A stretch of DNA of 64,000 nt, from positions 2,728,001-2,792,000 of the forward strand of contig VSJF01000003.1 in NCBI GenBank assembly GCA_009739215.1. The letters run 5' to 3'. This DNA is from Floccularia luteovirens. Its lineage: Eukaryota; Basidiomycota; Agaricomycetes; Agaricales; Squamanitaceae. Shown piece by piece: positions 1 to 64,000 of this stretch. Within the stretch, counting starts at the first letter, position 1, and each line of letters opens with the position of its first letter. Made by a program: the position numbers and the translations under genes. Below the pieces are notes generated by a model that was given only the letters and a program-made list of their open reading frames with translations, was not told the DNA's origin and made no database searches.

Positions 1-1395
1 GCTGTTTATCTCGGGGTAAGTTCCTCAACTGAGACCCTGGGGGATAGCTTTATTCTTACCACTGGACCACTCCTATAAGTTCGCAAAAGTGGTGGGCGTC
101 AGTGAATAAGCCCATGTCTATAAGTAGATGGATAGTTCTTACTCAAGAACGCTTATCAGTGGTTGTGGCATCGTAGAAATGTTGGCATACGTCGTTAATG
201 AGGAGGGTGCCAGGATGGACTTATGATGATAGTACGGGAGAAGTTGGGCTCTGTTGCATCGATCGCAGGTCAGTCTTTATAATACTAAGGTTTGGCCAAC
301 GAGAAGCACGCATTGGAGTGCCTCGTGTCGTTCTCCAGATTCCATATGCGGTCCGGTGTGATTTTCCGAGTTCTTCGGTACTAAGATAAAAACAGTCCTG
401 TGTTATTCCTGTATAATTGAATACACTCCCTCTCTTAGGAGGGGGTGTTGGGGTTAAGCCTGTAAAAACATTGCATTGTCAATTTCCCGTGAACGCACCG
501 CCTTGTGTCGCCGTACATTAAGGATTTCCAAGCCTTAGACCGTAATCCTAAGGAAACTGTAGAAATCATTTTCCAGTCATTTCGGATGTGTCATGGGAAA
601 CTTTGTAGACCTCAGGTTGTTCACATTTCGGAAGGCTCCGTTGCAGAGTGGTGTCCTCGCTGTTCCACTTAAAGCTCAACACTTCATGTGTGGGTTAATG
701 TTCCTAAGCAAGTTAGACTAAGATCAAAGAGGCATCGTTGATGTCAGAATACACAGTCCTGTTCTATACTCGAGTACAAGGTGAACGGGTGCGTTTGCAA
801 TGGTATAATTACACCACATTGAATCACGTGAATAGGCATTGTACTGTATGTATATCTTTCATTCAATTTTGAACTTTCGTATTTCAAGGAGATTAAATAT
901 CAAGCCTTTCAGGGCTGGATTGGCCCTCGCTCAAAAAAATGATTATCGTTTCTGTCGACTACAAAATAGTTGATAAGAAATATGACATGATCACTGATCA
1001 CTACCATCGCCAAAATGATGCGCAACCCACTCTGGTCTGTCCAAGTGGTTGGGAACACTTTGATTTTGTTGCTTCTTAGAATTTGCTAAGGCCAAGGTCT
1101 ATGAACAGCCGTTTAGGACATGTGTGAAAGGGGATGTTTTTGTTCAGGAAAGCTTAGACAGTTTTGGTGACATGAGAAGAAAGCGATATAACTGCCGGCA
1201 AGTACAAGGGCGCTTCGGCCGGTAAATACCACATGTTGGGCTGTGCCTACATCCAACTTCGGTTTGCAGGGGGGGAAAAGCAGGCTAGATCTCGTGTTTC
1301 CCACGTTCATGAACTAGAATGTCGAGAAAGGATAAATGCACAGTTATATACATGATGAATTATAACGCGATGCATCCAACCAGCTGTAATCGGAA
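1..1395. other. No recognisable gene
   Basis: I see no conserved protein, RNA gene or transposon domain on either strand. Open frames here are short (under about 65 codons), lack splice-consistent extensions and show no family motif. The segment is bounded on the right by the 3' end of the minus-strand RAD7-like gene. Confidence 0.5.
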
Positions 1396-3680
1396 TCATC
1401 GGATTGTATGTGATTCTACACCATAAATACTGAGTCCCTTCTAACAGTTTCAAATCCCTAAGATTAGCGCTGAAGGCGCCTGATAGGTGATATTAAAAAC
1501 TCACCCTCCGCGGACAACATTCGGTCACTTTATTACAGCCCCATACCTTGAGCTCGTTCAACTTCTTGCACCCTCCAGAAATAACGCCAGCTTCGATCTC
1601 TTTCCCTTCTAGCAAAGTTTTGATCACAAAATCGTCCACTTCACGGCACCAGCCGGCATCCAATCTTCTGAGTTCAAGTGCAGTCTGCCCAATCAGCTGG
1701 AGTGAAGATATATCGATTTCCTTGCATCCATTGATATTGAATTCTTCCAATCGTGCACCAGAATGTTCCAAAACGCTGGTGAGAGCTTTTCCACTGAGAG
1801 TATGGTTACGCGACAGATCGATAGCTATTAGTGGTGGGTTAGACTTCCATGAATCGAAAAACTCGGTTAGTCCTGATTCTGTCAACTCAAGTAATTGGGA
1901 AAGATAGAGATGGCTGATTTTTTTCGTGTATGGGAGTAACCCATCATGCAAAAATTGATCCGTTAATGCTTGATGTTTGGAGAGGTTGAGATGAGTCAAG
2001 TTTTTCCCTACTTTACTCAGTAATTCGATGACCGCTTCGTCACAGCACGACCCCGTCGGATCTGATATGTCCAGATAGTGCAAACTGTCCTCCAGGGATT
2101 GGATTTCAGCTAGAAATGCGTCATCCAATTTGCCGACCTCTTTCAATCTCAGCTTCTGGAGACCTTTACATTCTTGGACCAAAGTCTCCACACAATCAAA
2201 GTCAAAGCGGGGACTTTGTGTGATAAGGAATGATTCAAGATCAGGGTGTGATCTAAAGAAACCCATCCATGCGTCTGGGCGAACGAGAAAGGGTCCGAAT
2301 AGTTCAAGATGGACTAATGAAGGTAGGGTTGCATTAATGACTCTGAATGAAGCATCATCTAGGTGGCCGCAGTAGTCAAGCCGCAATGAAGTCAGATTTG
2401 GATTCAAGTATGCCAGACTCTCGAGTGCCGGGGGAGGAAGACCTATCAGATGGAAAATTATTAGGATAAGCGAATAAGATGAATGTTTGACAGACGTACT
2501 TGTCGCGTCATAAACAGTCAATGATACATTGGAAACATTATAGAATAATAATGCGTTCTCGGGTGTCCTGCAGTTATTTCAGGATACAACACGGGGCAAA
2601 TCGATAACGAATTACGTACAGTCCCCGGTTTTTGGCCAACGCCTTTGCAATTGCCTGAACATTCATAGAACCAATGTCCCCGAGCGCTTCAATATCATTG
2701 ATATGCTTTGTAATCAACTGCTCAAACTTCAGCATGACCGATAGTACATATTTAGTTAGATGAAGCCTCACTTGGATGCAAACCGATACTAATGAAGGAA
2801 ACCTTCTCTCTTCGAAGCTTGTAACTGTTCTTTTCTCCCCCTGTGACTTGCGTCTTTTGGGGGGAGCAGGTTTCTTGAAGGGATCGGCCCCTGATGCCTT
2901 TGAACACTTGTAGCAAAGAAAACCAGGACCCTGATTTGCAGCTCTAGTGTACTTCGTCTGTCAATTGTCGATTGGGAAAATATTATTTCGGTTGATAATG
3001 TATCAAGGAGAAATACATACAACTGTAAACCGCTCCTTCACAGATTGAGCAGTTCTCAAAGCCTCCTATTGGGGGCTTGGATTGAGGGCCTCCATTCCTA
3101 AGCGAACGAGATAATGCGAGATATGGGTCGTCTTCATCCGTATAATCTCCATCGCTTTCCTGGCCCTTTCCTTTTTCCTTTTTCTTGCCTTTACCAGCAG
3201 TGGCTTTAGACTCTTTTCTCTTTTTCGCTGGCGGCATCTCTTGGTTATCCCCTTTATCTTTTTCAGCGACATTGACAGGTTCTTCTGGATCGTCTAGTTC
3301 CTCTGAAGCAAAGCGCGCCTGGTGAAACTTGTGAGTAACATGATCCACTAATGTAACTGAAGAAAATAGAATAGGAGCTTGATCGGACAGGGAAAATGTT
3401 GCTTACCCTTGCTCTTCTTCTTGACGACCGCCTCGTAGTTGAATTCTCTTCAGTTTCAACAACTTCTTGTACTTCGATCGGACTACTTGGACCAGGAACA
3501 GGTTGTTCTTGTGCTTGATTCACTTGAGCCCGCCGTGCCGCGATAGTCGTTGCCGTGATCCCTTCAGACTATGTTGGAATAAATGAAATGAGATGAGTTT
3601 CAGAGCGCTGTAGTATATTAACTCACTCTTAGGAACTCAGAAAGGGCAGACGTAGGCCCACGAATATTATTGCGACTCAT
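1396..3680 (-). CDS. RAD7: RAD7-like DNA repair protein (LRR, excision-repair damage-recognition subunit)
   Basis: The predicted protein (about 620 aa, about eight exons) starts MSRNNIRGPTSALSEFLR, the typical fungal Rad7 N-terminus. A basic/acidic linker with KKRK-type runs follows, then a Cys-rich patch (CSIC...CYKC), then the segment LTVYDATSLPPPALESLAYL, which leads into a long leucine-rich-repeat region. The last exon, joined across a 64-bp intron (donor near 1499), gives KGLSIYGVESHTIR before the stop at 1396. In yeast, Rad7 with Rad16 forms the ATP-dependent NEF4 complex for global-genome nucleotide excision repair and also joins a Cullin ubiquitin ligase; that role is inferred from the family. 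The start was chosen because it gives the conserved N-terminus. One oddity: the frame breaks by one base in the Cys-rich patch near 3034-3038 (see findings). The family call is firm; the small exons are approximate. Confidence 0.85.
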
Positions 3681-3932
3681 GTTTTGTGTCGCTGAAAGAA
3701 CAAGAAAAATGACAACGCGCTAAATGAGCGCGATCCGAACTCCGAAGCCGATGCGGCTCCGTACGAACACATGACTCTGCCAACCAGATGGACGATTAGT
3801 ACGTTCAGCGCTGCCCAGTCTCCCAATAGCAAGAACGCGCATGCAGATCAGACTACACTCGTTGCAAAAACCTTCAGATCAAACCTACGTTTGTGTTTTT
3901 CCTAAACCTCTTAAACTAGAAACAGGCCATGG

Positions 3933-4305
3933 ATTGATTCTATCTGGGTGATACTGTACCCGCGGTGGACAGAAGTAAATGGGATACCGAAGATCACCGG
4001 ACCAGATACCAAAACCAAACCAAAAGGATCACTAATGTACGAGAGTTCAATCCTTGAAGATCGTAAAACACGTATTGAATCGAAGCTGCAACCTTGGGCT
4101 TGCACACGCGAATGGTCACCGGTCAGTTCGAGCATGCAACAAGAATGATCTGGACTACCTTAATCCGCCAACCCCGCATTATTCCAATGGACAAGGGAGT
4201 GAATATTGGATCTAAAAAAAGACCAATACATTCTTCACCCGAACTTGAAACGGGTTCCCATCACCTGGAGAGGATCATTCTCGCACCTCATCATCGCCAA
4301 TAATC
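3933..4305 (+). repeat. Direct repeat, copy 1
   Basis: Copy 1 of a diverged direct duplication. Shared blocks include TTGATTCTAT at its start, CTTGAAGATCGT, GAAGCTGCAACCTTG, ATCTGGACTACCTTAATC, GGAGTGAATAT and GATCATTCTC at its end, in the same order as copy 2. Confidence 0.7.
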
Positions 4306-4480
4306 CCAACTTCTTTTCATTTCTCATATGCGTTGCAGCACGCATGCCACTTCTGGGTGGCATGCAATTCGGCGATATAGTGGGGAATATGTCGTTGAAA
4401 CTTCAAGATTAAACCTTACCGATATACGTTACACAACTAGCATCTAATCTGACCTCTTTTGCTAGAGATAACCCACGAGC

Positions 4481-4900
4481 TTGATTCTATCCATAAAGAA
4501 TGAAGTATAAGGGGTGTCGGAGGTCACCACCGGGGCCAAGTACAGAAAACAAAGGGATTATTAATATCCATTACAACCGACTCCACGGATGATTATAACT
4601 ACGAAGAAGGAAGAGCTCTTTAATCGTCCTTGAAGATCGTGCCACCTGAGGTACTAAATTGAAGCTGCAACCTTGCACGCGCAAATGGATCAGTTCTAGC
4701 ATGCAGCGAAGATAATCTGGACTACCTTAATCCCAACCACGCATTACTGATATGGATACTGGAGTGAATATCGGATAATATAGGCATATATGTATATTTC
4801 CCGTTATTTGAGAAACGATAATGTCCCCTACCTCCACATAATGGCGGCAGTAAGAACTTGAAACAGTGATCATTCTCACACCTCATCATTAGCTTTATTA
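4481..4900 (+). repeat. Direct repeat, copy 2
   Basis: Copy 2 of the same duplication. It keeps the collinear blocks (TTGATTCTAT, CTTGAAGATCGT, GAAGCTGCAACCTTG, ATCTGGACTACCTTAATC, GATCATTCTC) with substitutions and small indels between them. No coding frame is conserved between the copies, so this looks like duplicated non-coding or dead mobile DNA. Confidence 0.7.
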
Positions 4901-6212
4901 TTTCATGTTCTTGTTCTTCCAAAGTTCATACTCGCGGAGTTATCGAGATAGAATCTCATGGCCACCCTGCTTTAGGGTACGCGGTTTTGAATCTACGTCC
5001 TTCATATTAGATTATCTACATTCGGTGGGTTTACACCCAACAGACTGTGGAACAATTTTGACTTGTGGTATCCAACGCTCGAAACCAATTCATCTTTTCT
5101 AACTAGAGGTACGGTGTTGGCTCAATGTTGCAACGAGACCTTCCAGCACTTTACACGTGCACGCTGGAATTCATGTACTATTTATAGATCCCTACAAGAA
5201 CTTTGTCGGATAGTTGATGCACTGCATTATGAAACAAGTAACGTAGATCAACCCGTTCTTATCCTTGACAGTGAGCAGTGCTTTTGCAAATGTTAAATTA
5301 TTGAATGATGGTTCATAGGTCTGACTTTAAAATCGGGAAACACAGCGATGACCAGCCTGGCAGTGAGAGCAAATCAACATCTGTCTTCATGAATTAGTAA
5401 CGCTTGTGATTCGAAACCTGGGCCAACGACCAGCTAATATTAAAGAAGATATAAGGGGGATTCACTGGGATTGAGGTGTCTGAAACTTGACGTTGAACGT
5501 TTTGGATACTACTGTCTTGTGGCATTAGAATTAATCCTGGGTAGTTATAATGCTCTTTTTTTGGAACAAGTACATACTAAGTGGAAGAAGTAGATTTGTG
5601 CTTGTGAATGGAGATACAGCACCCTATATACAGATAGGGAAAATGCGTGAGGGAGAATGAAGAGAAGGATACCTGAGAGTTTCGCTGCTGCCATCCCCAT
5701 TTACACTGACCGCCTTTTCGAGTGCTGTTTCTTTGTTTTTTCATATGCGTTGTAGCACGAGGTTCAAGGTTTTTGTCTTCGTGCTGTGCAAATAACCTAC
5801 TGCGCAGATAACTACGGGTGTGGCAGTTCACACACGCGACATATGTCTGTCTCCGTGGAGTGTTGCCGAGAGTTTACTCAATGCCGTTTCGTATTGTACA
5901 TGTCAAAAGCTATCAACCTGGATTTTAAGGATCTAAATATAACCACTTTTTGGTGCCCACTCTATCGGAATCTGTCATGTCGTGCTCCTTGCAATGTGGT
6001 AGGGTAAATATCTAGGTCGGTGTGGTTTAACAAGCGGGGGGGCTGTGAACCGTGATTCTGTATATTCCTTTTTTGTGTTTTACAAGTGAGAGGATGGATT
6101 TTTAAAAGACTGTCATAGTTTAGGAATCACCGACCATTCCTTTACTCATTTCCACAATCCCTCTACGTCGTCAATTACCAGTCCCTATCTTCTTCATCTC
6201 AGTATATTCATA

Positions 6213-7359
6213 ATGTCGTCTCAAAACGATGACATAAATTTTGCAAAAGCATTCGGTTTCGAATCAACTGCAGCGGCTATAGTGTTCGCAATCCTTTACG
6301 CACCCCTACTATTTTGGTTTATCCTCCAATCGTTCAAGAGGTTTACAAGAGTTTTCCTCGTCCTCACTATATTTTGTTCAAGTGAGTTTTTGTTTGTTTC
6401 TTTTTTTGGGTGATTGCCGATTCATTTTGATACATTACAGTTCGAGTTGTTGCGTTTACCATACGCGCTATTCTTACAGCATCAGAATCAGCAGGACACA
6501 ATTTCCATCTTCTGATTGCGGATGAAGTCCTCTCTAGCATAGGTTTCTTCGGTCTCCTCTACTCTGCATACACAATTGTTCTGGATCGGTGAGCTTACCT
6601 AGTTTATTTATTTTAATATTTATAACTTATTGATTTGATTCCTTTTTTTAGAGAAGCGCTGGCGGGTTATCCTGTGCCTAGTGGGAATATTGAATAAATT
6701 GCTACGAAACCGAATACTCTTCCGACTTACGATGTCGGGTGCAATTGCATTAGGTATCACCGGACTAGTGCAAGCTCAGGAGTCGGGATTCGCAAATGGG
6801 GGATCGTCCGGAAAAGGATCCGGGTTGCGTAAAGCAAGTACGGTTATTTTTCTGGTACTCACTCTCCTGCAAGGATATTTAACGGCGATGTTTGCATATA
6901 ATGAGAGTAAAAGTGAGTAGACTTTGTTGAAAGATAACCTTTATCTGGGGTGGTGCAAAAGAAGCGCCACAGCATGGTATCTCACGTCTGTGCCACTTTT
7001 ATGGCACGATCAGGTGTTGGGTTAATCAAAAGTTTGATCATGGTCAGATGCTGACGAGGTTTCTCATAGCGGTTTCGGACTATAAAACGGATAGACACGA
7101 GTTGATCGGGCAGAAGTATGCTTGTGTTTTCTTGAGCATCGTAGCTTGCCTTCTATTGATACGAGAGGTGTTCACAACTGCTACGTTGGGAGATCTCAAG
7201 AAACAAAACCAAGAGAGTTTGTGGTATACTTTAGTTGCTGTCCCGGAGGTGGTGGCTGTGATTCTGTATGCTACACCGGGGTTGGTACCGGACAAGAATA
7301 ATGCGCCGAAAAGTGATGGTGTGACCTTGGTGGAAGCCCATGGGAATAACTCGGTGTAG
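6213..7359 (+). CDS. Multi-pass membrane protein of a basidiomycete family (DUF7702-like), with one frame break
   Basis: The exon beginning MSSQNDDINFAKAFGF leads into hydrophobic segments (AAIVFAILYAPLLFWFIL; then IRVVAFTIRAILTASESAGHN; LLIADEVLSSIGFFGLLYSA; LRKASTVIFLVLTLLQG; KYACVFLSIVACLLLIREVF; LVAVPEVVAVILYATPGLVP), giving about seven TM spans with a short hydrophilic C-terminus. Introns at 6381 and 6592 have good donor and acceptor sites. From the SESAGHN...LLIADEV pattern I recognise a widespread Agaricomycete 7TM family of unknown function; the DUF7702 label is tentative. One break: after the exon joined at about 6651 the reading frame stops at GAATAA (about 6691-6696), while the conserved continuation (KLLRNRILF) is one base away. 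A diverged paralogue lies at 17565-18613 on the other strand with introns at the same places. Confidence 0.65.
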
Positions 7360-7617
7360 TTGGGGAATAGAGGGGAGTTTCCATTTGATGCATATCTTTA
7401 GCTGTTTAGATTAGTACTTGTACTGATAATAAATAATTTATAAACACTTTATAAATCATTAATAAGGCTGTTACATGATGGATTCGCGATGCAAGAGCTG
7501 TTAACACGTATCGCATGTCGGGATTTAGGGGGGTATGATTACATAATGAGTAGCAGGTGGGTGAAATTGATTGTTTAGATCTGCGATGAGATCTCAAAAG
7601 GTTGATCAAATGGAGAG

Positions 7618-7718
7618 TTGTCGCTTCTTTTTTCTCTTTCTCACTCTCTCCCAGTCGCTTTCTCTCTCTTCGTACTCCCTCTTCACACTCCTTTTCTCTT
7701 CCTACTTTATTTCTTGCT
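7618..7718 (+). promoter_or_regulatory. Pyrimidine-rich leader/promoter tract
   Basis: An almost unbroken C/T tract precedes the ATG at 7719. CT-rich tracts just upstream of the start are common near transcription starts of highly expressed basidiomycete genes. Its position supports choosing 7719 as the start. The function is inferred. Confidence 0.45.
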
Positions 7719-9722
7719 ATGTGTACGTCCAATTTTCTTATTCTTTCCTACTTCTCTAAATTCTTTTCTTTTGAGCAGCAACTCCAATTCTTCAAACCTC
7801 TCCACCCGTCCTACCACCACTCTCTTCACCTACGTCGTATGTCTTCTTGCTTTTCTATCCTAACAGTTGTCTAACAAAGCTAATTAGGCCTTCGCCTTCC
7901 CCTGCGACTCCTACAACTCCTCCGCCTCCTCCGCCTCCTCCAACATCAAACACTTCATCAAACACCCCTCCAGCAAACACCTCACTGACTTCACCTTCCT
8001 CACCCACACAATCTACTAGTCCACCTTCAAACACAGACTCATCAACTACTGGAACTTCAACCACGTCACCATCCCAGTCAACGCAGGGTACAGACACCTC
8101 TCAATCAACAGCCCCTACCACACCATCTGCATCAGACTCACCATCAAATCCTGCATCAATTCCACCCGTTGCAAATTCGCAAACTTCGACTTCAGCCCAA
8201 AACACACAACCGCCGTCTGGTAGTGTTCTCACACAAACATCATTTGTTTTCTCTACGAGTCTTCCCACCAATTCATCATCAGCGAATAATGTCGATCAAA
8301 GTACTAGCAAAGGGTGAGTGGTTTTTTTCCCCAAGGACTTTTTCTTTTTGCTACTCTTGATTTTGCACTATCTTTCCATTGCTATTTTTCTTTGTTCTTT
8401 TATCTTCTGTGCATTGCATGTGAGGTCACACGTGGGTCTCATGATCGCAAAGTTTCGATCAGCACGCATAGAATTCATTCCCTGCATGTAGCGAATCACA
8501 TGCTCGTAAACTAATTCATTTCGTTTTTGCTAGGTTTTTCCATAATACAGGTGCCGTAGCAGGTGTATTCAGTGTTGTTGGCATTATCGTTGTTGCGCTT
8601 ATCATCGCCCTTGTAACTAACGGCATCCGCCGTCGACGTGCACGGAAATATGATCGGGAAACGGAGGAGGCAGCGGCAGCGGCAGCAACCGCTACTGCTC
8701 CAGCTTTCCTTGACGACGAAGAAGATGACCTCTACAACCGAGGCGGGTTCGGTAAAGGCGGAGGCTATGGAGTATACTCGGATGCTAGTTCGCATGGTAC
8801 TTTCGGACAACCAGCCTTGAGCACAGGTCACGGAGGTCCGGAGGCGTACGGCATGAGAGAAATGGCTCACGGCCCGAATCCCGGAGAATATTATGACCCT
8901 GGTTATGGAACCGCAGCCGGAACGGGTGCCGCCGCCGGTGCGGCGGGAATTGGACTTGCAAGGGCGCGGAGTGCGAGGGAGGGAGGGTATGCGGCGGGAT
9001 TACAGGAAGGTTCATCGCCATACCCTGCTTTCGCAGGGCCAGGCATGCCACAGCCCCGTACACATAATGATGGATACGATCTGGCTGGTGGACCGGTTGG
9101 AGGATATCATGGACCTGGTAACAATGAATTTCTCCTCGACGCGGCTGGAACGGGTGTAGGAGCTGGTGTGGGAGCTGGTTTGGCGCGTGGACAGTCGCAG
9201 TATAACAGACAGTACAACCAGCAACCAGCAGAATATAGCAATCTGTCAAGGAATAAATCGATGGGGGTTAGTCGGGAAGGAGAGTATGGCGCGACAGCAG
9301 TGGGTGCACCCGGGTCGATCTCGTTGGACCATAACCATAGCCCAGTTCAGCAGGATGCGTATGGCAGTTCCCAGCCACATTATCAACCCGGACCTGCTGC
9401 AGCTTCTGGTGCTGGGGCATACTCAGACCACAACCATGGAGATGATAATATGGATGCCTATGGTGGGTATGTAGACGACCATGTGCACCATGAAGCACAA
9501 CCGATACCTTCGCCTGGCCTCCCGAACCCCTTTGGAGCAGCTGGAGTCGCACGCCAACACGAGGATCATGGCTATGAAAGTAGTGGAGATGAGGAAGAGC
9601 CACAACACGGAAGACGGGTTCTCAAGGTACGGTTCTTTCCATCTTTCAAATCCATTCATGGTGAATCAAAATTTGGAACTAACATGAGGTGCTGTTTTCA
9701 ATTGTAGGTCGCTAATGAGTAA
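7719..9722 (+). CDS. Single-pass membrane protein: Ser/Thr/Pro-rich ectodomain, TM helix, Gly-rich cytoplasmic tail
   Basis: Spliced as a 4-nt first coding exon (ATGT, donor GTACGT at 7723), a short exon near 7779-7841, a long Ser/Thr/Pro exon to about 8313, a TM/tail exon from about 8535, and a last exon coding VANE before the stop at 9720-9722. The N-terminal ~200 residues are Pro/Ser/Thr-rich (including a run of eight Pro) and suited to O-glycosylation. Then comes one strong TM helix (AGVFSVVGIIVVALIIALV) followed by RRRRAR, which would set N-out/C-in topology. The ~350-residue tail is rich in Gly, Ala, Tyr and His. There is no obvious signal peptide before the Ser/Pro region, so the TM would act as signal anchor. 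The architecture resembles fungal cell-wall stress sensors in outline, but there is no WSC or Mid2 cysteine pattern. The function is unknown. Confidence 0.75.
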
Positions 9723-10468
9723 ACCACGAACGGTATTGAATAAATTGGAAAACTTCTTGAAAATAAAATGGAGGATGAAATTATCGCGATAATAAGTGCA
9801 TGTGCTTGTTCCTAAGCGTCCCTTCGTTTTTCGGCGTTATGATATTGTCGGGCTTTCGTGTGCAATGGGGAAAGATCATGGGATTCTACGTGTGTTGAGA
9901 TCATGAACTTCGTTGTTTTTGTCTCTACCTGAGGCATTTTGCATGCGCCACCAGCCGGCCCTTTGATCTCTTTCCAGCTTTCTTGTATCATCACCCCCCT
10001 CCCCCTTTCCCCTTCCCCTTATTCCCCCCCTTGTTGATGAGTACGTACATATTATACCACGGTATTGTGACGAACCACCTCCATGCGCTACCTTTATGTA
10101 GAGTCACCAAGGGAGGGTGATACGTTAATACCCATATACTCTTTCTTGTCAATACCAATCCCACCCATCTCCGTCGAGACAAATCTTGTTTTTCTTCCCC
10201 TTTTCTCCGTCCATTCTTTATAAATGTTATTTACTTATCTGTTTCTTAGTACGAAACATTGTGCTGTTTAATTTTCTCTTTCTCTTTCTTTTTCCTACTT
10301 CCCTTACTTGCCCTTGACATTCATTTTCTTTTCTTGAAATAGAACTGATGTTGTTGATACTTTTTTTCTTGGAGTAGTTAGTCTCTAATTCCCAATTTAT
10401 GAGTTATTTAGAAAGGAAAGAAAAAGAACCCAAGAGAACTGAAAGAATATCAAAGTGTACATCATCGC
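9723..10468. other. Convergent intergenic region
   Basis: Tail-to-tail spacer between the membrane-protein gene (plus) and the QTRT2 gene (minus). It has C-rich and T-rich tracts (about 9991-10025 and 10190-10380) but no gene signal. It probably holds both 3' untranslated regions. Confidence 0.5.
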
Positions 10469-12404
10469 CTAAAACTCGTCCAACTCTACTGCTGTACCCA
10501 ATGTCGCTTGTTCCTGCTTCGCCTTCTCTCTAGCTAACCTTCCCTTCCCTCTCGCCAACTCTACATCTTTCCAGCTAACCTTCGCCTCATCCAACAACTC
10601 CAACGATTCATCATACGTATTTTCAAACTTGGCCACTTGTTCATCCCATGTAGCTGGGTTGTCACGAAGAGTTTGACGGATCCCAGCGAAGAAAGAGTCG
10701 AGAACAGATATGTTGTGCGCTACCAGAAGGGAGTGAGCAGACATCTCATGTGTGTGAAGGAGGTGGTGCAGGTATGCCCGTGTATATGAGGGTTTGTATT
10801 GTTGTTCTGGTTTGTCTCCCCTTTCTTGTGTGTATAGTTGTGAATCTGCGCCGTGATACAATCTGGATTCAGATGTGATCGGGATGGGCGAGCATGCTAT
10901 ACAAGGACATGTCCGAATCTTGTCTTCTTCACTTTGCATCCCGCGCAACGAATCCGCGAAGGAAGTAAAATCATGTGCGTATCTGACATCATATAGGTTA
11001 TGTCCCAGATCATGTTTGCCACTTTTTCTATTTCCATTTCTATTCGAGCCCAGGAAGGGAGGTACTGGGAAAGTGAAATCGAGAGCAACACCGATGTCTG
11101 CTGTGCGTTGGGCCCAATGAGCATCGAAAATATCGATACCGACAGTTGAAATGAGTCTGAGCATCTCGTGTGGTGATCTAGAAGAGTTGACGAGCCGGAG
11201 TTTGGTTGGTGGGAGTGGGGATAAGGATTCTTGGAGTAATATGTCTAGTTGTTCTGTATGTGAAGGTGGAGTTGGGTCAAGATCAATTTGTGATATGGAT
11301 TGTGGTTCTGGAGGAGAAAGACGTTGAGGAGAAGGAGTAGGGGTTGTGGATGGAGGTGAGAAGACGTTGAGAGAATGCAACTTCTTTTCCATCGCTTCCA
11401 AAGATAAACGAAGGGGGACAAGATCAAACGTGTAGCCACATACACCTTCGTCTAAACATTGAAGAGGTTTGACTGCTTCATAGTCAGGTCCATACAACGG
11501 TTCGACTAGACTATTTGAGAATGCACGACGCGCTGCAAGGCTAGTTCCCCCAGACATATGTACCAGCACATTGGGAGTTTTGGAAAGTAGGTCTTGTGTT
11601 GATGGTCTGAGTATCTCGATAAGCCAAGCGGCTGAACGTTCTATACTCTTTGTAAGTCGTTTTTGTGAATAAGGCGGATTTGTGAGAGGTGTATCCGAGA
11701 GTGCGATAACTAGATCGGGGTTACAAGCTGTAACGTAGGATTTCCAATCGGTTGGTGAAAGCTATATTTCGATATAGATATATTTTTCAACAATAAATAT
11801 ATAAAGAAGGAATAACACACCTTTCGTACACCTCTCAAGCTATATACAGAAACAAATCCATTTCCATTCGTTGGCATCTCTCTCCCATCAAACGGATCCC
11901 GAGCGGACATGGAAAGGATATGTTGATCTGGGGAAAACCCAAGAAAAGTATGTAAAGGGTTCTCCCCTCGTTGCAATGTCGGTACAGGTGGGTTATGTTC
12001 TAAACTGTTGAGATCGGAAATATGTATCAGAAATCGATCGTGAAAACATGGTACTTACCCCCATTTTTTTTGTTGAAGGGTAGTTTTTATACTCACAAAG
12101 TCTCAAATGGAATGTTCACCCATCGGATCGCGTCTGTACGTCTATAGTGATCTGGTGAAAGATGTGGGATGACACCCCGAGAGGTTGATGTCAGAATTCC
12201 TGGAGTTTGGATTTGAATCTGGGTTGTTGTTGCTGTTGTGGATGCCGGAGATTGAGATTGAGATTTGGATTGAGATTGGGATCCTTGGATAGATGAACGG
12301 TTCAATACGATGTTTCCTAGACGGGGACCAAAACGCTGTGTAGGAGATGTGAATAGAGAGAACTGTAAACCTGTTAAACTGTTTTGTGTTTGTAGGATTG
12401 ACAT
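10469..12404 (-). CDS. QTRT2: Queuine tRNA-ribosyltransferase accessory subunit 2
   Basis: Three exons encode a tRNA-guanine transglycosylase-like protein. The family segment VGIDIFDAHWAQRTADIGVA is clear, as is the zinc-site pattern TCPCIAC followed downstream by a His-containing stretch (LLHTHEMSAHSLLVAHNI). QTRT2 pairs with the catalytic QTRT1 to exchange queuine for guanine at wobble position 34 of GUN-anticodon tRNAs; it is catalytically inactive but needed for the heterodimer. The start was set at the ATG at 12404 (context AACAAAATG); the open frame extends upstream only through a non-ATG codon. The first exon (to about 12099) and second exon (about 11997 down to 11823) are joined by introns with GTGAGT- and GTGTG-type donors. 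A low-complexity Ser/Gln/Thr insert (about residues 40-70) is unusual. Many fungi salvage queuine from the environment, so the gene implies salvage rather than synthesis. Confidence 0.88.
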
Positions 12405-14011
12405 TTTGTTATGTTGAGATGTATCACTTAGGTCAAGGTCAAGCGGAGCCAAAAAAAAGTGAATTACTATTTATGTAATCGATAAGATAAGATCTTGGTT
12501 AATTATCACACGAGCGACTTGAGAGACTGGGGGTATATCACATAGAGTAACTCGGGGATATGGATTCAGGGCTCTGAAAACTGGAAAGAAAAATCATAAA
12601 CATCTTATCGCTTCCCATGAATGAGGATAGCAATGTTTGGACAGACCAAGCTACATTATAGCCTATAGGCGAGACTCATACGGTGCAAACAAGCCAGTAA
12701 ACTGATGCTCGAATGAGTCTTGATGTTGGTATAGACTGGGCCAGCGGCCTGCTAAAGTATATACCAACGCAAGGGCAGTGATCGACTGTCTTATAACAGG
12801 TATACAGAAAAAGAATAGACTAGTTACATGTGCTCCTCACGAACTAATGACATGGAACTCATGGGAGAAACAATTATGCGCAAAGTTTAGACACTGTGAC
12901 TTCATATTCTTCATATTTTGATGAAGTTCAGACAGAAGCACATCATATCAGGCTAGTCTACCGTATATATACGCTTCTTGACGAAATCAGAGCTTATTGT
13001 TCTAGAGAATGAGAATTTGAAAGAACGTTTTCTTGCAATAGCGCGGGAGACTTCTGCCTACAAGGTCATAAGCAGGTAAACCTTCTTGCGGAATGCGACA
13101 CGCGACATGCGCCAGGGGTGGAAAGGGGTAAATCCTTTTTCCGGGGAAAAGTCATTGAATTGCGGAGCTGACCAGAATGAGACGTCTACCACAGAGATAT
13201 GGATAATAGCCGGTCTTGTAGCAAGTGGTCAACTGAACAGGTGGGCTTGCCACATGGGTCGCATTGCTGTTCCGCTGGCAAAAGTTATACAACCTATAGT
13301 GAAAGTACGGAAGACCGCGAAGGTACCAAGTATAGCACTAGTCTGTATACTCCATAAGATGTTCTGATGATGGCTTCTTGAACACACACTTCGGTCGTCC
13401 ACGTTTACGGATCCGGACACGCGAAGTCCTGTCGTTTGGTTTTTAAATTATGGCGAACACAAAATGGCAGAAATTTTCCATGGTTCCACAGATTCTCAAA
13501 GAAGGCCGGAGTCGTCGCACGATAGGGTACTGCGTGGATTGGAGATATTTGGGGAGGAAGCTAGAGCCTGGTAAATTTGTGTATTTATTGAGGCAAGTGT
13601 TCAGCGTAGGTAAAATTAGCAAGAAAGGGTAAGAAAGATAACGGGAATCCATGAGACCTTCTTTCCCAAATTTCTGTGTTTAGTTGAGTACTGAGTATTT
13701 TGGATAGGTGCAGTGAGTCAGGTGGAAAGGGTTTACATGTTTTGAACGGGATTTTCTCGGAGTTTCAGTCGGGTTAATTGCGGCATCGTTTTTTTAGACG
13801 CGTACCTCCAAATTCTGTCAGGAATCGCATCCTCCGTATAAATCTATCCCAATTAACTTCAACACAATGACCCCGCCTACCCCGCCTTTCCGGTTTGCCG
13901 GTGTTAGTAAGAATCATAATCTCCTTAAATCCTCGTCTTCGTCCTCGCCTTTTTTTCTTTCTCTGAAAAACATTTTCGTTCCAAAGTTGCAGGTACATCC
14001 TTGGTCGCGTC
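12405..14011. other. Intergenic region
   Basis: A 1.6-kb spacer between two divergently transcribed genes (QTRT2 leftwards, GH3 rightwards). Short open frames at 13086-13367 and 13450-13632 show no family motif and no splice support, and I treat them as chance. No repeat or RNA gene was noticed. Confidence 0.5.
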
Positions 14012-17000
14012 ATGCCACCTTCAGACTTTGCCAATGCCAACCTCGATGAGATTGTCGATAGCTTGACTACAGATGAAGCTATTTCCCTCATTGCAGGTGT
14101 CGGTTTCTGGCATACACATGCAATTGAGCGCTTAGGAGTTCCAGCTATTAAAGTATGTCTCCCATTCGTGTAGTCTCTACCAATACTCATGGAGCGTAAT
14201 TCCAGGTTAGCGATGGACCTAACGGAATCAGAGGGAACCATTTCTTCATGGGCACCCCTGCAAAATGTCTCCCTGTGAGCATGATATTTACAACCTGGAC
14301 TCTTTACTCATTTATATGTATCTAGTCTGCTACTGCGCTTGGTGCAACTTGGGACACTGCCTTAATCGAAGAGGTTGGCCTGAAATTGATGGCAGCTGAA
14401 GCAAAGTTAAGATCCGCGTCTCTTATACTTGCTCCTACATGCAACATACAGCGTGTACGCCTCGTTTATGTCGAAGGTCACAGTATTAACTTGACTAACA
14501 TTCACATGTGTTACAGAATCCTCTTGGAGGCAGAGTATGAAGATACAATATAACCTGTTTATAAAGAAAAACTGACTTTGATATAGAGTTTTGAAAGCTT
14601 CTCTGAGGATCCTCATCTTTCTGGGATCATTGCTGCGTCATATGTGAATGGCATACAAAAAGGGGGTGTAGGTACGACAATCAAACATTTCGTGTAAGTT
14701 TGGTCCAATCCTTCCAGTGGTACAAAGCAATTCAATAATCGAAATTACAGCGGAAACGACAAAGAAAACGACAGACTGGGATATAACAGCGTTATCAGTG
14801 ATCGCGCTTTTCGCGAGATATACCTGATGCCTTTCATGTTAGCTGAAAAACATGCATCTCCTTGGTCCATGATGACTGCGTAAGAAAAAACGACAATTAT
14901 AGATGTTCAAAAATAGCAAAATGAAACTTATAATACTTATTCAGGTATAACCGGGTAAATGGAACTCACGTTTCAGAGAATGCAGATATTCTCCAAAATA
15001 TCCTTCGTGACGAATGGAAATATAATGGAATGGTATGTTGTTTTCCATCGGATATTATGTCCTGGATGCCTTGTTCTGAGTTATCATTTCCGATATGTAT
15101 AGGTTATGAGTGATTGGTATGTACCCATCTCGGTTTCAATATTGAATTTGCAGCCCTTGCTATTAGCTAACCAACTTGCATATCAGGTTTGGTATTTACA
15201 GTGTTGATTTAAGCATCAAAGCAGGACTCGATTTAGAAATGCCTGGAGTCAATAAATGGAGGTCTCTTGGTCTCGTCAACCGTTCTATCCAATCCAGGAA
15301 GGTGACAGTACGCACAATTAAGCAACGCGCTCGTAAGGTCCTCGAACTCGTGCAAAAGTGCGCCAAAGGAGCTCCCGAGGCAAGTCAAATTCTAATTTTT
15401 ACCATCTAAAAATAATATCCAATTCCATTTGATATAGATTTTGGATGGTGACGGCGAAGAGAGGACAGTTGAGAAGGAAGAAGATAAAATTCTCATGCGC
15501 AAAGTTGCAGCAGAGTCAATTGTTCTTCTCAAGAACGAAGGGGGACTCTTACCTCTACAACCAAAAGCCCTGAAGAAAGTTGCTATTATTGGAGGTAACG
15601 CGAAGGCAGTGGTACTATCTGGCGGAGGTTCTGCGGCGTTGAAAGCGTCTTACTTTGTTTCGCCCTATGATGGATTAGTGAATGGATTAGGTAGTGATGT
15701 CGAGGTCACTTTCAGCGAGGGCGCCACAAGTTCAGTTTTGTACTTTCCCTACTTTCCATCATATGGGCTTATAATTTTTTTTGAAACAGCATACATGACA
15801 ATGCCTCTACTAGATTATGATCTCTTCACCGAAAATGGTGAACGTGGCTGGATCGGTACCTGGCATAAACATCTAAATGACGACAGCATGACGCCTGTAG
15901 AAGAACCCTTGGAAACCCGTGTTATCGACGAAACTAGGATTTTCATCAGCACATCTACTCCAAAAGGCATCACTCGTAGATGGACTTTGAGACTACGTGG
16001 GCAACTCAAGCCTCGTCCCTATGACTGTAAATTCGAATTTGGTTTGACAGTTTCTGGAAGAGCGAAGGTGAGAGATATTGATAATTGATTTCTTTTGTTC
16101 ATCATTTTGCTCACATCCCTTCGTAATTGTAAGCTTTATGTGGATGGAAATCTTGTTATTGATAACTGGACCCGTCAAAGACGTGGTGAAGCTTTCTTTG
16201 GTGATGGATCTATGGAAGAGAATGGTGTTGTTGAGCTCAAGGCAAACAAGAAACACGATATTTATGTCGAGTTCTGTAACGTACGTGGACCTGCAGACAC
16301 CGATGAAGATCAAGCAGTCATGGAAAGGTCGGTTGTATTTGATTCGTGTTTAATAATAAATTTTTATCGTCTTGCAAAATAGCAATGCTGGAGTCCGTCT
16401 TGGTGGTGCAGAAATCGAAGATCCGAACAAGATGATGGAAAAAGCTGTTGACCTCGCACGAGAAGCTGATGCAGTTATCGCCATCGTTGGCCTCAACGGG
16501 GATTGGGAAACAGAAGGATACGATCGCACGACTCTTGCTTTGCCTGGTCGTACGGATGAATTGATAAGCAAAGTCGCAGCTGTTAATCCGAAAACAGTCG
16601 TTGTCCTTCAAGCTGTAATTTAGTTTTTGTCCAGGCGTACAGATCTGTTGCTCATCTTTGTACTTCAGGGATCTGCAGTTACACTTCCATGGATCGATTC
16701 TGTTCCGAGTATCGTTCAAGCTTGGTACCTCGGAAATGCCACTGGAGATGCTATTGCGGATGTTATCTTTGGAAAACACAATCCATCTGGAAAGCTATCC
16801 CTGACTTTCCCTAAGGCTATCGAAGATGTCCCATCCTTTGGTCACTTCCATTCAGAAAACGGTCAAGTTCGATATGGGGAAGATTTGTATGTTGTGAGTC
16901 ACGCCTTTTTCTTTGTCTCTGCAAGATGAAGAGATTAAATAATATTTTTAGGGCTACAAACACTATCAGCATCGCAAAATAGATCCTCTTTTCCCATTTG

Positions 17001-17467
17001 GGTGCGTCTTTTTTCGCTTTACCGGAAAGATCTAATACAGGCTAACATCTTTTCAAAGACATGGTCTTTCATACACGCAATTCTCCATCAAAGACCTCGA
17101 AATTTCATCTCCTACAATCAAGGACGAAGAATTTGCATTGACCGCGACTGTATCTGTCAGCAACATAGGGGACGTCCAAGGTTCCGAGGTTATTCAGTTA
17201 TACGTCAAGCTGCCAGAAACAAGCGACCTCACGCACCCAAATCTACAACTTCGAGCATTTGCAAAAGTGCGCAACTTGGCACCTGGCGGAACAGAAAAAG
17301 TTTCTCTCAAGCTTGATAAATATGCAGTTTCGTACTGGGATGATCGTTTCAACACTTGGGTCGTGGAGAATGGGAAGTATACGGTGTATGTGGGTAACAG
17401 TAGTGCACATCTGCCGTTGCAGGCGACTTTTGTTGTTCAGAAAGGGTTTGAGTGGCGTGGTTTGTAA
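14012..17467 (+). CDS. GH3 beta-glucosidase with PA14 insert, non-secreted type
   Basis: A gene with more than ten introns encodes a glycoside hydrolase family 3 enzyme of roughly 830 aa. Domain order: N-terminal TIM-barrel domain ([42 protein letters not shown]), ending with the nucleophile motif VMSDWFG, where the Asp is catalytic. Next is the C-terminal alpha/beta domain, interrupted by a PA14 domain ([20 protein letters not shown]). The sandwich domain resumes ([20 protein letters not shown], the probable acid/base Glu region; then GKLSLTFP). The protein closes with an Fn3-like domain ([12 protein letters not shown]) and [18 protein letters not shown]. No signal peptide precedes [19 protein letters not shown], so the enzyme is probably intracellular, hydrolysing cellobiose or other beta-glucosides taken up by transporters. 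The start is the first ATG in frame with the conserved N-terminus. No frame break was found. Confidence 0.92.
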
Positions 17468-17564
17468 CATATGGTATTTAATTGAAAAAAGAGGTATGTA
17501 AGTAGCGAGTGTAAAGAAGGTTGAATTTGTATTTTCTATGTACTTACAAAGCTATGCATCCTTT

Positions 17565-18613
17565 TTATGTTGACGTATCTCTTCTGGCAACTTGTGCATA
17601 TACCTTGCTATGTTGTGTGCGAGATGTCATGATACCATGAATTGCATAAAGAATGATCGCCAGTAGCTCTGGAACAGCGATCAAGGGTACCAAAAACGTT
17701 CATTGTTCTCTTGTGTCGAGTTCCTAACTATGGTCTCGGTTGCGAACGACTCACGAACCAATAAAAGCATGGATATGAGGCATAAAACGCAGATGTCATG
17801 TTTCTCGCTAAACGATTTTGGTTTGCTGGAAACTGTTTCGGAATCATCGACTAAAAGTGGTTCCTTCGAGTGAGCTAAACTGAGAAACATTCTGAATGTA
17901 GAGAAACTGACGGAAGCTACGCAAAGCGAGCGCCATTATCTTCCTCATCCTTACCGCGCTTCAAGCCTTCCAAACACTTCTATTAGTCTGGGAAGAATTC
18001 ACCCAACTTGTAATCGCATCCTTCGGGTCAGATGAAAATGAGAGAGAAGACCCAGCGACCTCTAATGCAACAGCAGCTATCAAAATGGTTCGGAAGAATC
18101 GCGTATTACGCGTTAGTTGGGTGGCGTGTTTGAAAAGATTGCGTGCCACGGTTGGTGTATCCTCTGTGACACGTTGCCTATTGTAAAAACATTAGTGAGG
18201 TGAATCCCATATAATAGAAAACTAAAATAAAGCTAACCGATCTAATACTAGGCTATATGCTGAATACAGCAAGGTAAAGAAGCCTACGCTGATAAGGACT
18301 TGATCAGCTATCAGCAGACCCAGAGTTATGTCCTGCTGATTCAGACCCAGCCAATGCAGCTCGAATGGCAAATGCGGCAATTCGTACTGAACAAAACAAA
18401 ATTAAATATATGAAGCAGAAGAAGAAAAAAAGGACATTGACGCACTTAGACAAAATGCAGAGAGCACAATGTAGACATGTTTTCTGTGTTTTATGGTTTG
18501 CAGAAGGAACCATACGAAAAAAGGAACGTAGAGTATGGTAAGACGATAGCAGCTGGTAATGACTGAATGCCTGAAAAGCGAGCATAGTTGATATCAAGGC
18601 TGCTGGAACACAT
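17565..18613 (-). pseudogene. Decayed paralogue of the multi-pass membrane protein at 6213-7359
   Basis: Minus-strand pieces match the 6.2-kb gene in order: MCSSSLDINYARFSGIQ, then after a frame break ILYVPFFVWFLLQ; RIAAFAIRAALAGSESAGHN; after another break GLLIADQVLISVGFFTLLY; TRNTRFFRTILIAAVALEV; then KHDICVLCLISMLLLVRES and, after a further break, LIAVPELLAIILYAIHG before a stop at 17565. Intron positions match the paralogue. At least three single-base frame breaks are visible (about 18559, 18321 and 17697). The segment for the LRKAS...LQAF transmembrane span lies on the opposite strand (17912-18000). It cannot encode an intact protein as given. It lies tail-to-tail with the GH3 gene. Confidence 0.8.
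17912..18000 (+). other. Inverted coding segment inside the pseudogene
   Basis: Read on the plus strand, 17917-18000 encodes LRKASAIIFLILTALQAFQT and continues LLLVWEEF. This matches the span LRKASTVIFLVLTLLQG of the intact-order paralogue at 6.2 kb. The flanking homologous pieces on both sides are on the minus strand, so about 85-90 bp has been flipped in place. Confidence 0.7.
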
Positions 18614-18898
18614 CCCCACTGGGTATTATAATGAAAATTGGGGGATGATTGAGACTGACATCCATGAGAATTCGTTTAAATCATGATAAATTTTACAGCA
18701 TAAGTTTTGTACATGTCGTGTGTTGCCTTTCACAGTGGCAAGCGGAACTGAGCTAAGTATATAACTTACATTGAACGATATTCACGATATTCACACGACA
18801 ACATAATCCAAAAAAGGATTATATCCGAAAGTCCAACAATCGTCGCAATCTATGCCAGATATTCCATAGCTATACCCTTCCATAAGCGCGTCAATAGG

Positions 18899-20457
18899 AT
18901 GTTCAGACACTTTGCAAAGCATGGAATCCCAACATCTCGCTACAAATCATATACCATAGCAAGCAGTGTATTACTCGGGACCTCTTATGCCGGTTACCAA
19001 CTGAGGACCATACGTCTCGAAGCTCAACCCAAGGAAAAGACCACTCCGAACCTCGGCTTTCCCCCTGTTCTTAATACTCCAGGACAGTTTACAGAAGCCG
19101 CTCTTTATCAATATGCAGATTCCTTCATATACGATGCCCAGCAAGGATTTGGGATAGCTCAATGTGATTCTGTAGGCATTCCAAGGTACGTACCATCATA
19201 TAGACGAAAGTAAACAACTTAAAAGAACAAACTTGAAAGCAACAATCCGAGCGAAGATAGGATGTTTTCTGGCCACTACGCTTTGCCGACACACAACTGG
19301 GTATTCTTTGCCATCTTCGACGGACATAACGGGTGCTTCACCAGTCGATTCCTTTCGAATAACTTGGTACACGCTCTCATTGGTTCATTGGCCGATCTTT
19401 TTTCAAAACACCTGCCCATCTCTGATGAACACTCCGAGCTTGGGACCACAATTTACTCAGGGAGGCCATATCCTCCTCCAGACGAAATCGACCAAACTAT
19501 AAAGGACACATTTCTTCGTGTTGACAATGATATTGTCAATGAGGCTGTAGAACGCGTTTTCTCGAGTCCCTCAAGGGAGGCTGCAACCAGTCTGTTGGAG
19601 ACAACCCATGCTGGCTCGTGCGCTCTCGTTAGTTTCTATGAATGTGATTCAAAGGTCCTCCGAGTTGCTCTAACAGGTGATTCGCGTGCTGTCCTTGGTC
19701 GACGTACAGTTACCCCAACTGGAAAGGAAGAGTACGAGGTTCACGTCTTGTCTAATGATCAGAACGCGCACAACGTAGAGGAAGAATCTCGGATGAACGC
19801 AGAGCATCCTGGAGAAAAGATTATGGAAAAGGGTCGTGTTCTTGGATGGGGAATGTCTCGTGCCTTTGGTGATGCAGCTCTCAAGTGGAGTATTGAGGTA
19901 CAAGAACGGCTTCATAGAGAATACCTTGGTGATCGTCCACGTCCCTATGTCAAAACTCCCCCATATTTCACTGCTGAGCCTGTAATCACCACAACTCAGG
20001 TGTGCTCGGGAGATTTTTTAATCATGGCTTCGGATGGTCTGTGGGATAGTCTCACTAATGAAGAAGCAGTTGGTCTTGTGGGGACATGGCTCACGGTAAA
20101 CACTGTTGGGGATTCGATGCGTCGTAAAACGCAGCGTGCCATCTCTGACGATTCGAATTCGAGTTCAATTTTGGAACGTGAGGAGCTGCCGGTGCAACTG
20201 AAAGAGGATAAAACACCCATGTACAAGTGGTGGCGTACGGAGAAAAGGTTTATCAATGTGGACAATAACGTTGCGGTTCATCTGGCACGCAATGCTCTTG
20301 GAGGCGCTGATAGGGATCTGACCGCTGCGCTGCTTAACCTGCAGGCACCCAGATCACGGCGTTACAGGTATGTGATATTAGTAACCTATTGTCCTTGAAA
20401 CCTAATATTATTTGTCCCAGGGATGATATCAGTGTCCAAGTCATATTTTTCGAATAA
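18899..20457 (+). CDS. PP2C-type protein phosphatase, mitochondrial (pyruvate dehydrogenase phosphatase-like)
   Basis: Three coding exons. The N-terminus MFRHFAKHGIPTSRYKSY plus a hydrophobic stretch (TIASSVLLGTSYAGYQL) resembles a mitochondrial presequence with a membrane anchor. The PP2C core follows: VFFAIFDGHNG (metal-binding motif), THAGSCALVSFY, LTGDSRAVLGRR, WGMSRAFGDAALKW, GDFLIMASDGLWDSLTNEE, and a last exon RDDISVQVIFFE carrying the C-terminal metal-binding Asp. The second Gly of the usual DGHxGG is absent (DGHNGC), as in several fungal Ptc5/PDP-like proteins. The expected role is Mg/Mn-dependent removal of Ser/Thr phosphate, most plausibly from the pyruvate dehydrogenase E1 alpha subunit in mitochondria; the substrate is inferred from family likeness. 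The frame is intact. Confidence 0.85.
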
Positions 20458-20646
20458 CAGGGACTCATGCATCCTATTCATCTATTTATATTTTTTGCAT
20501 TTATGTTCATTTTCAAGTTTGGGACGTTATGACTACTACTCGTTGGATGGGTAACGAAAATAAAATCATTGGTCTGCAGATATCAATGTAAAATTCCAAT
20601 TCGCAAGCAACATAACTCACATATCATGCCCTTGCTAACTGTTTAG

Positions 20647-20946
20647 TTATGCATCTGCTGCAGCTGCGCACGTGAAAATAACACTCTGATGGTAGGTCAG
20701 TTTTGAGCATTGTTTGATGTTGATATGATCTGCTTTCACCTCTATTGATCCTACTGCCGCACCTTATCAAGATATGTGAATCGGGCTATATTAGATACTT
20801 TATAAAGCTGGGAACTTACAAGGGTCCGCCAATATACCATTAAGTTGTGGCGATCTCTCGACGTTGACAGGTCTGGCCAAAACATCTTGGCTTGCCATGG
20901 TGAAAAGCAATGTGAGGAAGATGGTCGGAGTACCCAACCTAAACAT
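20647..20946 (-). CDS. Small secreted peptide precursor, family copy A
   Basis: The first exon (20820-20946, 127 nt) encodes a signal peptide (MFRLGTPTIFLTLLFTMASQ), a short pro-region ending VNVER, then SPQLNGILADP. The intron (GTAAGT donor, acceptor at 20763) interrupts a Cys codon (T|GT), and exon 2 continues CAAVGSIEV before a less certain tail and a stop at 20647 (80 aa if there are no further introns). The first exons of copies B and C have exactly the same length, the same intron phase and the core PQxNGxLAxPC. This suggests a secreted precursor cleaved after the Arg at residue 31. I do not recognise the family. No CaaX box is present, so it is not a standard basidiomycete mating pheromone. 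The tail beyond GSIEV is uncertain. Confidence 0.65.
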
Positions 20947-21039
20947 TGGGTTTGAATGAACGATGTCAAACTTGATATTCGGGTGAATGAGTTGCTAGGA
21001 CGTTGAGGTGGAAGGGGAATACGGTTCAATTTCCCGCTC

Positions 21040-21045
21040 TTTATA
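21040..21045 (-). promoter_or_regulatory. TATA-like box of peptide copy A
   Basis: TATAAA on the minus strand, about 95 bp upstream of the copy A ATG. The other two family copies have a TATA-like element at nearly the same distance. Confidence 0.5.
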
Positions 21046-21684
21046 TGTAACACCCTCTTCCACCTATCAAAGTGATTTCCGTCATAAGAATGGAACTTGA
21101 GGTTTGTACAGTTACGGGCTATACTTTATATGTGCAGACTAAGTACGCACTATGTAGAGTTATTGACGTTTATTATTGGGCAGCAAGAATGAAGTTTAGA
21201 AGTTCGTCGGGATGGCGTAATAAGCCATGGACGTTGCCGCATTTAATGGACTTAATGCCTATTAGTTCTGAAAATAATATATAACTTGACTTGTAATTGA
21301 AGTTCTCGCTGCGGCGAGACCAAGAAAATCATACTTATCCTCCACCGGGACCGCCTAATCTCCATCATAGTGGCAACATTTGATGTGGGCTTGTGAGTTC
21401 CCAGTGAGATGTCCATAAAATCTAATAACCAATCTTACGAATCTCGTATTATTGGTGTAAAAGTCCAAGAAACAAAAATTAAATTTTGTAGCAACAGTAA
21501 AAAACAAATGTCTGTGTTTCGATCAGGGTATTATGGGAAAAAAAGTCTCTTCCTCCTCGCGAACATCCTGCCTCGATACATCTATAGAAAATCTCATCTA
21601 CTTCCTCTCCTGTTCAGTATTTATACTTCACAACCTGTATACACTCAATATTAGCAACGGTCTTCCCATTGATGATTTTTATTC

Positions 21685-22043
21685 TTAGTACTCACGGTGA
21701 CGATAACTTCCAAGTTGAGAGATATCAACCTGAATCGGCAGGAGGAGGGCAAGCAAAGAGAAAGGACTGGTCAAGAAAGAAACAATGTTGAACCCCCATT
21801 TTAATTTTCTAAAATGAAAATAAATATCCCGACTTACAGCGATGGAACCAGGGCCTGGTATTCAGAATGAGTTGGTTAAATAGTGTTCATAGTCATACGA
21901 AAATAGGGAGACTCACAAGGATCTGCTAGTGCTCCATTTGCTTGAGGAGCTCTTGGAGCAAATATATAACGTGCAGATGTTTCTTGGCTAAGGTATGCGA
22001 GAAGCAATGCAAGGGCGAAGAGCACGGTTGTCAACCTAAACAT
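21685..22043 (-). CDS. Small secreted peptide precursor, family copy B
   Basis: Three exons (21917-22043, 127 nt; 21838-21854, 17 nt; 21685-21729, 45 nt) give 62 aa. The signal peptide MFRLTTVLFALALLLAYLSQ is followed by ETSARYIFAPR, then APQANGALADP, the Cys split by intron 1 (T|GC), PGSIA, and a final exon VDISQLGSYRHREY. Intron 1 has donor GTGAGT; intron 2 has donor GTAAGT. The pre-Cys part aligns without gaps to copies A and C (Cys at residue 43 in all three). The predicted mature peptide starts at the Ala or Ser after Arg31. Copies A and B run in the same direction; B and C are divergent. The function is unknown. Confidence 0.7.
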
Positions 22044-22146
22044 TTGTGTAGTGTGATTTGCAAAAGAGTGGGGTGGAAGTAAGTTGCAGGCTGTTACGAG
22101 TACTAAAAGTTTTTCCTATGCTGAATTGCGATTTTGTGATCCCTTT

Positions 22147-22152
22147 CTTATA
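22147..22152 (-). promoter_or_regulatory. TATA-like box of peptide copy B
   Basis: TATAAG on the minus strand, about 105 bp upstream of the copy B ATG, matching the spacing in copies A and C. Confidence 0.4.
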
Positions 22153-22720
22153 GCATTTCCTATGAGAACTTAAACGCCTGTCATGCCAGAACCATAACTT
22201 GATTAATTAATCCCACCGAGCAACGTCAGAAGCCGGATTTGTTACCAGATCATTAAACTATACCCATTGCATGATTCTATTGCGATCAATGGTTCGTCAG
22301 TGGGAATGGATATAGAAGTCGGAGAACAAAATAGCTTGGATGGTAACTAACGTTTGAGGTTTTTGGTTTGCTGGTAAGCGGTGATTGAACGGGAGAGGGG
22401 TGCATCTGTCCTCAGAATACTGCATTGGCACAATAAGTGGAGTATGCCGGAATATATCAGAACTTGCCGAAATGATAGTGTCTTTGCTAAGTTAAATATA
22501 GTACATATATGTATCACTGACGCAATTTAAATTGATAATCTGTGGCTTTCAGAATGTTCGTTATTTTCAGACACACACTCACCACCGACCACAAACACCA
22601 AAAAAAAGGAAGCTTGGCATTTTCTTAAGCCCACAGTTTTACCGCTAGATTCCATTTCAAATGTATAGGAATATTCTAATGATTCGAAAAACAGAAGAAT
22701 CTCTCCCTCCCTTGAAGCAG

Positions 22721-22726
22721 TATAAA
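22721..22726 (+). promoter_or_regulatory. TATA box of peptide copy C
   Basis: TATAAA about 100 bp upstream of the copy C ATG at 22824, the same spacing as in copies A and B. Confidence 0.55.
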
Positions 22727-22823
22727 TTCTTGCGGTTGTGGATGTTCCAAAAAACATTAACAGTCTCATCCTAAGCCTACCAAGTCTTTCACTAAAATCC
22801 CCCATCTATATCTCTATCCAACT

Positions 22824-23037
22824 ATGATGTACAAATTGACCAATGCTCTCCTTGCTCTTGCTTTGTTCTCTGCATTCGTTGGTCAAGAAGCATTAGCTAG
22901 TCCTGTCGACAAGCGGTCTCCACAAGCTAATGGCACTCTGGCACCACCCTGTATGTCTCTGTCTCCTTCTTAATTCTAATATTCACTTTTTTTTTTCTAC
23001 AGGTGGCTCTGTGGCCGTAAATTCCAGACCTTTCTAA
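22824..23037 (+). CDS. Small secreted peptide precursor, family copy C
   Basis: Two exons (22824-22950, 127 nt; 23003-23037, 35 nt) give 53 aa. The signal peptide MMYKLTNALLALALFSAFVG is followed by QEALASPVDKR, a classic Kex2 dibasic site. The predicted mature peptide starts SPQANGTLAPPC (Cys split by the intron, T|GT) and ends GSVAVNSRPF, about 22 residues. The start was taken at the first of two adjacent ATGs because that makes exon 1 exactly 127 nt, like copies A and B. GTAAAT after GSVA sits where copy B has its second intron, so a longer spliced form is possible. The family and receptor are unknown. This is the best-defined member. Confidence 0.75.
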
Positions 23038-24061
23038 TAAGTGGAGTGTAATAACCTGACAACTTATACTTATTCTAGGGCTTCTTATTCCGTTGCCCAC
23101 CTCCCCCCTCTGCTGCCGATACCTGAGCTATCGTTTTGTTCCTTGGAAGACGATGGATTTTGGGTGTGTTATTCTTCGGCAGTGATCCCATGTATCAACT
23201 TGCTAAATTCCTTAGTTCTTGTAGCTGACAGAGAAGAATGATTGTCGGATACGGAGATCGTAGATACCACTTAGTGACACTCACTAAACACATTCTTTAC
23301 CTCACAACTTGAACTAGAAAAATTATATTTTAATGTCATTTTCGAAAAGGCTTGGAAGTAAGTTGAAGTGAACATTCATAGGCGGTGTTTATGCGATTGT
23401 TTGATGTTCTGATCAACTTGCTTTACATGTCAATGGAAGTGTGAATCTCTTCCGAGTCTCTTCTAGAGCTGGTGCTAATTAATTGCTGGCGAGTAAATGT
23501 TTAATAGAACAAGGGTAGCTAACGTAATGTTTTTACCTTATCCGGCCTGCCTTGAGCAGATACACAAAAGGTCCCGCCGAAAGCTGGTCACTTGGATCAT
23601 CGATTGTTCAAGAGTGTATCGTTTACTTGATAAGTAACCAAAATCACAATAGTTTTGCAAGAGGTTGATGTGATAAGGGTTGGCGTTCTGCGTACCGGTT
23701 ACCAATAAGTCGACATCTCGAGTTGTAGCATTGGATCGATCTCTTGGCTGATGATAGCCAAGTGGATATCATAATACGTGTAAGGAACTGGAGTGTTTAG
23801 GAAACGTCTGCGCCCTATGAGGTCAATAATAGTCGACTTCCTAACTGGATCATTTACCTGATATAACAAAAGATTAAGAATATACTTTAGGGCATGTGTT
23901 ATAGGCATGGCCTAGGTCATAGGGCATAGTGTCGGTCATAAGCCACAGAGTCATTCAAATAAGGGGCTACCACGTCTGATAGTTGAACAGAAGACTCCCC
24001 ACCCAGGTGTGTGCAATGCTTGTATCCATTCCGGTTTTAATGAACCCAGCCCATCAAGATC
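23038..24061. other. Intergenic region
   Basis: A 1-kb AT-rich spacer between peptide copy C and the F-box gene. The open frames at 23041-23241 (+) and 23699-23908 (-) carry no recognisable motif. I searched it by eye for a fourth PQxNG peptide copy and saw none. Confidence 0.5.
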
Positions 24062-25316
24062 ATGGCAACGACGCAATGCGTGGATATAGGACCTTTCCCG
24101 ATGGAAATAATCGACCTTCTTATGGATGATGTGGCTGAGGTGGGAGGGCAGGCAGCGCTCATTGCTTGTACGCGTGTGTCCCGAAACTTTTACATCTCAT
24201 GCCAGCGCAAAGTCTATCGGAAAGTTTTCATTCAGCATCATCATAACCAAAGCAATCTTGCCAATTTCCATCGTTTGCTTGTTTCATCACCCTACGTCCA
24301 AGATTACGTCCAAGAAATAGACTTTGGATTTCATACAAGTAACGATGATGAGGAAAGCTGTCTCCGATATCAGACGAACTTGGCAACAATTCTCCGTTTG
24401 CTCCCCCGCCTTACTTCTTTGGCACTGAAATTCACCTGTTCAGGACAACTCATGGATTGGTCTAAATTTCCGGAGGATCTTAAATCTGGAATCCTTGCAA
24501 CTTTCGGTCTTCCTACGATGAAGAGTGTGGCTCTTCACGGAATAGAACATTTTCCACAGGATGTCCTCGAGTCATTGGTATGTCATTTGGAACATCTAGA
24601 GCTGAAGGACGTCACACCTGCAGCCTCGACTCCACACAGCAACCGGGTTCGACCGAAATTGGCATCACTAGCCCTGCTTGGAAGAAGCAGTATGAGTGCA
24701 CTCGTGATTGCCCGGACTATCGCCGCTACACACCTACAAACCCTGCGTACGTTAATCATTTCTCCGTCCCGAAAAGACAATCTAGCTGCAGCAGGGTGGT
24801 ACCTTGCAGGATTGGTATCTGCTAACTTGACACATTTTGAATGGAGGCCGGTGCATGACAATTGTGAGGAAAGGCATGTTTTTGCAAGGCCCGAAAAGTT
24901 AATGTGACACCCTCGGCCCTGTTCATCCAGCATTTAGCACCTTCATGGGGCCCCACATTCCGGACTATTTCAGACGATTCCCAAATCTGTCAAGCATCAC
25001 ACTGGAATTTCCTTCTTTGAGCGTAATTGCTATCACAGAAGTCGCCGCATTGCTCATGAGGCTGCGTTCGAAGAATGCTATTCGCACTTTGACTATCCGA
25101 TACGAGTCAGCGTGTGTATCTTTGGGGACATATAATGGCCCTGAGTGGCAATATATTGACAGGATCGTCACTGCGCCGCAGTATGCACTGGAACATTTCG
25201 TATTTGAGCTCTCCAGTAGGAGTGGGGTCTCGGAGGAGATGAGAAGACGTGAAGAGGAGTTGATCGACCGTTATTTACCACTATTGAAGCAGAGAGGCGT
25301 TCTTGGTTATCGTTAG
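24062..25316 (+). pseudogene. F-box-like protein gene with one frame break
   Basis: The N-terminal part starts MATTQCVDIGPFPMEIIDLL and continues IACTRVSRNFYISCQRKVYR, which fits the divergent F-box plus linker found in the very large Agaricomycete F-box families (substrate adaptors of SCF ubiquitin ligases). A weak LRR-like region follows (LPRLTSLALKF; LEHLELKD; LQTLRTLIIS). The frame stops at 24907 (TTAATGTGA), but one base away it continues CDTLGPVHPAFSTFMGPHIP, then DYFRRFPNLSSITLEFPS, to 25316, in the same style. A single extra A or T near 24900-24904 explains this; no splice sites do. It is either a recent pseudogene or a base-call error. Nothing identifies the substrate. Confidence 0.6.
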
Positions 25317-25845
25317 TCGAGTTATAGTTTGATTAAGTATTTTTTTGTAGGATCCGAGTGTATATATTTATAAATCGGTCTAATGTTATACAAAACCTTG
25401 AGATTTCACGCGGTTACAATGTGATTGTTGTGTTACTCTAGAACAAATTCCAAGTGGATCAAGGAAGCTCATGGTGTGATAGCAGTGCTATTTTTCTGTT
25501 GTGTCAAGTTGGGATGAACCAAGGAGCACTGCAAGAGAAGCGAAACACATGGTGCGGGTAATATATCAGTTGATGATGCATCTGCAACACGAGGCTTTGA
25601 CAGGGTTTGATGACCGATTTGGACTTGAGCGTAGAAAGTATGGTAACGAGGGGTGGGTTGTTGGTTTGGAATATAATACAGTATAGTTGTAGACAAGACA
25701 AGACCTTCAAAGGGACAAATGTTGATTGTTGAATAGATTATATATGATCATGTGACCCTACACGTGATACGCGACATAGATGATATAAAGGCGAAATCCA
25801 CTTAAATCTTTGAAATCTTTAAGCGCAGGTCGTCCTTTCTTCGCC

Positions 25846-27093
25846 ATGATCGCTGTCTCGACGCGACACCGCCTTTTCGCTCCTCCGTCGTCTTTCTCCT
25901 CACCGAAAGCAAAGCCTACATGCACAGTATCTCTAGCAAGTGTTTCTCTTTCTGGCGCTCTTTCTCCGGTCCTTGTCCTCCATGACCAGAACGCAAATTC
26001 AGTGCCTTTCCCATCTACTTCTTCTACTCCACCATCTTCTTCCCAGTCCATTCATGCTCTTCTTCGCCCATCTTCAAGTCGAAACCGCGCGCGAATATCA
26101 ACATCTGCTTCTCTATCGCCTCAAACCCGCCGTCGGAAGGTTTCAGCTGGTCCTTCAGCACCTTGTCCTACACCCACGCTCGCTCCTGTTGTATCTGCAC
26201 CTGCACAGCCGGTCACACGAAACCCACGAAAACGACCTCGGCAAAGCTCGCCATCTCCCTCTTTCTCTTTTCGATCAAAAGGCAAGAAACCTACCCTCTC
26301 CGAGCTCAAGTTTCATGCTGGAGTGTATAGATGTTTACTTTTCACACTTGCAAAGTGTAGACATGTATACAGTGAAGAAGATGTGGTACAATGGTACGAT
26401 GGGCTAGGGGAGGAAGAAGGTGCGGTGTTAACGCATGACGCAGAACGCAGGCTGCCTCGCGATTCTGTGCTTGATGCACAAGACTTACTTCTGACGAATC
26501 GTTTGCGCTCCCATCTTCTCCTGCATGGCATTCCATCCACATTGCTCCATGTCAATGCATCTGAGATGCACGCTGATCATCGTTGGCAACCGAAAATATA
26601 TTATGGAACTGAGTCATCCAAGGTATTTGTTGATGGCCAGCCCGCAGCAACAGGAAGTGGCGTTCCGAATGTGGGTCCAGTACCGGATATAGACGCTACC
26701 CACAAAGCACCTATTTTCGAGCAGGTCACTGAATCATCAACGATAAATTCACCACCTGATCCGTTCCAAATGGATGTTGACGTGGACTTTGAGTGTGTAA
26801 CAAGTTTCACACCACGTTCATTACCGAGCCAAGAGCCTTCTTCATCTTCACTATATTCATCAACACGTTCCATGGAGTCATCGCCTCCATCAACTATATC
26901 CCTGTCTCATGCTCATAGCTCGATCCCACCACCAACACTCCCAATTTATACTCCTGTGCAGACTGTGGCTCAGTTATGGCTGCGCCATAACGGAGGTTAT
27001 CCACGTTACGAAAAAAGGTCAAGCGCCAGCGCAAATCTTACGATTAGGAGACCTTCCCCGTTACGTCTACAAATACAGACTGACACGGAGTAA
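25846..27093 (+). CDS. Hypothetical protein, Ser/Pro-rich with conserved-looking central block
   Basis: A single-exon frame of 415 codons. The ATG at 25846 (context TCGCCATGA) is preferred; upstream in-frame sequence lacks ATG. The N-terminal ~150 residues are Ser/Pro/Arg-rich with a basic stretch (TRNPRKRPRQ) suited to nuclear import. A denser block follows (KKPTLSELKFHAGVYRCLLF; EEDVVQWYDGLGEEEGAV; LLLTNRLRSHLLLHGIPSTL), then a long Ser/Thr/Pro tail. I recognise no domain. The codon-complete length and hydrophobic patterning of the central block argue that it is real. A nuclear regulatory role would be a guess. Confidence 0.6.
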   Translation: MIAVSTRHRLFAPPSSFSSPKAKPTCTVSLASVSLSGALSPVLVLHDQNANSVPFPSTSSTPPSSSQSIHALLRPSSSRNRARISTSASLSPQTRRRKVSAGPSAPCPTPTLAPVVSAPAQPVTRNPRKRPRQSSPSPSFSFRSKGKKPTLSELKFHAGVYRCLLFTLAKCRHVYSEEDVVQWYDGLGEEEGAVLTHDAERRLPRDSVLDAQDLLLTNRLRSHLLLHGIPSTLLHVNASEMHADHRWQPKIYYGTESSKVFVDGQPAATGSGVPNVGPVPDIDATHKAPIFEQVTESSTINSPPDPFQMDVDVDFECVTSFTPRSLPSQEPSSSSLYSSTRSMESSPPSTISLSHAHSSIPPPTLPIYTPVQTVAQLWLRHNGGYPRYEKRSSASANLTIRRPSPLRLQIQTDTE

Positions 27094-28290
27094 GGGGTTC
27101 AAAAGTGTCAATCAAAACGACGAATTGTGAGTAGTCGACAAAAATGGGACTGGACAGTTTTTTGGATATGAGCTAGGCTCATTTATGATGCTATGACTTT
27201 TTCACGAATTGTTACGAATTTCTTTGTTTCCTTGAAGGACGCGCGCCTTTGTGCATGCTTGACCCCAGGTTACTATTTCTCATGAAATACTTTTTTCTTT
27301 CGATTCCATCAGTTGGAATATCGCATATGCACACTTTAATGTCAACATCGTCTGTACACATCGCATGGATTAATCGCATTTTCAAAATGTTCACAAAGTT
27401 ATTTTTTTTTGGTTTTGGTTATCCGTCGTATCCAATGTATATTGTTGGCACATGTAGCATATATCATATAGGAGTCATCCTCCACATGACACACAGCCCT
27501 CTACCCAGATCCCCGTTGTTGCCCTGATAATGCATCCAAATCCCTTGCCAGCAAGGGGGAGTACACCCTGCACGGAGAGCCCATGGGTAAACATAATACA
27601 TTGTCTCTAATATCTCTCCGAATCGGCCTGCTGACAGATTATTTCCATTTATCTACCCGTCTAATTCCGAAGAGTCCCCTGGAACAACATGTGGCCCTCA
27701 AACTACTTTTGGGAACCCCCGTTGGATATGTCTCTTGAAATAAAAAGAGCGAGGGCATAATTATGGTGATATATATTGCATTAGGGGGTGTAAGTAAGAA
27801 AAGCAAACCCCCGCGGGATGGTTCATAAGGTTGTACTCAATTGGGTTTGCATTCAACAACCCCTCCCCCCTGGGTTAGTATTCCTATGACAAATTGTAGA
27901 AGAGTATCTTCAAACGTTCCATATTCAATCAGTCGTGCGTTACAGCCACGGATTAAGCCTGATATATAATATCTTAGCGTGGTTCTCACCTGGGGGAGTG
28001 AGGGAGAGGTATGCAAAGAAAACACCTACATGATCCGAGGTTGTGCGATAGACACATGGAAGAAAAGAAACGCCGTGTGTCACTAAACCTTGCGGTTTGA
28101 TGCGAGATGATCATTTGAATGATTTTGACAAGACGTTTGTCAAAGATATCGATAGTGTGCACACGAGCTTTGCTTGTTTTGTTTCATAAATGTGTCTGGA
28201 ACTGATCTGACCTGATTTCTTAGAGGTTTTACATATATCTCCATAATTATTTTCAAAACCCTGAATACAAATAACAATTAAAAGGTAAAT
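27094..28290. other. Intergenic region
   Basis: A 1.2-kb tail-to-tail spacer between the hypothetical gene (plus) and the first 7TM gene (minus). I see no conserved frame, RNA gene or transposon end. Confidence 0.5.
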
Positions 28291-30066
28291 TCATAGATGT
28301 CGCGCAAATTCCTGTATCTCTTCCTTTTGATACGAGTTTTCAGCAGTCTTTGTATCGAAAGCCAGTCTTGTGTTGAATGTTTCTGTTGCGTTCTTTGTGC
28401 TTGAATTCTCTGTTTCCGAATTACCAAGTTCAACGTTGATAGTGCCTCCAGGATTCATAGAGCCCGAGAATACCATGTCAGCCTGGGTCCTACCATGGGT
28501 GGCAAAGTCGAGGTTAAGCGTGCCGTCTTGGAACTGGTTGGTAGTTCGTTTACGATGTTTATAATATAGTTGTTGAATTGCACTTATAAAGGCCTAGAAT
28601 GATGTTTAACACTATGTCAAATTGGAATCTTTGTTTTTGTGGAACTCACTGGGTCTGCTGCAGCCAGTATTCCATAGCCAAGCGTTCGTACACCATACAT
28701 GATCAGGTCTACAATAGATGTCAGATGTCAGCTGGTCAACAAAGCTCTCAGATTACAAAATTTCGCACCGAGCACGAGTAGTCGGAAATCCTGGATTACG
28801 ATATTCAGATGTATATCATTAAGATAAGAGAAAGAAGGACTGACCATTTGAGTATTTAGCCCTACTATAGTTGTATTGAGATCCAAAGCGACAGTTGTGT
28901 AATTGACGATGAGAGAAACAATGGGATACAATACTAAAAGGGATAAGCAACAGTTCTACAATTCCAAAAAGGGACCAACCAATTCGCAAGATAACTTTTC
29001 TATATCGATAATCCATCCTAACCATTGTCGAAGGGCTGGATTGTGTAAAGTCTATTGACTGCTCAATTGCATTGGTCGCATTACTATGTACAGTTGGATC
29101 TTGTGGGCGGACATTGACCATGAGATTGGTAGTTTTCTGTATATGGGGTTTCAATAAATCATCAAGATGGTCGCGGATCAAAGTTTAGTGTACCTGATAG
29201 TTGTATAGCCATATAAGGACCACAAAAGAGCAAATAGTCTCGATCGTTGCAGCTAAGGAGATCCAAAATGATTGGGTACCTATGATCCAGCGGAGGCGGA
29301 TCTTATCATCGGCATTATCATACCAACAGGTTGCTGATTCCTCATCCCAACTGGGAGGTATTAGACGACTTATACGAGAAATACTCATTGGAATATACGC
29401 ACCCAAACTGATGCAGACCAAATGTAGGAACATTGAGCAATATACTGAGCAACGTGGTGCCAATATAGTAGTACTTTTCCATCTTTTTCCCGTTCACACG
29501 ATGGACTAAGACAAGTCTTGCGAAGAAGTGAGTTATAGTCGACAGAGAAAATCATATAATACGTACTGTAGGTTGATAGCAATGCATGTCGTGAAGAACG
29601 TTGAGAAGCTCAACGTAAACTTTGCAGCTTAAATTTGAGCCCTCAGTGAAAAGCGAATAGTCACGTGTACATACATTGACAAAGAATGCTCCGACCCCAC
29701 AACCTCCGCCCGGACTTGTCGGTGTAGCAGCGTAGGCAATCCCAAAGAAGACGCTATGATGCGAAACCAGGTTCATCATCGAGGACTTACAATTATAGGA
29801 ATTTCCACCTACTTGAACACCAAAGTAAGAACAAGCAGACGAAAACTAACACGGTCCATCTCCTTCCGACTACTTGGGAAGCATGCTGCTATACCGTAGG
29901 CAACTAGGACAAGGAAGCAAATACATGTTCCTGGTATTGTACAGGCAAACGCCAAGACGCCACTGGTGATACCATAAGTCTACAACACACTGATACAATA
30001 AATGACTTACGCAAAATTTATCTGCGCATCGGTGATTGAGAAGGTATCGCTTGCAGAGTCCGACAT
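28291..30066 (-). CDS. 7TM receptor-like protein, array copy 1 (intact)
   Basis: All exons join in frame across about ten short introns to give roughly 480 aa. It begins MSDSASDTFSITDAQINFA. TM1 is VLAFACTIPGTCICFLVLVA, then DRVSFRLLV. The TM2 loop has GIAYAATPTSPGGGC; TM3 is in FTLSFSTFFTTCIAINLQLV, followed by VHRVNGKKMEKYYYIG. TM4 and the second extracellular loop (EESATCWYDN) come next, then TM5 (SFWISLAATIETICSFVVLI), TM6 (LYPIVSLIVNYTTVALDL) and TM7 (YGVRTLGYGILAAADPAF), with a ~100-residue cytoplasmic tail ending EFARHL. Cys residues at the top of TM3 and in loop 2 could form the usual GPCR disulfide. I recognise the Agaricomycete GPCR-like family (cAMP-receptor/family-2-like profile). 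It is unlike STE3. The ligand is unknown. Confidence 0.82.
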
Positions 30067-31352
30067 GGCTTCCAGCAGGTGTGAAATTCAGAACAAGAAC
30101 TTATGTATCACCAGGAAATAGGGATTAGGTAAAAACTTGCGGTATCTATCATTCAAGTCTAAATCATGGCAGATAAGCATGATAACTAGACAGAGTTATA
30201 TCCGGAGAGCGCTGATTACAAGGAGGTTATGTGGTTGGTGGTGTGTTTCACGTGGGGAAAATGACCAGTATTGGTTATGTCCCAGGCGAAGGGCAAGGAA
30301 AAACGCATAAATATAGCTTCCAGGCGCCTCTGGAGAACGTAAGTTCTTCTAGTTGTGATTGACAATGTATTGATGATCTGCCAATGTGCACTGCTGCGGT
30401 GTCAATCATTTTTTTAATCGACATCAATCATTCGCAAACATCCGCGAATTTCAAATGTTGTTTGCTTCTGACATGTTTGCCGACTTCCTTGAAAGCGCCT
30501 AGGATAATTTAACGAGATGATCCTGTAATTGTTGATCAGTAAAAAGGACAATCACCAGTAGTATGGATGTTCCGCTTCCATTTAGACATACCAACATGGT
30601 AAAACAATTGACCAACATGGCGTTACACTTGGGATTACGCATCGTTCCATTGTACATCAGCACATCACTCTCTCAAGCAACCTGTCAAAGAAGTCCAGCC
30701 GCATAAGAATAGAACAAAAGGCTTTTAAAACATTCCTGTTCCACGGCGAGAATAGTTTTTCTCCCCTGATACGATGGCGCCGAAGTATTTCACTGTTGTG
30801 TTCTTGACTGTTCCATATTGGAGCCTGGAGGACAGGGCCTGTAACCGCATGACCACTACTTTCAAACACTGCACACGTGTGATATACATGGTCTAAAATT
30901 TTCTCACGAAGTCAGTCATGGCACTCATTCCAACCTCCAATGTGTTGTTCGTAACGAGCAACACTGCGTGAAGCCATTCCCTTGCATTGCGATTGGTAGC
31001 AAATGTTCGAAACCTGGGCTAGAGGCTTGTGTAGATTAATGGAAATTCCATGCAGAAGGTTTACCGTGTTACCCCACTTTAACTGCCAATCATTTTATGG
31101 GACTTCTATGTCAATGACCAACCACGGCTGATTGAACCAGCAATTACTGTAGGTCTGTTATAGACTCTTAATCCCACCTGGGGCACTCTCCCGGGTCGGG
31201 ATTACCATATTATTCCGAGGCCATATTCCCGCATCCCGTCCAGTCCCGGATGTTGTTGAGATAAGAAGTTATATATCAGACACTAGATTGTACTTGTCGT
31301 AGGCAATTAACATCGCTTCTATAAAACACCGCACTTTGGTGGGGTAGACAAG
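30067..31352. other. Intergenic region
   Basis: A 1.3-kb spacer between 7TM copies 1 and 2. The short minus frame at 30657-30869 has no family match that I recognise. A C/G-rich stretch near 31170-31255 repeats CCCGGGTCGGGA-like words but has no clear function. Confidence 0.45.
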
Positions 31353-33105
31353 TCATAGCTGTCTTGTCAAGCTCTGGATTTCTTCTTTAAATTGTGGCGC
31401 AATGCTGCTTTCAACTGGCACATGGTACACATTTATAGTTGCGTTGTGAACATCTTGTGCGTCCTCTAGGTTTTCAATCTGACCCGGATTTTTCGATATT
31501 ATGTTTATTGTGCATTCGGGGGTGTCAACAGCTTGTGAGAGGGTATTATCAGCGACAAAGCTTCTCGGTGCAAATACTGGCCCAGTCGCAGTTGTTCGCC
31601 TTGTATATTCCGGACCGGCAAGTTGGCGGACAGCATTGACGAAAGCCTGATATGGTGGTGGTAAATCAGCAAAGACCGTGGCCCGAGGTTTTTATTTAAG
31701 CTATACCTACTGGATCTGCAACGGCTAAGAATCCGTACGCGATGGTACGCGCACCATATATGGCCAGATCTATCATACTTTCATAGGCAGGACCGTGTAG
31801 TCAGGTCAAGATTGCGACATACCCAACAAAAGAATACGTAAGTCCTATGTAAACGTTAAAAAGTTATACAACACATTATGCTTTTGAATATAACCTTGTT
31901 TGAGTGTACCCCCACAATCGCCGTAGTAAGGTCTAAACCAACCGTTGTTCAATTGAACATAAGAGATACGATTGGATACAGCACTATATAAATATTCAGT
32001 AACGTGGGTAACGAAAATCAAAAAGAATCTTTGACTAGAGCGGCATTTATGAATTGCGAATCATCAGTGGATGCGATCATAGTGTTGCCTGCCTGCACGT
32101 TTATATTTGGGTTATAGTTGCAACTGATCGATTTCTGTAATGAGAGATGAAAATTTTTTCCAGTGAAATGTTATTCTTATGTACCTGATACCTGTAAAGC
32201 CACACGAGAACGACGCAAGAGCACATCATCTCTACAGTTTGCACATAAGATCATTGCCAGTCCCTGAGTTCCGACCATCCAATCTAGGTGAGCCTTTCTA
32301 CGGGGATTACCACACCAACATATTTTCAAGTCACTATCCCAACTGCGCCACGTTGGTCATTCGCGTAGAATGTAAAGTATCGATATGTTACTAACCCATA
32401 TTGATGTAGGACTACGGTGGGAATATTGTGAGCCAAGCTGAGCAGCGTTGTACCAATGATATAGTACTTCTCCATCCATTTACCATTTATGCCATGGACT
32501 AAGACCAATCTAGACGGACAGGAAGTGTGAGTGATAGACGGTGAGGCATTAAATTCGACATTACTGCAGATTGATGGCAATACATGTAGTAAAGAGGGTC
32601 GAAAAACTCACAGTGAGCTATAAGTAGTTATGGTGACAAGAACCAATTAGCGACAATTGCTCAGAGGTTTTCTAGAAACTTACATTAACCGCAAAGCCCT
32701 AATTTCGCACGCCAAACCAGGTTTTGTTTGAGTGTTAGTGTAGGCGATGCCATACAAGACACTGCATTTTATGAATATAAGCACGATTTTATGAATCCAA
32801 GCACGACGCCAAGATCCATACGTACTTACTGGAGTATTAATGTATAGACAAGTAGACGAAAGCTGACCCTGTCTAGTTATTTTCTGCTTCTCGGGAAGTA
32901 CGCCACTACACCACAAGAGACTAGAACCAAGCAGCAGATACAAGTTCCGGGGATGGTGCAGGCAAGCACCACAACACCACTGCAACATCAAAAGTCAGCA
33001 TTGATAGGGAGGTAATATAGGGTAAGAGGAAAATGAACAGAACACTCACCCAAATTGACTTTGAGCAGATGTGACTGCGGAAGCACCATCGCCAGAGTTT
33101 GGCAT
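31353..33105 (-). pseudogene. 7TM receptor-like gene, array copy 2 (broken)
   Basis: Every exon of the family can be traced, from MPNSGDGASAVTSAQSQFG to the tail ending EEIQSLTRQL at 31353, but lesions are present. There is a stop codon (AAA TAA CTA GAC) just before the conserved DRVSFRLLV. There is a frame break in the exon coding GIAYTNTQTKPGLACEI. An extra A breaks the frame before the TM5 pattern EMMCSCVVLVWLYRYQ. A stop (AAT TGA ACA) sits in the TM6 exon. The early exons closely match the fragment at 35779-36384. It is a dead member of the array as given. Confidence 0.8.
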
Positions 33106-33502
33106 ACTGCTCCTGTCAAATTAAGGTGGGGTGCAACATACACTATATGTCGACCGATACACTAGTTGATACACTCACAAGCCTTCTCACGTAGGACTGT
33201 ACGCGGGGATACATCCCGTGAGGCCACCACTTTCTAGACTAAAACTTGGGAGTACTTATTTTAAGCTGCCCTCCGACTCCATGGGAACCCAAGATATGAG
33301 TTCTAGCAGCTATGATATCGGGCTAAGCCGCTTATGACGAGATTTTTGTTCCTCCTTCACATATGTGAAGGTCAAGGAAAGATCCGAGGTACATGATTTT
33401 ATCAATACAGCCATGGAAATCTGAACGTTTGACCTCTCAAAATAATTATTTGGTATGTAAATGTTGGGTAAAATATGATAGCGCTGATAAGTGAATACCT
33501 CC

Positions 33503-35220
33503 TCAAAGCTGCCGGGTGAAACACTGGATTTCTTCAATTTGAATTTGTGAGCTCGGATTTTCTGTACGATCAGCCAGGGAGATGGAACCTGTATTGGTGT
33601 CACCCGCCAAGTTTCTTCCCATTCCCTCCATTTTTCCTGCATCCTTCCGCTCCAGATTTGTAGCATGCATTGTAGTATGTGAACAAGCCGTATCTGTGGC
33701 GAGAGTTGCAGGAGCAAAATTCAACCTAGTCGCACACCGCTCCGTATGGTGTGGGAGGAAAAGTTGACGAACAGCTTTGACAAATGCCTGAAATGAATGA
33801 GTTTGGAGGATATATAGAAATCTTAAGTTGCACAAACCGGATCAGCTGCAGCCAGTATTCCATATGACAGTGTGCGAACTCCATAGATACAAAGGTCTGG
33901 AATAATGTTAGCTGGATTTTGGCGGTCATATCAACACTCCCACCAATAATAAGAATACGGAAGTCCTAGTGAGTGATATTTTAGCATCACCTGCAAAATG
34001 ATGGCTTGGAAGAACAAATAGCTACCGCTCTGGTATGTAGTCCCGCCATAATAGCGTCAAGGTCTAAGCCTACAGTTGTGCAGTTGAGGATGAGAGATAC
34101 GACTGGATACATGACTAGGAGGTATGTTAGTAGAATGGCATGCGTAATATCATGAGAGGAAGAGTAACCAATTCGTATAATGATCTGTCTATATTTGGCA
34201 TCCATCCTAACGAGTGTGCGTGGGTCGCTAAGTGGATTTCGTATAGTTTCACCAGGCTGGGCCGCATAATTAACACGGCTCAAATGGTTGATACGCTTCT
34301 ATTCGCATAAGCTGTTGTCAATAATGAATTGTAAGTCAAATGAATACTAAACTTACTTTGTAATTGTATAACCACACAAGAACTATGAATGAGGAAATGC
34401 ATTCGATAGTCGCAGCCAGGGCAATTGGAAAGGATAAGCTTGCGATTATCCAAGGGAGTTGAGCCCTTGGGTCAGAACCGGCGAACCAGCATGTCAGCTG
34501 GTTTTTATCCCAGCTGAAGTAAGTTAGATAGCTGTGAAATGACATTACGACTGTTCCTCACCCGAAGTGATGTAAAGCAGCGGTGGGTATGTTGAGAGCC
34601 ATACTGAGTAATATTGTGCCGCTAACATAATATTTCTCCATCCGTTTACCATTCAGACCATGAACCAAGACAAATCTAGTGGGAACAATGAGTAGAAACT
34701 TCCTGCAAACATAATTGAGACTTACTGTAAATTTATTGCAATACACGTGGTGAAGAAAGTTGAGAGAGTCAGAGCAATCTGTGATGTTATTATGAAAAGA
34801 GTGAACTCAGGATAGTGGATGCTCCGTTACATACGTTGACTACAAAAGCTTCAACTTGACAACCTACGCTAGGTTTTTCGGGGTTACTGAGATAGGCAAT
34901 GCCATACACAATACTGCGTTTTTGAGTTCTAATTTTGAGTCAAACCAGATTTTACTTACTTGGATATCAAAGCGTAATTGAGAAGACGAAAACTAACACG
35001 ATCCAACTCTTTTTTACTCCTTGCGAAGCATGCTACGATGCCACAGATCATAAGAACTAGAAAGCAAATGCAGATGCCGAGAATAGAAGGGGCTAATACT
35101 ATAAGGCGACTTTGAGCATACAATGCATCAGTCATGCGAAAAAAGCAGTCAGAGGTTTGAACCTTACATGTGGTTGTAATCGGCATATGTGGGTGTAAAG
35201 GAATCATTGGCGACAACCAT
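33503..35220 (-). CDS. 7TM receptor-like protein, array copy 3 (intact)
   Basis: The exons join in frame from MVVANDSFTPTYADYNHM to the C-terminus EIQCFTRQL. Family landmarks: TM1 IVLAPSILGICICFLVLMIC, ELDRVSFRLLNYALI, GIAYLSNPEKPSVGC, STFFTTCIAINLQFVLVHGL, NGKRMEKYYVSGTILLSM, NQLTCWFAGSDPRAQL, IECISSFIVLVWLYNY, MYPVVSLILNCTTVGLDL and YGVRTLSYGILAAADPAFVK. An in-frame ATG six bases upstream (35226) is possible; 35220 was chosen by alignment with copy 5. It is closest to copy 5, its duplicate (over most of its length), and more distant from copy 1. The ligand and coupling partner are unknown; a plasma-membrane location is expected. Confidence 0.8.
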
Positions 35221-35629
35221 GGTCATGATGCCAGTCTCGCAAGACTTGGTATTAAAAGCATTGGGAAGGCCGTGTCGAGCATTGTGGCTAGCTTGAATAT
35301 GGGTCTAAGGTCGAGTGATCGAAAAGAAGCGTGTTGTACTTCGTCTAATCAATCAATCATCTACGAATGCTATAATTCCACCTCCTCTCCATTGTCTTCG
35401 GACTGCGAGCAACTAGGCAATAGCATAATGATATCCAGGACTATGAGTCGCGAATGTTATGGATAATGTTAGATTTGAAATTTAAGACCGAAAGTTCACA
35501 ACGTGAAAGTAATGCAATGGTTTTATTATAAGCAAATTGCTTCTGGAGCTAGTAGGTGTTGACATGTATCATGGAGGTGATATTTGCTTCTAGATAAAAA
35601 GTCCAATATAAATATCCCGCTGTACCTGT

Positions 35630-35778
35630 TATATGTGCAACAATAAAACATGTAAACACGATAATCATAGAACGTCAGAGAAAATGTGGGTGAGATATTG
35701 GAAACTTGGCTTAATTTATTCCGAGAATGCTTGTGTTAATGTCGTTCGCTTAACATTTTGTGCTGGCTTGGCAAAGTA
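35630..35778 (-). pseudogene. Fragment of the acyl-CoA synthetase gene 3' end
   Basis: Sequence at 35690-35778 (CCGAGAATGCTTGTG, GTTCGCTTAACATTTTGTGC) parallels the 3' coding end of the synthetase at about 38993-39046, and the bases to its left match that gene's downstream flank. The homology stops abruptly near 35778, where it joins a 7TM exon. It is a by-product of the tandem duplication and not a functional gene. Confidence 0.7.
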
Positions 35779-36384
35779 CCATACCAACCGCGCCGCGTTA
35801 ATCAGTTGCGTAGAATGTAAAATAACGATCTGTTACTAACTAATATTGATGTAGGATTACGGTGGGAATATCGAGAGTCAAGCTGAGCAGCGCTGTGCCA
35901 ATGATGTAGTACTTTTCCACCCGTATAATTTACGCCACGAACTAAGACGAATCTAGACGGACAGGAAGTGTGAGTGATAGTCGGTGAAACATGAAATTCG
36001 ACATTACTGCAAATTAATGGCAATACATGTAGTGAAGAGGGTCGACAAACTCGAAGTGAGCTATAGTTATGGTGGTTATGGTGGCAAGAACCAATTACTA
36101 GTAGCATTCATTGTTCAGAGGTTTGCTAGAAATATGTGTTAACTGCAAAAGCCCCAATTTCGCACGCCAAAGACATGCCACTACACCACAAGAGACAAGA
36201 ACGAACCAAGAAGCAGATACAAGTTCCAGAAATAGTACAGGCAAGCACCACAACATCACTGCAACATCAAAAGTCAGTATTGATGGGGAGATAATATAGG
36301 GTAAGAGGACTATGAACAAAACAATCACGCAAATTGGCTGTGGGCAGATGTGATTGCAAAAGCACCGTCGCCAGCATGTAGCAT
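35779..36384 (-). pseudogene. 7TM receptor-like gene fragment, array copy 4
   Basis: The first exon (MLHAGDGAFAITSAHSQF) and TM1 exon match copy 2. A deletion then joins VVAC directly to the GAF exon, removing the DRVSFRLLV segment, and the fragment ends within the NGK.MEKYY exon at the duplication junction. All later exons are missing, so it cannot make a 7TM protein. Confidence 0.75.
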
Positions 36385-36807
36385 ACCGCTTCTGTCAAAT
36401 CAAGGTGGGGTGCAATGTACACTATATGTTGACCGATACACTGTATGATATATAGATAAGTTTATGCACTCACAAGTCTTCACATGAGGGGCCGTACGTA
36501 GGGATACACCCCATGGAGCCACTATTTTTGGGAGTTCTTGTTTAAGCTACCCTCCGACTCCATGGGAACCGAGATAGGAGTTCTAGCAGCTATGATATCG
36601 GGCTAAGCCACTTATGACGAGTTTTTTGTTCGTTCTTCACATACTTAAAGGTCAAGGAAGGATCTGAACTACATGGTTTGATCAATTGGTGTGGTTTCGA
36701 CAACAGCCATGGCAATGTGAATATTACGAAGGTTGGACCTCCAAAAATAATTATCTGGTAAGTGTTGGGTAAAATATGATAGCGCACTCTTCTGATGAGT
36801 GAATGCC

Positions 36808-38515
36808 TCAAAGCTGCCGAGTGAAACTCTGGATTTCTTCAATCTGAGATTGTGGCCTGATATTTTCTGTACGATCGGCCGGGGAGATAGAACCTCTCTT
36901 GGTATCACCTGCCAGGTTTCTTCCCATCCCCCCCATTTTTTCTGCATCCTTCCGCTCCAGATTGGCGGTGTCATGTATCGTAGTATGTGAATAAGTCGTA
37001 TCAGTTGTGAGAGTCGCAGGAGTAAAATCCAACGCAGTCACATGCGGTTCTACATGGCGTGGAAGGAAAAGTTGACGAACAGCTTTGATGAAAGCCTGAA
37101 TTTAATGAGTTAGAAGATGTATGGAAAATCATAAGGTGTACATACCGGGTCGGCTGCAGCCAGTATTCCATATGACAGTGTGCGAACTCCATAGATACAA
37201 AGGTCTAAAATGACGTTAACTGGTTTTTGGCGGTCACATGAGCTCTCCTACCAACAATAAGAATACGGAAGTCCTAGTGAGTGATATTTTAGCATCACAT
37301 ATAAAATAATGGCTGGAAAAACATAGCTACCGTTTTAGTATGTAATCCCGCCATAATAGTGTCAAGATCCAAGCCTACAGTTGTGCAGTTGAGTATGAGA
37401 GATACGATTGGATACATAACTAGGAGGTATGTTAGTGAATGGCATGCATAATATCATGGGGGGAAGAGTAACCAATCCGTATGATAATTTTTCTATATTT
37501 GGCATCCATCCTAACATGTGCCCGTGGGTCGCTGACTGTACATAATATAGTGTCACCTGGCTGGTCAGCATAGCTAACACTACGACTCAAATGGTTGATA
37601 TGTTTCTAGTAAGATAAGTTGTTGCAAATAATGAATGGTAATTCGAATCTTACCCTGTAATTGTACAACCACATAAGAACTATGGATGAAGAAATGCTTT
37701 CGATAGTCGCCGCCAGAGCAATTGGAAGGGATAGAATTCCAACTATCCATGAAAGTTGAGTTTTTGAACTAGCGAACCAGCATGTCCCCGTGTTTGCATC
37801 CCAACTGAAGTAAATCAGATAGCTGCTAAATGATAATCTGGGTGTTTCTCACCCAAAGTGGTGCAAACCAGCAGCGAGAACGTTCAGAGCTAGGCTGAGT
37901 AATATTGTGCCTATAACATAGTATTTCTCCATCCGTTTACCATTCAAACCATGAACCAAGACAAGTCTAGTGGGAACAATAAGTAAGAACTCCTCATAAC
38001 TATAATTGATACATACTGCAAATTTATTGCAATGCAGGTGGTGAAGAAAGTGGAAAGAGTCAAAGCGGACTGCGACGTGGTACCATGAGAAGAGTAAACC
38101 AGCACATGCTCCGTAACTTACGTTGACCACAAAAGCTCCAATCTGACAACCTATACTAGGTTTTATAGGGTTGTTAATATAGGCAATACCATACACGATA
38201 CTGTGTTCTAAGTCTAAGTTTGAGTTAACAGGAAATGATCAACGAATTTTACTCACTTGCATATCAAAGTGTAAATGAGAAGACGAAAGCTAACACGATC
38301 CAACTCATTTCTACCCTTTGTGACATATGCTACAATACCACATATCACAAGAACTAAAAAGCAAACACAGATACCGAGAATCGAAGGAGCTAATATTATA
38401 ATGCGACTTAGAGCATATAATATATTAGTTATGCACAAAATGGAGTCAGGTTTGAACCTTACATGTGTTTGTAATCGGTATCTGTGGGTGTAAAGGAATC
38501 ATTAGCGACGACCAT
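36808..38515 (-). CDS. 7TM receptor-like protein, array copy 5 (intact)
   Basis: In frame throughout, from MVVANDSFTPTDTDYKHM to EEIQSFTRQL. The landmarks are as in copy 3: IIILAPSILGICVCFLVLVI, NELDRVSFRLLIYTLI, GIAYINNPIKPSIGC, LVLVHGLNGKRMEKYYVIG, TCWFASSKTQLSW, MYPIVSLILNCTTVGLDL and YGVRTLSYGILAAADPAFIK. The C-terminal tail differs from copy 3 mainly by substitutions. The pattern of intact TM helices and varied loops and tails suggests both duplicates are under selection. The gene ends about 0.4 kb right of the copy 4 fragment. Confidence 0.8.
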
Positions 38516-38885
38516 ACTTATAATGATGGCTGGGACCCTGCCCTGCAAGACTTGGTATGAAAAGCACTGGGAATGAGTCGAAGGTCGAATGTTCGAAAAG
38601 AAGTGTGTTAAACGAAGTATTTGTGCTAATCAATCACGGACGCTATAGATTTGCTGCCTCTCTAACTGCGAACAACCAGACAATAACATAGTAATTCCGG
38701 TTTCAATAGGGCTTTGAGATGTGTCATGAGTGTTAGATTTGAGGTTTCGCGATATGAAACCAATGCAATGTAAAAAATTTTCTTCAGGAGGTAACGTAGA
38801 TCATGGACATGTCGTTTATGTACTAGATCAAAACTCCAATATAAATAATCCAAGTATGCCACAATAATACATGTAAACACAATAA

Positions 38886-41198
38886 TCATAGAGACATTTC
38901 AATGATTAATGTGACTAGTATACATCCTAGATGAGAAAGGGTTAATGCCAGAGGAAATGTCGGTAACTTCTTAAGGAAACTTGCCTTGATTTGTTCCGAG
39001 AATGCTTGTGCTAATGTCATTCGCTTGATTTTTTGTGCTGGCGTAACAAAACCATTTTCGGGTGTCCACTCATCGGGAGTTAAAATGACGGCAGCTAAAA
39101 GCTCCGATGACTTGAACCCATTTTTTCTACCTAAGGCATTGCATTCCTCAAGGATTAGATCTTGGACCCTCGAATCCTGACAAAGCGTTGCGAGCCCAAC
39201 ACCTTCAGTTGACATCTCCATAGAGTCGAGCATGTACCGCAGATTAGCTTCATGGGGGAAGATGATCGCCAAAGGTTGTTTTGCTTCAGGGCTTGCGTGT
39301 ACACAGAGGTTCATAACGTAGTCACAAGATTTGTAGATGGATTCTAGCCTTTCGAGCGCGATATATTCTCCATTTTGTAGTTTGACCAAGTTCTTGATTC
39401 TGTTCAGAAAGATAAGATGTTTTGTCATAAAAGAACCGATGACAAAAATTACCGATCAATCAGAGACATGGTCCCGTCTGGATTCCACTGTCCGATATCT
39501 CCTGTTCTCAGCCAGCCATCCTTGGTGAATATTGTCTCATCTTCATTGAGGTCAGGACGTTTGTAATACCCTTTCGTTACGGATGGTCCACGGATGCACA
39601 CTTCTCCTTGTGGTGGGTTATTCGATGATAGGTAACCTGATTCAGGGACATCAAGGAATTTGATCTCAACAGATGGTACTGGCAGACCGACAACTCCATA
39701 CTGCTGGAGTTCTGGAGGCAAAAGGGCACACATTCCGCATGACTCGGTCATTCCATACCCTGTGCATCTATATTGTGAGTGGATCAACATGTTTTACTAA
39801 GAGACATACCTTGCATCATTGGCATGAGCGCTAAACTCAGAAACTCTTGTGTATCTTTGCTGATCGCTGCTCCACCGTTCATTGCAAAACGCAGATTTCC
39901 CCCTGTCGCTGCGCGAACCTTGCTTAGCACGACTTTTTCGGCAATAGAGCCTAGAATGGGCATTCCAGACCTCTTCATCTCCATAGCTAAATTGAACATC
40001 GTCTGCTTCACGAGACCGCCAGAGTTTAGCTTGAGGGAGATTCCTTTCCGAACAGACTCCCAAACAGTGGGGACACCGAACATTACAGTTGGTTTAAAAG
40101 CGTTGAGGTCCCCCAAACAATTACGGACGGAAGCGTCTGTTAGAGTCTTGGGTCGTGCGTAGCCGGACGTTGATCCTACGTAGAGTCCGATCAACTCGAC
40201 GATAAATTCGAGAACGTGAGCAAGAGGAAGATATGCGAGATAGCGATCACCCATTCCAATGTGATTACCGAATACAATAGCGACTGAACCAATCGAGGCG
40301 ACGATATTGGAATGTGTAATGCACACCCCTTTTGGAGGGCCAGTGCTTCCGCTTGTATACATGATACATGCCATAGTATCTGTGGTGGGCCTGCGGGAGT
40401 GTATGATGTCAACTGATTGGGTCCTCCCCAAGGCCCTCAATTCTGTGAGACTCATGATTTTGATATTACCCCGAATAGCTCGGATGTCGTTAAGTACGGT
40501 TTCGGAAGGTTGTCCGTCATAAATAATAAACTTTACGGTAGGTGTTTGGGGCAGAACTTTAAGCACGGTTTGCAAAAGTTCTGAGTTTGTGAAGAGCCCG
40601 ACGCAATCTGGCTCGTTTAACGCATGTACGAGGCCTGATTCTCCAAGCGTGTCGTATGCAGTAGCAATAGGAGTTGAAATCATCAAGCACCCATGGGAAA
40701 TGAATTGCCAATTTTGACTGGAAATGACAAAATTGGTATAGCAGAGCATGCATTTGCAGGAACCGCTTACCTGGTCTGCGCATAGATATTGAACACATCA
40801 TCCGTCGTGATACCCAAAATAAGGAAAGCACGGGCGACTTCAGTTATGACCTCCTGAAATTCGATGAAGCTGAGATACTTGTATTCACTCAGCTCGAAGT
40901 ATTTCCAGGTCTTCGTTTCGGTCACCTCCTTTCCACCGACAACGGTTGTTACATCTTTCTTCTCTTCATGAACCTTTATAACATCCCGCCATGCTACTGC
41001 ACTCTTTGTGCCATATTTTTGTACGGCGTAGTCGACCACATCTGGAATGGTCTTGAAACCTTCCTTAGGATGTTTCACCAACTCTCCGGAAGTCACCGCA
41101 AGCCTGCGGATGCCCCCCTCTCCAGGAATGGCCGGAGAGATAACGACAGAACCGTCACCGAAATAACCAGCTCTCATAGCAGTACTCGTAGATGACAT
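38886..41198 (-). CDS. Long-chain fatty acid--CoA ligase
   Basis: Four coding exons encode an acyl-CoA synthetase of the Faa1/Faa4 (ACSL) type. It activates long-chain fatty acids with ATP to acyl-CoA via an acyl-adenylate. The start MSSTSTAMRAGYFGDGSVV at 41198 is preferred over an upstream non-ATG frame. Landmarks: HGCLMISTPIATAYDTLGES; the AMP-binding P-loop IMYTSGSTGPPKGVCITHSN; YLAYLPLAHVLEFIVELIGL; FGVPTVWESVRKGI; FAMNGGAAIS; YGMTESCGMCALL; GWLRTGDIGQWNPDGTMSLI; and IKNLVKLQNGEYIALERLES, which carries the linker. The C-terminus continues past the usual AQKIKR... region with a hydrophobic stretch (FPLALTLSHLGCILVTLIIE) that may be a tail anchor or a read-through of a lost splice site. 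Its 3' end was copied into the duplication at 35.6 kb. Confidence 0.88.
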
Positions 41199-41936
41199 GG
41201 CGGGCAAGGAGAAAGGACGGTTGAGAGCCCTGAGGGAACGCCATATTACCTAGATATTTTAATTGAGTATGATCGCTTTACTCTGGTTTCTCGGGCTATA
41301 GGCAATTTACACCACTCGTGGTCGCTGTCAAAAAAGAAAGGAGAGCCGAAAATTCTGATTTTGATTCTGAGGTGCAGGGTAGGTGCCACATTGATGGTGA
41401 ATAATAGTGATAACATGCGATCCCGAGGTGGTGGTACATTGCAAAAGATGAAGGAGTTTTAAAGTATAATCCCAGATCTCCGCTGAGCACTGATTATAAT
41501 ATCTAGTCAATTGTTTAGCACATTGTAAGGAGTTGAAAGTACTTTTAGTCAAGAGATCAAGTTATCTCAACCCTAGAACCGAGTGATTGATGGAGGCATA
41601 TATGTGGAGATCAGGGAGGCGCCCTGCCGGTCATTCATGTAAGAAGATTATGTCGTGATACCGTACTGTGCGGTACATACGTATGGGCTTTTCCAATGCA
41701 TGTCATCAAAGGTGTTTATCTCCTGAGAATCATATTTTTCAAATCTTCATAAACAACGAATAATAAAGCATTCATATACATACGGAACTCCCTATACGCG
41801 TACTATAATGATTGTAGCGGCGATGCTTTAGTGACGATTACAATATGCTCCAGGGTTTCAGTTTCTCGATAAAGCAATCTGTTGATAACGATGGGACCCC
41901 AAGTAAGTCCATGATTTACTATGTACTTATATACCA
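41199..41936. other. Intergenic region
   Basis: A spacer between the CK1-like gene and the synthetase start, both minus strand. It contains the synthetase promoter and the CK1-like 3' end. No other gene was seen. Confidence 0.5.
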
Positions 41937-43424
41937 CTACTTCAAATGCGTATGTGTCGTGATATTACTAACACATATGTCCAGCTTTTCCCCATTCGCA
42001 TAGACAGGTAATGTAACTCGTGCTTCACCCGGCCATGTTCCCGCTTTCAACAAATTATATAAATCCCACCAATCATAAGCGCCAGGCTGTAAGGTATACT
42101 GCCTTCTTTTCCAACAATCTTCGAAAAGTGCTTTCATAGCCACATAATCAGGCTCCTCCCTAAATGCAAGGCTCTTGATGTGTGCCAAAAACTGACAAAA
42201 TGCTGGATCCATGTCCCGAAAGAGCTGACATGCTGGGGTAGCCATTTTTATGCGCCACACATGACTTGGAGGATGCCTTTGTTTGAGGCCTTTGCTAGAA
42301 CGAGGAAGGTCCCAAGGTAATGACCCGTGGTATAAATATGAGACAAGGTAAGCCAATGATTCCAGATCATCGCGCTGAGATAAACCTAAAAATCGACATC
42401 AATTGGGGCGAACGATATGTATATGTGAGCTAAATACGAACTAATACAATGATGACCAAAAATACTGAAGAAGCGTCTGTTGCCAATTGCATCGTTTTCG
42501 TGAACACTGGGGAGGAGACTATCTGGAGACGAATCCAAAAATAAAGATAACCCAAAATCGATGGCATATAAAGTAGAGCTTGTGGTGTTGGAAGAGATAC
42601 ATATATTAGCTGGTTTGATACCGTTGTGAACAATTCGAAGAGAATGGAGCATTTGATATCGATCTAGCTAAGTCCACGGTTGTCATCGTTAGTTTTGGTG
42701 AGAGGAAGTCCAGAATGTAACCCACCATTTGGATGGCGACAGCCAAGACCATCCTTTCGGTGAAACGCCCATCAGGTAGCAATTCGCGTATATCTTCTAG
42801 AGTGGGTCCAAGTTTCTCAATGACAACGGCGTAAACGTCGCATGCCGAGTCATATGAACTGTGAAGCGCTTTGGGAACCCCAATCAATCCAGCTACATTG
42901 CTGAGTGTGTTATAAGCAGTCGCCTCTGTTGCGCATTCCAGGTCAGATGGATCAGTCCATGCCTTGACAACGACCCTTTCAGCTTTTTCACAACCTTCCC
43001 TAGATCCAAACTGATAGGCGGTATATACTCCTCGATCACCTATAACATTGATCATCGAAGTTGTTCAGCGGAGCCAGGGGCATAACTACAACCTACCATT
43101 CTCAGTGTTTATGGTGTGGAAAATTCGGTGGTGCCCATGTAAAATAGCGCGCCGCACTTTCGTACTAACATGCCAAGGATGGGGATAATAGGCAGCTTCA
43201 ACTCTGGAGAAAAATGAGTGATCACTAGATGTAACAAGAGCAAGGAAAGCTGTGTTCCAGGCCGAAGAAATGGTGCGAGTCGAATATAAGTCAGCTAGGA
43301 GACCTTTTAGGGGGAAACATGGACTCTTGGCGGAGCAGAAGTGACTTGACAAATCTACGCCTTGCGTACATAGGTGTAACAAATGTTTCTGGATCGCGAG
43401 AAGAGCAGTCGATGGCAAAGTCAT
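41937..43424 (-). CDS. CK1-like protein kinase family member lacking the catalytic Asp
   Basis: Four exons. A ~110-residue N-terminal extension (MTLPSTALLAIQKHLLHLCT...) has no recognised domain. A kinase fold follows: GVYTAYQFGSRE, the Lys-strand motif ERVVVKAWTD, a long alpha-C region (ECATEATAYNTL), hinge VYAVVIEKLGPTLEDI, catalytic loop RIVHNGIKPANICI, DFG motif YAIDFGLSLF, and the CK1-type segment LSQRDDLESLAYLVSYLYHG followed by SLPWD. The usual HRD/HCD triad reads His-Asn-Gly, so the proton-accepting Asp is replaced, while the Lys and DFG remain. This suggests a pseudokinase or a single-base change. The join before DRYQMLHSL uses a weak GTTACA donor. The role is unknown; relatives include casein kinase I-like and FunK1-like proteins. 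Confidence 0.7.
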
Positions 43425-44024
43425 AAGTAACTATGAAAAAAGACCCAATTGTTCCATGATATGGGATTGGGGTATGACAACTGGGCTATTTATTCCCATC
43501 ATTCAGCAGGCACAGTCTTAATACTGATGGAGCCTTTAAATTAAGTGCAAGTCAACATATGACAAACGGAAACACCAATGGTGACAAACCAAAGGTTGCG
43601 CAGGGTGATACAGATAAGCTGATACCACTTCCCCTCCTTCGATTATACCATAAACCGTCCTCAATATTATTAGTCAGTTCACCAGGCGAGATTCCTTTGC
43701 AGGCAACGGTGCTTTCGAGCAGTTTCACGGTCAACTTGGCGAACTCCAGTATTTTGGCTCACAAGAGCTTGGATTCGGTGATGGTCCGAGAACCGAAACA
43801 AGGGATAATGAGCGTGTCTTTCAGATTAAATGTATAGTCGCACTCAGAAGGACTGGGAATGTCATTTGTCGCTGCATAAGATGTAGGTGTCTGCAAAGTT
43901 AACTCATCAAAAAGTTCGCATCAAACCGAAGCTCAACTGACAGGCAGCCTGCATCGCCCCGCACCGCCACCATACTTCAACCTTTTCCTCAGCAATCAAC
44001 CGTTCATCGATTCTGGTATCTCTC

Positions 44025-44569
44025 ATGACCATTGCTTCATCTCGCTTGTTGCTCGTTTTTGTATGGTGCAATGTTCTTTTAACCTGTGCAGGATTGGATA
44101 TGTGTACCTTTTCTTGTCCAGAAACTGACCTGACGGGAAATACACTCATGGTTTGGCCGGGCGCCGTCCCTTACGATTCCGTATATTCAATCTTTGAATG
44201 CTTGTGAGCCGCCCATAAAAACAATTGAGTTTCGACAATAAACTCTAAAACCGATTTCCTGTCAATTTTTGTAATTCAGTTACTCTATCAAATCACAATC
44301 ACAGTCTGCAGAACCACACTTGTGTTCATACTACAAGGTAAAAAAAAGTGGCCTGCCGAATGGGTTCTGATTCCTGACATTATTATATTTTTCAGACAAC
44401 TGGTTTACAAGCTATGGGCAGTGTGGTGGATTCATGTCGCCACGAGGCGATCCCATGTTCAGATTCGAGTTCCCCTCCACTATTCTCCGCAGATGGCAAA
44501 GATGTTGAGACCCCACCGTGGATCGTTATTGGGAAAGATCTCCTTTGGATGAAAGAGCACCATACTTAG
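44025..44569 (+). CDS. Small secreted cysteine-containing protein
   Basis: Three exons (44025-44203, 44280-44337, 44396-44569) join in frame to 136 aa. A signal peptide (MTIASSRLLLVFVWCNVLLT) is followed by six Cys in the predicted mature chain, in the contexts LDMCTFSCPETDLTG, FECFYS, LCSYYK, DSCRHE and IPCSD. The CPxTDxxG...C...CSYY arrangement resembles short secreted proteins common in Agaricomycetes, of unknown function. Introns have GTGAGC and GTAAAA donors with CAG acceptors. The protein is expected to be extracellular with up to three disulfides. The exon joins are supported only by frame and splice consensus. Confidence 0.55.
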
Positions 44570-44889
44570 TTATAATACTTTGGGCCGCCCGCATTATCAC
44601 AATATGAATATAACCTCATGTGAGGTGATCTTGCTCTTGTTCTTGATATGATATTTGAATGAGAAGATCGCATGTCGATTCATACACCAAACGAGCAAAG
44701 TATTACATTCTAGGTTAACTTTACACTGCAACACTTGCACCAATACAAAGAAACAAGATGCTATCAAAAACTGTAAGTGGTATGTTTGTATCAGGAGATC
44801 GTGGGTTATAGGGGGGCTTTCGATGGGCCGAACAGGAATAGCAAAAAGAAAAATTCAACGCGGGAAAATCAAAAATTTAGATGTGCACA

Positions 44890-48359
<3,470 letters not shown>

Positions 48360-51111
48360 ATGGATGCTAACGATGAGCCAAAATCGTGAGCCCTTCCTTA
48401 TTTCTTGTCTCTCAATGCCTTGAACCTTGTATCAGCATGAAATTCACCTCACCTACCCTCGGCCCTAGAATGGCACTGGAGAATTTCTTCGCCCCGGATG
48501 CTTTACGGACGAGTTCCTCTAAATCGTCCCATACAACCAGCTCGAGTCAATCCAAGGGCACGAGTTCTCATTCAAGTGGATCCAAACGTTCAAGTTTGAA
48601 AAGAGATCATACCGATCCTGTGTATGCGGCAATCATTGTCTACTGTATATTGCTGAAATGATAATGATTTGGCAGGGGTATTTCTCCAACTGACTCACAT
48701 CCCCATCGAGCCCGAACCAAGTCTCCACAATCCTTGTCCGCACTTCTTTGGTTTACAACAGAACGGTTAAATCAAGAGACAGCCCGCGCGAATACCGCAG
48801 AGAATCAGAATGCAGAGTTACTTGCCCGTATCAGAAATCTGCTCGAGGCCCGGGGCAGATCAGAGATAGATCTGGCAAAGGTCCGCGAAGAGTTGGGGTT
48901 ATACAAGATCCAGCTTGATTTGGCGCAAAAGGGTAGGAATTTATTGTTCCAGGGCATCAAGTTTATTTTCTCTAATGTTTATTCAGAAATCTTCCGTGCG
49001 CAGGAGATAGTTAACAAAGTAGAACGACAGCGAGTTGAGGCTGAAGAGAGGTCACAAAGGGATCGAAACAAAGCCAGAAAGGTGCTAGAACAGAGGGCCG
49101 TCGAACAGGCTTTGGAGGAGGGTAGGCAACGCGGATTCAGGGAAGGTTTAGAAAGGGGTCGTTTGATGGCGGAAAGTACAGCTGCAAGAAGTGATAATAG
49201 GTATACGGAACGCCCTAAACTGAGGGCAAGAGCCCCTCGACGTTATACTCCTGTCAGCGAGGAGGGAGAGGAAGAAATGTCTCCCCACTTAGCTGTATCC
49301 CACTCGAGCCATTCAAGCTCTTCGCAGTGAGTTCTGTAATGAATAATGACTGAAAAGGCTTCTGATCCCATTCCTCAGTGACACCCAAGAAAGACGTTCC
49401 CTACCTGATGTCGCCAGATTTCAAGAACCTCTTCCAGTTCCGACAGTAACTACGCCAACTCCTATACATATTCCATCAACCCAACCTCAACAAATTCCTC
49501 CGCGTCCTCAATCCGTACCAAACCCGGCACCATCACGTTCTCCAGAAGATATTGCGATACATATGGGATCAAGCACTGATCTCTTGTCGGGGGATATCCA
49601 TCCCATACCCGTACATAACAGGAGTCCGAGTGTTTTACATCAACCCATCAACTTACCTCCAGATGGGTTTATCCCGACGATGGGCGCAGATTCCCGCATA
49701 AGCCTACCACCTCCCCATGAACTCGGCACTTTAATATCTCCCACGAGTGAGCGAGGTAACGATGAAGACAATAACATTGTTGATTCCAATGGGCCAAAAG
49801 CAAGAGATTACGCGTCTGACGCACGCGTGGCACAACGCAGAGATACATTTAACGGCAGAAGATCCACAAGGAGAAGAACAATGTCTACTGCATCGGCAGG
49901 TTCGACTAGTATATCACAGTATGACCTGGTCAGTGCTCCACCACCAGTATCTAATGAACGAGAGAGTCGACAAAGAAGCCAAAGTGACGCTGGTGGTCTG
50001 TCGGTACAAACCAATACGAGATCTCAAGGCCGCACTCAACCAGAAAAGATTGCTGAAGAGTGGAGGGCTGTAAACGGGGGTAACAGTCGCACCAGAGCCA
50101 CGATATGGATCTGGCACAAGGGAGACAGATAACATCAAAGGGGGATCATCTACGGGTCAAATTCGGGTATGTTGAAATAATTTTATTCTCTTCTTCTGTG
50201 ATGATCCGTGGCTCCTCCATAGTTTCAAAATTTTTTATAATCCTTGTAACATTGAGCTGACACACTAATCACACCGCCACTCAACTTATAGCGCCCTGCC
50301 ACCACTCAACCAGACTCCAATGCTCAGACTCGTAATGGAAGCAGGAAGCCAAGAGAGATTGTCCTTCCTATGCCATTGGCTGGTGCATTATTGAGCCCAA
50401 GTCGCGTTCCGAAGCCCGGGAAGCCAACTGACGGAGCTTCATCGATATCCACAGTCTCGTGATGAAGAGGACGGTACATCGCAAATTGCCCCCCCTCGTC
50501 CAAATACACTAGCGCGAACAGTTTCGAATGTGACAATTCCAAATATCGATGTTGAACCACCAGTGAGTACCATATGTAAAGACCTATTTCTAATCTCTAA
50601 ACTCTGTGTGGCCCAGTCTCAATCACCAACGAATGCTTCGGAAGGAGAACGTGACCCCGTGCTCCTTACTCCTGAACATGCAAATATACCTCTTGCTCCT
50701 CCCAGCGAACACACTGAGTACCAAAGACCAGTTGGATATGACACTGGGCGTGCACAGGAGGACGGAAATGTCACTATCGTTCTTCCAGACAACCACCTCC
50801 CAGCGGGTTTCGTCCCTCTAAGTCCTATACCCACGTTGTCGAATTGGACCAACGGATATAATCAAAACATAGATCGACGTCAAACTCAAAGTCGTGCATC
50901 GGGCAGTCAAGGACGTGCCAGCCCACGTCCTTCTTACGCAACTGCTCCTATTCCGGATGGTTTGGTATATCCAGACCCTCCGATGTCGCGTCCGTCTACC
51001 ACAGCACATGCGACAAGCTCACCTGATTCAAAGGATAGCGTAAGGATGAAACAAAGTGGATTTTCACCGGCACCATTGGAGCGACCCCTTTCGTTGTTTT
51101 CGGACTCTTGA
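48360..51111 (+). CDS. Coiled-coil, Ser/Pro-rich protein of unknown function, with two frame breaks
   Basis: A short first exon (MDANDEPKS) is spliced to a Ser-rich segment. A coiled-coil region follows (TTERLNQETARANTAENQ; LAQK...AQEIVNKVERQRVE; DRNKARKVLEQRAVEQALEE), rich in Glu/Arg/Gln. A long Pro/Ser/Thr-rich C-terminal half ends APLERPLSLFSDS. The frame must shift by one base in the G run at about 50075-50080 (AVNGG to VAPEPRYGSG) and again between about 50400 and 50440 (SPSRVPKPG to ELHRYPQSRDEED). No splice sites account for either. The conserved-looking style on both sides suggests one gene with base errors or a young pseudogene. I recognise no named family. A cytoskeletal or scaffold role is possible from the coiled coil only. 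Confidence 0.55.
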
Positions 51112-51277
51112 AGTGTGTGTAACAATAGTAGTGTGTACATGATAGTGTTTTGTAAGATTTTGAGTAGGAATTTAGCATCCAACGGACGCATGAGCACACG
51201 TTTTATTTGTTTATTATTGGGTTGACTAAGCAAACGGGGTTACACCTTTCTGATATTGACCACGAACAAGAAGCTTT

Positions 51278-53051
51278 ATGAAAGTACGCTACATCAGAAC
51301 TCTCTATTTAATATAGATCCCAAGTGTTTATAGATTGCAATCGAAGGATGCTGTCATGGTGAATTGGACGCGATATACCAATCCATCGAACAATTAGAAG
51401 CAAGAAATGGATATACTGTGGAACTTTTGTTGATCTGCGGCGACTTCCAAGCTGTTCGTAATCATCAAGACTTGCAGTGTATGGCAGTTCCACCAAAGTA
51501 TAGAGAGCTGAAGCAATTTTATAAGTATGTCGTTTTTAATTTTTTTGGCATGCTTTGATCTCCATTATTTTTTGTTAGGTATTATACTGGAGAAATTGCA
51601 GCTCCTATTTTGACGATTGTAATTGGTGGTAATCACGAAGCGTCAAACTATATGTGGGAGCTGTGAGTGGAGACTCAAGAAATGCCATATATTTTGAACG
51701 AGTTGATTTTAAAAAGATATCACGGGGGATGGCTCGCTCCCAACATTTATTTCCTGGGTCATGCTGGATGTGTTAATGTAGATGGGATACGAATCGCTGG
51801 AGCTTCGGGCATATTCAAAGGACATGATTTCAGACAAGGTTTGTTTTGGCTTAATGCTTCCATTAATCTCTGACATGGGACTTATAGGTCATTGGGAAAA
51901 GTTACCGTATGATTCTAGTTCGATGCGCAGCATTTATCACATACGGGAATTCAACGTTCGGAAACTTTCGCTTGTATGGCACTATTTTCTTCTTCTCAAT
52001 ACATTCATGTGCTGATTGTATTTGATGTAGTTATCATCCCCACGAATATTCTTGTCTCATGATTGGCCGCAATCCATCGAGCATCATGGCAATCTTCAAG
52101 GTTTAGTGAGCAAGAAACGATTTCTGCAGCCGGACATTGACAAAGGGACATTGGGATCACCCCCGTTGATGGGGTTACTGTACACGCTTAAACCAGAGTG
52201 GTGGTTTTCTGCTCACCTGCATACGAGATTCGAGGCTACTGTTGTACACCGGGCATCTGCGGAACAACGGGATACGCACATGGTTCGGAACCCTGATGAA
52301 ATTCTGATAGGAGAGGACGATGATGATAATGGGGCAGTTGTTTCACCACTAGAAAGGAAGAAAGTTTCCGAGAATCCTGAAGAAATTGTGTTGGATGAAG
52401 AAGAAGAAACGGTAGAACCGTTACCCACGACAGCAGTGACAACAAAGTTCTTAGCTCTGGACAAATGTCTTCCTAGACGTCAATTTCTTGAGGTATATAT
52501 TTTTTCTTTCTCTCACATGATTGATGTTCCATTGTACACTTCTCACATCAAACGAAAAATTTTCACTTGTTTTGTTTAGGTTGTTGATGTTCCATTAGCG
52601 AATGAACGTTCTTCAATGGGGAATACCACCGAGCGCCGCAAACCCGTGTTGAGTTTTGACATGGAATGGCTCGCGATTACCCGCGCCTTCCATCCTTGGT
52701 TTTCAAGGAATCGACATCAGCGTCCATTTCCGGAAGAAGAGGATGCCAGGAAACTTGTGGAGAAAGAGAAGGAATGGTTAAGGCAAAAAGTGAAGACAGA
52801 TGAACAAGGGTTGGTTTTAATTTCAAACTGCCAAACATTTTCCCAGACGGCACCTGGACCCGGAACTGGAAATGGGAGTGACAATGATCAGCAACGTAAG
52901 TCAAAAAATTTCTCATTCTTTTCTGGAATACCGGAGTTGTGTGTGTATTGAAGAGGAAAAAAAAAATATAGCAGGGTATTATGCGAATCCGCAAACTGAA
53001 GCATTCTGTCGGTTAATTGGGATTGATAACAAGATGAATGCGAATGTTTAA
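51278..53051 (+). CDS. DBR1: RNA lariat debranching enzyme
   Basis: A two-codon first exon (ATG AAA, 51278-51283, donor GTACGC) splices to [20 protein letters not shown], the Dbr1 metallophosphoesterase start in which Cys replaces the usual Asp. Further motifs: [76 protein letters not shown] and [13 protein letters not shown], together giving the metal-binding His/Asp/Asn set. After an acidic insert the C-terminal domain ([38 protein letters not shown]) follows. The final exon gives [18 protein letters not shown] before the stop at 53049-53051. The enzyme cleaves 2'-5' bonds of excised intron lariats in the nucleus. The frame is intact; the gene lies just downstream of the coiled-coil gene. 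Confidence 0.92.
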
Positions 53052-53983
53052 AAGACGGATGTGTTTTAACATAAGTAAGGAGGTATTGATGGAGTGTTGT
53101 GTACCTGATCACTCTCGGTTAATGCATTAACTGATTTGTTGATCGGGATAATAGGTAGCCCTGGACAAGGAACAATCAGAAGGTACTGTAAAGTGTATGA
53201 TTAGCATTCGACATCGGAGAAATAAGTATGTAAGTATCAAGAACTGATTGTCGGTTACAGCAGTTGTACTTTATGTTTGGGCTATTATGCAGTTTTTTTT
53301 TTTTTTTTGTGTACCGAGATGGGAAAAGTAAAAGGGCAAAGGTGTCAAGGGAAGATTGACAGATGGCTCAGTTTAAGTGAAGGGAAGGACCCGTCTAAAG
53401 CCACATGGCACATGGCGAAGGAAGCATGTTGGGCAAGAGTCCGCAAGCATCGGTTGATCTGGGATGGTCATTGGTGGAATAGTGAGATGTAGTATGGGGA
53501 GGTGCCGTTCCGTGACAATTCGATCCGTCAAGGTAGATATCACGGGTGTGATGTGAATGATGGGGATCAAACATCAAATAAATAATACGCGAATGATCGC
53601 CAGTTATGTCCACTACATCGAGTAGGTTGAGGATGGTTAGGGGGGGGGAGATAGAGCGTTATATTATATGAATGATGGGAGCAGTATAATTAGGTAGAAA
53701 AGATTAGTCAACGACCAATGTCTCGGGTGGATAAAAATATGAGTGAGAGAGTAGTTTAAACATAAGTAGACCTGATCAGAAGAAGAAAAGAAAAAAAAAA
53801 TATGTAATATCATGAGATTACTCCATGAGGACTAGTTTCGGTTGCAGCAAAGACGATGGTTAACGGAGAGTTTTAGGAGGCGATAAGGAGGGATAAGCAC
53901 GTGGGAAATAAAGTAAAATAAAATAAAATTTAATCAGGCACTCAATTGGTCGCTCTTCTTCTCTTCCTTTCTCCTCCTCTCTT
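53052..53983. other. Intergenic region with leader of the zinc-finger gene
   Basis: 0.93 kb between DBR1 and the zinc-finger gene. It has a poly-T run near 53290-53305 and ends in a C/T-rich stretch (about 53951-53983) just before the ATG, as seen for the gene at 7719. No other gene signal was seen. Confidence 0.5.
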
Positions 53984-55895
53984 ATGGTTTCCCCTTCCCC
54001 TGACAGATCTTCCCCTGATCTTTCTCCTCCCATGACCTCCATCATCAGCAACGCTCACGTCCCTCTCACTGGCGTTAACAAGCGTTATCGCCCCGCGCCT
54101 GCTAAGACTTTTCAGTGCAGAGGCTATGGCGACTGTCGTATGGTCTTCTCTCGCTCAGAACATCTAGCTCGTCACATCAGGTACATACCATATCCTTTTC
54201 TTTTTTTTCTACTTTATTTCATCACAATCACATAGGAAACATACCGGTGAACGCCCTTTCACTTGTCACTGCTCAAAACAGTTCTCTCGCCTAGACAACC
54301 TTAGGCAACATGCTCAGACTGTTCACGCTGACAAGCAGGAACAGAACGAGACTATGATGCGTGACCTTACCTCCCTGCACGCAACTATGGCTGCTGCAAA
54401 TAAGATGGGCCATTCCAGAGGTCCTAGGCGACCTCCCCCCTCTGGAAATCCCCACGCTCTGGGCGGTCTCGGCTCGGCAAACGGAAATGGACCGTCCATG
54501 AATCTAATCAAGCAGGAAGACCTCTCCATGCCTATCCACCAACGTCCAGGCACTAGCACTGGATACGAAGGCGACCACGATAGCATTTTGTATCACCAAC
54601 CCCCCGCCTCATGGCATGTCGATGGTAACAACCCAACCAACAAAAACCATTCCTTTCGTGACCCCAGCCAGTCCTTTCTTGCCCCCTCAGCATCAGCATC
54701 TGCAAACTCGTCCCATTCCTTTCTCGCCTCACCAGGATTCTCCTCCACATTCAACTTCAGTCTCCCCGACTCAACAAGGCCAGGATCAAGTTCAAGTCGC
54801 CCACCAACTTCGGGTGGTAACCCAGACGATCTCAAGAGATCACTCCCACCACTCTCTGCAGTCGTCTCCGCTTCCATCTCCTCTGCACCATCCCAAAATT
54901 CCTTCACCCCCTCACTCCAACAGTCCTCACTCAACCTACTTCCCTTTCCACCCTCATTTAGCTCATTCAGACGACCATCAACAGCAACACGCCCAGGTAC
55001 CGCTCCAGCATCAGCCTCTTTCTTCTCCTCAAAGTCTGGAGGAAATGGACTGGCCTCTCGCTCAGAACTTCCAATACTCTATGGAAGACCGTCAGCAGAC
55101 ATGGGACCACACTACGATCCAGAATTCCCCTCATCACCTGCAGGACACGAATCCCCTTTTTACTTCCACCCGCCAGAATCGCAGCCACCCCCACCATCAT
55201 CAGCCTCTCCGTCCACCATCAACTCTCGCAAACGACCTTTCGCAGGACCAGATGGCCCATACGATGATCCAGCCCCCTCCGCCGCCACCTCCAACCTCGA
55301 CTACGACTACGGCTCAGAGTCGCGACCACAGTCTCGACGCCTCTCCGTCATGGAGCTCTGCAATGACCCCTCTGCAGATTCAGGAGTTGGAGCATTTCTA
55401 TTATCAGCGTCCAGCAGCGGACCAACAGCAGATTCACGTCCGTCCACATCATCCGGACTCGTCTTATCGGCATCGGCGCTCGCACTTGTCGATCGTTCCC
55501 CCTCCGCAAGCTCACCTATACTCCCAAGAGCTTCACAGGCAACAACAGGCTCAATTACAAATGGCAGTGGCAACCCGCAGGACTTCGGAGGAAGCGGAGG
55601 CAGAATATCTCCAACATTATACCGCGGCTTACCGTCATCCGCCTCACCAACAGCAACATCATCATCAATTTTATCATACAGAACATCAGCAGCAACAACC
55701 ATCTCCTATTCACCAACATTTTCAACATCATCATACAGCCCAAGATCTGCATCTGTCTCAGACTCCTCTTTCTCCCCACGATCTCCAGTTTCCGATGCAG
55801 CATCAGCAGCAATATCACGTCGAGAACAACAACACGATCAAGTTCGAATCTCCGTCTCTCCACACGCCTCCGCTGCTCTTGGAATGAGGGTTTAA
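53984..55895 (+). CDS. C2H2 zinc-finger transcription factor
   Basis: Two exons. Near the N-terminus are two C2H2 fingers: [20 protein letters not shown] followed by [12 protein letters not shown], and [20 protein letters not shown] followed by TVHADK. The second has only one residue between its Cys pair. Such closely spaced N-terminal pairs occur in fungal stress and development regulators, but I cannot assign an orthologue. The remaining ~500 residues are Ser/Pro-rich with short conserved-looking islands ([31 protein letters not shown]). The splice at 54180-54234 (donor GTACAT, acceptor ATAG) joins RHIR to KHTGE. A nuclear, DNA-binding role is expected. A second long open frame overlaps in the +1 frame (54616-55887); I take it as a compositional shadow. 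Confidence 0.82.
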
Positions 55896-56480
55896 AATTT
55901 TTTTCTTTATCTTTTTCTAATGGGAACTGTGTTTGTCTTTTTTTCCTCTCTGTTTTCTTCTTCACCGTACATAGTCTATTTCCTATGCTATTCTTCTCGT
56001 TGTTGCCAAATTATTTTACTTAATCTCAGAAAATTGTATATCCCACCTGTCATCATCGTCTCTCCTGGTATTGTACAACCCCACTCTTTTGAAATGTTTC
56101 TTCTCTTTCCTTTTTTTTTTTTTACTGTGAATAGTTTCACTTTCATCACATCGAAACGTAAACTCTTTTGCTTCGTTATTCAAAACTTTATCATACGTAT
56201 ATACCATTTGTTAGCACTCGAATAAATGTTGTCACTCTTTGAGTCTGCCCACTCTCGTAATTTGAGCACTCTGGAGGACTAGCGAAAGGGTTAATCCTCA
56301 CTTTATTCACTCTTTTGTGGGTCCTTCTACGGTGTAAGTATAAGCAGTGGAGGGGAACTGTGATTTCCTGGACGTCTAGGTTGCAGCGGGAGTTCAGTCT
56401 GACTTTATTGGAATAGCTCAGTATTATCACTCATCGATCATCTATAGTTCTGTTCTGATTATTTGATAGAACTTCACGAA
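55896..56480. other. Intergenic region
   Basis: A convergent spacer after the zinc-finger gene, T-rich with a poly-T run near 56108-56120. It probably holds 3' untranslated sequence. No gene was seen. Confidence 0.5.
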
Positions 56481-58344
56481 CTAAAATTCTATCAACATAT
56501 CATGCTGCACAGTGATTAATTCTCCATCAAAAGCACCTTCTGGTCAGTTAAACGTGTTGACTCGAAGTGGATATCTAGCCTGCTCTATCTTTCTGGCCTA
56601 ATCAAAATCTATCATCATACAGTTGATCGTATCCGCTTGCAGTGATTCAGAATCAACGAGGATATTGGAGCCTCGGATATCGCCATGAACAAAATCATTG
56701 TCGTGTGATGTTTGAACAATCTTCTGAACTGTTGTTGCCACTTTGCGTTGAATTGTTTCCGTGAGCTTTGGGGCAATGTCATAAAGTCGATTCATAGGAA
56801 CACCAATCCATGACGACCATTTTCCAACCACCAGGAAGGGCCGTAACAGCATGGAGTCGATGTGCATTACCTAGTCCAGCAAGAAGTTGATGTGCTTCCC
56901 CCCGAGTAGTGCCTTGTAAATTTGATACAAAGCAGATTTCCTTTGCCGTCGCGATCCACGAAGATCAATTTCTCAGGCATCCGACGTAGATACTCGAAAT
57001 TGATCTGCCTACCTAACCTATCATTGTAGTGTGTTTGGTATGGGTAGCTACGATTTTGCAAAGAGGGAGGATTGTTCTTCACTTCTGCATAATGGGCTCG
57101 AAGACGAGGCACACATTTTAAGAATGCATGTAGCCCTGATGCAATATTTCGCCTGATGGAGTCATCGGTCCAATGGGTTGTCAGATCATAGAATGGTGTC
57201 AATGGTTCAACAGATAGGAGTTCTCCTGACCACAAGCAACCATAAAAGCCTAGATATGTCCTTATTATAGTTTGTGAGATATTGGATGTGTACTGAGAGA
57301 ACTAACTTACCAATACCAATCATAAGAATACAAGGAAACCGGTCGTGGTATGCGAGTTTCTTCTTAAGGAACTGCACATAATATCCAATAGCTTCATATA
57401 GGGCGTTCCCATGCTCATTCTTGCATTCTCGAATCACTGCTAGGACTACATCTGTTGTATATAAAGTTCCAAGGATGTTCTCGGCAGTCAGGTACAAACC
57501 AACATCGTTTTGAAAGGCCTTTTGAACTTTAGTACCACGGGAAATTTCATCTTCGTACCATTGACACCAAATTTCTGTTAGGTTTCGCAGGAGAAGTTGC
57601 GTCTCGGGAGATGGAATGAGGTCACAGTCGTCTTTGAATTCAGCAAATTCTCTTTGAAGCAACGCAATAGGAATTGTGTCAAAGTCGAAAGGACGATTGT
57701 AATTTACGACATCATTTGCGCCTCTTTTGAACTGAGTAGGGTCTTTCCCTAGCGTTGACGGTGCTTCTTCAAACATTGGTTGGAGACGGCGCAATTCATC
57801 GTCAATATCATCTAATTTGGAACGTTTTCGTGGAGGTTCAGTCCTGAAGGCTTGGAAAGATAGGAGCGAGTCAGAATGAGATGATAGCGATGAGCAATAA
57901 TTACCTGATGAAGAAACTACTTTCGGCGATAACATCAGAGACGTTGAAGGCATGTAATGGATGAGATTGACCTTGGACCCTGATTCTCGGAAGCTGAACT
58001 AACATATGGACACATCCGCCAGATAACGGGTTCTGGAATTGATCCTCCACTTTTGAAGTTACAAATAGTGATGTATTGTCCGCTTTGAAGGTGTCGTGGT
58101 TGATATGTACAAGATCAGGATCAACCAGTGGGAGGTCTTGCTTGGGCTTCCAAAGGAGGAGATCACCCGCATCCCACTGGTCAAGTGCGTGTGGGCATTG
58201 TTCGAAGAGTTTCTCCTTGACTTGTCGAAAGGTGTGGTTTGGGGGTGTATCTATTACAAATGCGTCACCCACAGGCTCATAAGAGTCATCGATGATGAGA
58301 CAGGTTATGCTTAGATGGTCGTCCATCATAGCGGGTGTGGGCAT
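56481..58344 (-). pseudogene. Crinkler-family protein with C-terminal kinase-like domain, decayed
   Basis: The N-terminus (LSITCLIIDDSYEPVGDAFV; then FRQVKEKLFEQC and DLLLWKPKQDLPL) fits the ubiquitin-like Crinkler header domain found in oomycetes and some fungi. A middle part has a basic, nuclear-localisation-like PPRKRSKLDD. The C-terminal half is a divergent kinase: GGWKMVVMDWCSYES, the catalytic-loop-like FVHGDIRGSNILV and IDFD. The frame is broken: one extra G in the G6 run near 56905 (HYSG|EAHQLL), another shift near 56793, TAG in place of the Trp expected after IDFD (56598-56600), and TGA in place of a second Trp before PEGAFDGELI (56544-56546). Homology ends at 56481. Fungal Crinkler kinases may act in inter-fungal or host conflict, but this is only family inference. 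Confidence 0.65.
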
Positions 58345-58872
58345 CTAGTGTTCCCACACTTCACTGTGGGAAGAAAGTCAAGTGATTATCACCCGACATG
58401 GGGTCGATTAGATCATAAACAATCTGTCGGAGATTGATTTAGCAATGTGTGATAATCAGAGTCTTTTGACGAGGCATTGAAAATCACTTTGAAATCAATT
58501 GTTCAGCGGTGCCCTATTCAGTGCAAGGTATGTAAAATCTTCTTTACTATTGTGTTCAATGATATATCATGGCCGATTTAGGAGAAACTACACAAGAAGC
58601 TGTACCGAGAGCCAAAACACATTTGGTGTCTCAAAGAGTGGTAAATGACTGTAGGTGCGTAGAATTTCTCGGAAGCGATCTGTTCGATTTAAAAAATTTG
58701 CATGTCAGGCACACGGATAATTTAAGCCCGAGATCATGGTGTAGCCGTTGACACCTCCGGGCTCAAGGAGAATCAAGTTTGTTTCTACATCAGGCCTAAC
58801 CTTTTAACTGAATCTTAATCCACGGGAAACAGGGGGTTTCAAGTCTCGCCGGTTCATCGCAGTTGTGGTCTT
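58345..58872. other. Intergenic region
   Basis: A 0.5-kb spacer between the Crinkler-like pseudogene start and the 3' end of the acetyltransferase gene. The short plus frame at 58569-58751 lacks any motif. Confidence 0.45.
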
Positions 58873-59903
58873 TTAGTAAAAACAAAGACTGTGAACCCTG
58901 CCCTTAGGAGATGGCACAATAACATCCCCTACCATCTTAAAGCCCAGCGTCTCATATATGAGGACCTAGATGAAAAATCAGCTGTTTTGAAGTGCGGTTT
59001 TCGGAGTGCATTGCTCACATTCCCAGGGTTTGAGGTCATAACGCCAGCGAATGATCCTGATTCCCTGGCCCTCGTTGCCTAAGACAATATTTTATTAGTC
59101 TATATTTCCAACATGAATGAAATTCACTTGCCTTCTGAAATCCTATATCCATCAGAGCGGTAGCAAAACCCTTCCTCTGGTGAATAGGATGCGTCGCTAG
59201 ACCGTGGCACCACCAGCCGCTTTTCATCTCCTATGGCATGATACATGTTAATCTTTATTTGAGTGAATGATGCAAACCTCTGGACTGAATATTTCGTTCA
59301 CAAGTTTTTGGATATACAAGGGGTACTAAAATATACATTTTCATTCGCCAAATCCTTTAAACAAATTGCTGCTAAAATCACATACAGTATTCTCCGGCCA
59401 GTCTTGCATCTCCGCGCTACATTTCTTTAAAAAGTCGTAAAATCCCAATGATCTTTGTTCCTCCCTGTTAGACGAGTATTAATTATGATACGATGTTCAG
59501 ATGTAGGGGAGACTCACGTTCCAAAGAGAGTCGTCCCGGGAGCAAACCAACCAGCCCAGCTTGTGATCTCCTGTTGTTTTCCTTGGCCGACCGTTGCAAC
59601 CCAGAGCTCGCCTTCCAGCACTGTTGCCCGAAGGACAGCACTCCAGTAGTCGAAACTCAAGCTCAAGTCTCCTCCCATCATAATTTCGGTGGAGGGATCT
59701 ACATGCTCCTGCGTGATTACCTGGCTTATCATCTGAAGGATCTTACTTACCATCTGCGAATGCCTTCTCGTTTAGTTTACAGATGTATTTTAACTGATCA
59801 TCTGAAAGTGGAGAATGTAAAAAAACGAATGGGGAGTAATCCCTGAGGCATAAAGGGACGAACCGGTGAGTCTCTCGAGGCGTTTGAGAGTATAGTGTGA
59901 CAT
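58873..59903 (-). CDS. GNAT-family N-acetyltransferase
   Basis: About seven small exons join in frame from MSHYTLKRLERLTG to the end GRVHSLCFY. Landmarks: DDQLKYICKLNEKAFAD; GELWVATVGQGKQQEITSWA, then GWFAPGTTLFGT; the acetyl-CoA-binding motif A GLATHPIHQRKGFATALMDI; and the last-strand pattern IYETLGFKMVGDVIVPSP. The exon ending GFQK uses a GCAAGT donor (a GC-AG intron). The final splice (GTGAGC...CATCTAG) restores SNPGNVLIYETLGF, which would otherwise be read out of frame. The enzyme should transfer acetyl from acetyl-CoA to an amine. The substrate is unknown; this subgroup is numerous in Agaricomycetes. Confidence 0.78.
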
Positions 59904-61029
59904 GGTCAGAACTCGGTGAGAGTTCAAGTTCACGCTGTCTCTACTTACTTTATCTTGACTCCCACAGTTCCGATCAATGGATAGATCAATGGACTCGCAT
60001 GTTGAATTGAAGGCCTGTGACCCAAGTCCCAAAATCTGAAACATCCCCCGCGGAGCGCCAGGCGAAAAGGGGATATATGAGAATCCAATCGCGCTGTTGT
60101 GAGAAGGTTTTACCGAAACAATTAACCAAGGACTGGTTAAAAATCAATATTCAAATCATACCATGTTCCTCGACATTTGGTTACGATATGTTGGTGATCA
60201 ACAGTCTTGAAGCTACCCAAGTAAAATTTTATTTCGCGGTTTGAGAGTGAACATCAACTGTCTGCAGGTTCATCGACTCTACAATAGGTCAGGCTAAATT
60301 TGGTCAACCTACAACGTCATTGAGAATCATTCTCATTCAATTTGAGCGTTCGACAACTGCACTAAAATCAGTATATTATTCGCAATCAAACAGCAAAGTG
60401 GTACACCAGATATACATACATACAATACTGCGAATACTAGGGGTTGAAACCCAGTGAAAACTGGCTCTGCGCTGATCTGAGTAGACGTGGAAAATCTGGT
60501 CTCCGCCGAATTCAGCGGCGGATTATAGACATTAATCCGAGTTTTCTGTAGCAAATTCACTAACCACCTTTATTTAAGTTTGTAACGTTATGAACGTGTG
60601 TATATACATATATGTACATGTACGAGTATGTGTGTGTGCGTACATGCGCACCACTATGTAATCCAGTAATCCTCGACTTTTACATGTACAGTGTTAGTAT
60701 TATCTGTACTATCCTCTGATTTGAGTCATTTAATCTTGCTCTATAAGGTTTTTAGTATCGGAGGCATTGAAAAAGTAGTCTACTACATACTAAGACAGAA
60801 TCGGCAGCACCAGTGCAGTGCGCAAGTCTGCGCCCCCCAACACTACGACGGATACTCCTGATACGGAGATAGCGTCTGTGATATATAGGGTACACAGCTG
60901 TTGCATGGGCAGATGTGGGGTTGCCTTCCAGTTAGTGCCTTGATTTGCATTGCATATTGCTAGGGCACTTGGAGCGGCTTTGTGATGTGGCGGATATTTC
61001 TGCAAACAAACCCAAACCCATATTTTCGA
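59904..61029. other. Intergenic region
   Basis: 1.1 kb between the acetyltransferase start and the transposase remnant. It contains the simple repeat annotated at 60591-60662. The open frames at 60017-60244 (+) and 60333-60560 (-) show no family motif. Confidence 0.5.
60591..60662. repeat. Imperfect (TG/TA) microsatellite
   Basis: Alternating purine-pyrimidine dinucleotides (GTGTGTATATACATATATG, GTATGTGTGTGTGCGTACATG) make an imperfect TG/CA-TA tract of about 70 bp. It may form Z-DNA or cruciforms; no function is implied. Confidence 0.6.
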
Positions 61030-62530
61030 GCTGACCACACCAACGATGCCAGAACCAAAAGTACCATTGTCCATGTCCTAGGTGTAATGGTGCTTTGGTT
61101 ACAAAACGAACACGACACAATCACATACCACACATCCAATCAGCTTCCTTGACAATACCCTCCTTCTCGGAATGGGCTGCATCAAATTCTCGCACTCATC
61201 GCAACGCTGCCAACACAGCCTCTGACTTGTTAGAGAAAGATAGCTCATATGGTAGTGATTCTAGTAAACCAGAAGAGGAGAGGCCAACAAAAAGGAAACG
61301 GCATGCATCGGTATGTCTACTAATAATCTATCCAAGATCATATAACCTACACTTCTGTCTCCCTTTTGTAACCTATGCAATACTACAATCCTAGCACGAA
61401 TATCAGGATAACTACCATTCAGATGGGGACAATATACCTGATTTACATCCGGAACAGTGTGAAATCTCAAATACTAATGTGGACTACGACTCGCAATTGG
61501 AAAGTGATGACAATCCTCATTATGACGATTCTGGGAGTGTTTTTGATCAAGAGAATACAGTACAAAACGAGCAGGCTGCCGCTGCAGCTACCCTCTACCA
61601 AGACCAGCATCCAGGAACACCAGATCCCCATGAGGACGAGGATACTCTCAATGATCTAGTATCACGTATTGACAATATCCAAATCTGCCAGAGCTTTATT
61701 CAGCTCATCCGAGATGCCACTGTTGATAATGGTAATCTTGATGTCTCAGTGATTGAGCGTCTCCGCTCTCCTGACCAGGGCATTGTTGATATCTCAGTCC
61801 CCGATACTCGTTTGTCATTGGATCTTTTTCTAGCAATCTCTAATGCTTCAGAGGCAGTTTACTCTGCAGCTCGAGAAGCTTTCATTCGACGCCTTCCCGA
61901 GGCAAACATTTTATCATATTATTCAGTGAAGAAACTTGTTGCACAACTTAGTGGCATTGTCTCTGTTGAGGATGACATGTGTATAAACTCATGTCATGCA
62001 TTCACTGGGCCCTTCTCTCATTTAGATTCATGCACCATGTGTTCAGAGCCACGATATGAACCTAATGCTCTCGCATCTGGCAAAAAAATTCCACGGCAAA
62101 AGTGCTGTACAATTCCACTGGGTCCACAGATCCAAGCTCGTCGTCGTTCCGAAGAGAGTGCACTAGCTGCACATTACTGAGAGGAAAAACTCCTAAAGAT
62201 TGAGGAGATGATAGAAAATCTCCAAACTGAGGACGGCATCGATTTACAACTTGATGATGTGTTTTGTGGCGCTGATTTTATTACACTTGCAGAATCAATC
62301 AATATTACCACACATGATACCATTGTCAGCCTTTCTCTTGATGGTGTGCAACTATATTCCAACAAGAAATCTGATACATGGATTGCCATCTGGATTATTC
62401 ACGACCTCTCACCAGAACAACGCTACAAGAAGAAATATGTCCTTCCGAGCACTGTAATTCCTGGACCTGAACAAACCAAAGAACATTGACTCTTACCTTT
62501 TCCGTGCAATTCACCATCTCTCTGCATTAC
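61030..62530 (+). mobile_element. Plavaka/Tnp2-like (CACTA-type) DNA transposase remnant
   Basis: The 5' part encodes YHCPCPRCNGALVTKRTRHN, a Cys-rich header typical of these transposases, then PSFSEWAASNSRTHRNAA. An intron (61313-61394) leads to an acidic region and to CINSCHAFTGPFSHLDSC, then TMCSEPRYEPNA, KIPRQKCCTIPLGPQIQA and RRRSEES. After an in-frame TGA (62178-62180) it continues EEKLLKIEEMIENLQTEDGI, DDVFCGADFITLAESI, VSLSLDGVQLYSNKKSDTWI and YVLPSTVIPGP. A frame break near 62470 then gives NIDSYLFRAIHHLSALQ, ending in TGA. This is the N-terminal third of a transposase and is clearly inactive; the rest is missing or unrecognisable. Terminal inverted repeats were not found. Confidence 0.75.
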
Positions 62531-62767
62531 AATGAGAGAATAACTGTGCAGGCTTGTGTGGGGAGGATTACCCCTATGAGTTCATAGGGACTTTGGTGAC
62601 AGAGAAGGTTTTCTTGAAAGAAAGTATAAGGAATGTAGTAGAATATATTGAAATCACTAATTGGTGAGATGTTGACTTGTACTTTACAGCTGTCTTTAAG
62701 TACTAGAAAATGTGTAAGGTATACTAAAATGGAAGGAGGAAAACATATGTGATGCGCGTTGTGTCAT

Positions 62768-62960
62768 CTAGACTATACTAAATGGTGATTTAATGTGATA
62801 AGGTGAAGGTGTGAAATAGTATGGAAAAGGAAAGTGTGAAGTATGAAATGAAAGGAGAAATGAAACAAGGTGATTATAGTAAGGAAGTGTGAATAATGTG
62901 AAATGAGAGGGGAAATGTGAATGATAAAGGGACATGAAGTGATAATGTGAAATGGTGATG
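62768..62960. repeat. Low-complexity purine-rich tract (GTGAAATG-like words)
   Basis: About 190 bp consists almost only of A, G and T on the plus strand, with repeated GTGAAATG/GAAATGAAA-like words. It is probably degenerate satellite or transposon-internal sequence between the two mobile-element remnants. Confidence 0.6.
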
Positions 62961-63139
62961 GAAACAGAATGGAACGTGTTATCCAGGACTAGCGCGCACA
63001 CTCACCTCACACCTCCTCCCCACTTTGAGAAATCAATGCTCCATGTTGATCCTCCTTCCTCAAACTTCTTCATCCTCTTCGACAGTGGCAAAATCTTTGG
63101 GTTCAATGACTTTGGTAATTTCGACAGGATAGGTAGGAA

Positions 63140-64000
63140 TCACATGTGATAAGGAATGAGGCGAAATGCTGCGTACTTGAGTTTAGAGACTGCTCTGTTG
63201 AGTTCCGCTAAACGGTAAGCACCACTCCTGAGCTGTTTCACAACTAACATCAGTCCATAGTACCTAGGTTTTCCTTTCCTCCCGACTTCTGCTTCTATCT
63301 TCTTATTCAACACCAGCACTAAATCCCCTTCCTGGAAATCAAAATCGATGATTTTGTGTTGATTTTTCTTCTCAAAGTCTGCGATCGATTCATATCTTTG
63401 TTTCAAAATGCGATTGTGAATTAGAGCAAGGTCTTCATCACATGGTGTTCGAGCTGGCATGTGCGTATGGCAAGTAATTCTGCATTTGTTAATTTGGTGC
63501 GGATATCTGGGAAGAGGAATGTTGCTTCAGGTGATGTCAAATGGGAGTAGAGGTTCGACGTCGTGTGCTGCATAGTAAGGTGAGAATCCGGTATGTCGTC
63601 TTGTAGTGATTCTGTCCTGCCTAGAATACATATGCTGCGTGCTGAGACCATTTGCGTATATCAGATCCGCAAGTCTTCATGAGTGTGTCTCAAATGGAAC
63701 AGTGCATGATTTCGAACAATTCCATTGCTTCCTGAATTGTATGCTGATATGCGTATGTGATTTATGTTATATTTCTTGCTCAGGAAGTCCAAGGCTGCGA
63801 TGAATGGTGTCCCATTATCTGTAATGATTTCTGCAACACCTCCTCATCTACACAAGATCTCCTTAAAAATAAACATATCCAGGGTGCGTGCCATTTCTTC
63901 CTTCAACATTCTCCACTCAGGCCAACTTGTTAGGCTGCAGTGCGCTTGTACAATGTATTTGTATCCTCCAGATGGCAGTAAGTACATGGAGTCAATATGA
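63140..64000 (-). mobile_element. Ty3/gypsy retrotransposon pol remnant (integrase and C-terminal tail), runs off the window
   Basis: From the window edge leftwards the minus strand encodes SMYLLPSGGYKYIVQAHCSL, TSWPEWRMLKEE, FIFKEILCR, a TGA where Trp is expected (about 63847-63849), GGVAEIITDNGTPFIAALDF, LSKKYNINHIRISAYNSGSN and GIV: the integrase core with its Asp-Asn-Gly motif. After frame breaks a tail follows: PCDEDLALIHNRILKQRYES, IIDFDFQEGDLVLVLNKKIE, KPRYYGLMLVVKQLRSGAYR and LKYAAFRLIPY. Reverse transcriptase and LTRs are not in view. The element is dead. Confidence 0.8.

Follow-up and report, generated by a model that had tools for sequence, protein, structure and literature searches.

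Three clustered paralogues of Floccularia luteovirens with conserved three-exon reading frames are candidate precursors of small disulfide-looped peptides

Introduction

Described fungal precursors close to the genes reported here include the KEX2-processed repeat proteins (KEPs) of Agaricomycetes, such as Coprinopsis cinerea KEP 497993 and 490115, which are secretory and are cleaved behind basic residues, even behind a single Arg (PMC9769878). That source describes Coprinopsis precursors expressed in Pichia that were cut after RR and apparently after a single Arg, with removal of X-A/X-P. It records pyro-Gln peptides in Coprinopsis itself and infers Ste13-type trimming for Pleurotus peptides (PMC9769878). 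It also reports that the kex knockouts tested still had the peptides, which leaves Kex2 dependence unproven in that work (PMC9769878). KEPs have an N-terminal signal peptide and carry several repeated cores, at least three in one published pipeline, flanked by KR, RR or KK sites, and published Ste13 signatures are often repeats (PMC6339444).

Ascomycete alpha-type pheromone precursors have a signal peptide and a repeated core after Kex2/Ste13 sites. Hydrophobins have eight Cys with two CC doublets, CS-alpha-beta defensins (plectasin, copsin) have six or more Cys, and MSDIN cycloamanide precursors start with MSDIN and have no signal peptide. Qsp1 is the quorum-sensing peptide of Cryptococcus neoformans, and we know of no disulfide-loop family for it. 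Basidiomycete mating pheromones are a-type, and a Trichosporon peptide that ends in PCW and has two conserved Cys has been likened to Sordariomycete alpha pheromones (PMC6339444). Pleurotus Ssp1 belongs to a multi-copy family of secreted proteins of ~18 kDa with no known domain (PMC7105643).

Here we describe three small genes, A, B and C, in a window of 64,000 nucleotides from Floccularia luteovirens. An initial annotation had read them as a family of tiny secreted precursors; we revise their structure and propose a route by which they could mature.

Results

We searched the whole genome (27.0 Mb, 22 contigs) with each first exon as query. Every query returned the other two copies, at E values of 7.3e-6 to 1.27e-3, so the homology claimed for the family holds beyond chance. 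Neither these queries nor a consensus found anything beyond A, B and C at E<=10, in searches that scored 3 candidates each time and whose copy counts are lower bounds. At the DNA level, gene C matched only itself in the genome at E<=0.001. In an hmmsearch scan with an exon 1 profile, no copy in the window besides A, B and C rose above the inclusion threshold (best remainder E 0.22, 33729-33965, minus strand).

Genes A and B lie on the minus strand and gene C on the plus strand, within positions 20647 to 23126 (Table 1); B and C are divergent, with start codons 780 bp apart. All three have the 127-nt first exon originally described, and in each a first-intron donor stands after the T of a Cys codon, as also described. 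Downstream of exon 1 the earlier models needed replacing: they overlooked a predicted second intron and third exon, and gene C runs to 23126, beyond 23037. The last residue of the GS[I/V]xV motif, taken for a conserved Val, is really encoded by the GT of the predicted second-intron donor. These donors sit at the same codon and in the same phase (phase 0) in A (GAG/GTGAAA), B (GCT/GTAAGT) and C (GCC/GTAAAT). Splicing at the shared GT would leave a microexon of 14-23 nt and then an exon 3 with the pattern [SG][FV][LI]FxC...AD; the acceptors chosen were CTGACCTACCATCAG in A, CTTGACCAG in B and CCTGAC...TTCTAG in C. Our own first models, which resembled the earlier ones, lacked the second intron in A (80 aa), placed the introns of B differently (63 aa) and ended C at 53 aa; we dropped them because the shared donor yields a much better three-way match in exon 3.

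Table 1. Predicted gene structures and promoter motifs at the three loci (positions in the window)
Feature	Position	Strand	Content or basis
Gene A TATAAAG at -99	21039..21045	-	Motif; further TATA at -184
Gene A exon 1, 127 nt	20820..20946	-	Signal-like start, then pro-region and core as far as base 1 of Cys43
Gene A intron 1, 57 nt	20763..20819	-	GTAAGT...AAG; sequence-based model
Gene A microexon 2, 23 nt	20740..20762	-	C-AAVGSIE; splice model
Gene A intron 2, 54 nt	20686..20739	-	GTGAAA...CTGAC...CAG; splice model
Gene A exon 3 with stop	20647..20685	-	SVIFTCAAAADA, stop; splice model and three-way exon 3 match
Gene B TATAAGA at -109	22146..22152	-	Motif
Gene B exon 1, 127 nt	21917..22043	-	Shared exon 1; genome-wide match
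Gene B intron 1, 62 nt	21855..21916	-	GTGAGT...CAG; splice model
Gene B microexon 2, 17 nt	21838..21854	-	C-PGSIA; splice model
Gene B intron 2, 71 nt	21767..21837	-	GTAAGT...TTGACCAG; splice model
Gene B exon 3 with stop	21725..21766	-	SFLFACPPPADSG, stop; splice model and three-way exon 3 match
Gene C TATAAAT at -103	22721..22727	+	Motif; further TATA at -17
Gene C exon 1, 127 nt	22824..22950	+	Shared exon 1; genome-wide match
Gene C intron 1, 52 nt	22951..23002	+	GTATGT...CTACAG; splice model
Gene C microexon 2, 14 nt	23003..23016	+	C-GSVA; splice model
Gene C intron 2, 62 nt	23017..23078	+	GTAAAT...CCTGAC...TTCTAG; splice model
Gene C exon 3 with stop	23079..23126	+	GFLFRCPPPPSAADT, stop; splice model and three-way exon 3 match

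In gene A, the first-intron acceptor that keeps Cys43 is AAG; if splicing used instead the CAG at 20754, nine bases further on, exon 2 would shrink to 14 nt and Cys43 would become Leu. Intron 2 of gene A is in frame and free of stops, and its retention could yield a protein of 80 aa. In gene B, a GTGAGT at 21695 and an acceptor at 21635 (within 21621-21766, minus strand) could give another C terminus, unmatched in A and C.

To assess exon 3, we kept the donors fixed, shuffled the DNA behind them while preserving dinucleotide content (n=2000), and considered every AG 40-120 nt past the donor that opened 6-40 codons ahead of a stop, scoring the best three-way ungapped match; the donor itself had been picked after inspecting the sequence. 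The observed three-way score was 89; the shuffles averaged 27.7 and peaked at 62, so that 0 of 2000 reached it. Pairwise scores were reached in 0/2000 (B/C), 2/2000 (A/B) and 230/2000 (A/C), the last of which marks gene A as the weakest member. Its donor, GTGAAA, is weak, its exon 3 resembles that of C only weakly, and its tail has AAA where the others have PPP.

The spliced precursors of A, B and C are predicted to be 62, 61 and 62 aa long. With the proposed cuts as hyphens, they read MFRLGTPTIFLTLLFTMASQDVLA-RPVNVER-SPQLNGILADPCAAVGSIESVIFTCAAAADA (A), MFRLTTVLFALALLLAYLSQETSA-RYIFAPR-APQANGALADPCPGSIASFLFACPPPADSG (B) and MMYKLTNALLALALFSAFVGQEALA-SPVDKR-SPQANGTLAPPCGSVAGFLFRCPPPPSAADT (C): a signal-like start, a pro-piece of 6-7 residues ending in Arg, and 30-31 residues with two cysteines that have 9-12 residues between them. 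The signal-like start, judged by eye and by hydropathy, is a hydrophobic stretch of 12 residues (mean Kyte-Doolittle 1.86, 2.82 and 2.62) with an AXA-like end. This layout supports the earlier view of secreted precursors whose pro-region ends in Arg.

Alignment of the precursors gives 19 invariant columns of 66, including R, P, Q, N, G and both Cys, and confirms that the core [SA]PQxNGxLAxPC and the Arg before it are common to all three. After the Arg, 17 of 29 aligned residues are identical between A and B, 14 of 28 between A and C, and 20 of 29 between B and C. The ungapped alignment claimed for the first 43 residues stands for A and B (22/43 identical); for C the agreement is a coincidence of length. 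Gene C has a second in-frame ATG at 22827, which fits the starts of A and B better, and its alignment improves when it is begun at this Met and the pro-region is gapped by one residue: residues 1-30 then share 9 and 12 identities with A and B, compared with 4 and 3 ungapped.

The residues ending at the invariant Arg31 are ER in A, PR in B and KR in C, so that the Lys-Arg noted earlier is indeed present, and is the only dibasic site at this position; no dibasic site lies 3' of the core in any of the three. The peptide of C had been put at about 22 residues, but our model gives 31 after Lys-Arg and 29 after removal of X-P. Each precursor has a single core without internal repeats, and the C termini (AADA, ADSG, AADT) have no CaaX box, as originally stated.

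Side-chain net charges of the three peptides are -3, -2 and 0. The two-Cys loop with its hydrophobic FLF or VIF and the inferred secretion would suit membrane-active or, as suggested initially, antimicrobial peptides, but the peptides are not cationic, have too few cysteines for a CS-alpha-beta defensin and match no Pfam family, which makes this reading quite improbable and a classical cationic antimicrobial a poor fit. Signalling, another of the suggested roles, fits best in our judgment.

A codon model over the 58 complete codons gave an omega of 0.15 (2dlnL 40.9 vs omega 1). The expectation that dN/dS between the copies would fall below 1 thus holds. Saturation at synonymous sites (pS 0.66-0.81) makes these values rough and also shows that the copies are old. 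By part, omega was 0.41 for the signal plus pro-region (2dlnL 5.2) and 0.03 for the mature part (51.7). Exon 1 alone gave 0.25 (18.1) and its 11 core codons 0.06 (15.2), both independent of the choice of exon 3; exons 2 and 3 gave 0.02 (26.3, 16 codons), where omega is biased down by their having been picked by similarity. Pairwise pN/pS was 0.57, 0.39 and 0.37 over exon 1 and 0.23-0.33 over the 11 core codons. The three loci are thus a family with conserved three-exon open frames and constraint at the codon level, and the estimates indicate purifying selection, strongest in the predicted mature part.

Plain DNA identity is a weaker witness, as exons and introns are not sharply different by this measure. 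Relative to shuffled sequence, identity was 3-4 sd above in exon 1 and about 1.6-3.8 sd above in exon 3, and not above it over the 100 bases past the stop. Between A and B it was also raised in intron 1 (0.61 vs 0.50, sd 0.04) and intron 2 (0.48 vs 0.41, sd 0.03).

The pattern of constraint bears on two other readings. Fungal surface proteins with short pro-regions ending in basic residues occur, and the genes could encode small proteins of the surface or cell wall that are secreted and function intact, with the stretch up to the Arg serving simply as a short pro-piece. TATA-containing promoters and the PPP tails of B and C would suit such proteins, but there are no repeats and no eight-Cys hydrophobin pattern, and the short core adjoining the Arg is strongly constrained; we consider this improbable. 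Effector-like peptides acting on another organism (a plant, a bacterium or a competing fungus) are unlikely but more readily conceived. Their signal-like start, small size, cysteines and lack of a known domain would accord with a broad definition of small secreted proteins (PMC7105643), and the paralogues are clustered. Against this, the averaged codon fit points to strong purifying selection in the mature part, unlike typical arms-race effectors, and the copies in the genome (at least three) are few.

No Pfam or NCBIfam family matched the predicted precursors at E<=10. Among 5.8 billion proteins, the corrected models drew 28 word candidates, none at E<=10; an earlier search with wrong 3' ends drew 84, none at E<=1. 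As a control, the neighbouring PP2C gene found 3337 proteins at E<=1e-20 in the same set, and the 120 matches listed include several named Agaricales genera, so that annotated Agaricales proteins are present in the set. Absence from it does not mean absence from Agaricales genomes, because annotation can easily pass over a gene of 61 aa that has a microexon. A pattern search matched 10 stretches in viral contigs and 64 in prokaryote contigs, none of which was confirmed; this carries little weight because neither collection is described as fungal. Five motif strings gave no match among 5.39 million papers, and no family with this core was among the titles listed, from sources that mostly do not cover subscription journals. 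The family and protein searches are in line with the earlier statement that no named family has this core.

Two candidates were put aside. Our early models matched a mitochondrial ribosomal protein among solved structures (E 1.1, ~20 residues), which we took as chance. For the snowball gene, the text of PMC10949477 does not contain "signal peptide", and where it speaks of "small secreted" products it refers to other genes.

The lack of a relative in the collections searched would be expected of relics or chance open frames without a product. This is very improbable: the three frames have stayed open despite synonymous divergence at saturation, omega lies well under 1, the splice phases are common to all, and exon 3, which played no part in finding the family, agrees among them.

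The PP2C-type phosphatase gene (Pfam PF00481, 19262-20398, plus strand) is convergent with gene A, and its last exon, judged by eye, ends near 20457, ~190 bases from the gene A stop. Its best named matches are from Laccaria bicolor (64%) and Pleurotus ostreatus (61%), and related entries include some under the name pyruvate dehydrogenase phosphatase. Adjoining gene C, at 24062-25316 (plus strand), are two ORFs of 281 and 123 aa that look F-box/LRR-like by eye and have no Pfam match at E<=0.01. An exon of an AMP-binding enzyme (PF00501), perhaps a long-chain acyl-CoA synthetase, lies at 39784-40749 (minus strand).

Discussion

Our best explanation, which we hold with about as much belief as doubt, is that A, B and C are old, clustered paralogues whose three-exon genes encode secreted precursors of 61-62 aa for disulfide-looped signal peptides. 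In its favour are the mutual exon 1 matches, the exon 3 agreement, the invariant columns, the codon fits and TATA-like boxes at -99 (A), -109 (B) and -103 (C). Signal peptidase would cut after the shared Ala (VLA, TSA, ALA) and a Kex2-type protease after the invariant Arg31. A Ste13-type dipeptidyl peptidase would then take off Ser-Pro or Ala-Pro, and the exposed Gln would cyclise to pyroglutamate. A disulfide between the two cysteines would enclose a hydrophobic loop, C-(0 to 3 residues)-GS[IV]x[SG][FV][LI]Fx-C. Each precursor would thus yield one looped peptide of 28-29 residues, which most likely acts extracellularly and signals to the fungus that makes it. We infer each of these cleavages, the capping, the disulfide and the signalling role, along with transcription, splicing and secretion, and we judge signal over coat or kill from charge, constraint and analogy.

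By analogy with described precursors, the order R/[SA]P/Q fits a Kex2 cut, Ste13 trimming and pyroglutamate capping. Two features weigh against the route: a single Arg is a weaker Kex2 site and only C is dibasic there, and a lone X-P behind the cut marks Ste13 trimming only weakly. A kexin-like gene is present in the genome at C16:920672-922091, where P domain and S8 matches adjoin each other, and C19 carries a DPPIV-type N-domain match; these matches cross stop codons, presumably in introns. No plant-type glutaminyl cyclase was found in the genome; M28-type matches are present, by which cyclase and aminopeptidase are indistinguishable. Capping can also be spontaneous (PMC9769878).

The proposed peptides would share with KEPs a secretory route, cuts after basic residues including single Arg, X-A/X-P trimming and pyroglutamate-starting products (PMC9769878). 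KEPs have several repeated cores; here each of the three gene copies has a single core, two cysteines and a microexon. KR precedes the core in C alone, A having ER and B PR, and no dibasic site follows it in any copy. The two are set apart by description, and our protein-set searches gave no match. The genes fall outside the repeat definition yet, on paper, would work like a one-core KEP.

Like ascomycete alpha-type precursors, these would follow a signal peptide with Kex2 and Ste13 logic. They differ in having a single core without repeats, no PCW end, 28-31 residues and a basidiomycete host, and without a CaaX box they are not a-type lipopeptides either. Qsp1, cited in PMC10949477, is a secreted single signal peptide in a basidiomycete, a likeness we draw from its general biology. 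Pleurotus Ssp1 resembles the predicted precursors in being secreted, multi-copy and without a known domain, but its family is of ~18 kDa, compared with 61-62 aa here. Small secreted proteins in the broad sense have a signal peptide and fewer than 300 aa (PMC7105643); the present precursors are of such a size and, by eye and hydropathy, have a signal-like start. With two Cys after the Arg and no Pfam family at E<=10, the peptides are neither hydrophobins nor CS-alpha-beta defensins, and their hydrophobic signal-like N terminus, with no MSDIN, separates them from cycloamanide precursors.

Since the copies are old, relatives are predicted to exist in other species. The gene models give exact sequences and masses for peptide searches. 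For the disulfide-bonded peptides with pyroGlu, the calculated monoisotopic masses are 2771.315 (A), 2654.178 (B) and 2822.316 (C); for disulfide-bonded peptides released by the Arg cut alone, they are 2972.426, 2839.294 and 3023.427. A microexon precursor could escape routine gene calling, and a single core could escape repeat-based peptide surveys. As a tentative and still doubtful generalization, mushroom-forming fungi may have single-core, pyroglutamate-capped, disulfide-looped peptide hormones that use the Kex2/Ste13 route of alpha pheromones for purposes other than mating, hidden by their microexons.
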